A DNA stretch of 64,000 nt from Clostridiales bacterium (GTDB lineage: Bacteria > Bacillota > Dethiobacteria > Dethiobacterales > Dethiobacteraceae): NCBI GenBank assembly GCA_018335855.1, contig JAGXRM010000007.1, positions 1-64,000 on the forward strand. Direction: 5' to 3'. Below the pieces are notes generated by a model. It saw nothing but the letters and a program-made list of their open reading frames with translations. It made no database searches and was not told the origin of the DNA. The position numbers and the translations under genes were made by a program. Positions 1 to 64,000 of this stretch are shown here, in pieces (the first letter of the stretch is position 1; each line of letters begins with the position of its first letter).

Positions 1-881
1 CCAAGTATTTTTTGAACCGACTGCATGTACTGTTCAGAACTGGCTGCACCTATGGCTCTGGCCGCTAGAATTCCGGAAATACAGGCTATGTCAATGCCTC
101 CACCGTGTAAGGGAGAAGCCAGTCCTGCGGCATCCCCCACCAACAGTGTATTGCCAAGAACCAGTTCTTTTCGGCGTAAAAGAGGTATGGGGCCACCGGT
201 TTGCCTGAGAATCTGATAATGGTCAAGTTGCTCTTTTTCAATAATCCGTTTTAATTCTTGATGAATCTGAAGTCCTCTACTGCGCTTGCCAAACCAGCCC
301 ACACCTACATTTGCACAGTCCCGGGCTTTGGGAAAAACCCAATAATAGCCACAATAATGCGGTTCCACTGCCACTTTGATTTTACCAAACAAAGAGGAAA
401 AATCCCCGACGAGGGTATACTGTGCTGTCATTCCCAGACGGACTGGCGGCAGCTTAAACTTTGCTTTTGAAACCGGTGATACACCACTGCTATCTACAAT
501 CCAGTCATAATCACTTTGCAAGCGTGAAAAATTAATAGCGGTAACAGGTGTATTCTCGTAGAGTTGACAGCCGCGCCGACAGGCATCCTCTGCCAACGCT
601 TTTTGCCACTCCAACCGGTCGATTACCCACAGATGAAGGCCGGTACAATCTACAGTAAAGGTATCTATAGCAGAAAGTATAGCTTCCTTGACTTTACAGC
701 GGATACCGGCGATGGGATGTTCTAAAAGTTTGAGCAAATCAAAAAAACCTTCTGCACAGGAAATACGTTCCCCAACGGAAGCTTTTTCAAAGATTGTAAC
801 CGATAAACCAAGGGAGGCTGCCTCACGGGCCGCACTAAGTCCCCCGGGACCGGCTCCAATGATGGCCACCTTATCCCGCAT
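1..881 (-). CDS. FAD-dependent oxidoreductase, geranylgeranyl-reductase-like (3' part outside window)
   Basis: The reading frame is open on the minus strand from an ATG at 881 to the window edge (293 codons), preceded by a GGAGG site about nine bases upstream. The N-terminus has a Rossmann dinucleotide motif (AIIGAGPGGLSAA, residues 6-18) followed by E33 for FAD ribose binding. Near residue 250 it has the second FAD motif VGDAAGL, then SPLHGGGID, the pattern of the geranylgeranyl reductase/PHBH-like flavoprotein group. Such proteins reduce isoprenoid chains or hydroxylate aromatic substrates; the substrate cannot be told here. The C-terminus lies beyond base 1. Family is fairly sure, function not. 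Confidence 0.85.
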   Translation of the reverse strand, partial: MRDKVAIIGAGPGGLSAAREAASLGLSVTIFEKASVGERISCAEGFFDLLKLLEHPIAGIRCKVKEAILSAIDTFTVDCTGLHLWVIDRLEWQKALAEDACRRGCQLYENTPVTAINFSRLQSDYDWIVDSSGVSPVSKAKFKLPPVRLGMTAQYTLVGDFSSLFGKIKVAVEPHYCGYYWVFPKARDCANVGVGWFGKRSRGLQIHQELKRIIEKEQLDHYQILRQTGGPIPLLRRKELVLGNTLLVGDAAGLASPLHGGGIDIACISGILAARAIGAASSEQYMQSVQKIL

Positions 882-917
882 TTTCTCTACCTCCGCGCTT
901 TTAACTGTTACTACATA

Positions 918-1196
918 CTATTTGACAGGGTGACAGCAGATGCATTTATTAATAATTTCTGTATCTGTCTGACCCAGATGAATTGTCAGCTCTCCCGCTC
1001 CCGCAGTAATATTCAGTTTTTTAACATCAAGCATTGATAAATCCAAATCAGCACGGGTCACACCGGTTCTGAATACTATTTCCGCCGGCACCCTCTCTGC
1101 CATAGAGAATTCCCAACGTGAAGGGGAGTCACCTATGCTCCAGGAACGAGATTCATCACCAATTATAATTTGTGCCAAGCTTCCACTTCTATGCAC
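918..1196 (-). pseudogene. Fragment of a toast-rack (LiaF/DUF2154-like) protein
   Basis: This is an open stretch of 92 codons starting at a GTG. Residues ~50-77 (LDLSMLDVKKLNITAGAGEL) resemble the N-terminal strand region of toast-rack domains found in LiaF-like and DUF4097/DUF2154 membrane-associated proteins. There is no membrane segment, no convincing ribosome site and an in-frame stop just upstream, and the frame ends in an unrelated-looking CICCHPVK tail. I therefore read it as a remnant of a longer gene, not a working one. It lies just upstream of the oxidoreductase gene on the same strand. The alternative is a short expressed protein from the GTG, which I think less likely. Confidence 0.35.
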
Positions 1197-1345
1197 ATTG
1201 ATTTCCGGTCAACAGTAGACCCACGGTGTATTGGGAAGAACACAGCAAAAAAAGCCGCCGAAAGATAATCCAATTAATAACTGTATAAAACCGTGTAAAT
1301 GGCAAAAAACTATAATGTTTAAATAATTTTTTGAGGAGGAAACTC

Positions 1346-1564
1346 ATGACTGTTCAGTCAGATTTAAAAACAGCTATTGCCGCATGTGAAAGCGCTAAAG
1401 GCAACTACGATACTTTTGCGCAGTCTACCGAAGACGAAGCTGCCAAAACAATGTTTCAGCAAATGAGCCAAGATATGGACAACCATCTCCAGCAACTAAA
1501 CAGCCGTATGAAATATATTACTGAAAGCAATCCAATGAATCAGGGCCAACAACAGCAACAATAA
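1346..1564 (+). CDS. DUF1657 small protein
   Basis: This 72-residue protein starts MTVQSDLKTAIAACESAKGN and matches the DUF1657 family in both length and sequence (about 70 residues, helical, ending in a conserved NPMNQG-type tail). Here the tail runs into five glutamines. The ATG at 1346 was chosen over an in-frame TTG at 1331 because GAGGAGG lies at the normal distance before it. DUF1657 genes in spore-formers often sit near spoVA-type spore genes, but none is visible here. The biochemical role is unknown. A strong terminator follows at once, so it is a monocistronic unit. Confidence 0.85.
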   Translation: MTVQSDLKTAIAACESAKGNYDTFAQSTEDEAAKTMFQQMSQDMDNHLQQLNSRMKYITESNPMNQGQQQQQ

Positions 1565-1608
1565 GTAAGAGGCTGCCGTACAACAATCCGGCAGCCTCTT
1601 ACTTATTT
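1563..1608 (+). terminator. Rho-independent terminator of the DUF1657 gene
   Basis: A 16-bp perfect stem (1563-1578 with 1589-1604, GC-rich inner half GAGGCTGCCG) with a 10-base loop starts within the stop codon and ends in TTATTTT. It is nearly symmetric, so it may also act for the other strand. Confidence 0.85.
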
Positions 1609-1879
1609 TAAGTTATAGCCTATATTATGGTTCTTGTTCCTCTACTAGTTCATGTTTGAATAATCCTTTATACAGGCTGCTTCATTAACCACTACTGCCA
1701 TTACCTGCACGAGATCTATCACAAACGAAATCAGAAGCGCGCTAATGGGGACAATAAGAATCTGGGTGGACGAAGAAATGGTTCCACTCGGCCCATAAAC
1801 CGTTAACTAATTGCCAGGACTGTCATATTCCACAGGATATTCGGAAATTCTATTATGAGCCACGATACGGACTGCGGGA

Positions 1880-2876
1880 TTCTTACTCGTATTTTATCGG
1901 CCGGACACCGGTATTTTTCAGGGCCAAGCCTCCGACACCAACCAGGAATTGCAAATGCGTCCAGAAATTCAGGTACTCGTTCGCTTTATAAAAGAGCAAA
2001 CGTTTTATGATTACGAACGCAAAGTGTGGCTAGCTAAAGAAAACAAAGATATCGCCGCGAGTTCCCTTCAATCCGCCTTTGACTCAGAGGCAACGTATCG
2101 GAAAAAAGCGGGCAAGAGTCACGTTGGCTATGTGGTCAATCTCGCTGAGACATGCGCAGACAATAATCCAGTTCAAATTGTTACGGATTACCAAGTGGAA
2201 CCCAATAGCACAAGTGATGTCAAAATGGCTGATGAGAGTCTTACAGAACTTCAAGAAACAACTTCAGTTAAGGATGTTTACGTGGACGGTGGATATTATA
2301 GCAGCGATCTCATTAAAAAAGCGGAAGGGCTCGAAAATCAAACTCCATTACACGGATATGACGGGGCGAAATGTCACGTCGGATCAACTGCCTTACAATG
2401 CCTTTAACATTGAACACTTCGAAAAGATCGTGAGCTGTCCGAAATTGCAGGAGCCCTTACGAAGTGACTTTAATCCGAAGAGTGGCATCTTGAGTGCTCA
2501 CTTTAACATAAATATCTGCACTCAATGCTCCTTAAAGGATCAATGCCCAATAAAGTTCCAAAAAAAAGATACTGTCTTGCGTGTAAGCCAGAAAAGCCTC
2601 ATTGCTGAAAATACTCGTTTAATCCTCATGGACAAGAAAGATCGAAACGAAAACGGTAGTAAACGTGCCGCTATCGAAGGAACTAATTCCGCCCTTAAGC
2701 GCGCACATGGAGCTGGGAAACTTAGAGTTCGCGGATTAGTGAGTTGTAGTTTGGTCATAGGCTTGAAAATAATCGCTCACAACTTCCATCAAATCGTTCG
2801 TTTCTCCCAAGGAGATACTCGTCGAAAATACAGAAAAAATGCCGACATACACCAAGGGGTACTTGTGACCATTTAG
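1880..2876 (+). pseudogene. Degenerate IS1182-type transposase
   Basis: Two overlapping reading frames together give one transposase. The first (from about 1890 to 2345) encodes the middle part, with IQVLVRFIKEQTFYDYE and a DDE-type strand VKDVYVDGGYYSS. After a one-base shift near 2335-2355 the second frame continues with KLHYTDMTG, a Cys-rich stretch (CTQCSLKDQCP) and the C-terminal AIEGTNSALKRAHGAGKLRVRG, which is typical of the IS1182/DDE_Tnp_1_6 group. The N-terminal domain is missing or unrecognisable in 1609-1880, and I could not find terminal inverted repeats. The element is dead: it has a frameshift and a lost 5' end. 2877-3132 holds nothing I recognise. Confidence 0.75.
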
Positions 2877-3132
2877 AGGAAATAGCGGGTTAAATAGAAG
2901 AAAGACCTCCTCACATGAAGTTTTTGAAGGAGAAAACACCATTATGCAAAGATCTTATTGATAATTACGGACATCCAGAAAAAATATTATCCATAAGATG
3001 GTAATAACTGCTGCTTGGGGGAGTTCTCAGAGAAAAAAATAGGATGATTTTTTTAGCCTTTCTGCACTGGAATCATTAATAGATTAAAAACTTTTTTTTT
3101 GCGTCTCAAATTTCACCCTTTAACCTCTTCAC

Positions 3133-3303
3133 TTAATTCTTTTTATAGTAAGAACGCAAAAGAAATATCCCAATTAACAGTAAAATAAAACTTACATAGT
3201 AAAATGGGGTGTGCGTAAAACGCAACCTTGTTTTTCCAAATTGCCCGTATAAAATTGCATAAAGTGAATATAAAGTTAAAATCCAACCGAAATATTTCTT
3301 CAT
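3133..3303 (-). CDS. Small hypothetical membrane protein
   Basis: The 56-residue protein MKKYFGWILTLYSLYAILYG... has two hydrophobic segments (about residues 4-20 and 32-50) and a basic C-terminus (RSYYKKN). GGGGGAGGAG lies directly upstream of the ATG at 3303, which favours this start over a GTG/ATG five codons earlier and supports real translation. No family is recognised. It sits between the dead transposase and the 5S rRNA gene and reads in the same direction as the rRNA. Confidence 0.55.
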   Translation of the reverse strand: MKKYFGWILTLYSLYAILYGQFGKTRLRFTHTPFYYVSFILLLIGIFLLRSYYKKN

Positions 3304-3462
3304 ATACTCCTCCCCCATATACGTATTTTTAACAACAATATTCCCTATTAAGTGGTAAATTCCTCGTCACCGGGTGGTAAGGAATGAATATAAAAAGGGC
3401 CGCTGTCTACATATCAAATAATCGGGTAATCTGTTTTGCCGTGCAAAAACATATAAAAATAA

Positions 3463-3576
3463 TCTGGCGGAGACCTACTCTCCCGGGGACCTGCCCCAAG
3501 TACCATCGGCGCTGGAAGGCTTAACGGTCGTGTTCGGAATGGGAACGGGTGTGACCCTTCCGCGATTTTCACCAGA
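3463..3576 (-). rRNA. rrf: 5S ribosomal RNA
   Basis: The reverse complement of this stretch reads as a full 5S rRNA. Terminal helix strands are CTGGTG and CGCCAG, helix III/loop region is CACACCCGTTCCCATTCCGA followed by ACACGACCGTTAAGCC, loop E is GCCGATGGTA, and the 3' part is GAGAGTAGG. About 113 bases, in the normal size range. The gene looks complete and both terminal strands can pair. It lies downstream of a 23S remnant only, so its transcription would need a promoter in the region around 3600-3900 or read-through. Confidence 0.93.
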
Positions 3577-3639
3577 AATTCTCTCAAAACTACACAGCGA
3601 TGTATTTTTAGAACCATTCACAAAAGTTAACACAATGTT

Positions 3640-3710
3640 TAAGGTCAAGCCCTCAACCTATTCGTACCGGTCCGCTTAAGACATTGCTACCCTTACAGCA
3701 TATAAATCGC
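3640..3710 (-). pseudogene. Remnant of the 3' end of a 23S rRNA gene
   Basis: On the minus strand this reads TGTAAGGGTAGCAATG, then GCGGACCGGTACGAATAGG, then GGGCTTGACCTT. It matches the conserved last ~70 bases of bacterial 23S rRNA, normally (C)GGACCGGTACTAATAGGTCGAGGGCTTGACC. Highly conserved positions are changed (TACGAATAGG for TACTAATAGG) and homology stops near 3710; nothing upstream resembles 23S. It lies in the normal place and orientation before the 5S gene, so this is the broken end of an rrn operon and not a random match. Confidence 0.8.
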
Positions 3711-3900
3711 CAACGATATGCCGCAATGGAAAACTCAAGAAATATTATCTCGCCTCTATAGTGGCGGGTGTGGGCAGAGCCCACGAAAAATTAAACCTAT
3801 GTAAAATTCTAAGAGAATCAGAGAATGGTGCACTTATTCGTGTCCAGCTGGGCTGTGTCACTCCACCTGTCCCCATGTCCCGCTGCCGAAGCTTTTGCCA

Positions 3901-3945
3901 CCCAAGAAATAAGCACGCCTCGTTGAGGCGTGCTTATTTCTTGGG
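3901..3945. terminator. Perfect 20-bp hairpin, probable bidirectional terminator
   Basis: Bases 3901-3920 pair perfectly with 3926-3945 around the loop CGTTG. The core GCACGCCT/AGGCGTGC is GC-rich and the outer arms are A-rich on one side and T-rich on the other, so it can work in both directions. It separates the rRNA remnant (minus strand) from the cytochrome cluster (plus strand). The rest of 3711-4075 holds no gene I can support. Confidence 0.65.
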
Positions 3946-3982
3946 AGAGTAATCCATATTATCCGTAAACTACTACTACAAA

Positions 3983-4012
3983 TTGTGACAAAAACGTCTA
4001 ACTTGTTAACAT
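3983..4012 (+). promoter_or_regulatory. Candidate promoter of the cytochrome cluster
   Basis: TTGTGA (3983-3988) and TAACAT (4007-4012) are separated by 18 bases, about 65 bases before the 12-heme cytochrome start. This is the best sigma-A-like pair in the gap but not a close match, so confidence is low. Confidence 0.35.
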
Positions 4013-4075
4013 AAACAGAAGGAATTTAGAAAATCGAGACGAATTATTAGGTATGACCCCGACGGGAGACGACAA

Positions 4076-5248
4076 ATGTCAAACTACAGCTCAAACGATG
4101 TTCCCGCAGGAAGAAATAAAAAGATACTCTACTTTTTCGGTATGCTTGTGATTTTCCTCGCAATAATGGTTTTGTTTTTTGATATTGAGCAAAATTCCCC
4201 CCAGTTTTGCTCATCCTGTCATACGATGCGTCCGGAAGTGTATACGTGGAAAGCGTCATCCCATGACCGGGTCAGTTGTCTTGATTGTCACCGGGGGGAT
4301 GGGATTGGCGGCCAGTTGCGATTTGCCGCCGACTTGGCCAGGATGGCCGAAGCCACAGTGTTGAAGAATTACGTGACGCCAATACGCTTATTCCGCAGTA
4401 TTGATGATGAGCTGTGCTTTCGCTGTCACAGTTATACCCGTCAGGCTTCGGTATCGGGAGATTTAATTATACCCCATGAAGATCATACATCCAGCCGGGT
4501 GCGGTGCGCATCATGTCACAGCGCTGTGGCCCACGGTGATATCGCCAGACGAAAAATTACCCAAAAGGTACGGTTTGAAGACTGGGACAAGGATGAGGGC
4601 CTGCAACAGATGGCCAGGGAGTTGGTCCAGCCCAGTATGGATACCTGTATGAGCTGTCACTACCGGCGCAAGATTACTACTGCCTGTGACGCCTGCCATA
4701 CTGATATGACCGGACCGGATAACCACCTGCTTACAGACTTCAATGTGGCCCACGGGTCATTTGCCCGGGAAGAGCTGGCAGATTGTAACTCCTGTCATGG
4801 CTATGTCGGCGTAAAAAAGCTGGAAGTAAAAGAGAATACCGACTTTATAGAATACACGCGCGATAACAGGTTTTGTCTGACCTGTCACCGTCAGAAGCCG
4901 GACAGTCATAATGTGGGCAACTTCACGGAGTTTCACGGTAAAGCAATCACAAGCGGTGCTAAGGAAAAGGACGGGTGCCTGGTATGCCATGATAATAATA
5001 TCGCCGATCTTCCCCAGGTTACCAAGCTGACCTGCTCTGAATGTCACCCGTCCAAGCACGGGAAAAACTGGCGCAACAGGCATTTACCGCCTGTATTGCC
5101 GGGTCAGAAAGTATCGTATCAGTGCTTTATGTGCCACTCCACATCTGCTTGCCTGGGTTGTCATAATCTGCCGGGATATTCCAATCCGTTTAACAGCCCG
5201 CCAGGTGGCTTTGATCCGAATGATTTGTCCAACGACTTCTTTATGTAG
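4076..5248 (+). CDS. Membrane-anchored dodecaheme c-type cytochrome
   Basis: The 390-residue protein has a short N-terminal cytoplasmic stretch, one membrane helix (about residues 17-35) and then 12 CxxCH heme-binding motifs (CSSCH, CLDCH, CFRCH, CASCH, CMSCH, CDACH, CNSCH, CLTCH, CLVCH, CSECH, CFMCH, CLGCH). The helix is not followed by a cleavage site, so it is probably a NapC/NirT-style anchor. The first motif, FCSSCHTMRPE, also resembles NapC/NrfH quinol dehydrogenases, which take electrons from menaquinol. It is much longer than the 4-heme NapC family. As first gene of the cluster it is the best candidate for moving electrons from the membrane to the exported cytochromes downstream. GGGAG precedes the ATG. 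Electron acceptor unknown. Confidence 0.9.
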   Translation: MSNYSSNDVPAGRNKKILYFFGMLVIFLAIMVLFFDIEQNSPQFCSSCHTMRPEVYTWKASSHDRVSCLDCHRGDGIGGQLRFAADLARMAEATVLKNYVTPIRLFRSIDDELCFRCHSYTRQASVSGDLIIPHEDHTSSRVRCASCHSAVAHGDIARRKITQKVRFEDWDKDEGLQQMARELVQPSMDTCMSCHYRRKITTACDACHTDMTGPDNHLLTDFNVAHGSFAREELADCNSCHGYVGVKKLEVKENTDFIEYTRDNRFCLTCHRQKPDSHNVGNFTEFHGKAITSGAKEKDGCLVCHDNNIADLPQVTKLTCSECHPSKHGKNWRNRHLPPVLPGQKVSYQCFMCHSTSACLGCHNLPGYSNPFNSPPGGFDPNDLSNDFFM

Positions 5249-5270
5249 CATAGGGAAAGGGGAAAGAAGC

Positions 5271-5918
5271 ATGGGAAACGTGCCTGAAACAAAAAATGTG
5301 TCTCCGCTGTGGAGAGTTTTCATCAACCTGATCCTGATTGTGGCCTTGTCCAGCGGGACCGCTGCCTTTGTGGGCGGCCGGTACTTTTGGAACGAGCAGG
5401 ACTTTAAGCGTATTAACAAGGAGATTGCTTATTACCAGAAACTGACGGAAGCGGAACCGACGGAGCCGGAGCACCGGGTTAACCTGGGCTACACCTTTCT
5501 CCGTAAAGGTGATTACGAACGGGCGCTTGTCCAGTTAGACGCCGCCCGGGAGTTTGACGAGAACTATATGCCTGCTTATCTGAACGCAGGTTATGTATAC
5601 CAGGCTATGGAGCTTTGGGACGAGGCGCTGGAGCAGTTCCAGAAAGTAACGGAACTGGCGCCTGATGATTACCGCGGTTTTTTTAATATGGGTGTTTGTT
5701 TTACCAGTTTGGGTAAGTACGAAGATGCGCTGGATATGTATTTTACAGCGAAGCTATTAAGACCCGGTGCCAGTGATGTGGCGTTTTATACAGCGATGAC
5801 ATACGAGAAGATGGGCTCCGTGGAAGCGGCTATTGAAGAGTATCAGGAAGCGCTGACCTTTAATCCTAAATATACCGAGGCACAGTTGGCAATCGAGCGG
5901 CTGACCAAGGCACAGTAA
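5271..5918 (+). CDS. Membrane-anchored TPR protein
   Basis: The 215-residue protein has an N-terminal membrane segment (about residues 17-37) and then four to five tetratricopeptide repeats from about residue 65 (e.g. EHRVNLGYTFLRKGDYERAL, YMPAYLNAGYVYQAMELWDE). TPR arrays bind partner proteins. The ATG at 5271 is preceded by GGGAAAGGGGAAAG; an in-frame ATG 22 codons upstream lies inside the cytochrome gene and is unlikely. It starts 22 bases after the 12-heme gene, so the two are probably co-transcribed. An assembly or scaffolding role for the cytochrome complex is inferred from position, not seen. Confidence 0.85.
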   Translation: MGNVPETKNVSPLWRVFINLILIVALSSGTAAFVGGRYFWNEQDFKRINKEIAYYQKLTEAEPTEPEHRVNLGYTFLRKGDYERALVQLDAAREFDENYMPAYLNAGYVYQAMELWDEALEQFQKVTELAPDDYRGFFNMGVCFTSLGKYEDALDMYFTAKLLRPGASDVAFYTAMTYEKMGSVEAAIEEYQEALTFNPKYTEAQLAIERLTKAQ

Positions 5919-5931
5919 AGAAAGGTGGGAA

Positions 5932-6963
5932 GTGGCACAAGCCGCGCAAAACATGGAGACAATCAGCAGTGTGTTAACCAGGCCGGTGGGCCGGAAAATA
6001 TCGAGAACTGTTTATATCACGGCTCTGATTATTGTACTCAGTTTTTACGGATATCTGTTTATTACCGGGCAGTCACCGGCGAGCACAGTGGGGCCGATTC
6101 TGCCATTACGTCCGGGCGTTCCGGTGTTTGACAAAATGATTTACGGCGGTTTCGGGGAACTGCAGTTTGATAAACCCATGGCCGTAACAGCGGCACACGG
6201 ACGGATTTATATCTCGGATACCAACAACTCACGAATTCAGGTGTTTGATAATAACGGCGGCTTCCTGTTTACCTTCGGGGAAAAAGGAAAAAGCCAGGGT
6301 CAGTTTCTTTATCCATATGGAATTGCCGGTGACCGGAACAATAACATCTATGTATCCGAATTATATTTGAGCCGCATTCATGTCTATGACATCGACGGGA
6401 TCTACCAGAGAGATTTTGCAACTGGCTTGGTAAACCAAGGTGTGATTAAATCCCCTGGGGATATCACCATTGTTGATAACCAAATGTATCTCAGCGATAT
6501 CAGCCAGAACCGTATTTTCGTCATTGATTTAGAAACAGAGGAACTGGTGCGCCAAATTGGGCTGGAATTTGACCTCATGGCACCAAACGGTGTGGCTGTG
6601 GATGAAGCAGGCAATGTATTTGTCACAGACACAGGCCGTCAACGTGTGGTTGTTTTTGACCCCGACGGCAATCCTGTACGGTTGATTAACGGGACAGCCA
6701 CCGGGCATGGCATTAACTCGGTGCTAATCAACCCCCGGGGCATAGGCGTTGACCGCAGCGGCAATTTATACGTGGTCAGCAACCTGTCCCACACTGTCTT
6801 TGTCTTTGACCGGGAAGGGAAACAGATTCATTCCTTTGGCGGGCAGGGTGATGACAATGACAAGTTTATGTTTCCCAATGGCTTGCACGTGGATAACGGA
6901 GGCCGGATTTTTATCACGGACACTTCCAACCAGCGTGTAGCCGTCTACCGCCTTGCCCGGTAA
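5932..6963 (+). CDS. Membrane-anchored NHL-repeat beta-propeller protein
   Basis: The 343-residue protein has an N-terminal membrane segment (about residues 28-46) and a run of NHL repeats. Typical units are FDKPMAVTAAHGRIYISDTN, FLYPYGIAGDRNNNIYVSE, MAPNGVAVDEAGNVFVTDTG, LINPRGIGVDRSGNLYVVSN and FMFPNGLHVDNGGRIFITDT, enough for a five- or six-bladed propeller facing outside. GTG at 5932 is the start chosen, with GAAAGG six bases before; an ATG seven codons later is possible. NHL proteins next to multiheme cytochromes are seen in other electron-transfer clusters. It may bind or space the cytochromes; no catalytic residues are evident. Confidence 0.87.
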   Translation: MAQAAQNMETISSVLTRPVGRKISRTVYITALIIVLSFYGYLFITGQSPASTVGPILPLRPGVPVFDKMIYGGFGELQFDKPMAVTAAHGRIYISDTNNSRIQVFDNNGGFLFTFGEKGKSQGQFLYPYGIAGDRNNNIYVSELYLSRIHVYDIDGIYQRDFATGLVNQGVIKSPGDITIVDNQMYLSDISQNRIFVIDLETEELVRQIGLEFDLMAPNGVAVDEAGNVFVTDTGRQRVVVFDPDGNPVRLINGTATGHGINSVLINPRGIGVDRSGNLYVVSNLSHTVFVFDREGKQIHSFGGQGDDNDKFMFPNGLHVDNGGRIFITDTSNQRVAVYRLAR

Positions 6964-7086
6964 CGTAAAAAAGATAGCAGGCGGGAAACCGCTTCTATAT
7001 CTCCCAAATACTGCGAAGAAAGGAGGTGCAACATGAGCAAAAAGGAGATTCACCATGAGAGTTTTACACTTAAAGGAGGAACATCG

Positions 7087-8877
7087 ATGAAAAAGACAAG
7101 CTTTATTGTAGTACTTACCATGGTTGCCCTGCTTGTAATGGCCAGCATGGCTATGGCAGCACCCGGTGACTATGATCCCCACCAAACCAGTGCCCAATAT
7201 GTTTATGATTCAACAGATACCTATACTGACGGCGCTGGCAACGTCTACTCGCCCGGGTATTTCTTTCTTGACCCCCGTGCCGGTAACTTAGGCGACACCC
7301 GCACCACCGTTGGCGGCTTCCAAATCTTCAACGCCAACTATACCGGTGAGACCAATGTCCCTTATTTCAAAAGCGATGCAAGTGATCCTTCCACATTTAA
7401 TACCTATCAGAGGAATGTTGCGGGCCAACTGGTCCATACAGACTTCCAACTGAACACCAACTCTTGCGCCTCCTGCCATATGACCCACACCGCGCAGTCC
7501 CGCAAGTTATTATTCCGAAACGGCGTGTACACCACTTGTACCGCCTGCCATGACGGCACACTGGGCTTCCTCAACGTGTTTGCCGCTCCCACAGCGGAAA
7601 ACCCGTTTGGCGGTTCCAAAACAGCCGGTACCTTCGGCGCTGACATGGGCCGGAACGCCTCCGTCCACTTGGCGAATGGCGCCATGAAGCTTGCTGCCGC
7701 CCCCGGCGGTAACCGTGCCAATGTGGCGCACGCTTCCGATAACGACGGCCTTACTGATTCCGAAACAGATCGTGCCAAGAGCACCTGGGCCAGCGACTTC
7801 ACCTGTGCTTCCTGCCACGGTCCCCACGGTTCCTACAGCGTCCGCCTTCTGCACTCCAACCCCAACAACATCGCAATTCGTATGCGTGAATCTGGCACCA
7901 TGGCAAACAGTGGCGGCCTCTGGCAAGCCAATTATGCTCTGACAGGCGCAGACCATGCCACCTATGTCAAGAAGTTCTCAGCCACAGGTTGGAATGTGAA
8001 CAACCCCTGGTTCTACGGCTATCCCGGCGGCGCCACCAATGGTTCCGGCGCACTGGCCGGCCGTTGGGCCCGTTTTGCCACCCGGATTTATGCTCCCACT
8101 CTGTATGATCCCAACACCGTGGGCGGCCCCCTGGCAGCCATTGACGGTACCAAGATCTTCAACACCAAGATCAGCGTCAATTACGGTAAAGCCTATGCAT
8201 ACTTTAAAGATCAGGCTCAGGTAGATGCGTTCCTTGATTATATCTTAGTTGCATTCCCCGCAGCCAACGGCGGCGTACGCTATGCAACTTTGGACGCCTT
8301 CCTTACTGCCCACCCCTTGAAAGTTGATATCGGCGGCGTTGTGAAAGTCACCGCTTCCTACAACTATGATGACACTTCAGAAAACCGCTACAAGTCTGAC
8401 TTTATCAACAGCACCACGTACAGCGGTAATGTTATCCAGGCTACCGGCAATCAGGCGCATAATGCTCCGTATAACCTGTTCTGCGCCTCCTGCCACGTTG
8501 ACTACCTCAGTGTAAGCGCCAGCCAGCAGGGCGACGGTGTCGGTGTCTACTCCAAGGCACACCGCCATACCATCAACCGCGGCGCCACCGGCGGCGGCAC
8601 CATGCAAGTTAAAGGCAACAACAACACGTTGCTCTGCGTATCCTGCCACTTCGGTCACGGTGCAGATTCTTCCTTCATGAGTCTGGCCAACGCCCAGTTG
8701 GTTGATGCCAATCCCGAATATGCAGGCACCAACGATGTGAACACCAGTTCCGCGCTGAAGCGCTACGTGAACATGTCTGTCTGCTGGTCCTGCCACGCCA
8801 ACTCTAGTGCGGCTACCATGAAGAACTCCCAGTGGTACTGGGATAGCTACGACACCATGGGACAAGGTTCCTGGTAA
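7087..8877 (+). CDS. Exported hexaheme cytochrome, doubled-CXXCH type (copy A)
   Basis: The 596-residue protein has a clear signal peptide (MKKTSFIVVLTMVALLVMAS, cleavage near AMA-AP) and six CxxCH motifs: CASCHMTH, CTACHDGT, CASCHGPHG, CASCHVDY, CVSCHFGHG, CWSCH. The paired spacing and the CHxxH-like flanks fit the doubled-CXXCH cytochrome family. A ~250-residue heme-free stretch lies between hemes 3 and 4 and may form a separate beta domain. The start at 7087 has AAAGGAGG; a second in-frame ATG at 7033 also has AAGGAGG and would lengthen the signal peptide by 18 residues. Third codon positions are strikingly C-rich compared with neighbours, suggesting high expression. Related to the gene at 9553. 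Confidence 0.9.
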   Translation: MKKTSFIVVLTMVALLVMASMAMAAPGDYDPHQTSAQYVYDSTDTYTDGAGNVYSPGYFFLDPRAGNLGDTRTTVGGFQIFNANYTGETNVPYFKSDASDPSTFNTYQRNVAGQLVHTDFQLNTNSCASCHMTHTAQSRKLLFRNGVYTTCTACHDGTLGFLNVFAAPTAENPFGGSKTAGTFGADMGRNASVHLANGAMKLAAAPGGNRANVAHASDNDGLTDSETDRAKSTWASDFTCASCHGPHGSYSVRLLHSNPNNIAIRMRESGTMANSGGLWQANYALTGADHATYVKKFSATGWNVNNPWFYGYPGGATNGSGALAGRWARFATRIYAPTLYDPNTVGGPLAAIDGTKIFNTKISVNYGKAYAYFKDQAQVDAFLDYILVAFPAANGGVRYATLDAFLTAHPLKVDIGGVVKVTASYNYDDTSENRYKSDFINSTTYSGNVIQATGNQAHNAPYNLFCASCHVDYLSVSASQQGDGVGVYSKAHRHTINRGATGGGTMQVKGNNNTLLCVSCHFGHGADSSFMSLANAQLVDANPEYAGTNDVNTSSALKRYVNMSVCWSCHANSSAATMKNSQWYWDSYDTMGQGSW

Positions 8878-8889
8878 AAAAGGTATACA

Positions 8890-8924
8890 GGAGAAGGCAC
8901 TATGCAGTGCCTTCTCCATCTTTA
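8890..8924 (+). terminator. Hairpin after hexaheme cytochrome A
   Basis: A perfect 12-bp stem (8890-8901 with 8906-8917, GGAGAAGGCACT) around a 4-base loop is followed by a weak T-run (ATCTTTAC). It sits in the 119-base gap before the lipoprotein gene, so it may partly end transcription after the abundant cytochrome while letting some polymerases pass. Confidence 0.65.
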
Positions 8925-8996
8925 CAAAACTGTTTGGCGAAAATTGGCTTCTTTGGTATGAATACACATAATTGCTCTGGGGAGGAATTCACGATT

Positions 8997-9524
8997 ATGA
9001 CAAACAAACTAAAGGTTGCTTTCGGGGTTGCCCTGCTTCTCCTTACCCTTGTTACAGCAGCGGGTTGCGGCCGTCAGGCAGTCGCTGATCAAAATGACCC
9101 GTCTCCCCGAAAAAAGTTGGAGGCCGTGAAACCTAATGAGGATGATGGCGCGATTTATAGTACTACGAAAAAATTTATTAATGCTCTGGTTGCGGACGAC
9201 AGAGAAACCCTTTTAACAATGTTAACGTCGGAGCATCGCAGCGCCTGGCGGGATGAATCTTTTTTGGTTACCGATGCGGCAAAAGCACAGTTTGATGAAA
9301 TTGCTCTGGAAAACCTGAACTACACCATCGTTAAATACGTGAACAATGAAGAAACCAATTTTGAAAACACCGGCATGATCTTTGCCGTTTATGATGTGGT
9401 TATGAAAAACGACGGCTTAGAAGAAGGCCGCCTAAAGCTGCAGGAGAGCCTGATTTTCCGTAAGGAAAACAATCAGTGGCTCATCTCGCTGGACGAAAGA
9501 GGCTTCCTGGTGGAGAAAAACTAG
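8997..9524 (+). CDS. Lipoprotein of the cytochrome cluster, unknown function
   Basis: The 175-residue protein has a lipoprotein signal (MTNKLKVAFGVALLLLTLVT, with Cys in AAGCGRQ). After a charged linker, a ~130-residue domain (AIYSTTKKFINALVADDRETLLTMLTSEH...) looks like a small alpha+beta fold of the NTF2/DUF4878 kind, though I cannot assign it firmly. The ATG at 8997 follows GGGGAGGAA. Anchored to the outer face of the membrane by lipid, it is probably a partner of the two exported cytochromes on either side. Lgt, needed for its modification, is encoded at 25563. Confidence 0.75.
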   Translation: MTNKLKVAFGVALLLLTLVTAAGCGRQAVADQNDPSPRKKLEAVKPNEDDGAIYSTTKKFINALVADDRETLLTMLTSEHRSAWRDESFLVTDAAKAQFDEIALENLNYTIVKYVNNEETNFENTGMIFAVYDVVMKNDGLEEGRLKLQESLIFRKENNQWLISLDERGFLVEKN

Positions 9525-9552
9525 GTAAAATTATTAGGGGGGAGTGGCAGGC

Positions 9553-11055
9553 ATGAGCAAAATTAGAAGCTTACAAAAATCGGCTCTGGCTGTCATTATC
9601 TTCTGCCTGTTCATAAATGTTGGCATCGTGCTGGCGGCCTGGGATAAAAACCCGACACCACGCATTAATCTGGCCGATGAAAATATCTTTAACGCCAACC
9701 GCACTGGGCAAAGCGGTGTAGACGGCTATGACGGTTATTTGCGTAATGTGGCAGGCCAGAAGGTGCATAGCAGCTTTATGCTCAATTCCAACGCCTGCGC
9801 CTCCTGCCATCTGACCCATCTTGGTCAGGGAAGTGAGCTTTTGTTTCAGGCATCGCTTTATAATACGTGCACAACATGTCATTTTGATCCGTCGATGAAT
9901 ACCTATAATATTCTAAGTGGCGGGGAAAGTGGCGGACGATTCTATGACGGTGAATTTAATATGGCCGGCCGGATTGGCGTATCTTTCCACCTAACGACGG
10001 GACAGAAAAAGATCAGCGATGCTCCCGGTGCCGATACAGCAACGGCGGGTTGGTGGGATCAATCGTTTAGCTGCGGGTCCTGTCATGCGCCGCACGGCGC
10101 TTACAGTCAAAGGCATTTGCATGTGAATCCCAACGGGCAGGCAAAGCGGTATACGAACATACCTCTTTCCCTGGTGGACGCGGCAATGTCGCGCTACCGT
10201 CCGGCATCCCATGATGATAAAACGCCGTGGCTTTACTACCAGAGCGGAAGTGCGTTAGCTGCCGCCCATGGAGTCGTGATACTAAATAACTCCGGACAAG
10301 CGGTTACAGATCAGTTCTTTGTCCATCTGCAGCAGGGATATGTGGAGATCATCGGCAGTCCCGGCCCGGCGCCTTACACTATTACATTCAGTCAGGCGAT
10401 GTTTGTGGACATTGAAGTGGTTCCCGCCGGAAACGGCCAAGTTGAAGAGACAATTTACAGAAGCGGGACAACCGACTTTTGCACCGCCTGCCATACAGGG
10501 TATCTGGCAAGTCAGGACGGTAAAACGGTGACCAATCACCTTACATTCAGCCATGTAATTAACGAGGATATCTATCAGGATTATATCGGCCCCGGCTTAA
10601 TTGAGCCGGACGACCGCTTAAAGCTGGAAAAAAGCCGTGATATTCAGGAAGAGCGTCTGGTTTGCCTCACCTGCCACTTTGCCCACGGCACCGATGCCGC
10701 AATGATGGTGGACCGAAATTTTGAGCCCATGTATGCGGATGGTGCCAATGTGCCGGAAAACACTCATTTGCTTCGTTTTGGCCAACAGGACGGTGTTTGG
10801 GAGTCGTGTACGGTGTGTCACGGTGCAGGTGGTTTTAATGAGCCCGCAGAGGAACCCGTGGAAGAAAGTGAACCCACAGCAGCTGAGCCGGAGCCAGAGG
10901 CAAGCGTGGAAGAAAGCGAGACAACAGAGCCTGAATCGGAAGCAACTGTTACAGAAAGCCAAACAGATGAGTTTATGGCAACAGTTAAAGATGAAACAGA
11001 GGAATCTGGGCAAACAACTGTGGAAGAAGAGGAAAAAGCGGATCCTGATGGTTAA
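9553..11055 (+). CDS. Exported hexaheme cytochrome with acidic tail (copy B)
   Basis: The 500-residue protein has a signal peptide (about residues 1-29, ending VLAA) and six CxxCH motifs: CASCHLTH, CTTCHFD, CGSCHAPHG, CTACHTG, CLTCHFAHG, CTVCHGA. Order and flanks match the cytochrome at 7087 (shared NVAGQ..H..F.LN.N.CASCH..H), so the two are paralogues. Copy B lacks the long insert and instead ends in ~80 residues rich in Glu, Pro, Ser and Thr, probably disordered and strongly negative. The ATG at 9553 has AGGGGGGAG eight bases before; an in-frame GTG three codons earlier lies inside that site. Likely a soluble or wall-associated electron carrier. Confidence 0.9.
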   Translation: MSKIRSLQKSALAVIIFCLFINVGIVLAAWDKNPTPRINLADENIFNANRTGQSGVDGYDGYLRNVAGQKVHSSFMLNSNACASCHLTHLGQGSELLFQASLYNTCTTCHFDPSMNTYNILSGGESGGRFYDGEFNMAGRIGVSFHLTTGQKKISDAPGADTATAGWWDQSFSCGSCHAPHGAYSQRHLHVNPNGQAKRYTNIPLSLVDAAMSRYRPASHDDKTPWLYYQSGSALAAAHGVVILNNSGQAVTDQFFVHLQQGYVEIIGSPGPAPYTITFSQAMFVDIEVVPAGNGQVEETIYRSGTTDFCTACHTGYLASQDGKTVTNHLTFSHVINEDIYQDYIGPGLIEPDDRLKLEKSRDIQEERLVCLTCHFAHGTDAAMMVDRNFEPMYADGANVPENTHLLRFGQQDGVWESCTVCHGAGGFNEPAEEPVEESEPTAAEPEPEASVEESETTEPESEATVTESQTDEFMATVKDETEESGQTTVEEEEKADPDG

Positions 11056-11125
11056 GGAATCTGTTTTCAGTAGGTAAAAGGAATGGCTATAAAGCGCCTG
11101 ATTTCTGGCAGGGGAGACGATTGAA

Positions 11126-11485
11126 ATGAAGAGCGTAGTGTTTAAGCTGGCGGCAGCACTTCTGCTGGCCGCACTGATGTTGACGTTGTCAGGATGCGGC
11201 AGTTCCGTGCAGAAGAAAAATGATGCCACAAATATTATGGCCTGGCAGTTTGCCCAGGGGTTAGTGCGCCCGATGACTGCCAAGCCCAGCAATACTGTTT
11301 TCCCCCGCTTTGAGGAAGCATTTGTGGAGCGGGACGCCGCAGGCAATTTTATTATTTCATCTTATCTCACCACGTTAAATGAAGAGAATAACCCGGTCAA
11401 TTACCGCTTTACCGTAGAGGCGGAATACGTGGGCAACGATGTATTCCGGGAAGTGACAGTCGAAGTTAAAAAAGAGCAGCAATAA
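11126..11485 (+). CDS. Small lipoprotein, unknown function
   Basis: The 119-residue protein has a lipoprotein signal with a good lipobox (LTLSGCGSS, Cys at residue 24). The mature part of ~95 residues is mixed alpha/beta (PMTAKPSNTVFPRFEEAF ... YRFTVEAEYVGNDVFREVTV). I do not recognise the family. GGGGAGA precedes the ATG. It is the last gene of the cytochrome cluster and its stop codon lies inside a strong terminator stem, so it marks the operon end. Confidence 0.75.
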   Translation: MKSVVFKLAAALLLAALMLTLSGCGSSVQKKNDATNIMAWQFAQGLVRPMTAKPSNTVFPRFEEAFVERDAAGNFIISSYLTTLNEENNPVNYRFTVEAEYVGNDVFREVTVEVKKEQQ

Positions 11486-11520
11486 AAAAAGAGCCAACGC
11501 TCTTTTTTTATTGCTGCTCT
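11473..11520. terminator. Bidirectional terminator ending the cytochrome cluster
   Basis: Bases 11473-11494 pair perfectly over 22 bp with 11499-11520 around the loop CAAC. The inner stem GAGC/GCTC is flanked by A7 on the left and T7 on the right. It overlaps the 3' ends of the lipoprotein gene (plus) and the PIN-domain remnant (minus), whose C-terminus is encoded within the stem. Confidence 0.9.
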
Positions 11521-11843
11521 TCAGTTGGGTCAAGAATCATCAGACCTAATCTTTTTGCCAGGCGAAGCAGATTTTTGTCAGAACAGACAAAGATCGGTAA
11601 ATCATTGAGTGATAAAGCTGATGCCAACTGAATGGCATCCAGTGGGGTTACATAACTAGTTGAGCAAATATCCAGACTTTTCGAAAGGATGGATGAAGAA
11701 AACTCAAGAATCTCATGGATGTTCATGGCCATGTCATAAATAAATGAATCTTTTACCTGTTGAAATTCCTGTTCCGTGAGAATTTTATCTATGTCCACCA
11801 GTCTGCGGAGATTGGAAAGCAACTCACAACAGAGGTCAAGGTT
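11508..11843 (-). pseudogene. Truncated PIN-domain (VapC-like) gene
   Basis: The C-terminal ~110 residues of a PIN-domain protein are readable: LDLCCELLSNLRRLVDIDKI, then a helix with LTEQEFQQVKDSF, then YVTPLDAIQLASALSLNDLP and FVCSDKNLLRLAKRLGL. The acidic pair in PLDAIQLA and CSDKNLL fits VapC-type ribonucleases. The N-terminal ~50 residues with the first catalytic Asp are absent; the frame continues upstream but is not PIN-like and crosses the start of the LRR gene on the other strand. No antitoxin gene is beside it. I read it as a toxin remnant, inactive. Confidence 0.65.
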
Positions 11844-11922
11844 CCATGGTCTTCCCTTTTGGCAAGTATTGTTATAAAATGTTATAGATAGCACAAGGAA
11901 TGAAAATGCCGGAGGTGGTAGA

Positions 11923-12936
11923 GTGGACACCAAAAGAATCGGCACACTTTTAATCGTGGCAATATGTGTAATTATTTTGTTTCCGGCAGGCAGTTGGGCG
12001 GAAACGGTTATTTTGTTTCCGGATGAAGCGCTGGAGAGGGCCGTACGCAGTACGCTGCGGTATTGGCATAACCCGCTTACAACGGAAAAGTTAGCGAAAC
12101 TGACAACCTTGGAAGCGCAACAGGCGGGAATCACAAATGTAAGCGGCCTGGAATTTGCAGTGAATCTTAAAAAATTGGACTTAACGGATAATCAGATTTC
12201 CGATTTGAGTCCGTTGCGAGGGTTAGAAAATCTGGAGTATCTTAATTTAAAATGGAACCATGTAACAAACATTACTGCCCTAAAAGGGCTGACAAATCTT
12301 ACATATCTGGGGCTAGAGAATAATCAAATCAGTGATATTTCACCCCTTTCTTCCCTGAGAAATTTAACTCGTTTAAACCTGGGTGTAAACCGTGTTAATC
12401 GTCTTGATACATTAGGCCGGTTGACAAGTTTGGAGCAACTCATTCTGTATTACAATGACATAAGCAATATAGGCCCGTTGGCCGGTTTAATCCGGTTGCA
12501 GGTGCTCAACCTGTCAGATAATCAAATTAGCGATATAAGCCCGCTGATAAAAAATGTACAGGCGGGCGGACTGACCGGCGGTTTTGTAAATCTTACACAT
12601 AATCGTCTGAACACAAGTGAAGGTTCCCGGGCTATGGCTGACATTCAGAAATTGCTGGATGGCGATGTGGTCGTCAATTATGGCAGTCAGGAAGGACGGC
12701 GCTCTGTCCCTCCCCAGCCGGCAATTGAAACAAGAATCCCCCGGGGAGTTGCGACGGCGCAGCCGGAAACGGTGACAGGGGTGGAAGTGGTTCCGGACCT
12801 GCCTCTTGCCGGCCCGGAGCCCGGGGAGAATATTTTTGTTCAGCTTCAAACAGTTATTACGTTGCTGATGATACTGCTTGTGCTATATACATTAAAAACA
12901 GTGGTATTCGTTAAGCATGACAAATCATTCCACTAA
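11923..12936 (+). CDS. Surface leucine-rich-repeat protein, internalin-like
   Basis: The 337-residue protein starts at GTG 11923 behind GGAGGTGG. It has a signal peptide (residues 1-26, SWA-ET), an N-terminal cap (VILFPDEALERAVRSTLRYW), about six 22-residue LRRs of the internalin/SDS22 type (LKKLDLTDNQISDLSPLRGL and repeats), a Pro-rich linker, and a C-terminal membrane helix (about residues 308-328) followed by a basic tail. It is thus exposed outside and anchored by its C-terminus. LRRs of this kind bind proteins. It stands alone between the cytochrome cluster and the bacillithiol genes with its own terminator. Partner unknown. Confidence 0.88.
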   Translation: MDTKRIGTLLIVAICVIILFPAGSWAETVILFPDEALERAVRSTLRYWHNPLTTEKLAKLTTLEAQQAGITNVSGLEFAVNLKKLDLTDNQISDLSPLRGLENLEYLNLKWNHVTNITALKGLTNLTYLGLENNQISDISPLSSLRNLTRLNLGVNRVNRLDTLGRLTSLEQLILYYNDISNIGPLAGLIRLQVLNLSDNQISDISPLIKNVQAGGLTGGFVNLTHNRLNTSEGSRAMADIQKLLDGDVVVNYGSQEGRRSVPPQPAIETRIPRGVATAQPETVTGVEVVPDLPLAGPEPGENIFVQLQTVITLLMILLVLYTLKTVVFVKHDKSFH

Positions 12937-12945
12937 CTCAGGGTC

Positions 12946-12986
12946 AAGCCGACGTTTTCAGCTTAGGTTATAAACGTCGGCTTTTT
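12946..12986 (+). terminator. Terminator of the LRR gene
   Basis: A 12-bp stem AAGCCGACGTTT/AAACGTCGGCTT (12946-12957 with 12972-12983) is followed by a T-run. Confidence 0.85.
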
Positions 12987-13087
12987 AGTGTAAAATCTGG
13001 TATATACGTCAAGATTTTCGTGAAAAAGGAAAAACTGATAGAGTGTGGAATACAATGATAGGAAATCTTACTGATTAGGAGAATTGT

Positions 13088-14725
13088 ATGCTGAAGTCAT
13101 ATTTGCTGCCGGAAAATGCCTATTCGGTACTTTACAGGGATTTTTTAAATTCGTTACCCCAGGCCGTCCGTTTTTTGGGGCGACACTATAGTGAAGCCGG
13201 TGTCTTTGCCGAAAAGGCACAGGAAGTTTGCGACTCCTTTGCCGGAGACCGCGGGCGCCTTGTTGCCATGCTCAGTAATTTTAACCGCGGGCTGGACTGC
13301 TCCGCTGAAACGTTGGTGCAAATTGGGAAACTTAATGATCCGCAGACGGTGGCCGTTATTTCTGGACAGCAGGCGGGATTGTTAGGCGGCCCGCTTTACA
13401 CGGTCTATAAAGCGATTGCTGCGGTGAAACTTGCCCGGGATTTGGAAGGGAAGTTAGGCAGGCCTGTCGTGCCGGTATTTTGGATTGCCAGTGAAGACCA
13501 CGATTTTTCCGAAGCCAACCACTGTTGGATGCTGGACAGGGATAACCGTCCGCAGCGTATTGACCTGGAACTGGAACACATGGGCCAGCCGGTGGGAATG
13601 CTGCCGCTTACGGAAGATGCGGGAATAAATGTTCTTGAACGATTGACTTCCCTGACCATGGAAACTGACTTTACCCCTGATCTTTTAACAATGCTGGATG
13701 AGACCAGGGCTTTTTCCCAAACACCGGCGGACTGGTTTGCCCGGATTATGGCAAAACTCTTTGCCGGAGAAGGTCTGGTGATGTTTGATCCGCTGATACC
13801 GGAAGCAAGAGAAATGCTGGCTCCGTTTTATATGAAAGCGGCCAAAGAAATTGATACGGCCCGGGAGACGCTGCAGTCCCGGGAAACAGCGCTGCGGGCG
13901 GCTGGATACCCTCTGCAGGTGGAGCGGGATCCGGATACCAGCTTGTTTATGTTTGTGGGAGGTAAGCGTGCAGCACTCTATTATAAAGACGGGTACTATA
14001 CGACCAGGGACGGTGTCGTCAATTATAACCAGGAAGAATTGCTGGAACTGGCTGAAAAGTCGCCGGAATCCCTCAGCCCCAACGTGCTTTTGCGGCCTTT
14101 GGCCCAGGACAGTTTATTCCCTACCGTCGCCTATATTCCCGGACCCGGAGAACTGGCTTATTTTGCGCAGGTTACTTCACTTTATCCTGTGCTTGGACAA
14201 ACGGCTCCGCTTCTTTATCCCCGACCGGGCCTGACTGTGGTGGAACCAAGGCTGGCAAGGTATATGAAGCGGTACGAAATTGCTGAGAATCAGTTGCTGT
14301 CAGATATGGACGAATGTCTGCGGCGGGAATTACGCAAAAAAACAGATGTGGATTTAGACAGTGTATTTGAGCATTTGCGCCAACATCTGGCGGTTGAATA
14401 CGAGCACCTGAAAAGGGATCTGGCCCGCTTAAGCGGGCAGTTGGCCGAGCTGACCGAGACAAACCTGCAGCATGTGTACGCAGAGATTTCGTATCTGGAA
14501 GATAAGGCACAGCAGGAAGCCAGGGATAAGAATGAAGTGGTTGTGCGTCATTTTGCCAACCTGGAGCAGACATTGCGACCGCTGGGCAAACTACAGGAGA
14601 GAGTGTTTAATATTTTCGTCTTCCAGATGAAATACGGTCGGGATTTCTGGCGGCAGTTGGTTGATGAATTTCCTGCCGCACCCGGGCATTACTTATTCTA
14701 CTATCAACCCGGAAAGGAGAATTAA
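13088..14725 (+). CDS. bshC: Bacillithiol synthase (cysteine-adding enzyme)
   Basis: The 545-residue protein is full length for BshC (about 540). BshC is thought to join L-cysteine to GlcN-malate, the last step of bacillithiol synthesis, in the cytoplasm. Recognisable blocks are VAVISGQQAGLLGGPLYTVY (residues ~88-107), VPVFWIASEDHDFSE (~150-164, Rossmann core), and the C-terminal coiled-coil region (VEYEHLKRDLARLSGQLAEL). GGAGAATTGT precedes the ATG. It is first of three contiguous bsh genes; bshB starts 1 base after its stop, which implies one transcript and coupled translation. Confidence 0.95.
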   Translation: MLKSYLLPENAYSVLYRDFLNSLPQAVRFLGRHYSEAGVFAEKAQEVCDSFAGDRGRLVAMLSNFNRGLDCSAETLVQIGKLNDPQTVAVISGQQAGLLGGPLYTVYKAIAAVKLARDLEGKLGRPVVPVFWIASEDHDFSEANHCWMLDRDNRPQRIDLELEHMGQPVGMLPLTEDAGINVLERLTSLTMETDFTPDLLTMLDETRAFSQTPADWFARIMAKLFAGEGLVMFDPLIPEAREMLAPFYMKAAKEIDTARETLQSRETALRAAGYPLQVERDPDTSLFMFVGGKRAALYYKDGYYTTRDGVVNYNQEELLELAEKSPESLSPNVLLRPLAQDSLFPTVAYIPGPGELAYFAQVTSLYPVLGQTAPLLYPRPGLTVVEPRLARYMKRYEIAENQLLSDMDECLRRELRKKTDVDLDSVFEHLRQHLAVEYEHLKRDLARLSGQLAELTETNLQHVYAEISYLEDKAQQEARDKNEVVVRHFANLEQTLRPLGKLQERVFNIFVFQMKYGRDFWRQLVDEFPAAPGHYLFYYQPGKEN

Positions 14726-14726
14726 T

Positions 14727-15491
14727 ATGCAACTTGATGTACTAGCTTTCGGCTCCCATCCCGATGATGTAGAAATTGGCCTGGGGGGCACATTAATTAA
14801 ACATGCCAGGATGGGCTACAAGTGCGGGATTGTAGATTTGACGGCGGGGGAATCAGGGAGTAACGGTACGCCGGAGATTCGCCGGGCTGAGGCATTAAAA
14901 TCAGCAGAAATCATGGGCATGACTGTCCGGGATTGTTTAGAATTACCCGATGCCCGTCTGCAGGTTAACGAGAAAAGTATGCGCGCGGTGATTGAGGTGA
15001 TTCGTCGTTACAAGCCAAAAGTAGTGATTGGCCCATACTGGAAAGACAGGCACCCGGATCACTTGCGTGCCAGCCAACTGGTGCGGGAGGCGGCTCATCT
15101 GGCTGGCCTGCGTCGCTATCCTGCCGACGGTGAGCCCCATCGTCCTCCGGTAACTGCCCAGTTTTTTTTAGCTGTTTTTGATGAACCCTCTTTTATTATT
15201 GATATCAGTGATGTGTACGAGACAAAAATCGGGGCTCTCTGTGCCCATCAGAGCCAGTTTGGTATGGCAGAAGACACCGATTGGAAGACACTGGTTAACG
15301 ATCCTCAGTTTATCAGGATGGTGCAAAGCCGGGACCAGTATGTGGGTTCCCTTATCCAGGCGCTTTACGGTGAAGGGCTGTATACGGAGCAGAAGCTGGC
15401 CGTAGATGACCTGATGTCACTGCGGGGATGGGAGCGGGGCTGGAAGCCTAAATTAGCTGTAGAGAATATCATGGAGAGTAAAGAAGAATGA
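14727..15491 (+). CDS. bshB1: Bacillithiol biosynthesis deacetylase BshB1
   Basis: The 254-residue zinc-dependent deacetylase removes acetate from GlcNAc-malate, the second step of bacillithiol synthesis. Family motifs are visible: the metal-binding AFGSHPDDVEIG (residues 6-17, His and Asp), TAGESGSNGTPEIRRAEALK (~37-56) and the second metal motif DRHPDHLRAS (~105-114). AAGGAG precedes the ATG at 14727; an earlier in-frame ATG lies inside bshC. Its stop overlaps the bshA start (ATGA). Confidence 0.95.
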   Translation: MQLDVLAFGSHPDDVEIGLGGTLIKHARMGYKCGIVDLTAGESGSNGTPEIRRAEALKSAEIMGMTVRDCLELPDARLQVNEKSMRAVIEVIRRYKPKVVIGPYWKDRHPDHLRASQLVREAAHLAGLRRYPADGEPHRPPVTAQFFLAVFDEPSFIIDISDVYETKIGALCAHQSQFGMAEDTDWKTLVNDPQFIRMVQSRDQYVGSLIQALYGEGLYTEQKLAVDDLMSLRGWERGWKPKLAVENIMESKEE

Positions 15492-16627
15492 GAATTGGTA
15501 TTGTTTGCTATCCGACCCACGGCGGTAGCGGTGTGGTGGCGACGGAACTGGGAAAAGAGTTGGCGGAGCGCGGTCATGTTGTCCATTTTATTTCCTACCA
15601 GCTTCCCTTTCGCCTGGACCGTTTCCAACCCAATGTTTTTTACCATGAAGTAGACATGCTGGGATATCCGTTGTTTAAATATCCTCCATATACACTGGCA
15701 CTGGTAAATAAAATCGCCGAATTAGTAGAGAGGGAAAAGCTGGACATTATCCACGCCCATTACGCGATTCCCCACTCCTTCTGTGCCCATATGGCACAGG
15801 AGGTTCTTGGCGATTGCCGGACCAGGGTGGTCACCACATTGCACGGCACTGATATTACTTTGGTGGGGAACGATGCTTCCTTTAACCGGATTACAAAGTA
15901 CAGTATTGAACGGAGTGACGGCATCACCGCAGTGTCACGCAGTCTCACCGAGGAGACCTGTCGTACATTCGGTATCGTGAAGCCGGTGCGGACCATATAT
16001 AACTTTATCAATACCAAACACTACAGACGTCAGTTGGGGGCACGGGAAAGAGTTGGCTACCTTCCACAAGAGTGCCGGGTACTTGTGCATGTCTCCAACT
16101 TCAGGCCGGTGAAGCGGGTTCCTGATGTAGTTGAAGTGTTCGCCAGAGTGCGCCGGGAGATGCCGGCCAAACTCCTTTTGGTGGGAGACGGTGTGCAACG
16201 GATGGAAGCCCAGGCGGCGGTAGACCGGCTGAATCTTCAGGAGGACGTTTCATTTCTTGGCACCCAGGATAATATTCTGCCGATTCTGTCGGCTGCCGAT
16301 TTATTCCTGCTCCCTTCGGAAAAAGAGAGTTTTGGCTTGGGTGCCCTGGAGGCCATGGCGTGTAGTGTGCCTGTAATCGCCTCGGATACCGGCGGTATTC
16401 CTGAGGTGGTCAAACACGGAGAGACAGGGTTTTTAGCCCCGGTCGGTGACATAGAGGCCATGTCTGCGCATGCACTGCAGGTTTTGAGTGATACGTCCCG
16501 TCTGCAAACGATGGGCGAAGCGGCCAGACTCAGGGCTGAAGATCATTTTAGCAGTGAATCCATCGTGCCGCAGTATGAACGCTTTTACGATGAAGTTCTA
16601 GAGGGAAGATGCAATGAGTCGGACTAA
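15488..16627 (+). CDS. bshA: N-acetylglucosaminyl-malate synthase
   Basis: The 379-residue GT4-family glycosyltransferase joins UDP-GlcNAc to L-malate, the first step of bacillithiol synthesis. The N-terminus MRIGIVCYPTHGGSGVVATELG is characteristic of BshA, as are HAHYAIPHS (about residue 91), TTLHGTDITLVG, FRPVKRVPDVV and the nucleotide-sugar site LPSEKESFGLGALEAMAC with VPVIASDTGGIPEVV. It overlaps bshB1 by four bases. With the two genes before it, the window holds the complete bacillithiol pathway. The strong his promoter starts immediately after its stop. Confidence 0.96.
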   Translation: MRIGIVCYPTHGGSGVVATELGKELAERGHVVHFISYQLPFRLDRFQPNVFYHEVDMLGYPLFKYPPYTLALVNKIAELVEREKLDIIHAHYAIPHSFCAHMAQEVLGDCRTRVVTTLHGTDITLVGNDASFNRITKYSIERSDGITAVSRSLTEETCRTFGIVKPVRTIYNFINTKHYRRQLGARERVGYLPQECRVLVHVSNFRPVKRVPDVVEVFARVRREMPAKLLLVGDGVQRMEAQAAVDRLNLQEDVSFLGTQDNILPILSAADLFLLPSEKESFGLGALEAMACSVPVIASDTGGIPEVVKHGETGFLAPVGDIEAMSAHALQVLSDTSRLQTMGEAARLRAEDHFSSESIVPQYERFYDEVLEGRCNESD

Positions 16628-16634
16628 AAAGCGG

Positions 16635-16663
16635 TTGACAGTTTTTTTTGAGCATGGTACAAT
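16635..16663 (+). promoter_or_regulatory. Sigma-A promoter of the his operon
   Basis: TTGACA (16635-16640) and TACAAT (16658-16663) are exactly 17 bases apart, beginning eight bases after the bshA stop. The expected start of transcription falls inside the palindrome at 16663-16692. Confidence 0.9.
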
Positions 16664-16692
16664 TTAATACGTTAACACTTTAACGTATTAAA
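16663..16692 (+). promoter_or_regulatory. Palindromic operator at the his promoter
   Basis: A perfect 13-bp inverted repeat, TTTAATACGTTAA-CACT-TTAACGTATTAAA (16663-16675 and 16680-16692), touches the -10 box and covers the start point, the position expected for a repressor site. It is too AT-rich to be a terminator. TrpR-like YerC/HisR regulators control his genes in some Firmicutes and would be one candidate; the regulator is not in the window. Confidence 0.75.
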
Positions 16693-16713
16693 GCAAGCAA
16701 GGAGCGTGTAGTC

Positions 16714-17946
16714 ATGAATGAAAAAGTGAAGCGCCTGCTAACTCCCGAGGGGGTTCAGGATTTGTTACCCGGACTGGCCGGACAGAAGCGGGAAGTGGAG
16801 AGGGGAATACAGGAAATCTTTGGCCGTTGGGGGTACCGGGAGGTATCCACACCGGCCTTTGAGTATAGTGCCAACTTTGTTGGTGATATGAAAGCAGAAT
16901 TAGAAGATAAAACCTATCGTTTTTCTGATGAACGGGGAAGGTCTCTGGTCCTTCGTCCCGACTTTACTTTGCCTCTGGCCAGGGTAGCCGCCACCTATCT
17001 GGCCGGAGAGGTCAAGCCGCTCCGCCTTTGCTACGGCGGGAATATCTATCGGTATGCATCAAGCCGACAGGGGAAACAGAGGGAGCTGGCCCAGGCTGGC
17101 GTAGAGTTAATCGGGTGTGCCGGTGCCGGGAGCGACGCCGAGGTGATTGCTCTGGCCGCCGGTGTTTTAAAAGAGCTGGGTCTTTCTGAATTTACACTGT
17201 GTCTGGGTCATGTCGGCTTTTTACAAAAGCTGCTGGATTCGTATGGTGTGGAGCAGGAAGCCGGCGATCAAATTAAAGATTTCTTTAATAAAAAGGATTT
17301 TGTTTCCCTAAAAGATATGGTTAACAGCCTGCCTCTCAGTGAGACAATTAAAGAAAATATCTTACGTATACCTGCTCTCCGAGGCGGTAAAGAGGTTTTG
17401 TCAGAAGCAGCCGGGATGGCACCGGAAGGTGCGGCCCACGACTCGTTGGATACACTGGCAGAAATCTGGCAGGCTTTGGATGATTACGGTGTCAGCAGTT
17501 TTATCACGTTGGATTTAGGCCTTGTCCGCACGATGGAGTATTATACAGGAATGGTTTTTGAGGGTTATACAACAGGTATGGGGTACCCCATTTGCGGCGG
17601 TGGCCGTTATGACCAACTGCTGGGTAACTTCGGTCCGGAACAGCCGGCTGTAGGGTTTGCGCTAAACCTGGATCATCTTTTGGATGTGTTGCAGCGGATT
17701 AAGAAGCTGCCGGCTGTCTCCGGGTTTACGTATATGGCTTACGAACAAGGCAGCCGACAGCGGGCTTTTGCCGCTGCTCTGGAGTTGCGTGCCCAGGGGC
17801 AAAAGGTAGTTGTGGACACAGAATATCGCACAAAGGACGATGCACTCTGCGAGTCTAAAGCCCGGGGGGCATTAAGGATGCTTTATTTTATCAGTGAGGT
17901 CGCCGAAGATGAAGTTGTTTCCGGGGAGGATGAGACAACATGTTAG
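16714..17946 (+). CDS. hisZ: ATP phosphoribosyltransferase regulatory subunit
   Basis: The 410-residue HisRS paralogue activates the short HisG and carries its histidine feedback control. It keeps the class II synthetase fold (TPEGVQDLLPG at residues 10-20, RPDFTLPLARVAA, RYASSRQGKQRELAQAGVEL) but has a degenerate second HisRS block, LGLVRTMEYYTGMVFEGYTT, and no anticodon-binding domain of full length. The real histidyl-tRNA synthetase is at 43059. First gene of the operon, with AAGGAGCGTG before the ATG; its end overlaps hisG by seven bases. Confidence 0.94.
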   Translation: MNEKVKRLLTPEGVQDLLPGLAGQKREVERGIQEIFGRWGYREVSTPAFEYSANFVGDMKAELEDKTYRFSDERGRSLVLRPDFTLPLARVAATYLAGEVKPLRLCYGGNIYRYASSRQGKQRELAQAGVELIGCAGAGSDAEVIALAAGVLKELGLSEFTLCLGHVGFLQKLLDSYGVEQEAGDQIKDFFNKKDFVSLKDMVNSLPLSETIKENILRIPALRGGKEVLSEAAGMAPEGAAHDSLDTLAEIWQALDDYGVSSFITLDLGLVRTMEYYTGMVFEGYTTGMGYPICGGGRYDQLLGNFGPEQPAVGFALNLDHLLDVLQRIKKLPAVSGFTYMAYEQGSRQRAFAAALELRAQGQKVVVDTEYRTKDDALCESKARGALRMLYFISEVAEDEVVSGEDETTC

Positions 17947-18593
17947 CGGTCAATGATTGGTTAACGATTGCGCTGGCCAAGGGGAGGATTTTGCCACCTA
18001 CCCTGGACTTGTTCGAGCGGGCGGGAATCGGCTGCGGACAATTGCGGGAAAAGACACGGAAGCTGATTTTCTCCGTCGATGAGCACCGTCTCCGCTTTAT
18101 CCTGGCTAAGCCCACAGATATCCCCACATATGTGGAGTACGGCGTGGCGGATCTGGGCATTGTGGGCAAAGATGTACTCCTGGAGCAGGAGAAAGAGCTT
18201 TATGAACTTTTGGACTTAAAAATCGGCCCCTGCCGTTTGTCTGTGGCGCAAAAATGCGGTTGCGGTGAAGCGGCTGGCGGTTATGTAGCTACCAAGTATC
18301 CACGGGTGGCGGAGAAGTACTTTCAGAACCGGGGCAAGCAGTTTGAAGTCATTAAACTGCACGGCTCCATTGAACTGGCTCCGTTATTAAACCTGGCCGA
18401 TATTATTGTGGATCTGGTGTCAACGGGCAAGACGCTGAAGGAAAATAATCTGGTGGAAGTGGAAACCATCGCCCATATCACATCCCGTCTAATTGCCAAC
18501 CCCGGCAGTTACCAGGTGAAGGGCGCCCGGGTATCCACTCTGGTCAATATGCTGGAGCAGGCGCTCCTGGAGGGAGAAGAAGCGCAATGCTGA
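17940..18593 (+). CDS. hisG: ATP phosphoribosyltransferase, short form
   Basis: This 217-residue catalytic subunit starts histidine synthesis by joining ATP and PRPP. It is the short form without the C-terminal regulatory domain, which fits the presence of hisZ. Visible motifs are IALAKGRILPPTLDLFERAG (residues 9-28), YGVADLGIVGKD (about 68-79) and the PRPP-binding ADIIVDLVSTGKTLKEN (about 152-168). Translation is coupled to hisZ by overlap and its own stop overlaps the hisD start. Confidence 0.96.
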   Translation: MLAVNDWLTIALAKGRILPPTLDLFERAGIGCGQLREKTRKLIFSVDEHRLRFILAKPTDIPTYVEYGVADLGIVGKDVLLEQEKELYELLDLKIGPCRLSVAQKCGCGEAAGGYVATKYPRVAEKYFQNRGKQFEVIKLHGSIELAPLLNLADIIVDLVSTGKTLKENNLVEVETIAHITSRLIANPGSYQVKGARVSTLVNMLEQALLEGEEAQC

Positions 18594-19891
18594 GAACATT
18601 TAGCGGTGCCGCATTTCGTCGCCAGTTTACCCGGCGCGGTTTCGATGATTACCCGGGGATACTGGCCTCTGTCAGGGATATTATCGCAGATGTTCGCAAA
18701 AACGGTGATCGAGCAGTCCTTGCTTATACGGAAACGTTTGATAAAACAACGCTTACTGCGCTGCAAGTCAGTGAGGAAGAGTTTGCTCTGGCGGAAGCTG
18801 CGGTGGAACCGGCAGTGAGGGAGAGTTTAGCCCGGGCAGCGGCAAACATTGCATCTTTTCACAAAAAGCAATTGCGCAATTCCTGGCTGGAGCATTATGA
18901 AGACGGTGTGGTACTGGGCCAGCGTGTAACGCCGGTGGACAGAGCCGGTGTCTATGTGCCCGGCGGCGGGGCCGCCTATCCCTCATCGGTACTGATGACA
19001 GTCATTCCCGCCCGGGTGGCAGGTGTGCGGGACGTAATCCTGGTCACACCGCCCCGGCCCGACGGCAGTATCAACCCGTATACATTGGTAGCGGCAAACA
19101 TTGCCGGTGCCGATGCTGTCTATAAGTGCGGCGGCGCCCAGGCGGTTGCGGCTTTGGCCTACGGTACGGAAACCATCCCCGCCGCAGATAAAATTGTTGG
19201 TCCCGGCAATCTTTTTGTAACCCTGGCCAAACGGGAAGTGTCCGGCGTTGTGGGCATTGATATGCTGGCCGGACCCAGCGAAGTTTTGGTGCTGGCAGAT
19301 GACTCGGCCCGGGCAGATTTTGTGGCAGCGGACTTGCTTTCCCAGGCGGAGCATGATCCCCTGGCCGCCGCATACTGCATCACCACTTCCCAGCGGTTGG
19401 CCGAAGAGCTGGTGGCGGAACTGACCAAACAGTGTACAGCATTGGACCGTTGTGATGTGGCACAAAAGTCACTGCAGAACCAGGGAGCATTAGTTTTGGT
19501 GGACAGTCTGGATGAAGGACTGGAGATTGTCAATATACTGGCGCCGGAGCATTTGGAGCTGCACCTGACCGAGCCCTGGGCAGTTCTGGAGAAAATCCGC
19601 AACGCGGGAGCAATTTTTGTCGGCGCATACACACCGGAACCGGTAGGTGATTACTGGGCCGGACCCAGCCATGTGCTGCCCACCTCGGGAGCAGGCCGGT
19701 TTTCCTCACCCCTTTCTGTCGATGATTTTATTAAAAAAAGCAGCGTCATCTGTTACCCGCCTGAGGCACTTTTACACTCGGCGGCAGAGATAGAATCACT
19801 GGCCCGGATTGAAGGGCTGACGGCTCATGGCCGGGCAGTTAAAATAAGGAGGGAGCACCTTGAAAAACAGAACATCAACCCAGATTCGTAA
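18587..19891 (+). CDS. hisD: Histidinol dehydrogenase
   Basis: The 434-residue zinc- and NAD-dependent enzyme oxidises histidinol to histidine in the last two steps. It has family blocks PVDRAGVYVPGGGAAYPSSV (about residue 108), DKIVGPGNLFVTLAKR, GIDMLAGPSEVLVLAD, LLSQAEHDP (zinc ligands) and APEHLELH. Full length for the family. The C-terminal 11 codons overlap the next gene, hisB. Confidence 0.97.
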   Translation: MLRTFSGAAFRRQFTRRGFDDYPGILASVRDIIADVRKNGDRAVLAYTETFDKTTLTALQVSEEEFALAEAAVEPAVRESLARAAANIASFHKKQLRNSWLEHYEDGVVLGQRVTPVDRAGVYVPGGGAAYPSSVLMTVIPARVAGVRDVILVTPPRPDGSINPYTLVAANIAGADAVYKCGGAQAVAALAYGTETIPAADKIVGPGNLFVTLAKREVSGVVGIDMLAGPSEVLVLADDSARADFVAADLLSQAEHDPLAAAYCITTSQRLAEELVAELTKQCTALDRCDVAQKSLQNQGALVLVDSLDEGLEIVNILAPEHLELHLTEPWAVLEKIRNAGAIFVGAYTPEPVGDYWAGPSHVLPTSGAGRFSSPLSVDDFIKKSSVICYPPEALLHSAAEIESLARIEGLTAHGRAVKIRREHLEKQNINPDS

Positions 19892-20450
19892 AACCGGGGA
19901 AACGGAAATTGAACTGACGCTGCATGTCGATGGTAGCGGTAACGCCGAGCTTACGACCGGTGTGCCTTTTCTGGAGCATATGCTGACGTTATTTGCACGG
20001 CACGGTTTTTTTGACCTGACTGTTAGGGCTACGGGTGATTTGCCTGTAGACGCCCACCATCTTGTTGAGGATTTGGGCCTGGTTCTGGGAGATGCATTCC
20101 GGGAAGCGCTGGGGGAAAAAACGGGAATTCGCCGTTACGGTTCATCGCTCTTGCCCATGGACGAAACACTGGTGATGGTGGCCGTGGATTTATCCGGCCG
20201 ACCATACCTGGGCCTGGATTTGCCCCTGCCATCTTCCCGTCTTGGCAATTTTGAAACGGAACTGGTGGAGGAATTCCTGCGGGCGTTTACCAACAGAGCC
20301 CAATGCACTCTCCATATTCGGCTACAGGCAGGGAGTAACACACACCATATGATTGAGGCGGCGTTTAAGGGATTAGCCAGAGCACTAGACGAAGCAACAT
20401 CCATGGATAAGCGCGTAACCGGCGTACCATCAACAAAGGGAATTTTATAA
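19860..20450 (+). CDS. hisB: Imidazoleglycerol-phosphate dehydratase
   Basis: The 196-residue protein is the monofunctional dehydratase (no phosphatase domain). Manganese-binding motifs are FLEHMLTLFARHG (about residue 36), DAHHLVEDLGL (60-70) and NTHHMIEAAFKG (159-170). The start is TTG at 19860, chosen because AAGGAGGGAG lies at the right distance and the protein then begins like its relatives; it overlaps hisD by 32 bases. Histidinol-phosphate removal is done by the separate HisJ-type phosphatase at 23237. Confidence 0.95.
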   Translation: MKNRTSTQIRKTGETEIELTLHVDGSGNAELTTGVPFLEHMLTLFARHGFFDLTVRATGDLPVDAHHLVEDLGLVLGDAFREALGEKTGIRRYGSSLLPMDETLVMVAVDLSGRPYLGLDLPLPSSRLGNFETELVEEFLRAFTNRAQCTLHIRLQAGSNTHHMIEAAFKGLARALDEATSMDKRVTGVPSTKGIL

Positions 20451-20523
20451 GGAAAACCTAGCGATTTAGCAGGATATTATGTTTTTCCGTAGAATACTAG
20501 TAGGGCGTACAGGAGGACAAATA

Positions 20524-21132
20524 ATGATTGTCATCATAGATTACGGCATGGGGAATTTGAGCAGTGTTCAAAACGGTTTTGCAGAAGCCGGGTTTGAGAC
20601 GCTGGTCAGCAGTGATCCGGCAGAGATTGCCGCTGCCGACGGCTTGGTTTTACCCGGGGTAGGCGCCTTCGGCCAGGCCATGGAAAACCTGCGCCGGGAT
20701 CAGCTTGACCAGGTGGTATTACAAAGAGCGGCGAAAGGCGTACCGCTGCTGGGAATCTGCCTGGGGTTGCAGCTTCTTTTTGACCGGAGCAAGGAAATGG
20801 GGGATTTTTCAGGCCTTGGTTTAATACCAGGGGAGATTGTTCTTTTCGACGGTCCGCTTAAGGTTCCGCAGATTGGCTGGAATCAGCTTGATGTAAAACG
20901 TTCCCATCCTCTTTTGGATGGAATAAATAACGGTGATTATTTTTATTTTGTTCACTCGTACCACGCCCGTCCGGACCGGGAGGATGTCATCCTGGCAACG
21001 GCTGATTACGGCATTGATTTTCCGGCAGTGGTGCAGAAAGATAATGTGTATGGGATCCAGTTCCACCCGGAGAAAAGCAGCCGGCTGGGTTTGCGGATTC
21101 TTGCTAATTACGGGAGGCTGGTGGAATGTTAA
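20524..21132 (+). CDS. hisH: Imidazole glycerol phosphate synthase, glutaminase subunit
   Basis: This 202-residue class I glutamine amidotransferase supplies ammonia to HisF. The catalytic triad region is visible: GICLGLQLLF with the nucleophile Cys (about residue 80) and QFHPEKSS with His and Glu near the C-terminus. The N-terminus IIDYGMGNLSSVQNG is typical. ACAGGAGGACA precedes the ATG at 20524. A 73-base gap from hisB is the only real gap in the operon; it can form a weak hairpin with arms GGAAAAC/GTTTTTCC. Confidence 0.96.
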   Translation: MIVIIDYGMGNLSSVQNGFAEAGFETLVSSDPAEIAAADGLVLPGVGAFGQAMENLRRDQLDQVVLQRAAKGVPLLGICLGLQLLFDRSKEMGDFSGLGLIPGEIVLFDGPLKVPQIGWNQLDVKRSHPLLDGINNGDYFYFVHSYHARPDREDVILATADYGIDFPAVVQKDNVYGIQFHPEKSSRLGLRILANYGRLVEC

Positions 21133-21857
21133 TCATCCCTGCTGTTGATATCCGGGACGGCCGTTGTGTGCGCCTTGTCCACGGAGAGTTGTCAAAGGAA
21201 ACCCAATATTATGAAGACCCGGCAGAGGCGGCGCTGCGCTGGCGTGATGAAGGTGCGCAGCGATTGCACCTGGTTGATTTGGACGGTGCCTTTGCCGGTA
21301 CCAGTAAAAACGCGGCCGTTATTGAACGGATTGTCAAGGCCGTCGGGATTCCTGTACAGGTCGGCGGCGGTATCCGCGACGCGGCAGCAGCGGAGGATCT
21401 CTTCGCCCGTGGCGTGGAACGGGTGATTCTGGGCACCGCAGCTGTTTCTGACCCAGACGTTGTTGCGGCGCTCTGCAGGCAGTATCCCGGCAAAGTAGTG
21501 GTGGGTATTGATGCCCGGGCTGGCTTGGTCGCGCTGCGGGGCTGGGTGGAGGATTCCACCGTCCGTGCCCTGGATTTGGCGCAACAGATGGCTAAGCTGG
21601 GCGTAAAGGAAATTGTTTACACTGATATTTACAGGGACGGAACACTGCAGGGGCCAAACCTGGAAGCTCTCCGTGAAATGGCGGAAGCGGTTTCCCTTGG
21701 TGTAATCGCCTCAGGCGGCGTCTCATCGTTACAAGATATAAAAAATCTGCTGGAACTGGAACCCCTGGGCGTTACCGGTGTTATTGTGGGACAGGCTCTT
21801 TATACCGGCCGGGTCAATTTACCGGAGGCGCTGGCTTTACAGGGGGGGGCAAGCTAA
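21126..21857 (+). CDS. hisA: ProFAR isomerase
   Basis: This 243-residue TIM-barrel enzyme opens the ribose ring of ProFAR to give PRFAR. The N-terminal catalytic Asp lies in [15 protein letters not shown] (residues 3-17) and the second in [14 protein letters not shown] (about 168-181). The phosphate-binding GGGIRD and SGGVSS are intact. Its ATG overlaps the hisH stop and its stop shares a base with the hisF start. Confidence 0.97.
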
Positions 21858-22633
21858 TGTTAGCAAAACGCATTGTCCCCTGCCTGGATGTAAAAGAAGG
21901 CCGGGTGGTAAAAGGAACGCAATTTGTTAACTTGCGTGACGCTGGTGACCCGGTGGAACTGGCTAAATTTTATGATCTGGCAGGCGCGGATGAACTGGTG
22001 TTACTGGACATCACCGCCTCCCACGAGGGTCGGGGAACGATGCTGGATGTGGTACGACGTACAGCAGAACAGGTGTTTATCCCCTTCATTGTCGGCGGCG
22101 GAATCAGCGAGCTGGAACATGTGCGGCAGATCCTTGTAGCCGGTGCCGACAAAGTGTCTCTCAATACGGCGGCGGTGGAGAGCCCCGAACTGATTACCGT
22201 CAGCGCGGAGCGCTTCGGTTCCCAGTGCATCGTACTGGCAGTGGATGCCAAATGGAATTCAGACAGAAACGACTGGGAAGTCTATACTCACGGTGGCCGC
22301 AAACCCACGGGCAGGTCGGCGCTGGAATGGATAGCAGAAGCCCAATCCCGGGGTGCCGGTGAAATTTTGCTGACCAGTATGGACTGTGACGGCGGCAAGG
22401 ACGGCTATGATGTCCGCCTCACCGCTGCCGTAGCCAGGGCTGTCAATATTCCAGTCATTGCCTCGGGTGGTGCTGGCACGATGGAACATTTTCACACCGT
22501 GCTCACCGACGGGGAAGCCAATGCGGCACTGGCTGCCTCGGTGTTTCACTACAGAGAGTTCAGTGTGGCCGAAGTGAAAAAATATCTGGTGGAACGGGGG
22601 GTGGCCGTCCGTTATGACAGAACTGAAGTTTGA
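21857..22633 (+). CDS. hisF: Imidazole glycerol phosphate synthase, cyclase subunit
   Basis: This 258-residue TIM-barrel partner of HisH makes imidazole glycerol phosphate and AICAR. The N-terminal [18 protein letters not shown] holds the first catalytic Asp, and [13 protein letters not shown] the second. VGGGIS and ASGGAG are phosphate loops. It overlaps hisA by one base and hisI by 20 bases, so the order H-A-F-IE is fully coupled. Confidence 0.97.
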
Positions 22634-23243
22634 TCAGGCGGGGTTAATCCCTGCCGTCGTTCAGGACGTGAATACCGGTAATGTGTTGATGTTGGCATAT
22701 ATGAACACAGATTCCCTGAAAAAAACACTGGAAACCGGGGAAACCTGGTTTTATAGCCGCAGCCGCAGCGAATTGTGGCACAAAGGCGCCACATCCGGCC
22801 ATATTCAGACGGTAAAGCGTATTGACTATGACTGTGACGGAGACGCACTTCTCGTTCAGGTGGAGCAGCAAGGCGGCGCTTGCCATACAGGGGCAGCCAG
22901 TTGTTTCTACAGAACACTGTCCGGCGAGGCTCCCATCTCCGGGAACTTCCTGGCGGAGTTGGAGAAGATTATTACCGGGCGCAAGATTACCAAACCGGCA
23001 GGCTCCTACACGGCCAAGCTGTTTGACGGCGGACTTGACCGCATTCTCAAGAAAGTGGGAGAAGAAGCGGGGGAAGTGATAATCGCCGCGAAAAACCAGG
23101 ACCGCAAGGAACTCATTTACGAAATCGGCGATCTCCTTTTTCATCTTCTCGTTCTCCTTGCCGAAAAGGATGTGGCCCTGTCCGAAGTACTCACAGAACT
23201 GGCAAGCCGCCACCGGCCGGCCGAAAGTGACACACCATGTTAG
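22614..23243 (+). CDS. hisIE: Phosphoribosyl-AMP cyclohydrolase / phosphoribosyl-ATP pyrophosphatase
   Basis: The 209-residue fusion carries out steps 2 and 3 of histidine synthesis. The HisI half (residues ~1-110) has [33 protein letters not shown] and the metal site [12 protein letters not shown]...[10 protein letters not shown]. The HisE half (~115-205) has [21 protein letters not shown] and [20 protein letters not shown] with the MazG-like acidic residues. The fusion is common in bacteria. Confidence 0.96.
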
Positions 23244-24031
23244 ACTACCATATCCACACCTATCGCTGCTGCCATGCCACCGGTACTATGGCGGAATATC
23301 TGGCCGAGGCGGAGCGCAAAGGTTTATCTGAAATTGGCTTTGCTGATCATTTTCCCCTGGAGATGCTGGGCTGTACCCCGGAAAATCAGGTAAGCATGAG
23401 GGCGGATGAGCTGGAAGAGTACCTGGCTGATGTCCGGGCAATCCGGGACCGCGCCGCCATTCCGGTCCGACTCGGGATAGAAGTTGATTACCTGCCGGGC
23501 TGTGAGGCCATTACCGGAGAACTTTTAGCCGCATACTCTTTCGATTATGTGATCGGCTCCATCCACTTTCTCGACAACTGGGATTTTACCCATCCCGGGC
23601 AGGTGGAGCGTTATAAAATGGCCGATATCGACGCACTCTACGAAGAATATTTCACCGCCGTGGGTCAGTTGGCAGAGAGCGGCTTATTTGATATCATCGG
23701 CCATCTGGATGTGGTCAAAAAGTTTGCATTTTTTCCGCAGCGGAGCTGGGACAGCTTGATGCGGAAGACCTGTGCTACCCTGTCCGGGAGCGGTATATGT
23801 GTAGAGTTAAACACGTCAGGATGGCGTGCTCCGGTCAACGAAGCCTACCCCAGCGAGGCATTCCTGAAGCTATGCCGGGAAATGCAAATCCCGGTTACTT
23901 TAGGCTCCGACGCCCACTGCCCCCAGGATGTGGGCCGCGACCTAAACCGCGCCCGCACCATGCTCCATAGCCTCGGTTTTACAGAAGTGGCCGCGTTTTC
24001 CCGACGCAAACAAACAATGCGCCCACTATAA
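23237..24031 (+). CDS. hisJ: Histidinol-phosphatase, PHP family
   Basis: The 264-residue PHP-domain metal phosphatase removes phosphate from histidinol phosphate. Metal ligands are visible in [11 protein letters not shown] (residues 3-13), FADHFPLEM (about 36), [32 protein letters not shown] and LGSDAHCP. It overlaps hisIE by seven bases and closes the operon. The aminotransferase gene hisC is missing from this operon and must lie elsewhere. Confidence 0.93.
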
Positions 24032-24037
24032 GCGTGC

Positions 24038-24064
24038 GGGGTCAGGTTTGCTTAGAATTGATGT
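24038..24064 (+). repeat. Degenerate GGGGTCAGG repeat copy
   Basis: GGGGTCAGGTTT (24038-24049) followed by an AATTGAT is a partial copy of the palindromic repeat seen whole at 39563-39631. It lies seven bases after the hisJ stop. Confidence 0.55.
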
Positions 24065-24191
24065 TTCTTCGCTCACTTTGGTTTGCAACCGTCTGAGGCT
24101 TGTCTGCAATACTTTTGAATCGGCCGCGTGTAAGCTATACTAAAAGAAAAAAATATAATCTTATTTTAAAAATATAAAGGTGGGGATGCAG

Positions 24192-24641
24192 ATGCGGCTC
24201 TCGACGAAAGGAAGATACGGTGTGCGTGCAATGTTTGATCTGGCGATGCACAGCGGTGAAGGGGCGATTGCTTTAAAAAGTGTGGCACACAGGGAGCATA
24301 TTTCCGAGAAATACCTGGAGCACCTATTTGCCAGTCTAAAAAAAGCGGGGTTAATTCACAGCGTACGGGGCGCCCAGGGAGGATATCGCCTGGCTCGCTC
24401 TCCCGAGGACATTACACTCGGTGATATTATCCGTGTCCTGGAAGGGCCTATCTCACCTACGGAGTGCGTGATTGACGATACGGGTGCAGAGAAATGTGAC
24501 CGTTCTTCCGAATGTATTATGCGTACTGTTTGGTGCAGAGTGAAGGACGAGATTAATGATATTTTGGACAGCTATACGTTGGCGCAGATTTGTGAGGAGC
24601 AGCGGAAGATGAGTGGGGAGGGGTATATGTACTACATCTAG
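24192..24641 (+). CDS. Rrf2-family transcription regulator, probably iron-sulfur
   Basis: The 149-residue protein begins MRLSTKGRYGVRAMFDLAMH, the hallmark winged-helix N-terminus of Rrf2/IscR/CymR. Cysteines lie at 92, 102 and 108 (plus 115), close to the three [2Fe-2S] ligands of IscR though with X9-X5 in place of X5-X5 spacing. This suggests a cluster-bound sensor of iron-sulfur or redox state; CymR-type cysteine regulators lack these cysteines. AAAGGTGGGG six bases upstream fixes the ATG at 24192. No isc or cys genes are next to it, so its targets are unknown. Confidence 0.87.
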   Translation: MRLSTKGRYGVRAMFDLAMHSGEGAIALKSVAHREHISEKYLEHLFASLKKAGLIHSVRGAQGGYRLARSPEDITLGDIIRVLEGPISPTECVIDDTGAEKCDRSSECIMRTVWCRVKDEINDILDSYTLAQICEEQRKMSGEGYMYYI

Positions 24642-24850
24642 TGAAAGAGGGGGCGGGCGTTGAAAAGCAGCACATTACTTCGTTGCTCGGGAACCCGGCA
24701 TCCTCAACGTATTGACATACGCCTGCGGTGCCAGAACCCCTCGCGCCTCGTCCTGCACTACTTTTGAACGCCCGCCTTGCATGCAGTACTGCAAGAGAGG
24801 CTTCTCCGCTCGCTTCGCATTGCTGGGCCGGGAGAAATTAGATATGGTTT

Positions 24851-24978
24851 GCAACTCGGGGACGGTTCCTAAGTTGCAGTTTTGCAAATTGAGAACCGTC
24901 CCCGGGGTTGCAGTTTTGCAAATTGAGAACCGTCCCCGGGGTTGCAGTTTTGCAAATTAGGAACCGTCCCCGGGTTGC
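24851..24978 (+). repeat. GGGGACGGTTC repeat cluster: three 34-bp tandem units and one inverted copy
   Basis: Three units start at 24873, 24907 and 24941 with a period of exactly 34 bases. Each consists of GTTGCAGTTTTGCAAATT followed by GAGAACCGTCCCCGGG or a near copy. In front, 24851-24872 is an inverted copy (GCAACTCGGGGACGGTTCCT), so the outer ends form a ~20-bp inverted repeat. It is not a CRISPR array, because the units abut without spacers. GGGGACGGTTC elements recur in many genomes as REP-like sequences. The rest of 24642-25095 holds no gene I can support. Confidence 0.85.
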
Positions 24979-25095
24979 AAAGGGTTAGCTGGATGTAAAA
25001 GGTTCTTGTGGGTGGGGCGGTTGTGGGTTATACTGGGGTTTGGGTTTGGTGTGGACATCTCATGGTGGGGGTGCGTTCTGGTGGAGAGGCGTTCT

Positions 25096-25572
25096 GTGGA
25101 GACGGTGATGGGTGTTGTTAATTTTGCGTTCTCGGGAGACGGGTTGTATGAGTTGACGTTGCCCAGGGAGGGTGATGAGCGTTTTTCTGGGGTTGTTGAT
25201 TCTGATCCGGAGTGGGTTAGGCGACTGGGGCAGGATTTGCAGGATTACTTTTCCGGGAGTGCTGTTTGTTTTTCATGTCCAGTGGATATGTCCGGGTATG
25301 CGCCGTTTATCAAGAAGGCCTTGTTGGCGGCGGCTGAAATTTTTCACGGTCATGTTGAGACGTATAAGGGGCTGGCTGTTGTGGCTGGTTCTCCCAGGGC
25401 TGCGAGGGCTGTGGGACAGGCTATGGCTAGCAATCGCACTCCGCTGGTTATTCCGTGTCACCGGGTGGTTTGTACCGGCGGCGGGCTGGGAGGCTTTAGC
25501 GGAGGCCTTGGCTGGAAAGAAAGACTGCTTGCTTTAGAGAAACCGAGGGAGGACGTTAATACATGTGGATGA
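25096..25572 (+). CDS. ogt: Methylated-DNA-[protein]-cysteine S-methyltransferase
   Basis: The ~158-residue DNA repair enzyme transfers an alkyl group from O6-alkylguanine to its own cysteine. The active-site motif VIPCHRVVC and the helix-turn-helix ASNRTPL/YKGLAVVAGSPRAARAVGQA are present, as is GLGGFSGGLGWKERLLALEK. The start is uncertain: GTG at 25096 with GGAGAGG six bases before is preferred; ATG at 25108 is possible. The upstream bases are unusually T/G-rich. Its 3' end overlaps lgt by ten bases. Confidence 0.88.
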   Translation: METVMGVVNFAFSGDGLYELTLPREGDERFSGVVDSDPEWVRRLGQDLQDYFSGSAVCFSCPVDMSGYAPFIKKALLAAAEIFHGHVETYKGLAVVAGSPRAARAVGQAMASNRTPLVIPCHRVVCTGGGLGGFSGGLGWKERLLALEKPREDVNTCG

Positions 25573-26327
25573 ACCCTAACCCCGTAGCGTTTACTATTTT
25601 CGGGGCTCCGATATTCTGGTATGGAATTATGATCAGCACCGGTATGTTAGTAGCATTGCTGGTGACACTTCGCAGAACCAGCCGTTACGGAATTACCGAA
25701 GACCGGCTGATTTCTTTTTTGCTGTGGGCGGTCCCTGCAGCGTTAGTCGGCGCCAGGATAGGATTTGTGATTTTTAATCTGGAATTATACAGCCATAATT
25801 GGCTTACCGTTTTTGCGTTCCGTGAGGGTGGATTGTCCATTCACGGTGGAGTTTTTGCTGCGATTCTAACCGGTTATATTTATACGAAGCGGACGAATAC
25901 TGATTTTTGGCGGCTGGCTGATCTTTGCGCTCCGGGGTTAATCCTGGGGCAGGCTATCGGCCGTTGGGGTAATTTTTTTAACCAGGAAGCGTACGGAGTG
26001 GAAACAACTCTGCCTTGGGCCATGTATATCGCCGGTGCGTGGCGCCATCCCACGTTCCTTTATGAATTTATCTGGAACATGTTGGTGTTTGCATTTCTTC
26101 TCTATAAGAGTAAGAAGCGGGAAGTTGACGGCAGTATTTTTATCCGGTATTTGATTTGGTATTCTGCAGGGCGGTACTTCATTGAAGGCCTTCGTGTTGA
26201 CAGCCCGTTTTGGGGAGATTTCCGTGTTGCACAGCTTATCAGCCTGGTTTTGATTCACGGCGGTCTGATTCTACTATGGTGGCGTAAGCGACAGGCTAAC
26301 AAAACAGGAGGGGGACTGGCAATATAA
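25563..26327 (+). CDS. lgt: Prolipoprotein diacylglyceryl transferase
   Basis: The 254-residue integral membrane enzyme (seven helices expected) attaches diacylglycerol to the Cys of lipoprotein precursors. The Lgt signature [13 protein letters not shown] is at about residues 137-149, and the essential His region GGLSIHGG at about 97-104. It would modify the two lipoproteins of the cytochrome cluster. Its stop shares a base with the aroC start. Confidence 0.96.
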
Positions 26328-27487
26328 TGCGCTATTTGACAGCCGGGGAGTCTCATGGCCCGGCACTTACCGCAATTCTTGAGGGGCTTCCTGCCAACCT
26401 GCCCCTTGACGCAGACAGGGTAAACCTGGAATTAGCCCGGCGACAGCAGGGCTACGGCCGCGGCGGACGGATGCGGATTGAAAAAGACAAGGTGGAATTC
26501 CTTTCCGGCATCCGGTTTGGTCAAACATTGGGTAGCCCAATGACTATGCAAATCAAGAACCGTGATTTTGAAAACTGGCGGGATAGGATGGCTGCACACG
26601 GAGAACCGCCTGCGGACATTGAAATGGTAACCCGGCCCCGGCCTGGCCATGCTGATTTAGCCGGCGCTCAAAAATATAATCTTACAGACATTCGCAATGT
26701 CCTGGAGCGGGCCAGCGCCAGGGAAACGGCAGCCAGGGTGGCTGTAGGTGCTGTGGCAAAGCAGTTGCTGGCTGTGTTTGGCATTCATGTCGCCTCCCAT
26801 GTGGTTTCCATCGGTGAGGTTGCATCCGGACATGTGGATGCAACAGTAATTGCAGCTAATTTGGCGGCGGTTGACGCCTCCCCGGTACGTTGCCTCGATG
26901 AGGCGGCTGCCGCTGCGATGATGGCTCGGATTGACCGGGCCAAAGAAGAAGGAGATTCTCTGGGCGGTGTGTTTGAAATTATAATTACCGGCGTACCTGT
27001 CGGTCTTGGCAGCCATGTCCACTGGGACAGGAAGCTGGACGCCATGCTAGCCAGGGCGCTGATGAGCATTCAGGCGATTAAGGGAGTGGAAGTCGGCGGC
27101 GGGTTTGCGCTGGCTGCGCTGCCCGGGTCTTTGGTCCATGACGAAATCGGGTATAGGGACAAAGAAGGATATTCCCGTCTTACCAATCGGGCCGGCGGCA
27201 TTGAAGGCGGTATCTCTAACGGAGAGCCGCTGGTACTGCGGGCGGCGATGAAGCCGATTCCCACATTGTATAAGCCTCTGCAGAGCGTGGATATGGCGGA
27301 TCACCAGCCGTTCGCCGCGGCGGTGGAACGATCCGATGCCTGTGCCGTACCTGCGGCGGCTATTGTTGGTGAAGCGGTGGTTGCGTGGGAAGTTGCATGT
27401 GCTCTGCAAGAAAAACTGGGTGGGGATTCATTGGAAGAAATGAAGGCACACTTTGCAGTGTATCAGGAAATGCTGCATACCAGGTGA
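26327..27487 (+). CDS. aroC: Chorismate synthase
   Basis: The 386-residue FMN-dependent enzyme makes chorismate from EPSP, last step of the shikimate pathway. Family signatures are [17 protein letters not shown] (residues 7-23), [12 protein letters not shown] (about 41-52), [13 protein letters not shown] and [19 protein letters not shown]. It is coupled to lgt by a shared base and followed by aroB after 20 bases. Confidence 0.97.
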
Positions 27488-27507
27488 ACACAGAAGCGGG
27501 TGAGAAA

Positions 27508-28602
27508 ATGCGTGTAGTCCAGGTGCCGCTGGGAGAGCGGGGCTATCCTATATATATTGGTAAAAACATCTTTTCGGCCTTGGGAGAAACTTGGCTGGAA
27601 ACGGTGAAACCAGGCCGTGTTTTATTAGTCAGTGATGAGAATGTCTTTCCGCTTTACGGCGGTAAGCTGATTGACGCGTTGGTAAACAGTGGGTTTGCGG
27701 TGACTCCGGTGGTGATTCCCGCCGGAGAGGGAAGCAAGTCGTTGACATGGGCAGAAAATCTTTATACCCACGCGCTGGAAGCAGACCTTGACCGAAGCAG
27801 TCTGATTATCGCACTGGGAGGCGGGGTGGTCGGTGATCTGGCAGGGTTTGCCGCAGCTACATATATGCGTGGCATCCCTTTTGTTCAGGTTCCCACCTCG
27901 TTGCTGGCCCAGGTGGACAGCAGTGTGGGTGGTAAAGTGGCAGTCAACCACCCGTTGGGGAAAAACCTGATTGGCTCGTTTTACCAGCCCAAATTGGTCT
28001 GGGTTGAGTTGGCTGCACTGGATACGCTGCCTGAACGGGAATTTCTCGCGGGAGCAGCAGAAGTGGTAAAATACGGAATAATTATGGACGAGTCATTTTT
28101 TTCCTATCTGGAAAGCCACTGGCAGGCATTTTTGGCTAAAGATCCAGTTGTTCTTGCTGAAGTCATTGCTGCCTGCTGTGAACTTAAAGCCCGGGTCGTT
28201 GTTGAGGATGAACGGGAAGCGGGTCTGCGTGCTATCTTGAATTTCGGTCACACACTGGGCCATGCGTTAGAGGCCGCCACATCGTACGGCTACTATCTCC
28301 ACGGCGAAGCGGTGTTGGCGGGGATGCTGATGGCAGTTGATATTGCAGAGAACAAGGAGATTTTGCTGCCAACAGAGGCTGCCCGTTGCAGGGCGTTGTT
28401 GTCGAGAATCGGAGTGAAACGGCCACCGGTGGGACTGGGTACAGAGCAGGTGATGGCCAGTTTGCGTTACGACAAGAAAAGAGAAGGGGAAACGCTGGTT
28501 TTTATCCTGCCGGAGCAGGTAGGCCAGGTAGCTGTTTACCGGGACGTGGACTATCTGTTGATCCAACGCGTTCTGGATAAATATTTTACAACGTCCTCTT
28601 AA
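27508..28602 (+). CDS. aroB: 3-dehydroquinate synthase
   Basis: The 364-residue NAD- and metal-dependent enzyme closes DAHP to 3-dehydroquinate, second step of the shikimate pathway. Motifs include GGGVVGDLAGFAAATYMRGI, QVPTSLLAQVDSSVGGKVAV and the metal ligands in NFGHTLGHALEA and YLHGEAVLAG. The ATG at 27508 follows GGGTGAG; longer in-frame starts lie inside aroC. Confidence 0.95.
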   Translation: MRVVQVPLGERGYPIYIGKNIFSALGETWLETVKPGRVLLVSDENVFPLYGGKLIDALVNSGFAVTPVVIPAGEGSKSLTWAENLYTHALEADLDRSSLIIALGGGVVGDLAGFAAATYMRGIPFVQVPTSLLAQVDSSVGGKVAVNHPLGKNLIGSFYQPKLVWVELAALDTLPEREFLAGAAEVVKYGIIMDESFFSYLESHWQAFLAKDPVVLAEVIAACCELKARVVVEDEREAGLRAILNFGHTLGHALEAATSYGYYLHGEAVLAGMLMAVDIAENKEILLPTEAARCRALLSRIGVKRPPVGLGTEQVMASLRYDKKREGETLVFILPEQVGQVAVYRDVDYLLIQRVLDKYFTTSS

Positions 28603-28619
28603 TTTAAAGAGTTATCGGT

Positions 28620-28964
28620 GTGGTGGGCAACTGTGTTGCCGGAAAGACAACACTGGTAAAAGGACTGATTGCTCAGGGGCTTTCTGCTGTTAATATTGCC
28701 CAGGAGCACTCCACTGCGCCCCAGCTGTGGCGTCGCAAAAACCCTGATTTCCTGGTCTGCCTGTCCTGCACTCTGGAAACGGCAAGAAGCAGGCGGGAGA
28801 TTTACTGGGGGCAGGAAAGGCTTGATGATCAACGGCAGCGGTTGGCAAATGCCCGGGCGCACTGCGAACTTTATCTTCCCACCGACGGGATGGAAATTGA
28901 GGAAGTTTTGGCAACGGTGATTCAGGCTGTGAAGGAAAAACACAAATTGACAACATCGGGGTAA
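28620..28964 (+). CDS. Small P-loop NTPase-like protein, unknown function
   Basis: The 114-residue protein starts at GTG with a Walker A loop almost at once (GNCVAGKTTL, residues 3-12). The rest (NIAQEHSTAPQLWRRKNPDF, LVCLSCTLETARSRREI) resembles a nucleotide-kinase-like fold: a strand with ...DFLVCL, then an R-rich lid helix and a C-terminal helix. There is no good ribosome site and an in-frame stop lies just upstream, so either the first strand is very short or the 5' end is lost. It starts 17 bases after aroB and has its own terminator. No family is assigned. Confidence 0.6.
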   Translation: MVGNCVAGKTTLVKGLIAQGLSAVNIAQEHSTAPQLWRRKNPDFLVCLSCTLETARSRREIYWGQERLDDQRQRLANARAHCELYLPTDGMEIEEVLATVIQAVKEKHKLTTSG

Positions 28965-28987
28965 CCGTTTATAATAACTTTGAGACT

Positions 28988-29030
28988 CGGGCAGGCTCGC
29001 CGGAGCAATCTGGAAAGATGCCCGTTTTTT
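28988..29030 (+). terminator. Terminator after the aro genes
   Basis: CGGGCA (28988-28993) pairs with TGCCCG (29019-29024), with a nested GCTC/GAGC stem, followed by TTTTTT. Confidence 0.8.
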
Positions 29031-29084
29031 ACGTTTTTTAACCAATTTGTTTATGTTTGCAATAATTAAGGGAGGTCAACCTGG

Positions 29085-30302
29085 ATGAAAAGCAACCGTC
29101 TCATGACTTTTGCCGGTGTGGTTTTGCTACTGCTAGTTCTTAGCGGTGCAGCTATCCTGCAGGCAAGGAATAATATTAACCTCGGCCTGGACCTCCGCGG
29201 CGGCGTATACGTTCTCTACCAGGCGGTTGAAACGGGTGACGCCGGCGGCGGGGATACCATTGACCGGGCCATTACAGTCATTCGTAACCGTATTGACAGT
29301 TTTGGTGTGGCAGAACCAGTGATTCAACGGGAAGGCGATGACCGGATTCGTGTAGAACTGGCTGGTATTGAAGATCAGAAAGAAGCCAGAAAAGTAATTG
29401 GAACTACAGCCATGCTGAGTTTTATCGGGCCGGATAACGAAGTTATTCTCACCGGTGGGGATTTAAAGGATGCCTATGCAACCTTTGATAACCGTAACCG
29501 TCCCGCGGTCAGCCTGGAATTTAGCCCTGAGGGAACGACCGCTTTTGCTGAAGCGACTCAAAAATATATTGGACAGATTATTGCTATTAAATTGGATGAG
29601 AACGTTATTTCCGCTCCGGTGGTACAGTCTGTTATTACAGAAGGACGTGCCATTATTGAAGGAAGCATGTCCATTGAAGATGCGCGCAACCTGGCACTCA
29701 TGCTCCGTTCCGGTGCTCTGCCGGTGGATTTAATTGAACTGGAAACCCGGTCTGTGGGCCCCACTCTCGGTCAGGATTCACTGACTCGCAGTGTCCGTGC
29801 CGGCATTGCTGGTTTTATACTTGTGCTTCTGTTTATGATGGCGTACTACCGTTTCTTCGGCATCATAGCCAGTGTGGCGCTAGTCACCTATATTTCTCTG
29901 GTGTTTGCATTGTTAACGGCGATGAACGCCACGCTGACACTGCCCGGTATTGCCGGCCTTATCCTTTCTATCGGTATGGCAGTTGATGCCAATGTTATCA
30001 TTTTTGAGCGGATTAAAGAAGAATTGAAAGTGGGCCGGACCATGCGTACTTCCATTGAGGCTGGCTTTAACAACGCTTTCAGTGCTATTCTGGACGGCAA
30101 TGTGACTACACTGATTGCGGCCGCTGTCCTTTTCCGTTACGGGACAGGTCCCATTCGCGGCTTTGCGGTAACCCTGAGCGTAGGTATTCTGGTCAGCATG
30201 TTTTCAGCAATCATTCTCACCCGCTACTTGCTGCGCCAGGCCGTGCGTGCCGAACTCCTCAGGGCTCCTGAACAAACAGGGGTAAGGGGGCAAACAATAT
30301 GA
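29085..30302 (+). CDS. secD: Protein translocase subunit SecD
   Basis: This 405-residue membrane protein assists late stages of Sec export using the proton-motive force. N-terminal helix, LGLDLRGGVYVLYQAV (about 31-46), the P1 periplasmic-side domain, then five helices with VDANVIIFERIKEE and TTLIAAAVLFRYGTGPIRGFAVT. It is shorter than the enterobacterial form, as usual in Firmicutes, and here is separate from SecF and not fused as in Bacillus. AAGGGAGGTCAAC precedes the ATG. It overlaps secF (ATGA). Confidence 0.96.
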   Translation: MKSNRLMTFAGVVLLLLVLSGAAILQARNNINLGLDLRGGVYVLYQAVETGDAGGGDTIDRAITVIRNRIDSFGVAEPVIQREGDDRIRVELAGIEDQKEARKVIGTTAMLSFIGPDNEVILTGGDLKDAYATFDNRNRPAVSLEFSPEGTTAFAEATQKYIGQIIAIKLDENVISAPVVQSVITEGRAIIEGSMSIEDARNLALMLRSGALPVDLIELETRSVGPTLGQDSLTRSVRAGIAGFILVLLFMMAYYRFFGIIASVALVTYISLVFALLTAMNATLTLPGIAGLILSIGMAVDANVIIFERIKEELKVGRTMRTSIEAGFNNAFSAILDGNVTTLIAAAVLFRYGTGPIRGFAVTLSVGILVSMFSAIILTRYLLRQAVRAELLRAPEQTGVRGQTI

Positions 30303-31201
30303 GTTTTGTTGGAAAACGCAAATATGCTTTTATATTTTCTGCGGTGCTAATTATTGCCGGGATTATTTCGTTAGTAACCAACGGTCTAAATCTGGGTATT
30401 GACTTTACTGGCGGTACCATCATTCATGTCAACATTGGTCAGGAATTTACCCTGGAGGAGATTCGTGATGTCCTGGCACCTATGGGACTTGAGGGAAGCT
30501 CTATACAAAAAGTAGGTATTGAAGGTCTGGGTGAAGGTGAAAAGCAAGAACTGCTGATCAAGACGGTATCATTGACTAGTGAGCAGCAGGATGATGTTTT
30601 TACTGCATTAAGTGAGCGTTATAATTTAACGGAAGACAATATGCTTAGGATCGAAAATGTGGGCAGTGTAATTGGGAGCGAGTTAAAACGGCAAGCTTGG
30701 CTGGCACTGATTATCGCCAGTCTTGGCATGGTGTTGTATATTACCGTCCGTTTTGAATACCGTTTCGCTATTTCCGCCATTGCTGCTCTGCTCCATGATG
30801 CGATGATGGTACTTGCTTTCTTCTCCATCTTCCGCTTGGAAATTAATAGCCCCTTTATCGCCGCTATTCTCACCATTTTAGGTTACTCCATTAACGATAC
30901 CATTGTTATCTTCGACCGGATTCGTGAGAATCTGAAAAACCGACGCAAAGAGGATTTGGCTGAAGTAGTTGATACCAGCATCAGGCAATCATTAAAACGC
31001 TCCATTAACACATCAGCAACGACACTGCTGGTGTTGATAACACTGTTTGCTTTTGGCGGTATGACGTTACGTCCGTTCATCAGCGCTCTGTTAATAGGTG
31101 TAGTCTTTGGCACCTATTCTTCCATCTTCATCGCCAGCCCCTTATGGTTGACCTGGAAGAATGCCGAATCCCGGAAAAGACTGAAAACAAAAGCAGCCTA
31201 A
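30299..31201 (+). CDS. secF: Protein translocase subunit SecF
   Basis: The 300-residue partner of SecD has six predicted helices. GIDFTGGTIIHVNI (residues 31-44), SINDTIVIFDRIRENLKNRR and SINTSATTLLVLITLFAFGG are family signatures. It is coupled to secD by a four-base overlap and ends before a strong terminator. Confidence 0.96.
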   Translation: MSFVGKRKYAFIFSAVLIIAGIISLVTNGLNLGIDFTGGTIIHVNIGQEFTLEEIRDVLAPMGLEGSSIQKVGIEGLGEGEKQELLIKTVSLTSEQQDDVFTALSERYNLTEDNMLRIENVGSVIGSELKRQAWLALIIASLGMVLYITVRFEYRFAISAIAALLHDAMMVLAFFSIFRLEINSPFIAAILTILGYSINDTIVIFDRIRENLKNRRKEDLAEVVDTSIRQSLKRSINTSATTLLVLITLFAFGGMTLRPFISALLIGVVFGTYSSIFIASPLWLTWKNAESRKRLKTKAA

Positions 31202-31216
31202 GAGGCTGAACATATG

Positions 31217-31250
31217 AAGAGCCTAAAGCTAGCGCTTTAGGCTCTTTTTT
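31217..31250 (+). terminator. Terminator of secDF
   Basis: A perfect 13-bp stem AAGAGCCTAAAGC/GCTTTAGGCTCTT (31217-31229 with 31234-31246) with loop TAGC is followed by T's. Confidence 0.92.
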
Positions 31251-31348
31251 GCCAATAGTTTTTTTGTGAATAGAATGCCAATTGAATCAAAAACAGCTAT
31301 AATAGATAAGACGGCGTGTGAGATTATATTGTTTACGGAGGCAGGATT

Positions 31349-32254
31349 ATGGTTTCTGAAGAACGATATCTGCAAAGTATGGCGGGTGCACGTACCGGTG
31401 TGTTTGTCAATTTACTGTTGGTCATTGTTAAAATCGGGGCGGGTATTTTTGCCGGCAGTTTAGCGATGATGGCTGATGCACTCCACTCCGCGGCCGATAT
31501 AGTTGCCTCCGCCGTTGTGTATGTTGGAATCCGAGTAGCCAGCAGGCCTGCCGATGAAGACCACCCATACGGCCACGGGAAAGCGGAATCGATCGCCAGT
31601 AAGATTGTGGCCATACTGGTAATTCTGGCAGGATTAAATATCGGGTTCTTTTCACTCCGTACCTTATTTCGCCCGGAACACAGCGCTCCGGGAGCAGCGG
31701 CACTCTGGGCGGCTCTGTTTTCCATTTTTATTAAAGAAGGACTTTTCAGGCATACATTCAAAATTGGTCAGGCACATTCCTGTAAAGTATTGATTGCCAA
31801 TGCGTATGAACACCGCAGTGATGCGTTTTCCTCCGTAGCAGCCCTGCTGGGTATCGGTGGGGCAAGGTTGGGACTGATTTTTAACCGTCCGCAACTTTTT
31901 CTGTTAGATCCCCTGGCAGGAGTTATTGTCTCCGTTTTCATCGTACGTATGGGATGGCATTTCGCTAAGGAAGCGGCCAGTGAACTGATGGACGGGCAGG
32001 CCGACCCCGCCTATACCAATGAGCTTACTACGCTTATTCTTGCCGTTGACGGTGTATATGAGATTCATAGTATCAGAGTCAGGGTGGCGGGACCGCACCA
32101 ATTTGTTAACTTGGAGATTGGTGTCGACGAGGCCATCACCGTACGGGAAGGTCACGATGTAGCGCAACGGGTGAAGGAGACGCTTGTCTGTGAAAAAGAG
32201 GAAATAGCCGAGGTGTTTATCCACGTAAACCCATGCCGCACCTGTGATACCTAA
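31349..32254 (+). CDS. Cation diffusion facilitator family transporter
   Basis: The 301-residue protein has six predicted membrane helices and a C-terminal cytoplasmic metal-binding domain (~215-295). The metal-site motifs MADALHSAADI (helix II) and YEHRSDAFSS (helix V, HxxxD) and the loop DHPYGHGKAESIAS are typical of CDF exporters, which export Zn, Mn, Fe or Co in exchange for protons. The HxxxD form in helix V is often linked to zinc, but the metal is not certain. A TATAAT lies at 31298-31303 without a clear -35. It stands between secDF and lapA. Confidence 0.92.
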   Translation: MVSEERYLQSMAGARTGVFVNLLLVIVKIGAGIFAGSLAMMADALHSAADIVASAVVYVGIRVASRPADEDHPYGHGKAESIASKIVAILVILAGLNIGFFSLRTLFRPEHSAPGAAALWAALFSIFIKEGLFRHTFKIGQAHSCKVLIANAYEHRSDAFSSVAALLGIGGARLGLIFNRPQLFLLDPLAGVIVSVFIVRMGWHFAKEAASELMDGQADPAYTNELTTLILAVDGVYEIHSIRVRVAGPHQFVNLEIGVDEAITVREGHDVAQRVKETLVCEKEEIAEVFIHVNPCRTCDT

Positions 32255-32313
32255 AGAAGGTATTTGACAGAATATGACGAATTTTTTAATGAAAAGGTTT
32301 GGAGGGATTCGCA

Positions 32314-32757
32314 ATGCAGCTTGGTGTGATTCTCGGCCTGTTGTTTGGTTTTGTGATTGCTTTTTTTGCCGTGCTTAACACAGAGACCGTCACTATTAGT
32401 TATTACTTTGGTAGCCTGGAGGCCTCAGTTGCGCTTCTGGTACTGGCCTCAGCCGCACTGGGTGCTATCACTGTCGGGTTGCTGGGGTTTGTGAAGCATA
32501 TCCGGACCGGGTTTACCTTATGGGATTACCGGAATAAATTGCAGCGGCTCAGTAAGGAAGTAGAAGGGCTGAAACAAGAGAAAAAAGCGTTGTCAGACGA
32601 CCTTTCTTTTTTAAACGCGGAATGTGAGCAAGTTGTTCGCAAGAAAGAAGCTCAGTTGGAAGAATGCAGGGAGGAGCCGGAACCTTCCAAGCCCCAAGAG
32701 ACAGAAGATACGGAGAACAATGAGGATACGGAGGAGCGCGCCTTTGATGGGCTCTAA
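32314..32757 (+). CDS. lapA: LapA-domain (DUF1049) membrane protein
   Basis: The 147-residue protein has two N-terminal membrane helices (about 3-22 and 40-62), then a coiled coil (NKLQRLSKEVEGLKQEKKAL) and a Glu-rich tail (ETEDTENNEDTEE). Firmicute homologues lie just before recJ, as here. The ATG at 32314 with GGAGGG seven bases ahead is preferred to a TTG five codons upstream. Its stop overlaps the recJ start by 11 bases. Enterobacterial LapA/LapB tune LPS synthesis, which cannot be the role in a Gram-positive cell. Confidence 0.85.
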   Translation: MQLGVILGLLFGFVIAFFAVLNTETVTISYYFGSLEASVALLVLASAALGAITVGLLGFVKHIRTGFTLWDYRNKLQRLSKEVEGLKQEKKALSDDLSFLNAECEQVVRKKEAQLEECREEPEPSKPQETEDTENNEDTEERAFDGL

Positions 32758-35155
32758 CTCCCGATGCTGGCAGATTCAGCAGTTGGATCAAGAGGCAATT
32801 CGCCTGCTTTGTGATACACTGGGACTTCACCGCTTAACGGCGGCCGTTCTTGTTTCCCGCGGCCAGACGACGCCGGATGACGCCAAACTCTTTCTTGACG
32901 GCGGCCTGGCGGAACTGGCCGACCCTTTTTGTATGTCCGGCATAGATGAGGCGGTGCGCCGTTTAATGGATGCCGTTCATGGGCGGGAACGTGTGCTTAT
33001 CTACGGGGACTATGATGCTGACGGAGTGACATCCACCGCTCTTCTTAGTCTGGCTCTGCAAAGAATCGGCTTGCTGGTGGAATACTATATACCAAGCCGC
33101 CTGGATGACGGGTACGGCCTGCATATAGCACCTCTGGAGCGTTATGCTGCCGAAGGCGGTAAGCTGGTGGTCACTGTGGACTGCGGCATCAACTCTTTTG
33201 CGGAGATGCTCCAAGCGCAACAACTGGGCCTGGATTTAATTATCACCGACCACCATGAGTGTTTTGCCGGGGAGCGGCCGGCACTGGCCGTTCTTAACCC
33301 AAAGCAAATGCAATGTACATACCCCGAACGTAACTTAGCAGGTGTTGGTGTGGCCTGGACCCTGGTCAGAGCCCTGTATCAGAAACTGGATTTGCCCGTT
33401 GAAGAAAGCGCCGTTTTTCTTGATTTGGTAGCCGTCGGCACAATCGCCGACGTAGTTACGCTGCAGGGTGAAAACCGAATTCTGGTCCGGCTTGGCCTGG
33501 AAAGGTTGTGCAATTGCCCCTCACCGGGGCTACGGGCGCTCTCACGAAAATCCGGCCTGACAGATACCCGCCTGACGGCAACCCAGGTTGCGTTTACACT
33601 GGCACCCCGTCTGAACGCGCCCGGCAGGCTGGGAGATGCGTCTCCCGCAGTCGATATTCTCATGGCTAAAGATGAGGATGCTGAGCGGTTGGCTGTTTTG
33701 CTGGACGAACGGAACAATGAACGGCGACAGGTAGAACGGGTAATCCTGGAACAAGCCCGTTCCATGGCCAGGGAACGGGAGAATGATTCTGCCCTGGTGT
33801 TGTGGCAGGAAGGCTGGCACCCTGGGGTTGTGGGAATTGTTGCCGGCCGTCTCGCCAGAGAATATGATAAGCCCGCCGTTCTAATTGCTATAGACGGGGA
33901 AGAGGCTCATGGCTCGGCACGCTGTATCCCCGGTTATGACTTGGTCGCTGGCCTGTCCCAATGTGTTGATAATCTGCTTCGCTTCGGTGGCCATCCTGAG
34001 GCAGCGGGGTTTTCATTAAAAGCAAGCTGTCTTGACAGTTTCCGGGAAGTATTTTGCAGCGCTATGAAAGATATGGCACCGGAACAAACGGAGCTGTCCG
34101 CTGTGGCTGAAGTAGGACTGGATGAACTGTCCCTGGATTTAGTTGAGGAGCTTTCCCGCCTGCAACCTTTTGGTCAGGGTAATCCCGAGCCTGTTTTTGT
34201 GGCCAAGGGTTTGGATGTTGTTACTGCCCGACATGTCGGCAGCCGCAGTAATCATCTGCAACTAAAACTGAGAAAAAAGAGTAACCCCTTTTCTGCTATC
34301 TATTTTGGAGCCGGCGAAGTCTCTCCGCCGGCTAAAGGGGAACTGCTGGATATCGCTTTTATTGTACAGGAAAACTCCTGGCAGGGCCGTTCAACACTGT
34401 CATTGAATTTGCGGGGATTATCCTCTGCAGAATGTTTGGACGGGGATGCTAATCTTATTATGGACCGGCGTGGCCTGGATAAAAAGCAACCATTTTTACT
34501 GCAGCTGGCCACCCAGAGGCGGCTTGTGGTTTGGGTGAATACGAAGGCGGCTTTAGACTATTTGCGGGCACAATTGCCTGCTGAAGGTACAGTTATCACC
34601 CAGTTAGGCCGTGATATAGATGTGCAATCATGCGATGCCCTGGCTTTTTACCATCTCCCTTACGACCGGGGTTCCGTAGAACAGCTGCTTGCCCGATTGG
34701 AGTTTATGGAAGGTTCTAACGTCTACCTGTTGTACGGACAGGAAGAGCTTTTATTAAACGAGAGGGTTTTTGCTGCCAGTATCCCAAATGAAATAACATT
34801 GAAAAAGCTGGCTGCGTGTCTGGAAAAAGATCCCGACCTTGTTTTGACACCGGATGTAGCAAGACGTCATTTCCCTTACCCTGTTACACAGTACTTATTA
34901 AAGAGAGCAGCTACTGTTTTCAGGGAACTGGGGGGGATACGGTCTGCCGGCTGGGCCCAGTTGCTTGCCAGGCTGGATCAATCACAGTGCTATCTTGAAG
35001 GTTGTAAAAACCTTACAGATTTTCGAAACTACCAGTCATTTTGGTGGCAGGCAGCCGCGGATACACTAACGGAATATATTCTTAATCCCACAAGTTTTAC
35101 CCTGCCGGAGGGAGCATACGCCAATGAACTTGAACGGACTAAAAGAGCAAATTAA
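32747..35155 (+). CDS. recJ: Single-stranded-DNA-specific exonuclease RecJ
   Basis: The 802-residue 5'-3' exonuclease acts in recombination and mismatch repair. DHH-domain motifs are YGDYDADGVTSTALL (86-100), VTVDCGIN, ITDHHE, and DHHA1 motif GGHPEAAGFSL. The OB domain follows, then a C-terminal ~230-residue extra domain found in Firmicute RecJ proteins. The start is ATG 32747 with GGAGGAG ten bases before; a longer in-frame start would lie in lapA. The last 32 bases overlap relA. The apt gene that usually separates recJ and relA is absent. Confidence 0.95.
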   Translation: MGSNSRCWQIQQLDQEAIRLLCDTLGLHRLTAAVLVSRGQTTPDDAKLFLDGGLAELADPFCMSGIDEAVRRLMDAVHGRERVLIYGDYDADGVTSTALLSLALQRIGLLVEYYIPSRLDDGYGLHIAPLERYAAEGGKLVVTVDCGINSFAEMLQAQQLGLDLIITDHHECFAGERPALAVLNPKQMQCTYPERNLAGVGVAWTLVRALYQKLDLPVEESAVFLDLVAVGTIADVVTLQGENRILVRLGLERLCNCPSPGLRALSRKSGLTDTRLTATQVAFTLAPRLNAPGRLGDASPAVDILMAKDEDAERLAVLLDERNNERRQVERVILEQARSMARERENDSALVLWQEGWHPGVVGIVAGRLAREYDKPAVLIAIDGEEAHGSARCIPGYDLVAGLSQCVDNLLRFGGHPEAAGFSLKASCLDSFREVFCSAMKDMAPEQTELSAVAEVGLDELSLDLVEELSRLQPFGQGNPEPVFVAKGLDVVTARHVGSRSNHLQLKLRKKSNPFSAIYFGAGEVSPPAKGELLDIAFIVQENSWQGRSTLSLNLRGLSSAECLDGDANLIMDRRGLDKKQPFLLQLATQRRLVVWVNTKAALDYLRAQLPAEGTVITQLGRDIDVQSCDALAFYHLPYDRGSVEQLLARLEFMEGSNVYLLYGQEELLLNERVFAASIPNEITLKKLAACLEKDPDLVLTPDVARRHFPYPVTQYLLKRAATVFRELGGIRSAGWAQLLARLDQSQCYLEGCKNLTDFRNYQSFWWQAAADTLTEYILNPTSFTLPEGAYANELERTKRAN

Positions 35156-37280
35156 ATCATATTACCCGGTAGAGCCGGACTGGAGCCGCCTGGAAGCGGC
35201 CTATCGCTACGCAGTACAGGCACACCAGGGACAAAAGCGTTTCTCGGGGGAGCTATATATCACCCATCCCTTAGGGGTTGCCATTATCCTGGCTGAACTG
35301 GAAATGGATATGGATACCATCGTGTCCGGTTTACTTCATGATGTCGTGGAAGATACTGAGGTCACGCTGGTTAATATTGAAAAAGAATTTGGCAGTGATA
35401 TTGCCATGCTCGTCGACGGTGTCACAAAACTTTCTAAGTTGGAATATAAGTCAAAAGAGGAGCATCATGCGGAAAATTTACGCAAAATGTTCCTTGCCAT
35501 GGCCAAAGATATCCGGGTATTGCTAATCAAATTAGCCGACCGTACCCATAATATGCGTACGCTTAAATACCTCACATCTTTTAAACAGCAGGAAATTTCC
35601 CACGAAACCCTGGAAATTTATGCGCCACTGGCCCACCGGCTCGGCATTTATAAAATTAAATGGGAACTGGAAGATTTGGCGTTTCGCTATATGGAGCGTG
35701 ACCGCTATTACGCTTTGGTGGACAGGCTTGCAAAAAAGCGAAATGAACGGGAATCTTTTATCAGCCAGATTATTGAAATGTTGGAACCCAAGCTTGAAGA
35801 AGTTTCGATTCAGGCAAACATCACTGGCCGCCCTAAACATTTATACAGTATTTCGCAAAAGATGAAAGAACAAAATAAAGAGTTTCATGAAATTTATGAC
35901 TTGACGGCGATTCGAATTATTGTTGATTCTTTAAAAGACTGTTATGGCACACTGGGTATTGTGCACACTCTCTGGAAGCCGATTCCCGGTAAATTTAAGG
36001 ATTATATCGCCATGCCTAAACCGAACATGTACCAATCCCTGCACACATTGGTGATGGTGGGTAAAAATGAACTATTGGAAGTGCAAATTCGCACCTGGGA
36101 TATGCACAGAATCGCGGAATACGGGATTGCTGCCCACTGGCGCTATAAAGAAAAAGATCCCAGGCACGACGCCGATTTAGATGGAAAGTTGTCGTGGTTA
36201 CGGCAAATCATGGAACTGCAACATGATTCCAAAGATGCCCATGAATTTATGGAGAGTGTTAAAATCGACCTCTTTACCGATGAGGTGTTTGTTTTTACCC
36301 CTAAAGGTGACGTTATTGACCTGCCGGCGGGTTCTATTCCCCTTGACTTTGCCTATAAAATTCATACGGATATCGGACACCGTTGTATTGGCGCCCGGAT
36401 TAACGGCCGCCTTGTGCCGCTGGAATATGAGTTAAAGACCGGCGATATTGTGGATATCATGACCTCGAAGACGGGAACACCGAGCCGCGACTGGGTCAAC
36501 ATGGTCAAAAGTTCCGGTGCCAAAGCAAAGATTAGGGCCTGGTTTAAAAAGGAACGGCGCGATGAAAACTTGACTAAGGGCAAGGAACTTCTGGAGAAGG
36601 AACTGCGCAAACAGGAGTGTGAACTCAATCTTTACATGAAACCGGGGTTGCTCCACGAAGTTTGCAGAAAGTTCAATATTATGAGTGAGGAAGATCTCTT
36701 CGTTTCTATCGGGTTGGGCGGCATTTCTCCACAACAGGCCGTCACCCGGTTAAAAGAGGAGTATTATAAAAAGCACGGCAAACCCGAACCCGAACCGATT
36801 AAAGAGTTTAAACCACAAAAAGCAGTAAGCAAGACAGGGAAAGGGGTCAAAATCGAAGGTATCGATAACGTCCTGCTACGATTCGCTAAATGTTGCACCC
36901 CCGTTCCCGGTGATGATATTGTCGGAGTCGTCACCCGTGGCCGAGGCGTCTCCATCCATCGGGGAGACTGTCCCAATGTAATAAACAGAGGGGAAAAACA
37001 GCATCTGTTGGAAGCCCACTGGGAGGACTTCGGCGACGGTTCATATCCGGTGGAAGTGGAAATATCCGCAATGGACAGGCCACAAATCCTGATGGATGTG
37101 GTTAATGCAGTCTCAGAATGTAAGGTAAATATCACTGCACTTAACGGCAGAAGTACGAAAGACCGCCTGTCATTAATTCAGATGACTGTCATGGTTCACA
37201 ACCGAAACCATCTGGAGAGCGTCATTAACCGGGTAAATAAAGTCAAGGATGTGTTTAACGTTCACCGTATCAACGGTTAG
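35124..37280 (+). CDS. relA: (p)ppGpp synthetase/hydrolase
   Basis: The 718-residue bifunctional RSH protein makes and breaks the stringent-response alarmone. In order it has an HD hydrolase domain with [11 protein letters not shown] (about 70-80), a synthetase domain with [12 protein letters not shown] and [17 protein letters not shown] (about 250-310), a TGS domain ([19 protein letters not shown]), a zinc-finger region with [12 protein letters not shown], and a C-terminal ACT domain. The intact HD motif argues for hydrolase activity. GGAGGGAG inside recJ precedes the ATG. Confidence 0.97.
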
Positions 37281-37294
37281 CAGGGAGGATCGCC

Positions 37295-37738
37295 ATGCGT
37301 GCATTACTACAACGGGTCCGTTGTGCTAAAGTGGAAACGGCAGGTAGGGTAATCGGTGAAATTGGTCCCGGGCTACTTATTCTCCTTGGTATCCGGTCTG
37401 AGGACACGGATGATGACATTACGTACCTGGTCAATAAAATAGCCCATCTGCGCATTTTCGAAGATAATCACGGTAAAATTAATCTCTCTCTCCTTGAAAC
37501 TGCAGGGGAGGCGCTCATTGTATCTCAGTTTACGTTATATGCCGATACGCGCAAAGGACGTCGGCCCGGCTTTAGCGACGCGGCCCCGCCGGATGTGGCA
37601 GAGCCGCTTTACAACCGTTTTTGTCAGGCCATGGCCGATTTAGACGTGTCGGTGGCAACCGGACGCTTCGGCGCCATGATGGATATTACTCTAATAAATC
37701 AGGGCCCGGTAACGATACTCCTTGAAAGTGAAAAATAA
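37295..37738 (+). CDS. dtd: D-aminoacyl-tRNA deacylase
   Basis: The 147-residue enzyme removes D-amino acids wrongly attached to tRNA. The signatures [13 protein letters not shown] at the N-terminus, [20 protein letters not shown] (about 77-96, with the SQFTLY motif) and the C-terminal NQGPVTI (GP cis-Pro motif) are intact. AGGGAGGATC precedes the ATG, 14 bases after relA. Its stop lies within the terminator shared with the amidase. Confidence 0.96.
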
Positions 37739-37765
37739 GACCGCGTGCTCTCGAGCCCGCGGTCT
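37738..37765. terminator. Terminator between dtd and the amidase gene
   Basis: AGACCGCG (37738-37745) pairs with CGCGGTCT (37758-37765). On the minus strand it is followed by TTATTTTT, so it works best for the amidase gene. Confidence 0.75.
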
Positions 37766-37770
37766 GTGAT

Positions 37771-39402
37771 TTAAAACTGGAAAAATTTTTCGAGGCCGCG
37801 GAAAATGGCTTCCGCTGCATCTTCCCGGAACTTGTCCGTTTTCATCAGCGACTCATCGTAGCGATTGGAGAGGAACGCTAATTCCACCAGGGAAGCCGGC
37901 ATGGTCGTCTCACGGATTACGTGGAAGTTGCCATGCTTCACTCCAATATCACGCAAGCCAAATGCTTTTACCATTTCATTTTGCAGATGTGCAGCCAGGT
38001 AATAAGACTCCATATCGTTGACCCTGCCACGGTAGTAGTACGATTCAGTGCCGGATATATCGCGGTTGGGATGGGCATTAGCATGAATGCTGACAAACGC
38101 GTGAGCATTGCTCGCTTGGGCAATTTCCACCCGTGAGGCCAGGAAAACGGTAGAATCATTGTCCCGGGTCATAACTACAGTAGCACCGGCACGGCGAAGC
38201 TTTTCGGCCACTCTCAGGGAGACGTCTAAAACAACTTCTTTTTCATACAAGCCGGTTACGCCGATTGCACCGGGATTCGTCCCGCCGTGGCCGGGATCAA
38301 TAACAATAATCTTGCCGATAACGGAGGAAGGGCCACTAGGGCGGTATACATCATCGGTGACAGTTCCCCCGGGTGATGGGGTAACGTCCCGTGTGGATAC
38401 GGAAACAAGCCAACCGGCAACCCAGGCTGTTTCGCCGGTAAGAAGGCGAACCTGAAGCCAATCTCCCTGCTCGCCAAGTACCTGAACCGTTGAGCCCATG
38501 GGCAACAGGGCAAGCCGTGATGCATCAGTGTTTGGGGCGCTGCGGGCATTCAATGCACTGACGGTTACTGTAGCCAGTTTTTGCTGTACTGATGGTAGAG
38601 GACTCGGTGTGGTCTGGCTGGGAGTCTGCGGCGTCAGCGGTGTTGGTACGGTATTTTGTGGTACTGTTGTATATTCTTTGAATATCCATCCTGTTTCCCC
38701 GGTTTGCAGGCGAACCTGAAGCCAATCGCCTTGCTCCTTAAGAACGGTCATAATTGTGTTTTGAGATACGGTAGCTATTCTTTGATATGTAGTGCCGGGG
38801 CCGGTTCGGACATTTAAGGCGGAGACGCTGACCATGGCTACCGTTTCCGGATTTGCCGGAGTGGTCGGTGTATTTGATACCGGGGCTTGTCCACCACTGG
38901 TGGCTACTTGAGTCACCTGGGCATACTGACCGATTATCCAACCGGTCTGACCGCTGGCAAGACGTACCTGCAGCCAGTCCCCCTGCTGTTTGATTACAGG
39001 AACTACTGTGCCGACTGTTATGGTAGTTAGCCGGCTGTAAGATGTGCCGGGACCGGAGCGGACATTGAGCACGCTGACGGTTACTTTTGCCTGCAACGAC
39101 GGTTGCTGCACTACGGTAGCAGCAGTTTTTACGGTAATGTAGTTTGCAGATACCCAACCGCTACCTCCATTGCCGAGGGAGACTTGCACCCAGCCGGGTT
39201 GTTCGCCCATCACTGGCAGAATCTGTCCTCTGGTGACTTGGCTGGTTCGGGTGTGTTGCAGGCCGGGACCGGACCGGACGTTTAGTACACTGACGTCAAC
39301 GGTGGCCGTTTTAACGCTATTGGCGCCGACCGGGATGCTTGTCCCGAAAACGAGGGTGAAAAGGAGAAGGAGAAAGAGAAGAAAGGCAACATTTTTTTTC
39401 AA
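37771..39402 (-). CDS. N-acetylmuramoyl-L-alanine amidase with four SH3b domains
   Basis: The 543-residue exported wall hydrolase cuts the bond between N-acetylmuramic acid and L-alanine. Signal peptide 1-27, four bacterial SH3 domains (about 34-92, 106-165, 190-245, 278-335; each starts VLNVRSGPG-like) separated by Pro/Thr linkers, and an Amidase_3 domain (~364-540). Zinc ligands are in VIDPGHGG (His372), EKEVVLD (Glu387) and VSIHANAH; catalytic Glu is in SLVELAFLSN. The start is TTG 39402 behind GAAGGGGTGA. In Bacillus the homologue lies in the same place but reads along with dtd and hisS; here it is inverted. Confidence 0.95.
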   Translation of the reverse strand: MKKNVAFLLFLLLLFTLVFGTSIPVGANSVKTATVDVSVLNVRSGPGLQHTRTSQVTRGQILPVMGEQPGWVQVSLGNGGSGWVSANYITVKTAATVVQQPSLQAKVTVSVLNVRSGPGTSYSRLTTITVGTVVPVIKQQGDWLQVRLASGQTGWIIGQYAQVTQVATSGGQAPVSNTPTTPANPETVAMVSVSALNVRTGPGTTYQRIATVSQNTIMTVLKEQGDWLQVRLQTGETGWIFKEYTTVPQNTVPTPLTPQTPSQTTPSPLPSVQQKLATVTVSALNARSAPNTDASRLALLPMGSTVQVLGEQGDWLQVRLLTGETAWVAGWLVSVSTRDVTPSPGGTVTDDVYRPSGPSSVIGKIIVIDPGHGGTNPGAIGVTGLYEKEVVLDVSLRVAEKLRRAGATVVMTRDNDSTVFLASRVEIAQASNAHAFVSIHANAHPNRDISGTESYYYRGRVNDMESYYLAAHLQNEMVKAFGLRDIGVKHGNFHVIRETTMPASLVELAFLSNRYDESLMKTDKFREDAAEAIFRGLEKFFQF

Positions 39403-39562
39403 TAAGATTCACCCCTTCTGACGAATATTAGATTACCTGGAAGGTATTCCCCTACATTCTAACATAAAACGCCAAATGTGACTATGGGAAATTTTTCCCA
39501 CTTTGTTATAGGACTGGAAGGCAGTAAAAAAGCCATAAGTTAAACTTTCAGTTTCGGCACAG

Positions 39563-39631
39563 GGGGTCAGGTTTAACAATTGATATTCCTAACCCCTGGC
39601 TTTTGCTAAATCAATTGTTAAGCCTGACCCC
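39563..39631. repeat. Full GGGGTCAGG palindromic repeat
   Basis: Bases 39563-39584 (beginning GGGGTCAGGTTTAACA) and 39610-39631 (ending TTAAGCCTGACCCC) form a 22-bp inverted repeat with one T/C difference and a 25-base loop. Partial copies lie at 24038, 42431 and 42931. It could also stop transcription from either side. It occupies the gap between the divergent amidase and sulfite reductase genes, just upstream of the latter's promoter. The remaining 39403-39562 shows nothing else. Confidence 0.85.
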
Positions 39632-39649
39632 ACAAAGCGTCTTTTTTTG

Positions 39650-39678
39650 TTGACAGCATAAAGGCCTTCACTTATAAT
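39650..39678 (+). promoter_or_regulatory. Consensus promoter of the sulfur module
   Basis: TTGACA (39650-39655), 17 bases, TATAAT (39673-39678): a perfect sigma-A match. Transcription would begin near 39685, leaving a leader of about 140 bases. Confidence 0.92.
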
Positions 39679-39692
39679 GGTGTTAAATGCAT

Positions 39693-39804
39693 ACTATTCC
39701 TATGTATGTTGAGGGAATAGTTAAATTGCCTTCTCTTTGCAGGAAGGCTTTAACAATCCTGCGTATAATTATATACTGTGGCAGCAGATAAACTGTCTCT
39801 GCCA
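39693..39804 (+). promoter_or_regulatory. Structured leader of the sulfite reductase operon
   Basis: Three hairpins can form one after another: ACTATTCC/GGAATAGT (39693-39700 with 39714-39721), GCCTTC/GAAGGC extended by TTAAA/TTTAA (39721-39733 with 39743-39753), and TGGCAG/CTGCCA (39779-39784 with 39799-39804), the last ending six bases before GGAGGA. No T-run follows any of them, so control of translation is more likely than attenuation, if it regulates at all. It does not match the SAM-I, T-box or cobalamin leaders I know. Confidence 0.45.
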
Positions 39805-39823
39805 GCTTAAGGAGGAATAACGA

Positions 39824-40690
39824 ATGGAGCTAAATTTTGCAGAATTGAAAAAAGGCGGTTTTATGAAGCACGTTCAAAAAGATTATTTTGCCGTACGCCT
39901 GCGTGTGGCAGGGGGCAACCTGTCGCTGGAGCAACTGAAAATCATTCAGGGTGTGGCTGAAAAATATGGACAGGGGTATGTTCATCTGACAACACGTCAG
40001 GGCATGGAAATTCCTTTCATTCACTTTAAGGATATTGAAAACGTCCGTAGAGAGCTTATAGATGGCGGGGTGAATTTAGGCGTTTGCGGGGGGACGGTGC
40101 GCGGTGTAATGGCATGTCACGGTACTGCCATGTGCCCCCACGGCCTGATTGATGCTAAAGCTCTATCCCGGGAGATTGACGCTGCGTATTTTGCAGCTCC
40201 GGTTCCGGGCAAGTTTAAGATAGCTGTAACCGGATGTCCCCGCAGTTGTGCAAAACCCCAGGAGAACGACTTTGGTTTTGAAGGTGCAGTTGTTCCGGAA
40301 TTTCACCAGCATGATTGTATTGGCTGCGGCGTATGTGCCGAAGTTTGTCCGGCCGATGCCATCGAAATGCGTGACAATGTACCGGAGATAGACAGAAGTA
40401 AATGCACCAATTGCGGCGACTGTGTGGCCTCGTGCCCGACGGCGGCCTGGCAGGCCGGGGAGCGCGGTGTTAAAGTCTGGGCAGGCGGCCGCATTGGCCG
40501 CAACCCGAAACTTGGCGAAGTTGTTATCGATTTCTTGCCTGTCCATAAAATCCCTCGCGTCATTGAAGCCAGCCTGGAATTTTTTCGGGAACATGGAAAG
40601 ACAAAGGAACGCTTTGGCAAGGTCATTGAAAGAATCGGTATCGATCGTTATAAGGAGGTATTGGAACATGCAGCTCAAGGAGACTCTTAA
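39824..40690 (+). CDS. Small siroheme sulfite reductase-like protein with two [4Fe-4S] clusters
   Basis: The 288-residue protein has an N-terminal NIR/SIR ferredoxin-like half domain with LTTRQGMEIPFIH (55-67). The siroheme/[4Fe-4S] cysteines are C98 and C104 (CHGTAMC) and C138 and C142 (CPRSC). A 2x[4Fe-4S] ferredoxin domain follows (C165/168/171/175 and C194/197/200/204). This is the AsrC/low-molecular-weight sulfite reductase plan, shorter than DsrAB or CysI. It should reduce sulfite to sulfide. AAGGAGGAATAACG precedes the ATG. The following carrier genes suggest that the sulfide is handed to a protein thiocarboxylate; this is inferred from context. Confidence 0.9.
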   Translation: MELNFAELKKGGFMKHVQKDYFAVRLRVAGGNLSLEQLKIIQGVAEKYGQGYVHLTTRQGMEIPFIHFKDIENVRRELIDGGVNLGVCGGTVRGVMACHGTAMCPHGLIDAKALSREIDAAYFAAPVPGKFKIAVTGCPRSCAKPQENDFGFEGAVVPEFHQHDCIGCGVCAEVCPADAIEMRDNVPEIDRSKCTNCGDCVASCPTAAWQAGERGVKVWAGGRIGRNPKLGEVVIDFLPVHKIPRVIEASLEFFREHGKTKERFGKVIERIGIDRYKEVLEHAAQGDS

Positions 40691-40910
40691 TATTACCGGG
40701 GATGCCTGTCCCATGACATTTGTGAGAACAAAGCTGGCGTTAGAGCCGCTAACCCGTGGAGATATCCTGGAAGTGGTGCTAAACGGCGGTGAAGCGGTGA
40801 AGAATGTGCCGCGCAGTGTGCGGGGCGAGGGACACAAAGTCCTTTTCCTTGAAAAGCAGGATGACGGCACGTACCGGATGCTGGTGGAAAAAGAGGGCGG
40901 CCATGAGTGA
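40668..40910 (+). CDS. tusA: TusA-family sulfur carrier (copy 1)
   Basis: The 80-residue protein has the TusA core NITGDACPMTFVRTKLALEPL with the persulfide-bearing Cys in the CPM motif (residue 14), followed by the usual beta-alpha-beta-beta fold ending in MLVEKE. TusA proteins carry sulfane sulfur between enzymes. The ATG at 40668 behind TAAGGAGG overlaps the sulfite reductase gene by 23 bases; the end overlaps the peptidase gene by eight. It is nearly half identical to the copy at 42677. Confidence 0.93.
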   Translation: MQLKETLNITGDACPMTFVRTKLALEPLTRGDILEVVLNGGEAVKNVPRSVRGEGHKVLFLEKQDDGTYRMLVEKEGGHE

Positions 40911-41334
40911 GGCGTATCTCTTGGCGGAACCGCTGTATCGGATTATGCTGGAGCAATGCCGGGAAAAGGCGCCTGTGGAAGCCTGCGGATTGTTGGGCGG
41001 TCCCGGACCAGACAAGGGGGCCCGTATCTTTCCTCTGGAGAACCTGGATAACTGTGCCGAATCTTATCGTATGTCCCCCCAGGACATACTAAGTACGATG
41101 AGGCAACTCGACGAAGAAAATATGGAACTCAACGCTATTTATCACTCCCATCCTGCGACCCAGGCATACCCCTCGGGTGTGGATACGGCCAAAGCCTATA
41201 TGGATGTGGTGTATCTCATCCTTTCCCTCCGTGACAAGGAACCGGTTTTGCGCGGATTCCGGATTCACGAAGGGGAGATACGTGAGGTTACGGTGACAAT
41301 TACTACCGGGGATGGTGAAGTTAATGTTAACTAA
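40903..41334 (+). CDS. JAMM/MPN+ metallopeptidase (Mec+/HcyD-like)
   Basis: The 143-residue zinc peptidase has the complete JAMM motif: Glu26 (EACGLLGG), His81 and His83 (YHSHP), Ser91 and Asp94 (PSGVD). Prokaryotic members next to ThiS/MoaD-like carriers (QbsD, HcyD, Mec+) cut off residues after the carrier's Gly-Gly or release an amino acid added to it. In this operon the carrier at 42156 does have a 21-residue extension after Gly-Gly, a natural substrate. The start at 40903 overlaps tusA. Confidence 0.92.
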   Translation: MSEAYLLAEPLYRIMLEQCREKAPVEACGLLGGPGPDKGARIFPLENLDNCAESYRMSPQDILSTMRQLDEENMELNAIYHSHPATQAYPSGVDTAKAYMDVVYLILSLRDKEPVLRGFRIHEGEIREVTVTITTGDGEVNVN

Positions 41335-42154
41335 TGACCAAATTATCCGTTACAGCAGGCATATATTACTGCCGGAAATGGGCGGGAAGGGACAGGAAAA
41401 ACTTTTAAGCAGTAAGGTGCTGTTAATTGGCGCCGGGGGTCTGGGTTCACCGGTGGCGCTTTATCTGGCTGCAGCCGGAGTGGGAACATTGGGTATCGTT
41501 GACGGGGATCATGTTGATCTAAGCAACCTGCAGCGTCAGGTTATTCATGCCACCCCTGATATCGGCAGGCTGAAAGTAGATTCAGCACGGGAAACAATAG
41601 CACAAATTAATCCGGATGTCCGCGTTGTCACCTATCCTGAATATATAACGGCTACGAATATTGGTGGTATACTCTCCGAATATGATCTGGTGGTCGACGG
41701 GTGTGACAATTTTGCCACACGCTACTTAGTCAGCGATGCGGCGGTAATTTATAAAAAACCGTATGTCTACGGCAGTATTTTGCGCCTTGACGGGCAAGCC
41801 GCCGTTTTTAACCCTCCCCAGGGGCCATGCTACCGCTGTATCTTTCCTGAAGCGCCGCCTCCGGGAGCTGTGCCCAGTTGTCAGGAAGCCGGCGTTTTAG
41901 GTGTGCTGCCGGGCTTGCTTGGTGTTATCCAGGCAACGGAGGCACTGAAGATGCTACTTGGAATTGGTGAGCCGCTCATCGGACGGCTGCTGCTGGTAGA
42001 TGCTCTCTACATGGAATTCACGGAAGCCAAAGTGGCTCGTAATAAAAACTGCCCGGTGTGTGGTGAAAATCCCACCATTACCGAATTGCGGGATGAAAAC
42101 TATAGGCAGGAAACATGCAATACTGAATTGGATGAGACTGAGGAGGAGAAATAA
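41324..42154 (+). CDS. E1-like sulfur-carrier adenylyltransferase (ThiF/MoeB/HesA family)
   Basis: The 276-residue enzyme activates the C-terminal glycine of a ubiquitin-like sulfur carrier with ATP. The nucleotide loop is GAGGLGSP (36-43); arginine and Asp residues lie in DLSNLQRQV (65-73); DGCDNFATRYL (125-135) is typical. Zinc cysteines are C169/C172 and C243/C246; the cysteine region SCQEAGVLG is at 185-193. There is no rhodanese domain, so sulfur must come from a separate donor such as TusA. ATG 41324 is chosen; a GTG at 41312 is possible. It overlaps the peptidase gene by 11 bases and the carrier gene begins one base after its stop. Confidence 0.92.
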   Translation: MLTNDQIIRYSRHILLPEMGGKGQEKLLSSKVLLIGAGGLGSPVALYLAAAGVGTLGIVDGDHVDLSNLQRQVIHATPDIGRLKVDSARETIAQINPDVRVVTYPEYITATNIGGILSEYDLVVDGCDNFATRYLVSDAAVIYKKPYVYGSILRLDGQAAVFNPPQGPCYRCIFPEAPPPGAVPSCQEAGVLGVLPGLLGVIQATEALKMLLGIGEPLIGRLLLVDALYMEFTEAKVARNKNCPVCGENPTITELRDENYRQETCNTELDETEEEK

Positions 42155-42155
42155 T

Positions 42156-42491
42156 ATGACCATCTATCTGCCCACACCACTTAGAAAACATGTCGGTGGT
42201 GCCAGGGAAATTACCGTTGCAGGGAAAACCATTCGTGATGTTTTTGTTGGCTTACGGGAGAACTATCCGGCACTGGCTGAGCAACTATGGGACGAAGAGT
42301 CTAATAATCTGAAAAAGTACCTGAATGTTTTCCTAAACGATGAAAATATCCGCAGCCTGCAGGGCCCGGACACCCCTGTACAGGAAAGTGATGCAATCTC
42401 AGTTATCCCGGCCATCGCCGGTGGCCAACCGGGGTCAGGTTTAACATTTAACGTAATCCTCTCACATCGTGAAACTAAGATGGCTGATTAA
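42156..42491 (+). CDS. MoaD/ThiS-like sulfur carrier with a 21-residue tail after Gly-Gly
   Basis: The 111-residue protein has a beta-grasp fold (MTIYLPTPLRKHVGG..., ITVAGKTIRDVFVGLRENYP, YLNVFLNDENIRSL) and the conserved end SVIPAIAGG at 82-90 (Gly codons 42420-42425). Carriers of this family normally stop at that Gly-Gly, which is adenylated and turned into a thiocarboxylate. Here 21 residues follow, encoded by bases 42426-42488. That stretch contains a copy of the GGGGTCAGG repeat and half of the terminator stem, so the tail looks secondarily acquired. Without removal the protein could not be activated. AGGAGGAG precedes the ATG. Close to the CysO/HcyS/QbsE type by context. Confidence 0.9.
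   Translation: MTIYLPTPLRKHVGGAREITVAGKTIRDVFVGLRENYPALAEQLWDEESNNLKKYLNVFLNDENIRSLQGPDTPVQESDAISVIPAIAGGQPGSGLTFNVILSHRETKMAD
42431..42446 (+). repeat. GGGGTCAGG repeat fragment inside the carrier gene
   Basis: GGGGTCAGGTTTAACA is identical to the first 16 bases of the palindrome at 39563. It begins five bases after the Gly-Gly codons and is translated as part of GSGLT. Confidence 0.85.
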
Positions 42492-42510
42492 TAAATCGGC
42501 CATCTTTTTT
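42477..42510 (+). terminator. Terminator of the sulfur operon
   Basis: AAGATGGCTGATT (42477-42489) pairs with AATCGGCCATCTT (42494-42506, one G-T pair) and a T-run follows. The stop codon of the carrier gene lies in it. Confidence 0.85.
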
Positions 42511-42601
42511 CATAGGTGCCCCTAGTGAACAAGAAAAGCGCGTCAGTTATCAAGAAGCGAAGCGTTTTCTTGAGTTTCACACAAACCCTACGGCTGTTTA
42601 G

Positions 42602-42630
42602 TTGACACAAAGTTTTGCTCTGCCTATAAT
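42602..42630 (+). promoter_or_regulatory. Promoter of the second tusA gene
   Basis: TTGACA (42602-42607), 17 bases, TATAAT (42625-42630): a perfect sigma-A match about 45 bases before the start codon. Confidence 0.92.
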
Positions 42631-42676
42631 ATCGTTAGCTAAATATTTTGGTAACATTGCCAGTCGGAGGTTCATT

Positions 42677-42940
42677 ATGAATGTTAGGAAAACATTAGAT
42701 ATCACAGGAGAAGTATGCCCGATTACTTTTATTAAGGTAAAACTGGTTCTCGAAGACATGGAACCGGGAGAACTGCTGGAAGTTCATCTGGACTGTGGCG
42801 TCCCGGCGAAGAATGTCCCGAAAAGTGTTGTGATTGACGGTCATAAGATTATATCTCTTACGGAACAGGGAGACGGAACAATCTGTTTGCTAATTGAGAA
42901 AGACGGTAGCGCTTTTAAAAGGTCAAATGATCAAGCCTGA
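42677..42940 (+). CDS. tusA: TusA-family sulfur carrier (copy 2)
   Basis: The 87-residue protein has the TusA core ITGEVCPITFIKVKLVLEDM with Cys14 and the same fold as copy 1 at 40668; the two probably arose by duplication. It has its own perfect promoter, so it can be made apart from the operon. Its last ~10 residues (SAFKRSNDQA) go beyond the end of copy 1, and the stop codon TGA (42938-42940) is supplied by a GGGGTCAGG-type repeat fragment read on the reverse strand. CGGAGG precedes the ATG. Confidence 0.92.
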   Translation: MNVRKTLDITGEVCPITFIKVKLVLEDMEPGELLEVHLDCGVPAKNVPKSVVIDGHKIISLTEQGDGTICLLIEKDGSAFKRSNDQA

Positions 42941-42944
42941 CCCC
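42931..42944 (-). repeat. GGGGTCAGG repeat fragment at the end of tusA copy 2
   Basis: TCAAGCCTGACCCC matches the right arm of the palindrome at 39610-39631 with one difference and lies in inverted orientation to the fragment at 42431. It provides the stop codon of tusA. Confidence 0.8.
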
Positions 42945-42962
42945 GACAGATTGCCGCTTAGG

Positions 42963-42991
42963 TTGACAAGCGTTTGTGGATTAGCTAGAAT
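42963..42991 (+). promoter_or_regulatory. Promoter of hisS-aspS
   Basis: TTGACA (42963-42968), 17 bases, TAGAAT (42986-42991). The leader of about 65 bases lacks T-box motifs. Confidence 0.85.
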
Positions 42992-43058
42992 GAAATTGGT
43001 AAATTAAGACTTCCGGTCAACCAGGTCGGGAGTTTTCTTCACTAAAGGAGGCCGTTTC

Positions 43059-44330
43059 ATGTTAATAAAAGCACCGCGGGGTACCCGGGATATACTTCCC
43101 CCGGACGTGGGACAGTGGCAGTTTGTAGAAGGGAAAGCCGCGGAGATGTGCCGTATTTTTGGCTATCAGGAAATCCGCACGCCGGTTTTTGAACATACAG
43201 AACTTTTTTTGCGCGGAGTCGGTGAAGTTACGGATATTGTCTCGAAAGAAATGTATACGTTCCAGGACAGAGGAGAACGTTCCCTGACGCTGCGTCCGGA
43301 AGGGACGGCACCGGTGGCGAGATCGTATCTGGAACATAAACTTTATGGAGAAACGCAGCCTGTAAAGGTATACTACATAGGACCTATGTTTCGTTATGAC
43401 AGGCCCCAGGCAGGCCGTTACCGCCAGTTCCATCAATTTGGTGTGGAAGTTTTCGGGGCCGATGACCCCACTGTCGATGCGGACGTGATGGTGCTTGCAC
43501 TAAAGTTTTTTCGCGGACTCGGCCTGTCCGATGTAACACTACAGGTCAACAGCGTAGGCTGCTCTGCTTGTCGAAGTGCATATCGTACGCTTCTTCAGGA
43601 ACAATTAAGAGAGAAAGTGTCCGGCCTGTGCGTCGATTGTACGGACCGTTATGAAAAAAACCCGCTGCGGATTTTAGACTGTAAAAATGTGCGTTGCCAT
43701 GAGCTGACGGAAAATGTGCCGATGATGACAGATCATCTTTGTCAAGAATGCGCCACCCATTTTACGGCGGTGAAACAAGCCATGGACAAGCTTGGTGAAA
43801 CCTATCTGGTGAACCCCCGCCTGGTAAGAGGACTTGACTATTATACAAAGACGGCTTTTGAAATCACTTCCTCTGTACTGGGGGCACAAAGTTCTCTCGG
43901 CGGCGGCGGCAGATATGATCACCTGCTTTCCACCATCGGCGGACCGGAGATTCCGGGCATAGGCTTTGCCATTGGTTTGGAACGGGCATTGTTGGCCATG
44001 GAAGCAGAAAAGGTGAGTATCCCTGTGGCAAATACCCTTGATGCTTTTGTTGCCACTGCGGGAGATGTGGGTGCGGATGAGGCACTTGCGGTGACGATGA
44101 TGTTGCGTGATGCAGGGATTGCTGCTGATAAGGACTACCTGGGGCGCAGTTTAAAAGCACAGTTGAAGTTTGCAGATAAAAAAGAAGTTCGTTTCCTCAT
44201 CATTCTCGGAGACGAAGAACTGAAACTGGGCATGGCAACAGTACGTGACATGAAAAATGGCACTCAGCAAAGCGTGAGCATGACGGGCTTAACCGCGCAT
44301 TTGACGGCATTAGTCAAGGAGGCAAAATAA
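43059..44330 (+). CDS. hisS: Histidyl-tRNA synthetase
   Basis: The 423-residue class II synthetase charges tRNA-His. Motif 1 region [12 protein letters not shown] (residues 4-15), motif 2 [20 protein letters not shown] (about 111-130), HisA block [15 protein letters not shown] and motif 3 GGGRYDHLL...[10 protein letters not shown] are intact, and the anticodon-binding domain (~330-423) is present, unlike in HisZ at 16714. AAAGGAGG precedes the ATG. Its stop shares a base with the aspS start. Confidence 0.97.
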
Positions 44331-46105
44331 TGTTGTTTCGGAACGTATATTGTGGGGACGTGAGAAAAGAAAATATCGGCGGTACTGTGATGCTCAACGG
44401 CTGGGTACAGCGGCGTCGGGATCATGGAAAGCTGATTTTTATTGACCTGCGTGACCGCAGCGGCCTTGTCCAGATTGTCTTTAACCATGAACAGGATGCA
44501 GAAATGTTTGCCCGGGCTGAGGAAATTCGCGGTGAGTTTGTACTGGCTGTGGAAGGCGCCGTGGTTGCCAGATCTCCGGAGACGGTCAATACCAAGTTGG
44601 CCACAGGTGACGTGGAAATCCAGGTGGAGAAATTAGTGATTCTCAATAAAGCAAAAACACCACCCTTTTATATTGAGGACGGTGTGGATGTGGATGAAAA
44701 TGTACGTTTGAAATATCGTTATCTTGATTTGCGCCGGCCGGAAATGCTGGCTGCTTTGATGTTACGTCACCGGGTCAGCAAGCTGACACGGGATTTTCTT
44801 GACGGTGAAGGCTTCTTGGAAGTGGAGACGCCGATGTTGACACGGAGCACACCGGAAGGGGCCCGGGACTATCTGGTGCCTAGCCGGGTTAATCCCGGCG
44901 AATTTTACGCACTGCCTCAGTCACCGCAGTTATTTAAACAGTTACTGATGGTAGCGGGAGCGGAACGTTATTTCCAAATTGTGCGCTGCTTCCGGGACGA
45001 AGATTTGCGGGCTGACCGCCAACCTGAATTCACCCAAATTGATATTGAGCTATCATTCTGTACCCAGGACATGATTCTGGAGATGATGGAAAAAATGATG
45101 GCGCACATCTTCAGGGAAACACTGGGCGAAACGATTGCCAACCCTTTCCTGCGGTTAACATACCTGGAAGCTATGGAACGTTATGGCAGCGATAAGCCCG
45201 ATACCCGCTTCGGCTTGGAATTACGGGATCTTTCCAGGATTGTAGCCGGTGTGGAATTTAAAGTATTTCAACAGGTACTGGCCGGCGGCGGTGTTGTCAA
45301 GGGTATAAACGCCAGGGGATGCGGGAACTTTAGCAGAAAAGAATTGGATGAACTGACAGCCTTTGTAGCACGCTACGGTGCCAAAGGCTTGGCGTATATT
45401 TTTGTGGAAGAGATCGGCGTCCGGTCTCCCATCGCTAAATTCTTCAATGAAGAAACGCTTGCGCAAATTGTTTCAGAATTGGACGGCGAACCTGGCGATT
45501 TGCTTCTTTTTGTCGCTGACAAAAGAGAAGTGGCTTATGACGCTCTCGGTGCGTTGCGAGTGCATCTGGGAGAGCGGTTGGGATTATTGGATGACACGCA
45601 GAGAAATTTTGTCTGGGTTGTGGATTTTCCGCTGTTTTTCTATGATGATGATGAGCAAAGATATGTAGCCAATCACCATCCCTTTACCTCGCCGCGGGAT
45701 GAGGATCTGGAAAAGCTGGAGACGGAGCCGCAAGCAGTACTAGCCAAGGCATATGACCTGGTTCTAAACGGGGTGGAAATCGGCGGCGGCAGTTTGCGGA
45801 TTTACCAGCGTGATGTCCAGGAAACGATGTTTAAAATGCTGGGATTTACACCGGAGAGTGCCAGGGAACAGTTTGGCTTTCTTCTGGATGCCTTTGAGTA
45901 TGGCACACCTCCCCACGGTGGGATCGCCTTTGGCCTGGACCGCCTGGTGATGCTCATGGCAAACAAACGCTCCATCCGGGACGTTATTGCTTTCCCCAAA
46001 ACGGCCAGCGCCTCTTGTCTAATGACCGGTGCACCGTCTGTTGTGGATAATCGACAATTGCGTGAGTTGTCCATTGGCCTGGCGTTGCCGGAAAAGAAAA
46101 GTTAG
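44330..46105 (+). CDS. aspS: Aspartyl-tRNA synthetase
   Basis: The 591-residue enzyme is of the bacterial type with an N-terminal OB domain (about 15-105; [20 protein letters not shown]), class II core with [25 protein letters not shown], motif 2 [21 protein letters not shown], an inserted GAD domain (about 290-400), and motif 3 [13 protein letters not shown]. Length is normal. Whether it charges Asp only or also Asn tRNA cannot be judged from sequence by eye. AAGGAGGC precedes the ATG. Confidence 0.97.
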
Positions 46106-46395
46106 CGTTTAGCTCCGATCACATCCAGTTTAGATACCAAATCGTGGATAATATTTGAACCACGGGAGATAATCATTCCTGTAAGCAGATAATCGATTTG
46201 CGGATAGAGCGGGTATATATTGAATGAGGCTAACAGTCCGCTGCGGGTACTCACGCAAAGAATCATACCAATGAGTACGGCTGCGCCCCGGCTGTGGGGC
46301 CCGCGGATAGACGGGACGATAGATTTAAGTATCTCTGTAGAAAATTCGACAATAATAGCAAGCACAAAAATGGTCGACAGCGCTTCCCAGGTCAT
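46102..46395 (-). CDS. Small membrane protein, holin-like
   Basis: The 97-residue protein has two to three hydrophobic segments (about 5-25, 35-58, 66-80) and the stretch [19 protein letters not shown], a pattern I associate with small holin-like/DUF membrane proteins in Firmicutes. AAGGGGTGATTTA precedes the ATG. It converges with aspS and overlaps its stop by four bases. Function unknown. Confidence 0.65.
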
Positions 46396-46466
46396 TAAAT
46401 CACCCCTTATTACGATTTTTTACATTTTTATGGCTTATGCTCACTTAATATGTAGGGAAATTCCAC

Positions 46467-46496
46467 TTGCAGGCGTCGAAAAAATTGTGCTATAAT
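46467..46496 (+). promoter_or_regulatory. Promoter of 6S RNA
   Basis: TTGCAG (46467-46472), 18 bases, TATAAT (46491-46496), giving a start near 46503. Confidence 0.75.
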
Positions 46497-46502
46497 AGGC
46501 TC

Positions 46503-46708
46503 AACAAGACAACAAAACTAAATAGGCCCTACTATGTTTGTGAAGTAACCGGTACAGTTTTGAGCTAACACTTTTGAAATGGGAGCTCGACTCTGTCTGC
46601 AGCGTATAAGCCTTGTTCCAGAGGACATGCTAAGCAGTCAGGAGGCACCCACCTGTGGGGAGAGCAGTTCAAAACTCAACGGTCCACGGCATGGTGGGGT
46701 TTTTTTTG
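46503..46708 (+). ncRNA. ssrS: 6S RNA
   Basis: The 5' strand CCCTACTATG (46527-46536) pairs with CATGGTGGGG (46690-46699) to form a closing stem; AACCGGT/ACGGTcc and AGTTTTGA/TTCAAAACT continue it, enclosing a long central bubble. That bubble has the Firmicute 6S landmarks ACACTTTTGAAATGGGAG, CTTGTTCCAGAGG and GGCACCCACCTG. T8 follows as terminator. The place directly after aspS is the known place of bsrA (6S-1 RNA) in Bacillus. 6S RNA mimics an open promoter and holds sigma-A RNA polymerase in slow growth. The exact 5' end is uncertain by about 20 bases. Confidence 0.85.
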
Positions 46709-46765
46709 TGGGTAAGGAAGTTTTAACAAACCAGGGATGCCATGAAATGCGTATCGTCTTTTTTG

Positions 46766-46794
46766 TTGTAATGAACTGGTGATAAAGGTATAAT
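46766..46794 (+). promoter_or_regulatory. Promoter of the csoR-like gene
   Basis: TTGTAA (46766-46771), 17 bases, TATAAT (46789-46794). Confidence 0.7.
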
Positions 46795-46825
46795 TGAGAA
46801 GAATATCGGCGTAAGGGGTGTGAAT

Positions 46826-47089
46826 ATGCACGAAGAACGTCAAAATATAGTGAACCGCTTAAGTAGAATTGAGGGCCAGGTAAAAGGAATTCGTAAGATG
46901 ATTGATGAGGAGCAGTCCTGTTCAGAGATTTTAATGCAGATTGCCGCTGTCAAAGCTGCGATTAACAAAGTAGGTACCCTTGTATTTCAGACACATTTTA
47001 AACACTGTCTGGAAAAGGCGGCCCATGATGACAGCAGTGACGATTTTATTGAAGAAGTTATGAAGCTATTGAGTAAATATATCACCTGA
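46826..47089 (+). CDS. CsoR/RcnR-family metal-sensing repressor
   Basis: The 87-residue all-helical DNA-binding protein (DUF156) starts MHEERQNIVNRLSRIEGQVK. The ligands Cys32, His57 and Cys61 correspond to the Cys-His-Cys copper site of CsoR (His-x3-Cys spacing kept), which argues for Cu(I) sensing over the persulfide sensor CstR. AAGGGGTG precedes the ATG at 46826; an in-frame GTG two codons earlier is possible. No copper ATPase is near; the next gene is mgtE, 24 bases on, so its targets may lie elsewhere. Confidence 0.9.
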   Translation: MHEERQNIVNRLSRIEGQVKGIRKMIDEEQSCSEILMQIAAVKAAINKVGTLVFQTHFKHCLEKAAHDDSSDDFIEEVMKLLSKYIT

Positions 47090-47113
47090 CATTGGCAATA
47101 GGGGGTGGCAGAA

Positions 47114-48472
47114 ATGTCAATCCAGAAATCGCTCCAGAAAATTCTCATGATGATTAAAGAACGGGATACTAATCTGGCAGAGTTTTTTCAGAATTTGCAC
47201 CCCAGTGACTTTGCCGAAATTGTTGAGGATTTATCCGACGAGCAGAAATCCGAGTTATTTAATTTACTTAGTGATGAAGAAGCGGCCTTGGTTATTCAGG
47301 AAATGGAAGAACTGGACCAGGTTGTTTTGTTTCAACTGCTTACCAAGAAAAGAGCATCAGCAATCTTAAAAGAAATGGCTACGGACGATGCGGCAGACTT
47401 GATCGCCGAATTGCCGGAAGAGGACGCCAGAGAGCTTTTAAAACTGATTGATGAAGATGCGGAAGAAATTCGCGGTTTGTTAAAATATCCGGAAGACAGC
47501 GCCGGCGGCATCATGACCACCGAATATATTTCTTTTCCCGAGAATATGGTTGTGGAAGAGGCGATTCGCCGTCTGCGGGACTTGGCCACTGATGCAGAGA
47601 CCGTGTATTATGTATATGTTGTCGACGAAGAAACTAGACTAATCGGCGTACTTTCACTGCGGGAACTGATTGCGTCCGCGGATGGCACCCGTCTGTCTGA
47701 ATTTATGCGTAAAAATGTGATTCAGGTTCCGGCGGACATGGACCAGGAAGAAGTTGCCCGGGTTGTATCGAAATACGATTTGCTGGCAGTGCCTGTTGTA
47801 GATGACCGGGATCGCTTGTTGGGAATTATCACAGTCGATGATATTCTGGACGTTATTGAAGAAGAAGCAACGGAAGATATCTACCGTCGGGTAGGCGCAT
47901 CGGAACCAGAAGGTGTGGGCTTGGTGGAAGCCACGGTATGGAATTCCATCGGGCGCAGGTTGCCGTGGCTGATTATCACGCTCTTTGGAGGTTTGCTCTC
48001 AGGCAGTGTTATCGGAGCATTTGAGAATACACTGCAGTCCATTGTGGTGCTGGCCTTTTTTATTCCGGTAATTATGGATATGGGCGGTAATGTGGCTTCC
48101 CAGTCATCGACTGTTTTTGTTCGTGGTGTTGCCACCGGTGAAATTGAGGGAAGCGACAGTTGGCGTTATTTTTATAAAGAAATTAGAGTGGGTCTTTCTA
48201 TGGGGTTGATCACAGGTGCAACAGTTGCTGTGGCCGCGGTCGGTGCTGCCAGACTATTTAACCTCAGTTCGTTGCTGGGCCTCGTGGTGGGAATTGCCAT
48301 GTTTACCACGGTTACGTTAGGGGCGGTTATTGGTACGCTGGTTCCATTGCTTTTTAGCCAAGCCGGTATTGACCCCGCATATGCATCTGGCCCACTGGTG
48401 ACGACAATTAAAGATGTGACAGGACTCTTAATCTACTTTTCCATCGCTACTTTATTTATGCCACTTCTCTGA
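47114..48472 (+). CDS. mgtE: Magnesium transporter MgtE
   Basis: The 452-residue Mg2+ channel has an N domain (about 1-130, superhelical, LHPSDFAEIVEDLSDEQKSE), two CBS domains (about 135-255; YPEDSAGGIMTTEYISFPEN, VPVVDDRDRLLGIITVDDIL), a plug helix and five membrane helices with the pore stretch MDMGGNVASQSSTVFVRG. Mg binding to the N/CBS parts closes the channel. Start ATG 47114 with GGGGGTGG; no Mg riboswitch is seen upstream. Confidence 0.95.
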   Translation: MSIQKSLQKILMMIKERDTNLAEFFQNLHPSDFAEIVEDLSDEQKSELFNLLSDEEAALVIQEMEELDQVVLFQLLTKKRASAILKEMATDDAADLIAELPEEDARELLKLIDEDAEEIRGLLKYPEDSAGGIMTTEYISFPENMVVEEAIRRLRDLATDAETVYYVYVVDEETRLIGVLSLRELIASADGTRLSEFMRKNVIQVPADMDQEEVARVVSKYDLLAVPVVDDRDRLLGIITVDDILDVIEEEATEDIYRRVGASEPEGVGLVEATVWNSIGRRLPWLIITLFGGLLSGSVIGAFENTLQSIVVLAFFIPVIMDMGGNVASQSSTVFVRGVATGEIEGSDSWRYFYKEIRVGLSMGLITGATVAVAAVGAARLFNLSSLLGLVVGIAMFTTVTLGAVIGTLVPLLFSQAGIDPAYASGPLVTTIKDVTGLLIYFSIATLFMPLL

Positions 48473-48481
48473 CACAGACGG

Positions 48482-48510
48482 TTGACAGCATAACGATTTT
48501 AGGCCATAAT
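48482..48510 (+). promoter_or_regulatory. Promoter of ccdA-tlpA
   Basis: TTGACA (48482-48487), 17 bases, CATAAT (48505-48510). Confidence 0.8.
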
Positions 48511-48545
48511 TAAATAGATATTAAATATACCCCGAGGAGGTATTT

Positions 48546-49232
48546 ATGGAGCAAGGAAACTTGACTGTGTTCATCGCCTTTTTAGCCGGGGTAGTTTCTT
48601 TTTTTTCGCCGTGTCAATTACCGTTACTTCCAATATATTTGGGCTTTTTAGCTGGTTCTTCAGCTGGTGAAGACGGACGCCCCGTTAAAAATAAGGCAAT
48701 TATAAACAGCCTGAATTTTGTCGTCGGGTTTAGTGCCGTTTTTATTTTATTAGGCGTTCTGGCGAGCTGGTTTTCTGCATTTTTTGCTGAATATCAGGTT
48801 CTATTGCAGCGCGGTGCCGGGATTCTGATTATCATTTTCGGGCTGCACCTGGCAGGTGTTATCTCACCGGCATTATTACGCCAGGATAGGCGTGTCCATT
48901 ACACACCGGGTACAGCAGGGCCGGGAACGGCACTTATGATGGGCGTGGCATTTGCCGCAGGCTGGACGCCCTGTATTGGTCCTGTCTTAGGCGCAATCTT
49001 ACTTTATACAGCTTCAACCGGCGGCGGTGTTTCTTTACTTGTGGCGTTTTCTCTGGGGATGGCATTACCATTTTTATTGGCAGCGCTGCTGGTGGAGCAG
49101 GTCGGTCGGTGGGTTGACCGTTTCTCCGTTTATATGCCTCATATGCAAAAAATATTAGGGTTTGTCCTGGTATTATTCGGTATTGCAGTATTCTTCGGTT
49201 TACTGGCCAGGCTGGCGCTAATCGTGTTATAG
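48546..49232 (+). CDS. ccdA: CcdA-type thiol-disulfide transporter
   Basis: The 228-residue protein with six predicted helices carries reducing power across the membrane. The redox cysteines are in the paired, inverted motifs FSPCQLP (Cys23) and TPCIGP (Cys143), as in CcdA/DsbD. It passes electrons to an outside thioredoxin-like protein, here most likely the product of the next gene, which could keep CxxCH cysteines reduced for heme attachment to the cytochromes of 4076-11055. GAGGAGG precedes the ATG. Confidence 0.93.
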   Translation: MEQGNLTVFIAFLAGVVSFFSPCQLPLLPIYLGFLAGSSAGEDGRPVKNKAIINSLNFVVGFSAVFILLGVLASWFSAFFAEYQVLLQRGAGILIIIFGLHLAGVISPALLRQDRRVHYTPGTAGPGTALMMGVAFAAGWTPCIGPVLGAILLYTASTGGGVSLLVAFSLGMALPFLLAALLVEQVGRWVDRFSVYMPHMQKILGFVLVLFGIAVFFGLLARLALIVL

Positions 49233-49253
49233 TCAATGTAGAGGAGGATTAAC

Positions 49254-49751
49254 ATGAAAAAGTATATACCTGTCCTGGCAGTTGTCATTGTTTTGAGCAT
49301 TGCCATTCCAGTACTAAGCCAACTCAGGGTCAAAGGGCTGGATGAAGGTGCCAAAGCGCCTGATTTTAGTCTGAACACTCTGGACGGTGAAAATGTGAGT
49401 TTAACTGATTTGCGCGGCCAGGTAGTCATGCTCAATTTCTGGTCTGCAGCCTGTCCCCCTTGCCGGGAAGAAATGCCGGAGATGCAGCAGGTTTATGATG
49501 AATTAAAAGATGACGGCTTTACCATTCTGGCCGTTAACGTCAATGATATGCCACAAATTGCTGCGCGCTTTCTCGATGAAAACGGATATACATTTCCTGT
49601 GGTTAAGGATGACGGTAATGTAAGCAGGCTTTACGAACTGCAATTTATCCCCAAAACATTAATCATTGATCGAAACGGGATTATCCGTCATGTACGCGTA
49701 GGTACCATCTCGGAAACAGAGTTGCGCAGCATCGTGGGGAAATGGTTATAA
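49254..49751 (+). CDS. ResA/TlpA-like membrane-anchored thioredoxin
   Basis: The 165-residue protein has an N-terminal anchor (about 4-22) and a TlpA-like thioredoxin domain facing outside, with the active site WSAACPPCREEMP (Cys67, Cys70) and cis-Pro loop FIPKTLIIDRNG. In Bacillus, ResA reduces apocytochrome c before heme is added. GGAGGATTAAC precedes the ATG. It lies 21 bases after ccdA, forming a two-gene redox unit. Confidence 0.92.
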   Translation: MKKYIPVLAVVIVLSIAIPVLSQLRVKGLDEGAKAPDFSLNTLDGENVSLTDLRGQVVMLNFWSAACPPCREEMPEMQQVYDELKDDGFTILAVNVNDMPQIAARFLDENGYTFPVVKDDGNVSRLYELQFIPKTLIIDRNGIIRHVRVGTISETELRSIVGKWL

Positions 49752-49770
49752 GTTTATAGGAGGGAAAACC

Positions 49771-50316
49771 ATGTATTTTGAGCAAAGAGGCAGGGAAAAT
49801 ACAGAGAGGACTTTGAGCCTGGCTGTTCAGCGGGGTAAGGAGCTTGGGCTGCAGTACTATGTGGTTGCTTCTAACACCGGGGAGACAGCAGAAAAACTGG
49901 TAGCATCCGGAGTTGATGTTACATGTGTAACCCATCACACAGGATATCAGAAACCGGGACATCAGGAATTGGCCCCTAATGTGGCAGCAAAGCTCAGTGC
50001 TGCCGGTGTCCGGGTGCTCACGACAACTCATCTGCTCGGGGGAATTGACCGTGGTGTGGATAACAAATTTGGTGGCTCTTCACCCGCAGGAATTGTATCA
50101 GCCACATTGCGTATGTTTGGACAGGGGACGAAAGTATGCGTGGAAATTGCTGTGATGGCTCTGGATGCAGGGTTAATTCCCTACGGCGAAGATATTGTCG
50201 CCATCGGCGGTTCTGGAAAGGGTGCCGATACGTCTCTGATAATTCGACCAGCTCATGCCAAAGATTTTTTTTCCTGTGAGATTAAGGAGATAATTTGTAA
50301 ACCCAGAAACGTATAG
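49771..50316 (+). CDS. Pyruvate-kinase C-terminal-domain-like protein
   Basis: The 181-residue protein resembles the stand-alone PK alpha/beta domain family: an early TERTLSLAVQRGKELGLQYY, VVASNTGETAEKL (32-44), then THHTGYQKPGHQEL, and the glycine-rich GGIDRGVDNKFGG and VAIGGSGKGADTSLII. It lacks the catalytic barrel of pyruvate kinase, so it has no such activity; a small-molecule-binding role is possible but unproven. AGGAGGGAAA precedes the ATG. It probably shares the ccdA transcript. 50317-50493 is an AT-rich gap without a gene. Confidence 0.85.
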   Translation: MYFEQRGRENTERTLSLAVQRGKELGLQYYVVASNTGETAEKLVASGVDVTCVTHHTGYQKPGHQELAPNVAAKLSAAGVRVLTTTHLLGGIDRGVDNKFGGSSPAGIVSATLRMFGQGTKVCVEIAVMALDAGLIPYGEDIVAIGGSGKGADTSLIIRPAHAKDFFSCEIKEIICKPRNV

Positions 50317-50493
50317 TTAAACGTGTATATTTTTTGTGTTTTGGGAGACAGACTAAAACAAATTATCATACAATGAAATATAAAAATATTTTGTCAAATC
50401 AAAAGGAAAAACTAAAAGCACCAAGAATATAATGGAGTAAGAGGTTCACGATTTTAACAAAGACAACTTCATAAAAATCCAAGGAGGCGACGC

Positions 50494-50682
50494 ATGGAAA
50501 AATTGGGCGGCCAGATTGAATTTCTCTGTTTAACCTGTGGAGTGCAGGGTTTGTGCAGTGCCGATTGTCCCGAGTCCGTGGGTGAGTTGAGTGAAATGAT
50601 TCTATGTCCGAAATGCGGGGATCACGTGGTTACCACTCATCTTTATCGTAAAGAAAGAGCCTCGCTGGTACTTACTGTATAA
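50494..50682 (+). CDS. Small zinc-ribbon-like protein
   Basis: The 62-residue protein has six cysteines in the order CLTC, then C and C in GLCSADCP, and CPKC, suggesting one or two metal-binding knuckles. AAGGAGGCGACG upstream is a very strong ribosome site. A TATAAT lies at 50428-50433 without a clear -35. No family is recognised. It stands alone with its own terminator just before the division cluster. Confidence 0.65.
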   Translation: MEKLGGQIEFLCLTCGVQGLCSADCPESVGELSEMILCPKCGDHVVTTHLYRKERASLVLTV

Positions 50683-50702
50683 GAAAAATTAAAAAAGAAA
50701 GT

Positions 50703-50740
50703 AAAACAGGTCAATTCATGGACCTGTTTTTTTTATTTTT
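50703..50740 (+). terminator. Terminator before the dcw cluster
   Basis: AAAACAGGTC (50703-50712) pairs with GACCTGTTTT (50721-50730), followed by a long T-run. Confidence 0.92.
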
Positions 50741-50787
50741 TTTTAAGAAAATAAAGGATTCTTAAAAAAAGCGCAGAATCTTAAGAG

Positions 50788-50815
50788 AAAGTGGTACGAA
50801 GTGGGTAAAAGTGGG
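50788..50815 (+). promoter_or_regulatory. MraZ box: three GTGG repeats every ten bases
   Basis: GTGG occurs at 50791, 50801 and 50811, each preceded by A's (AAAGTGGTACG, AAGTGGG, AAAAGTGGGG). MraZ proteins bind such direct repeats with a ten-base period upstream of their own gene, so the operon is probably autoregulated. Confidence 0.8.
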
Positions 50816-50845
50816 GGATAGTTCTGAGAAGGGGAGGTGATGTCC

Positions 50846-51277
50846 TTGTTTATGGGTGAATACCAACACGCGGTGGACGGAAAAGGCCGGCTGATTATGC
50901 CTGCGAAGTTTCGCGATGAGTTGGGAGAGCGTTTTGTTATTACCCGAGGCCTGGATAATTGTCTCTTTGTCTATCCGCTGCATGAATGGAACATTCTGGA
51001 GCAAAAACTAAAGGCACTGCCGTTTACGAAAGCCGATGCCCGCGCATTTATGCGTTTTTTCTTCTCTGGAGCAGCAGAATGTGAGTTAGACAAACAGGGA
51101 AGAGCCCTGGTTCCGAACAACCTGCGTGAACACGCCAAGTTAAATAAAGAAGTGGTGGTTATCGGTGTCTCGAACCGGGTAGAAATCTGGAGCATGGAAG
51201 TATGGCAACAGTACAGTGAACAAACCAATCTCTCTTTTGAAAGTATTGCAGAAAAAATAATGGATATTGACTTTTAG
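50846..51277 (+). CDS. mraZ: Transcriptional regulator MraZ
   Basis: This 143-residue AbrB-fold DNA-binding protein has two SpoVT/MraZ halves: [21 protein letters not shown] (1-21) and the second with [19 protein letters not shown] (about 78-96). With TTG 50846 as start the protein begins MFMGEYQH, as its relatives do, has the same length as Bacillus MraZ, and GGGGAGG lies eight bases upstream; the ATG at 50840 overlaps the ribosome site and is unlikely. It binds the repeat box upstream and controls the cluster. Confidence 0.93.
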
Positions 51278-51324
51278 CCATAGGGAACAATAACCTCAGA
51301 AAATAACCGAGGGTTGTGATATAA

Positions 51325-52284
51325 GTGTGCTTCAGCCATAAGCCGGTTCTGCTCGGGGAGGTTTTGAAAACCCTGAACCCCATGCCCGGAGAGATTATTG
51401 TTGACGGCACGGTGGGTGGCGGCGGCCACAGCCGGGCGATATTAGAGCGTATTTTGCCTGCTGGGAGATTAATCGCCTTTGATCAGGACGAAGATGCACT
51501 AGGGGCGGCCAAAAGGAACCTGATGGAATATAAGGATAATATTGTATTCATCAAAAATAATTTTGCAAATATCAAAACCGTTCTGAATAGGATTGGTTTG
51601 GATAAAGTTGACGGAATTTTACTGGACATCGGTGTTTCCAGTCATCAGTTGGATGAAGGGGAACGGGGTTTTTCTTTCCACCAGGACGCGCCTTTGGATA
51701 TGCGGATGGACAGAGACAGTGGCACTTCGGCCGCTGATATAGTTAACAGGCTTGATGCAGCGGAGCTTACCCGCATTATCCGTGACTATGGGGAAGAATT
51801 GTGGGCCAAACGGATTGCAGAATTTATTGTTAACAGACGGGAGCAGGTGGGCACGATTGAGACGACCGGAGATTTGGTGGACATTATTAAGGCCGCCATC
51901 CCCTCCCGGGCCCGCCGACGCGGGCCTCACCCGGCCCGGCGAACATTTCAGGCCCTGCGCATTGCGGTCAATGATGAACTGGGGGTGCTGGAAACGGCGC
52001 TACGGGATGGTATCGATTGCTTAAAACCAGGAGGGCGCTTTGTTGTTATTACATTTCATTCCCTTGAAGACCGTATCGTAAAAAAAATGTTTCAGAATGC
52101 CGCTAAAAGCTGTGAATGTCCACCAGGGCTGCCCCAATGTGTTTGTGGAAAAGAACCGCTTGTGAAAATTTTGACAGGAAAGCCGGTACAGGCAACGGAA
52201 CAGGAAGCTGAAGAGAATCCCAGGTCCCGCAGCGCTAAACTACGGGCGGCAGTTAAAGTTCTAAACCAGGGAGAGGGTGAATAG
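51325..52284 (+). CDS. rsmH: 16S rRNA (cytosine(1402)-N(4))-methyltransferase
   Basis: This 319-residue SAM-dependent enzyme modifies the ribosomal P site. It begins at GTG with the typical [15 protein letters not shown], then SAM motif [17 protein letters not shown] (about 20-36), [22 protein letters not shown] and [16 protein letters not shown]. Second gene of the cluster, as in most bacteria, 47 bases after mraZ. Confidence 0.96.
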
Positions 52285-52286
52285 AG

Positions 52287-52661
52287 TTGTTAGTAGCACA
52301 AAAAAGGCAACAGCAACCGTCATTTTATGATCAGCAGCGCACGAAAAGAAAGACGGGTGTACATAGGCAACAAAAACTGAGTATAGCAGTAAAAAAATTA
52401 AAGATGTTTGCCGTGGTTTTTATCTTTGCATTGGCCTCTGTTGCCCTGATTACTCACTATACATACATGATTCAAGTGAATTATCAAATTGAAAGAAGTT
52501 TAGATGAATTGAATTCTTTACAGAAGGCACAACAACACTTAAAATTAGAAATAGCGTCTCTGCGTTCACCGGACCGCCTGGAAAGGATTGCTCTGGAGGA
52601 AATCGGGATGAAGTACCCGGATCAGGACCAGTTTATTATCCTGACGGCAGGAGTGCAGTAG
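52287..52661 (+). CDS. ftsL: Cell division protein FtsL
   Basis: The 124-residue bitopic protein has a basic N-terminal cytoplasmic part, one membrane helix (about 37-57) and an outer coiled coil (ERSLDELNSLQKAQQHLKLE) ending in a division-type motif RSPDRLERIALEEIGMKYP. It forms the FtsL-DivIC-DivIB part of the divisome. Start TTG 52287 behind GGGAGAGGGTGA. Position between rsmH and the PBP gene supports the call. Confidence 0.85.
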   Translation: MLVAQKRQQQPSFYDQQRTKRKTGVHRQQKLSIAVKKLKMFAVVFIFALASVALITHYTYMIQVNYQIERSLDELNSLQKAQQHLKLEIASLRSPDRLERIALEEIGMKYPDQDQFIILTAGVQ

Positions 52662-52721
52662 GAAGTCAGGACTCATTCTGAATTGATTAGATATGGCGTT
52701 GACATCGGGGAGGGTTACCTT

Positions 52722-54830
52722 TTGAGCAGGAGCGTTGTTTCCAATATCACTGTGAAAAAGAGACTGCTCTTCCTTTTCTTTATTATGGCGCTTACAGTTT
52801 TTCTCTTAATTTTGCGGTTAGCTTATATCCAGTTTGTTATGGCCGGGGATTTGCAGGCAAAAGCCTGGGAGCAGTGGAACCGCGGTGTACCCTCAAGGGC
52901 TCCTCGGGGTACAATTTATGACCGCAAGGGCAGGCTGATGGCCGGCAGTGCCAGCGCCGAATCAGTGATCGCCCTGCCTGCGCAGATTCTGGATAAAGAA
53001 GAGGCCGCAAGATTACTGGCACCTATTCTGGAGATTGATGAAGAGAAGTTATTTGAGCAGCTCAGTCAAAAGAGTGCTTCTGTATACATAAAAAGACTTG
53101 TTGATGAAGAGACCGCTCAGGAGGTGCGCCGATTAAATATACGTGGCATCACCTTTGCCCAGGAACCAAAAAGGTTCTATCCCCATGGCAATCTGGCATC
53201 ACAACTGCTGGGTTTTGTTGGTGTAGATCAGGGCTGGAGCGGCTTGGAAATCTATTATGAGCAGATACTGAAAGGGCGGGACGGCAGATTTGAATTTCAG
53301 GCCGACGGCCGGGGCCGCCAGATTCCCCAGGGGATACAGAGATTTATTCCCCCAGAGGATGGCCACGACCTGGTACTGACCATTGACCAGACAATACAAT
53401 TTATTATGGAACGGGAAATGGACCGGGTCATGCTGGAGTCACAACCTAAAGGGATTATTAGTATAGCGGTGGATCCGCGTACCGGTGAAATTTTGGCACT
53501 GGCCGGCAAACCGGATTTTGATCCCAACCGTTATAATGAATTTACCAGTGACAGTTGGAAATTATCTCCGGTGACAGATAGCTTTGAACCGGGCTCAACA
53601 TTTAAGCTGGTTACGCTGTCAGCAGCACTGGAAGAGGGAAAGTATCGTGCCGATGAAGGGTTTTTCTGCGGGGGTTCCATTAACGTGGCCGGAAGCTCCA
53701 TCGGTTGTTGGACACGGGGCCGGGGCGGCCATGGTGCCATAGATTTTCTCAAGGTGGTATTGGGTTCGTGCAACCCCGGATTTGTAACACTGGGACAGAG
53801 GATTGGCGCAGATAAGTTAATGCAGTATCTGAAGGCGTTTGGCTTCGGTGTCCGAACCGGGATCGATGTGCCGGGGGAGGGAATCGGTATTCTCTTCAGC
53901 CCGCAGCAATACGGCCCGGTGGAGGCAGCCACCACAGCGTTCGGGCAAGGTGTATCTGTAACTCCGATTCAGCAGGTGATGGCTGTGGCAGCCATGGCCA
54001 ATGGCGGGGACCTCATGAAGCCGTATGTTGTAAAAGAAGTTCGTGACAGTGAAGGCAATGTTGTACGGCGCCAGGAACCTCAGGTTGTCCGCAGGGTGAT
54101 TTCTGAGGAAACAACCAGGGAAGTGACAAGAATTATGGAACTGGTCGTCACTGAGGGCAGCGGTATGAACGCTTACATTGACGGATATCGGATCGCAGGA
54201 AAAACAGGTACCGCTCAAAAAGTTGGACCGGGCGGCCGTTATATCGGCGGAGAATATATTTTGTCCTTTATTGGCTTTGCGCCGGCGGAAGACCCGCAAA
54301 TTCTGCTGTACATCGCTGTTGATGCACCGCAAGTAGGTCCACAGTGGGGCTCACAGGTCTCCGCTCCCATGTATAAACGGATGATGGGAGACATTTTAAA
54401 GTATATGAATATCCCGTCATCTAAGACACAGGTAAATGAGGCGCCGAAGATGGTTGAAGTCCCCAATCTGATTGGGATGACACTGGAAGAAGCAGGCGAA
54501 CTCCTGGAACCGTCAGGGTTGCTTGTTCGCTTAATAGGCAGTGGCGGCTCCATCCTTAATCAGACACCGAAAGCCGGCGCGAAAGTGCCTTTGCACACAC
54601 AAATATTAGTCTATCTGGGGGGCGAGCAGGTGGAAGGTGAAGTACCCGTCCCCGACCTAACCGGTAAAACAATGCGTGAGGCGGGAGAAATTCTCGGCTG
54701 GTTGGGTTTGGTTATGAATAGCAGTGGTTCCGGCGTGGCCGTGAGCCAGGATCCGGCTCCCCAGACCCGGGTAAACGTAAACAGTGTCGTCAACGTGGAA
54801 TTCCGCACACCGGGCGATACGGACAGGTAG
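52722..54830 (+). CDS. Penicillin-binding protein, SpoVD/PBP2 type with two PASTA domains
   Basis: The ~702-residue class B PBP (transpeptidase) has one N-terminal helix (about 15-37), a dimerisation domain (RAPRGTIYDRKGRLMAGS), and a transpeptidase domain with SxxK serine in EPGSTFKL, SCN motif (LGSCNPG) and KTG motif (AGKTGTAQK). Two C-terminal PASTA domains (about 570-635 and 640-697) follow. PASTA-ended class B PBPs in this place are SpoVD (spore cortex) or PbpB (division); with only one copy visible I cannot choose. TTG 52722 with GGGGAGGG seven bases before is the preferred start. Confidence 0.93.
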   Translation: MSRSVVSNITVKKRLLFLFFIMALTVFLLILRLAYIQFVMAGDLQAKAWEQWNRGVPSRAPRGTIYDRKGRLMAGSASAESVIALPAQILDKEEAARLLAPILEIDEEKLFEQLSQKSASVYIKRLVDEETAQEVRRLNIRGITFAQEPKRFYPHGNLASQLLGFVGVDQGWSGLEIYYEQILKGRDGRFEFQADGRGRQIPQGIQRFIPPEDGHDLVLTIDQTIQFIMEREMDRVMLESQPKGIISIAVDPRTGEILALAGKPDFDPNRYNEFTSDSWKLSPVTDSFEPGSTFKLVTLSAALEEGKYRADEGFFCGGSINVAGSSIGCWTRGRGGHGAIDFLKVVLGSCNPGFVTLGQRIGADKLMQYLKAFGFGVRTGIDVPGEGIGILFSPQQYGPVEAATTAFGQGVSVTPIQQVMAVAAMANGGDLMKPYVVKEVRDSEGNVVRRQEPQVVRRVISEETTREVTRIMELVVTEGSGMNAYIDGYRIAGKTGTAQKVGPGGRYIGGEYILSFIGFAPAEDPQILLYIAVDAPQVGPQWGSQVSAPMYKRMMGDILKYMNIPSSKTQVNEAPKMVEVPNLIGMTLEEAGELLEPSGLLVRLIGSGGSILNQTPKAGAKVPLHTQILVYLGGEQVEGEVPVPDLTGKTMREAGEILGWLGLVMNSSGSGVAVSQDPAPQTRVNVNSVVNVEFRTPGDTDR

Positions 54831-54917
54831 GGGGAGTCTATGGCTCACCCCTTTTTCTTGAAGAAGTTTCTCTGTAAATCATGTGTGGCCACACTATGAA
54901 GGGGGAATACTAACAGA

Positions 54918-56450
54918 ATGAAAACACTCGGATTCCTGGCAGGCAGTTTGCTTCACAAAAAAGTCAACGGCTCAATGGATGTGCGCATTAGCGGAATTGC
55001 TTATCATTCCGACCGCGTAAGGCCGGGAACTCTTTTTGCCTGTTTGCCGGGAACCCGTTCCCACGGGAAAGAATATGTGGCCCGGGCTATAGCTGCCGGC
55101 GCAGTTGCTATTCTTACTGACGGCGATGAAATCTACGCGGACGTGACGACAATTACTGTGCCTGACGTTCGTTTGGCCTTATCTTTAATATCCGCATGTT
55201 TTTATGATTATCCATCCAGGAAGCTTTTTCTCACTGGTGTGACCGGCACCAACGGAAAGACAACTACGGCTCATCTGATTGACGCCCTGTTGCAAAAAAC
55301 CGGGGCAGTGACCGGCCTGCTTGGCACCGTGAGATACAAAATAGATGAGCGGGAGTTTCCTGTACTGGCGACAACACCGGAATCGTGCGACCTGCAGCGG
55401 CTTTTACACCGGATGGCCTCTGCCGGAGCAACCCATGCAACTATGGAAGTTTCTTCCCACGCACTCTCCTGGCTGCGTACGGTAGGCTGTGATTTTAACT
55501 ATGCGGTTCTAACAAACATTACCGAGGATCACCTTGATTTCCACGAAACATTGCCCCGTTACCTGGAGGCAAAGAGCAAGCTATTCTCCTGGCTGGGGTC
55601 TTACCCGTTTAAGGGTGACCAGCCCCGGCGCGCAGTTATTAACGGGGATGATAAGCATTACCGTCACATATTGGAGCAAACACCGGTAGAGGCTGTCCTG
55701 TACGGACTTTCTCCCCACTGTCATATCCGTGCCTCCGATGTCCGCGTCACCCGGGAAGGGGTAGGGTTTACCCTTCATACCCCGGAGGGCTCTTTGCCCT
55801 TCCAGTTGCAACTAACCGGCTTATTTTCTGTGTACAACGCCCTTGCCGCTATCTCAGTAGGCTATCTGGAGGGTATGCCCCTGACATTCATGCAGGCGGT
55901 TTTGGCAGAGGTGCCGGGAATTCCCGGGCGTTTTGAACTGGTGAGCGCCGGACAGAACTTTACTGTGATCGTGGATTATGCCCATACCCCTGACGGGCTG
56001 GAAAATATTCTGCGCGCTGTACGGGAATTTGCGACGGCGCGGGTGATTACCGTTTTCGGTTGCGGTGGCGAGCGGGACCGGACAAAGCGGCCGCAGATGG
56101 GTGAAGTGGCAGGAAGCTACAGCGACTATTGCCTGGTAACCAGTGATAACCCCCGTGGTGAGGATCCCGACCGGATTGTTGCGGAGATTATTCCAGGTTT
56201 GTTACTAAGCAAAGATGAGTCTGACTTTGAGATCATTATGGAGCGGGAAGCGGCGATAGCCCGTGCTTTGGATTTAGCACGGGAGGGGGACGTTGTTGTT
56301 ATTGCAGGAAAAGGTCATGAAACATCACAAATATTCCGCAACCACACAATCCCGTTTGATGACCGTGCAGTTGCCAGAGAACTAATCCGGAGGAGACTGA
56401 AACGGGATGGAAATGAACTGTACGCAGATACTGGAGGCAGCGAACGGTAA
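54918..56450 (+). CDS. murE: UDP-MurNAc-L-Ala-D-Glu:meso-diaminopimelate ligase
   Basis: The 510-residue ATP-dependent ligase adds the third amino acid of the peptide stem. ATP loop GVTGTNGKTTTAHLID (about 111-126); central domain with SSHALSWLRTVGCDFNYAVL and NITEDHLDFHET; and the substrate motif TSDNPRGEDP in the C-terminal domain. DNPR marks enzymes that add meso-diaminopimelate and not lysine. The end overlaps murF by 44 bases. Confidence 0.96.
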   Translation: MKTLGFLAGSLLHKKVNGSMDVRISGIAYHSDRVRPGTLFACLPGTRSHGKEYVARAIAAGAVAILTDGDEIYADVTTITVPDVRLALSLISACFYDYPSRKLFLTGVTGTNGKTTTAHLIDALLQKTGAVTGLLGTVRYKIDEREFPVLATTPESCDLQRLLHRMASAGATHATMEVSSHALSWLRTVGCDFNYAVLTNITEDHLDFHETLPRYLEAKSKLFSWLGSYPFKGDQPRRAVINGDDKHYRHILEQTPVEAVLYGLSPHCHIRASDVRVTREGVGFTLHTPEGSLPFQLQLTGLFSVYNALAAISVGYLEGMPLTFMQAVLAEVPGIPGRFELVSAGQNFTVIVDYAHTPDGLENILRAVREFATARVITVFGCGGERDRTKRPQMGEVAGSYSDYCLVTSDNPRGEDPDRIVAEIIPGLLLSKDESDFEIIMEREAAIARALDLAREGDVVVIAGKGHETSQIFRNHTIPFDDRAVARELIRRRLKRDGNELYADTGGSER

Positions 56451-57795
56451 GCTGCTCCAGGCTGGTAACATGGAGACAAATATTACCCGTTTAACCATTG
56501 ATTCACGGGATACGGCAGAGGGAGCTTTCTTTATCCCGTTAGCCGGTGACCGAACCGATGGTCATCGGTTTATTCGGGATGCGGCCCAAAGAGGAGCCAT
56601 TGGCTGTTTCTCCGCAATTGCCGCGGACGTTGCCCTGCCCAAAGGGCTAACGGTTATTGGTGTCCCTGACACACTGCAAGCGCTGCAGCAGGTAGCCGCT
56701 CACTATAGAAAGCTGTTTTCACTGCATATGATCGGGGTGACAGGATCCGTCGGGAAAACAACAACGAAGGACATTATTGCGGCAGTTCTGTCCCAACGGT
56801 TTAAAACTCTGGCCACTCAGGGAAATTTAAACAACCATATAGGCCTGCCTCTCATGCTTTCCCGACTAGACAGTACATATGAAGCATCGGTTTTGGAGAT
56901 GGGTATGAGCGGAGCCGGGGAAATTGATTTACTGGCCCGTCTGGCCCTACCCAAAATAGGGGTTATCACCAATATCGGGGAATCTCATCTGGAAGCGCTG
57001 GGCAGCCGTGAGGCCATTGCCTGTGCTAAGCGTGAGTTGCTGCAACATTTGCCTGAGAATGGGATCGCCTTTATAAACGGTGATGAGCCCCTCCTGTTTG
57101 ACACCAGCAAAAAATTCCGCGGGAAGTTGGTTACATTTGGGTTCTCTTCCCGATGCACCATGCGCTGCACCAATATAGTGCAGCACCAGGATAAAAAAGC
57201 AATCTGTTTAGAACAACACGGCTTTCCCTCTCTTACCCTTGTTCCGCCCCTTCCCGGACGTCATAATATTTATAATGTGATGGCAGCGGTGGCGGTAGGG
57301 AGAGGATTGGGTGTAACGGATGAAGAAATTGTACAAGGTCTGAGTCTGACCCGGTTAAGCGGAATGCGGCTCGAAGTGGTGACAACAGCAGGGTTACATG
57401 TGATTAACGATACGTACAATGCCAGTCCCACTTCGGTGGCTGCAGCCATAGATGTACTGGATGAGTTGGCCGGCAGCGCAGGAAAAATGGCTGTGCTTGG
57501 AGACATGCTGGAGTTGGGTTCTCTGCAAACAGAGGGGCACCGCCAGGTCGGCCGGCTTGTAGCGTCAAAGAATTTGGATGCGTTGGTAGTGTTCGGTGAA
57601 CGGGCGCAGGAAATTGCAACCGGCGCACTACAGGCTGGGTTTCCGCAAAGCCGGGTGCATAAAGCCACAACACACTCTGAGGCAGCCCAAACCATCAGGC
57701 AACTGGCAAGGCCGGGGGACTGGGTCCTGATTAAAGGCTCCCGGGGAATGCGGATGGAAGATGTTCTTGCTGCACTGTCAGGGGGAGTAAAATGA
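56407..57795 (+). CDS. murF: UDP-MurNAc-tripeptide:D-Ala-D-Ala ligase
   Basis: The 462-residue Mur ligase adds D-Ala-D-Ala to complete the pentapeptide. ATP motif GVTGSVGKTTTKDIIAAVL (about 112-130), NNHIGLPLMLSRL, EMGMSGAGEIDLLARLALP and TNIGESHLEALGSREAIACAK are family blocks. GGAGGAG inside murE lies 11 bases before the ATG; a second ATG two codons later is possible. Confidence 0.96.
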   Translation: MEMNCTQILEAANGKLLQAGNMETNITRLTIDSRDTAEGAFFIPLAGDRTDGHRFIRDAAQRGAIGCFSAIAADVALPKGLTVIGVPDTLQALQQVAAHYRKLFSLHMIGVTGSVGKTTTKDIIAAVLSQRFKTLATQGNLNNHIGLPLMLSRLDSTYEASVLEMGMSGAGEIDLLARLALPKIGVITNIGESHLEALGSREAIACAKRELLQHLPENGIAFINGDEPLLFDTSKKFRGKLVTFGFSSRCTMRCTNIVQHQDKKAICLEQHGFPSLTLVPPLPGRHNIYNVMAAVAVGRGLGVTDEEIVQGLSLTRLSGMRLEVVTTAGLHVINDTYNASPTSVAAAIDVLDELAGSAGKMAVLGDMLELGSLQTEGHRQVGRLVASKNLDALVVFGERAQEIATGALQAGFPQSRVHKATTHSEAAQTIRQLARPGDWVLIKGSRGMRMEDVLAALSGGVK

Positions 57796-58751
57796 ACAGG
57801 TTGCTCGTGGAAACCACGGTACTGTCATTTCTTGTAGGACTGATTCTTTCACCGTTTTTCATATCCATCTTCCGTCGGCTTCATTTCGGCCAGCAAATCC
57901 GGGAGGAAGGGCCAAGAAGGCATCTGAAAAAAGCCGGCACGCCGACAATGGGCGGTGTGATTTTCCTGCTGGCTGTCCTGCCGGTTATTCTGATTATGGC
58001 GCCACGCACAACGCAATTATATCTTGTTATTTTGTTAACGATTGGCAATGGGTTTATTGGTTTTGCTGATGACTTTCTTAAAGTCGCACTGAAACGCTCA
58101 CTGGGGTTGAAAGCGAGGAGTAAAATCTTAGGTCAGGTTATCATTGTTATTATTTTCTTTCTTATCTGGCGGAACTTAGGGTTTAACACAGCTGTCAACA
58201 TACCGCTCACCGGGTATTCCCTTGAGCTGGGAATCTACTATCTGCCGTTCCTTTTATTTTTTGTCATTGGAACCACTAACGCTGTCAATCTGACGGACGG
58301 TATCGACGGGTTAGCTGCCGGGACGGCAATTCTTGCCCTTCTTGCGTATTTACTGATTGCTGTTATGCAGGGAACGACAGAATTAGCGCAATTCAGTGCG
58401 GCTATGATCGGTGGAACGTTTGCTTTTCTGATATTCAATCTGCACCCGGCCCGGGTTTTTATGGGTGATGTTGGTTCGTTGTCACTGGGTGGTGCCTTAG
58501 CTGCGTTAGCCATTCTCACAAAAACAGAATTATTATTGGTGATTATCGGTGGTGTTTTTGTCCTGGAAACACTCTCTGTGATTATTCAGGTCATCATTTT
58601 TCAACTGACAGGGAAAAGAGTCTTCCGTATGAGTCCTCTGCATCATCACTATGAATTAGGTGGACACAGCGAATGGCGGGTTGTTACCGGTTTCTGGGCA
58701 ATAGGGTTTCTGTTTGCCGTTATTGGGCTGTTGCAATTGGGTGCTCTCTAA
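57792..58751 (+). CDS. mraY: Phospho-MurNAc-pentapeptide translocase
   Basis: The 319-residue membrane enzyme (ten helices expected) moves the pentapeptide sugar to undecaprenyl phosphate, making lipid I. Family motifs are KKAGTPTMGGVIFLLAV (about 46-62), GFADDFLKVALKRS (catalytic Asp pair), NAVNLTDGIDGLAAG and the C-terminal MSPLHHHYELGGHSEW. Overlaps murF by four bases (ATGA). Confidence 0.97.
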   Translation: MNRLLVETTVLSFLVGLILSPFFISIFRRLHFGQQIREEGPRRHLKKAGTPTMGGVIFLLAVLPVILIMAPRTTQLYLVILLTIGNGFIGFADDFLKVALKRSLGLKARSKILGQVIIVIIFFLIWRNLGFNTAVNIPLTGYSLELGIYYLPFLLFFVIGTTNAVNLTDGIDGLAAGTAILALLAYLLIAVMQGTTELAQFSAAMIGGTFAFLIFNLHPARVFMGDVGSLSLGGALAALAILTKTELLLVIIGGVFVLETLSVIIQVIIFQLTGKRVFRMSPLHHHYELGGHSEWRVVTGFWAIGFLFAVIGLLQLGAL

Positions 58752-58769
58752 AGCCAGAAGGAGAATACT

Positions 58770-60155
58770 ATGGATCTAAAAGGTAAAAAAGTTGTGGTCA
58801 TCGGGCTGGCCCGCAGCGGTGCTGCCAGCGCGCGCCTGTTAGCAGAGGATGGAGCCGAGGTTGTTGTAAACGACCGGAAACCGGCGGCAGAGCTTACAGA
58901 AGAAATGGATGCGCTGCGCGATTTTCCTGCCGTTACATTGGTGGCCGGTTCCCACCCGGCCGAAATCGTTGACTCCAGTGTGGCACTGGTTATTAAAAAC
59001 CCCGGTGTTCCTCTGGACTTGCCGCCGATAGTCAGGGCTACTGAATTGGGAATTCCCGTAATTACCGAGGTGGAACTGGCGGCGTGGAAAATTTCGGCAC
59101 CTATTGTGGCTATTACCGGAACAAACGGTAAAACGACGACTACAGCGCTGACCGGAGAAATGTATAAGAATTCCGGCAGACGGACGTTTGTGGCTGGCAA
59201 TATCGGTTTACCCCTCTCGGCCATTGCCCGGTCTGTTACTCCGCAAGATGTGGTAGTGGCAGAATTAAGCAGTTTCCAGTTGGAAGGAACACTCAGTTTC
59301 CGACCGAGCCTGTCAGCCATACTTAATATTACTCCGGATCATATGGACCGCCATGGAACGCTCGATGATTACAGGGAAGCAAAGGCAAAAATATTCGCCA
59401 ATCAGAAAGACGATGACGCCGTAGTATTAAACGCCGATGATACAGAAACATACGGCATGCGCCTGCGTCCTGCTGCAACCGTATATACATTTAGCCGGAT
59501 GAAAGAAGTGCCGCAGGGGGCATATGTACGTGACGGCCAAATAATAATAAACAACGGGACAGAAATACAGCGCGTTTGCGCCATTAGTGATATTGCCATA
59601 CCTGGCGCCCATAACCTGGAAAATGCTTTGGCCGCCACTCTTCTTGCCTGGCTTGGCGGTGTGCCTTTAGGTACGATTGCAGACACACTAAGACAGTTTC
59701 CCGGAGTTCCACACCGGCTTGAATTTGTGCAAACCGTTAACGGTATCAGTTTTTATAACGATTCCAAAGGAACGAATACAGACGCAGCTATCAAGGCAAT
59801 GGAAGCATTCGCCGGCCGAAAAGTGCTAATTGCGGGCGGGTATGACAAGGGCGGAGAGTTTGAATCCTTTGCTGAAGCGCTAAAAGAACATGCATCCCAT
59901 GTTGTTATCATCGGGCAGGTTGCAGCACGATTGGCGAGCGCTTTAACTGCCGTGGGCTTTACACATTTTGAGTATGCCGGTTCGCTGGATGAAGCAGTTA
60001 GAAAGTCCTACAGAGCGGCCAAGGCCGGTGAGATTGTACTGCTATCGCCGGCGTGTGCATCCTGGGATATGTTCAGGGATTTTGAGGAACGGGGAGATCA
60101 GTTTAAAGATGCGGTTTTGCAGCTGGAGGGCAGAGGGGATGAAACAAACAGTTAA
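58770..60155 (+). CDS. murD: UDP-MurNAc-L-alanine:D-glutamate ligase
   Basis: This 461-residue ligase adds D-Glu to UDP-MurNAc-Ala. N-terminal nucleotide-sugar domain GLARSGAASARLLAEDGAEV, ATP motif AITGTNGKTTTTALTGEM (about 112-129), ELSSFQLEGTL, NITPDHMDRHGTLDDYREAK and C-terminal FYNDSKGTNTDAAIKAMEAF. AAGGAGAAT precedes the ATG. The last 17 bases overlap ftsW. Confidence 0.96.
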   Translation: MDLKGKKVVVIGLARSGAASARLLAEDGAEVVVNDRKPAAELTEEMDALRDFPAVTLVAGSHPAEIVDSSVALVIKNPGVPLDLPPIVRATELGIPVITEVELAAWKISAPIVAITGTNGKTTTTALTGEMYKNSGRRTFVAGNIGLPLSAIARSVTPQDVVVAELSSFQLEGTLSFRPSLSAILNITPDHMDRHGTLDDYREAKAKIFANQKDDDAVVLNADDTETYGMRLRPAATVYTFSRMKEVPQGAYVRDGQIIINNGTEIQRVCAISDIAIPGAHNLENALAATLLAWLGGVPLGTIADTLRQFPGVPHRLEFVQTVNGISFYNDSKGTNTDAAIKAMEAFAGRKVLIAGGYDKGGEFESFAEALKEHASHVVIIGQVAARLASALTAVGFTHFEYAGSLDEAVRKSYRAAKAGEIVLLSPACASWDMFRDFEERGDQFKDAVLQLEGRGDETNS

Positions 60156-61242
60156 AAGGAAAGAGCCAGATTTCATCATTCTCTTTACTACGATGACTCT
60201 ACTTGCTATTGGCATGGTAATGGTCTTTAGTGCCAGTGCCGTTATTGCCATGGAAAACCGTCAGGATTTGTACTTCCATCTAAGACGGCAAGCGTTCTGG
60301 TCAATCTTGGGTTTAGCCGGGATGATTATTTTAAGCAATTATGATTATTGGAAACTGAAGCGGTGGACGAATGCTATACTGCTGGCAAGTTTCCTCCTGC
60401 TTCTGGCCGTGTTTATCCCAGGCTTGGGCGTAGAAATTTACGGTGCTAAACGCTGGATTGGTATTGGCGGTTTCACGGGCCAACCCTCTGATTTGGCGAA
60501 AGTTGCGCTGTTGCTCTTTGCCGCCGCGTATCTTTCACGGAAAGATATTCGCATCGGGAAGTTCACGGAAGGGCCGCTCCCTGTGTTGGGTGTCATGGGT
60601 ATCTTTTTCGGTTTGATTCTGCTGCAACCGGACCTGGGTACCGCGATGGCTATTGCCGGTACTGTAATGGTTATTATCTTTGTGGCAGGAATGCCGCTGC
60701 AGCAGATTTTTCTATTGGGTCTGTCAGTAACCCCGCTGTTAGGTTATCTAATGGTCAGCAAGCCATACCGTATGCGGCGCCTGCTGTCTTTTCGCGATCC
60801 GTGGGCTGATCCCCTTAACACCGGATATCAAATCATTCAATCGCTTTATGCGCTGGGACCCGGCGGGCTATTCGGCGTAGGTCTGGGTCGTAGCAGGCAG
60901 AAGTTCTTTTATCTGCCGGAACCCCACAGTGATTTTATCTTTGCTATTATCGGGGAGGAACTGGGCTTTATCGGTGCTGCCAGTGTTCTGCTGCTCTTTT
61001 TTCTGTTATTATGGCGGGGCTTTAAAGTAGCTTTAATGGCACCGGATTTGTTCGGTTCGCTTTTGGCGACCGGAATCACCGCCATGATCGGTCTGCAGGC
61101 TCTGATGAATATCGGTGTTGTTACCGGCTCCATTCCGGTAACCGGGATAAACCTGCCGCTGATCAGTGCGGGCGGATCGTCTTTGCTCTTTACTATGTGC
61201 AGCATTGGCGTATTATTAAACATATCCAAACACGTAAAATAG
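60139..61242 (+). CDS. ftsW: SEDS glycosyltransferase FtsW/SpoVE
   Basis: The 367-residue protein with ten predicted helices polymerises lipid II together with a class B PBP, here probably the one at 52722. SEDS signatures are MVMVFSASAV near the N-terminus, QPSDLAKVALLLFAAAYLSR, LLQPDLGTAMAI (with the catalytic Asp loop), ALGPGGLFGVGLGRSRQKFFYLPEPHSDFIFAIIGEELGFIG in parts, and NIGVVTGSIPVTGINLPLIS in parts. Start ATG 60139 behind GGAGGGCAGAGGGG. In spore-formers the copy here may be SpoVE; the two cannot be told apart by eye. Confidence 0.93.
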   Translation: MKQTVKRKEPDFIILFTTMTLLAIGMVMVFSASAVIAMENRQDLYFHLRRQAFWSILGLAGMIILSNYDYWKLKRWTNAILLASFLLLLAVFIPGLGVEIYGAKRWIGIGGFTGQPSDLAKVALLLFAAAYLSRKDIRIGKFTEGPLPVLGVMGIFFGLILLQPDLGTAMAIAGTVMVIIFVAGMPLQQIFLLGLSVTPLLGYLMVSKPYRMRRLLSFRDPWADPLNTGYQIIQSLYALGPGGLFGVGLGRSRQKFFYLPEPHSDFIFAIIGEELGFIGAASVLLLFFLLLWRGFKVALMAPDLFGSLLATGITAMIGLQALMNIGVVTGSIPVTGINLPLISAGGSSLLFTMCSIGVLLNISKHVK

Positions 61243-61272
61243 CAAGTATTACCAGATAGGTGGAGGATGTTC

Positions 61273-62367
61273 ATGCGTGTACTGATTGCGGCGGGAGGCA
61301 CCGGGGGACACATTTACCCGGCGTTGGCCCTGGCCCGCTATCTTCACTCCCGGGAACAGGCAGAAATTCTTTTTGTCGGTACCCAAAAGGGCATGGAAAA
61401 GGATATTATCCCGGACAGTGGGTTCTCTCTGGAAATGATCCCTGTGGTGGGTCTGGAGAGACGACTCTCCCTGCAAATGGGACGAGCCGTCTTTTTGGCT
61501 TTCTCCGGTCTGCGGGCGGCCCGTCAGGTAATCAAACGTTTTCGGCCCGATATAGTAGTTGGCGTCGGCGGTTATGTGTCCGGGCCTGTGGTGCTGGCGG
61601 CGGCGCTGGCAAAGATCCCTACTGTAATCCACGAGCAAAATGCGATTCCCGGCCTGACTAACGTTCTTCTTTCCCGGGTGGCCAGTAGTGTCTGTCTGAG
61701 TATTCCGGGCAGTGAACGCCACTTTCCCCGTCCCGGCCGGACGGTGCTGACGGGAAATCCGCGTGCCAGCGAAGCCGTTGCTGCCGACGGTAAAGATACA
61801 ATTCCCACCGGCCTGCTGCCTGGGGTGCCGCTGCTGCTTTGTGTAGGCGGAAGCCATGGTGCAGCCAGGTTAAATGAGGCGTTTACTGACAGCATTGCTA
61901 AGGTATTGTCAGCCTGTGACGCACAGGTCGTGTATGTTACCGGCAAGCGTTATTTTGCGGAAGTATCAGCAAAACTGGCTGCCGCAGAAGTCCGTTTTCC
62001 AAAGCGCCTGCATATCATTCCTTATCATCCTGCACTGCCTGAACTTTTAACAAAAACTTCTTTGATGGTCAGCCGGGCAGGAGCCACGACTCTGGCGGAA
62101 GTTACCGCACTGGGAGTACCTGCGGTTTTGGTTCCCTCACCCAACGTAACAAATAATCATCAGGAATATAATGCCAGAATGCTGTCAGACCATGGTGCGG
62201 CCGTGCTCATTAAGGAAGAAGACCTGACTTCTGCCTTGTTAACCGAACTTTTGACAGAACTTTTAAAGAACATCCACCGGTTGCGGGAGATGTCAGATGC
62301 CAGCCGCAGTCTGGGCTTTCCGGATGCCGCAGAGCGTATGGCTGCAGTACTTAGGGAACTGGCTTAG
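61273..62367 (+). CDS. murG: UDP-GlcNAc:lipid I N-acetylglucosaminyltransferase
   Basis: This 364-residue GT28 enzyme makes lipid II at the inner membrane face. It starts MRVLIAAGGTGGHIYPALAL with the glycine-rich acceptor site, then GVGGYVSGPVVLAAALAKIP, HEQNAIPGLTN and the UDP-GlcNAc site VSRAGATTLAEVTALGVPAV. GGTGGAGG lies six bases before ATG 61273; the ATG at 61267 overlaps that site and is not favoured. Confidence 0.96.
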   Translation: MRVLIAAGGTGGHIYPALALARYLHSREQAEILFVGTQKGMEKDIIPDSGFSLEMIPVVGLERRLSLQMGRAVFLAFSGLRAARQVIKRFRPDIVVGVGGYVSGPVVLAAALAKIPTVIHEQNAIPGLTNVLLSRVASSVCLSIPGSERHFPRPGRTVLTGNPRASEAVAADGKDTIPTGLLPGVPLLLCVGGSHGAARLNEAFTDSIAKVLSACDAQVVYVTGKRYFAEVSAKLAAAEVRFPKRLHIIPYHPALPELLTKTSLMVSRAGATTLAEVTALGVPAVLVPSPNVTNNHQEYNARMLSDHGAAVLIKEEDLTSALLTELLTELLKNIHRLREMSDASRSLGFPDAAERMAAVLRELA

Positions 62368-62471
62368 TCTTACCATAATTTGGACGAGTTTGTAAATAGT
62401 TCTGGAAACACACTACAGCACCCTTTGCATACTATAAACTACGGCGAAGGGTAAAGGTGCGGGAGGTGCTT

Positions 62472-63368
62472 ATGAAACAAATAGCCGGATTATTAGCGGC
62501 CGAAATATCCGGCTCGGTGAAATGTCACGAGCCCTTGTCCCGCCATACTTCTTTTAGGATCGGCGGCCCGGCTGATTTGTATCTGCAACCGCGGACGACG
62601 GCAGAATTAATTTCAGCCCTGACGTTGCTTAGAGAAAAAGGCATTCCTTATTTTTTACTGGGGAGCGGAACAAACATCCTGGTTGCCGACAGTGGCTTTC
62701 GCGGTGCCGTGATTCGGTTGGACGGTGATTTCGTTCAGTTTGCCTTTGAGGGGACAGTAGCGACAAGCGGTGCCGCTGTACCGCTGGCACGGCTGGCAGG
62801 AGACGCCTGCGACCGGAATCTGACCGGACTGGAGTTTGCCACCGGTATTCCCGGATCAGTGGGGGGCGCGTTGTTTATGAACGCGGGAGCCCACGGTCAG
62901 GCAACAAGTGACATACTGCTTGATGCGGAAATTCTCGATAACACACTGTCACTACATACCTTCAAGGCAGAAGAACTACAGCTCTCCTACCGTACAAGCG
63001 GAATCTACCCTGGTGCTATCGTCTGCTTTGCCAGATTCAGCCTCTCCCCGGGAAAGAGAGAAGACATTGAGCGCAAGCGCCGGGAATTTATGGATTTCCG
63101 ACGGTCGCGTCAGCCCCGCCAACCCAACGCCGGAAGTATATTTAGAAATCCGCCCCAAGATGCCGCCGGACGGCTTATTGAAGCTGCAGGTTTGAAAGGC
63201 CACCGGTCGGGTGGAGCAAAAATCTCCGAAATTCATGCCAACTTTATTGTCAACTGTGGAAATGCCACCGCAGCAGATGTCTTATCCTTAATCGAGTTGG
63301 CGCAAGAAACTGTGCACAAGAAATTCGGTATAAATCTGGCATTAGAGATAAAAGTGCTTGGTGACTAG
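62472..63368 (+). CDS. murB: UDP-N-acetylenolpyruvoylglucosamine reductase
   Basis: The 298-residue FAD enzyme reduces the enolpyruvyl ether to make UDP-MurNAc. FAD-binding FRIGGPADLYLQPRT and LGSGTNILVADSGFRG (about 59-74), GIPGSVGGALFMNAGAHG (about 127-144), and the catalytic Ser in NAGSIFRNP are present. It is of the shorter Firmicute type. GGGAGGT precedes the ATG at 62472; a GTG five codons earlier lies before that site. 62368-62471 shows no gene. Confidence 0.96.
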   Translation: MKQIAGLLAAEISGSVKCHEPLSRHTSFRIGGPADLYLQPRTTAELISALTLLREKGIPYFLLGSGTNILVADSGFRGAVIRLDGDFVQFAFEGTVATSGAAVPLARLAGDACDRNLTGLEFATGIPGSVGGALFMNAGAHGQATSDILLDAEILDNTLSLHTFKAEELQLSYRTSGIYPGAIVCFARFSLSPGKREDIERKRREFMDFRRSRQPRQPNAGSIFRNPPQDAAGRLIEAAGLKGHRSGGAKISEIHANFIVNCGNATAADVLSLIELAQETVHKKFGINLALEIKVLGD

Positions 63369-63383
63369 CGGGAAGGTGGGAGC

Positions 63384-64000
63384 ATGGAGAAATATATTGT
63401 TCATGGCGGCAAACGTTTGGAGGGGTCCGTTAGGATTGGTGGTGCTAAAAACTCAATTTTGCCGGTCTTGGCCGCTGTACTCTTAAATAAAAGTGATGAT
63501 GAAATTGTATTAAAAAATGTGCCCTATATCAGTGATGTCATAAAAATGGTGGAAATACTGCGCAGTTTAGGTGTAAATGTCACCTGGAGCGGCAAAAATC
63601 TTACTATTTATTCCAGGGGCGTAAACAATTACTCCGTCAATGAAGTGCTGATGCGTGAAATGCGCTCTACTATTTTTTTGATGGGCGCTCTGCTGACCCG
63701 CTTTGGCCAGGTTTGCATCTCTTACCCCGGCGGCTGCGCCATTGGCCAGCGCCCCATCGATCTTCACCTCAAGGGGCTGACCGCATTGGGCGCCCAAATC
63801 CGTGAACAGCACGGGTACATCTATGCCAGCAGCCCCCGGCTTACCGGGGGGAATATCCATTTGGACTATCCCAGCGTTGGGGCCACTGAGAATGTAATGC
63901 TGGCATCTATATGCGCCCGTGGTATAACGATGATTTATAATGCCGCCAAAGAGCCGGAAATTGTTGATTTGCAAAATATACTCAATAAAATGGGCGGCCG
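63384..64000 (+). CDS. murA: UDP-N-acetylglucosamine 1-carboxyvinyltransferase (3' end outside window)
   Basis: The first 205 residues of MurA, which transfers enolpyruvate to UDP-GlcNAc in the first committed wall step, are present. GGKRLEGSVRIGGAKNSILP (8-27, with the catalytic-site Lys/Asn), MRSTIFLMGALLTRFGQ and the active-site Cys118 in PGGCAIGQRPIDLHL (fosfomycin target) are visible. AAGGTGGGAG precedes the ATG. The frame is open to the window edge; about half the protein is missing. Confidence 0.95.
   Translation, partial: MEKYIVHGGKRLEGSVRIGGAKNSILPVLAAVLLNKSDDEIVLKNVPYISDVIKMVEILRSLGVNVTWSGKNLTIYSRGVNNYSVNEVLMREMRSTIFLMGALLTRFGQVCISYPGGCAIGQRPIDLHLKGLTALGAQIREQHGYIYASSPRLTGGNIHLDYPSVGATENVMLASICARGITMIYNAAKEPEIVDLQNILNKMGG

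Follow-up and report, generated by a model that had tools for sequence, protein, structure and literature searches.

A CysO-like sulfur carrier with a repeat-derived tail after its Gly-Gly, encoded in an operon with a JAMM peptidase

The window, a stretch of 64,000 nucleotides (G000:C7:1-64000) from a 2.96-Mb draft genome in 60 contigs, encodes a CysO-like sulfur carrier in which the Gly-Gly is followed by 21 further residues. We think it likely that this protein is a pro-form, that the JAMM peptidase of its operon cuts after Gly90, and that the repeat-derived tail was tolerated in a carrier that descends from a short-tailed ancestor. JAMM-linked masked carriers and this type of operon are already known; the repeat-derived tail of 21 residues is a new variant.

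The carrier and its operon

The open reading frame at 42156-42491 on the forward strand encodes 111 amino acids, with a core that ends SVIPAIAGG at residue 90 and then QPGSGLTFNVILSHRETKMAD before the stop codon; this translation agrees with the first-pass annotation, in which the frame ran on for 21 residues after that motif. The core matches the beta-grasp ThiS profile of Pfam (PF02597, E = 1.4e-11, residues 7-90), and the top two solved relatives of the carrier are Mycobacterium tuberculosis CysO (3dwg_C, E = 1e-16) and the CysO of the Amycolatopsis BexX/CysO complex. CysO structures also lead when folds are compared (TM 0.66/0.78). Confidence in the predicted structure is modest (mean pLDDT, 74.6); the model shows poor order at Gly89, Gly90, and the two residues that follow, and it draws residues 98 to 103 of the tail as a weak strand at low confidence. 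G89-G90 are invariant among 15 aligned carriers and end the domain; in the window carrier, with 21 more codons, they are not the encoded C terminus. The core is 76 to 77% identical to those of two genomes of the same family, G012 and G010. Because this is near the 80% that the latter share with each other, the core is not decayed as far as its sequence tells.

TABLE 1 Features of the carrier operon and its surroundings
Positions	Strand	Feature	Basis
39563..39631	.	Inverted repeat pair (GGGGTCAGG...CCTGACCCC), just 5' of the operon's promoter-like site	
39650-39678		Perfect TTGACA-17-TATAAT promoter-like site before the operon	
39824..40690	+	Sulfite/nitrite reductase-like protein, 288 aa (NIR_SIR and 4Fe-4S domains)	
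40668..40910	+	TusA/SirA-like sulfurtransferase, 80 aa	
40903..41334	+	JAMM (Prok-JAB) metallopeptidase, 143 aa	PF14464, E=1.7e-19
41324..42154	+	MoeB/ThiF-type E1 adenylyltransferase, 276 aa, without rhodanese domain	
42156..42425	+	CysO/ThiS-type carrier core, residues 1-90, terminal Gly89-Gly90	Profile, homologue alignment
42426..42491	+	21 post-Gly-Gly codons (QPGSGLTFNVILSHRETKMAD) and stop; source, repeat and terminator stem	
42431..42476	+	Repeat copy GGGGTCAGGTTTAACATTTAACGTAATCCTCTCACATCGTGAAACT at the carrier 3' end	
42477..42506	+	Intrinsic terminator stem-loop; contains the carrier stop codon	
42602..42630	+	Perfect TTGACA-17-TATAAT promoter-like site before the second tusA	
42677..42940	+	Second TusA-like gene, 87 aa	
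42933..42945	-	Repeat-end copy, overlaps the 3' end of the second tusA	

The genes of the operon mostly overlap or abut, and all five are open and conserved. A JAMM peptidase gene had been noticed among them; it lies two genes upstream of the carrier and has an intact motif (E26, H81-S-H83-P, S91, and D94, aligned to PDB 2kks and to JAMM1, 5lda/5ld9). The sulfite reductase-like protein is AsrC/DsrB-like in a profile search, yet it scores under the equivalog cut-offs. No cysK lies between the carrier and the second tusA; the repeat, the terminator, and a promoter-like site occupy this gap, and nothing significant was found when it was searched for cysK remnants. Two other cysteine synthase-like genes, with 55 to 56% identity, are located elsewhere in the genome (contigs C32 and C28).

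JAMM peptidases that trim one or two residues after a carrier's Gly-Gly are known from QbsE/QbsD of thioquinolobactin synthesis and HcyS/HcyD of methionine synthesis in Wolinella. Going by the general descriptions of QbsE and HcyS, the window carrier differs from them in the length of its tail and in the tail's origin from a repeat. The M. tuberculosis CysO/CysM/Mec+ system supplies the nearest solved carrier; the window differs from it in the tail, in an E1 without rhodanese, and in the presence of TusA and sulfite reductase in the operon. A cysteine synthase gene accompanies the carrier and JAMM genes in G010 and G012 but not in the window. The set of genes is that of the type 4e sulfur-assimilation operon of Iyer, Burroughs and Aravind (2006; Table 1, row 4e; PMC1779556), which comprises a ThiS/MoaD-like protein, JAB, a rhodanese-less E1, SirA/TusA, and sulfite reductase; the window has all of these together. 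The same paper predicts that JAB proteins cleave Ub-like domains from fused partners, freeing the end for sulfur transfer, and a repeat-derived tail is not known to be described there. Removal of a long C-terminal extension that exposes Gly-Gly has precedents in MoaX, cleaved at the Gly82-Ser83 bond by a protease that had yet to be identified at the time (PMC4326299), and in the MoaD-MoaE fusion DR2607, which is cut by DRJAMM (PMC8832034). In both of these, cleavage releases a subunit of an enzyme, whereas from the window carrier it would release a nonconserved repeat peptide.

Carrier ends and JAMM peptidases among relatives

In G010 and G012, the gene order is as in the window and JAMM is present; the carriers end GG-SR* and GG-SI*, respectively, with stop codons that overlap the start of the cysteine synthase gene, and in G010 the order continues carrier-cysK-second tusA. 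The carrier of G005, from the same family, stops at GG in a genome without a CysO-type JAMM, and neither carrier nor JAMM was found in the sister species, G001. An alignment of orthologues had been proposed as a check on whether they end at Gly-Gly or carry short tails, and both kinds of ending thus occur. Two further genomes of the family, G009 (L085) and G015 (L086), have JAMM proteins 41 to 42% identical, and no carrier was found in them by the searches used.

Across the phylum, where a genome encodes a good Prok-JAB, its carrier ends GG-R, GG-I, or, in G296, GG plus 12 residues, and in 15 genomes the carrier runs directly into an E1 domain, with ∼280 to 480 residues past the Gly-Gly. Such a fusion needs a cut at the same place, after the Gly-Gly. 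The first-pass annotation was right that the window tail is far longer than one or two residues, but, given these cases, its length is not unprecedented. Since relatives with JAMM also lack a terminal Gly-Gly, a free encoded end does not define the JAMM-linked subgroup; on sequence grounds, the encoded tail does not bar the window carrier from this CysO/ThiS-type subgroup. The tails of the relatives' carriers have no sequence in common. In G183, where carrier, E1, sulfite reductase, and TusA are together and the genome lacks JAMM, the carrier ends at GG. In G296 (L196), we also observed a second ThiS-like carrier of 77 amino acids (7650-7883) that ends MFMGGGAR*; it is encoded between JAMM and cysteine synthase genes and overlaps the end of the JAMM frame.

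Among 27 related carriers, a count that leaves out the window carrier, 20 are masked and have JAMM, 4 are masked without it, none is free with JAMM, and 3 are free without it. Fisher's test gives p = 0.012 (0.004 after G059 and G092 are dropped), a value that overstates the support because the relatives share ancestry. The contig of G059 ends there and the G092 genome is 58% complete, which may explain why both appear masked without JAMM. The other two exceptions are G272 and G438, in which the carrier ends GG-Cys* and the JAB-domain hits are all weak. Short masked ends are thus possible where no CysO-type JAMM is obvious. In both genomes (L194 and L195), E1 and TusA are encoded nearby, and the encoded Cys resembles a carrier-cysteine adduct. 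A tail or fusion with JAMM, versus a free end without JAMM, offers a simple rule for predicting which carriers need processing.

Maturation of the carrier and competing explanations

In the pathway that we propose, the operon JAMM would remove the 21-residue tail by a cut after Gly90, and the MoeB-like E1 would adenylate the exposed Gly-Gly. TusA-bound, sulfite-derived sulfur would be loaded as a thiocarboxylate and then passed to cysteine or homocysteine synthase. The ancestral carrier would have had a short tail of ∼2 residues and a gene that overlapped cysK; in the window lineage, the cysK beside the carrier would have been lost, and a copy of the repeat, which is prone to lie at gene ends, would have taken the place of the native stop. 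By this reconstructed order, with cysK loss and stop replacement as either a single event or two, the repeat probably extended a tail that was dispensable already, at the time when the cysteine synthase gene downstream disappeared. The longer tail would have been harmless because JAMM already trimmed anything past the Gly-Gly, and the carrier probably still works. Masked carriers with JAMM in relatives that lack the repeat there, such as G010 and G012, indicate that the maturation step is older than the repeat. The first-pass annotation had suggested that repeat insertion either created a maturation step or was tolerated by one; we reject the former for this reason and favor the latter.

M. 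tuberculosis Mec+ acts on the CysO-cysteine adduct, where it hydrolyzes the bond that follows the final glycine of the carrier (PMC3227635). Because this bond is equivalent to the one after Gly90, the JAMM here could, by analogy, serve in both maturation and product release. Against tail cutting, the JAMM may be mainly Mec+-like, freeing cysteine from the carrier, and the modeled strand at residues 98 to 103 might hinder its access.

That the true gene ends at Gly-Gly and the tail is a sequencing or assembly error is hardly credible, even though the genome is a draft in 60 contigs. There are no stop codons between the Gly-Gly and the repeat; a 1-base deletion before the repeat gives GG-QRGQV*, with 5 extra residues, and a 1-base insertion gives GG-QPGVRFNI*, with 8. 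With all three frames masked, one erroneous indel at the junction could not free the Gly-Gly, so a true stop directly after it, which had been named as what would overturn the pro-form idea, is largely refuted and we reject it. The repeat copy at the carrier also agrees with the genome-wide consensus. We give somewhat more weight, while still considering it improbable, to the idea that repeat insertion inactivated the carrier, with a JAMM that cannot trim the tail or mainly releases cysteine, in a pathway that is disappearing now that the synthase beside it is gone. The operon without cysK, the two other synthase-like genes that could replace the pathway, and the absence of carrier and JAMM from the sister species would all fit; however, all five reading frames of the operon are open and conserved, the core with its Gly-Gly is no less conserved than in relatives, and JAMMs elsewhere must cut ahead of a whole E1. 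It is very unlikely that the tail is itself functional, whether by holding the carrier inactive before JAMM becomes active or by docking it to JAMM or E1: the strand predicted at low confidence for part of it is countered by the near-identical tail on NAD synthase, an unrelated protein encoded in the same genome, and by the lack of shared sequence among relatives' tails. If the pro-form reading holds, the window carrier, which cannot work while blocked, is a natural test of JAMM indifference to the sequence past Gly-Gly, and a processing step can shield a gene from a mobile repeat that deletes its stop codon.

The dispersed repeat

The tail had been traced to a repeat and a terminator stem, and both elements are borne out by the genome. 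The 21-base pattern GGGGTCAGGYTTNACANTTNA has 40 copies (21 forward and 19 reverse, against 0 control matches), and the stem at the carrier 3' end has an RNA fold z of -6.4; an RNA family search found no known family within the tail. In the window, GGGGTCAGG occurs in 5 copies versus 0.59 expected, one of them at 42431. The repeat consensus is GGGGTCAGGYTTRACA(A/T)TTRACCTAATCCTTTCACATNATGAAA or close to it, and nearly all genomic matches to the tail are repeat copies. The GGGGTCAGGYTTNACANTTNA pattern is absent from the sister species G001, and among 20 relatives searched only G010 and G020 match, each with one imperfect match.

We examined copies at loci L042-L069 of G000 (e.g., L044, L048, L050, L051, and L052). 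The repeat starts near the 3' end of a same-strand open reading frame, that is, with the stop between 16 bases upstream and 61 bases downstream of the point where the repeat begins, in 18 of 28 copies, and several copies are followed by a terminator-like hairpin, as judged by eye. In six genes, including ispF, thiI, and recN, the repeat gives the stop codon, with the endings RGQV, RGQA, or GGQV. The PGSGLT... frame is read in two genes, those of the window carrier and of an NAD synthase, which has 16 repeat-derived residues past the orthologue end, near-identical to the carrier's tail; in six relatives, the orthologue stops around IPDS or a few positions later. The tail is thus what the repeat encodes in that frame and is not specific to the carrier.

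Some copies are arranged in inverted pairs, near-perfect and ∼75 to 80 bases long (GGGGTCAGG...AGTTAGATCAA...CCTGACCCC), REPIN- or small-MITE-like, for example at L043/L056-L058 (G000:C10:167369-167518) and L061-L065. Like REP/REPIN elements, the repeat is short, often in inverted pairs, and mostly at gene ends; unlike with those elements, no copy was found within ∼3.3 kb around each of the genome's two Y1 transposase genes, and within those loci we reject a RAYT-type transposase next to the repeat. More speculatively, the repeat could belong to a kind of short mobile DNA not described before, one that inserts at gene 3' ends immediately ahead of terminators and supplies either stops (RGQV on RecN, ThiI, and IspF) or PGSGLT... 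tails (on the carrier and NAD synthase), with the carrier tolerant because its maturation peptidase trims the tail; we regard this reading as doubtful.

The convergent nadE and ispF genes are ∼80 bp apart in the sister species (L225, C58) and 3.8 kb apart in G000 (L221, C37:76900-82600), where inverted repeat copies lie exactly at both gene ends. An autonomous transposon was considered for these 3.8 kb and rejected, as no transposase-like gene was recognized by eye among the open reading frames. The insert carries a RelB/RelE-like pair, also identified by eye.
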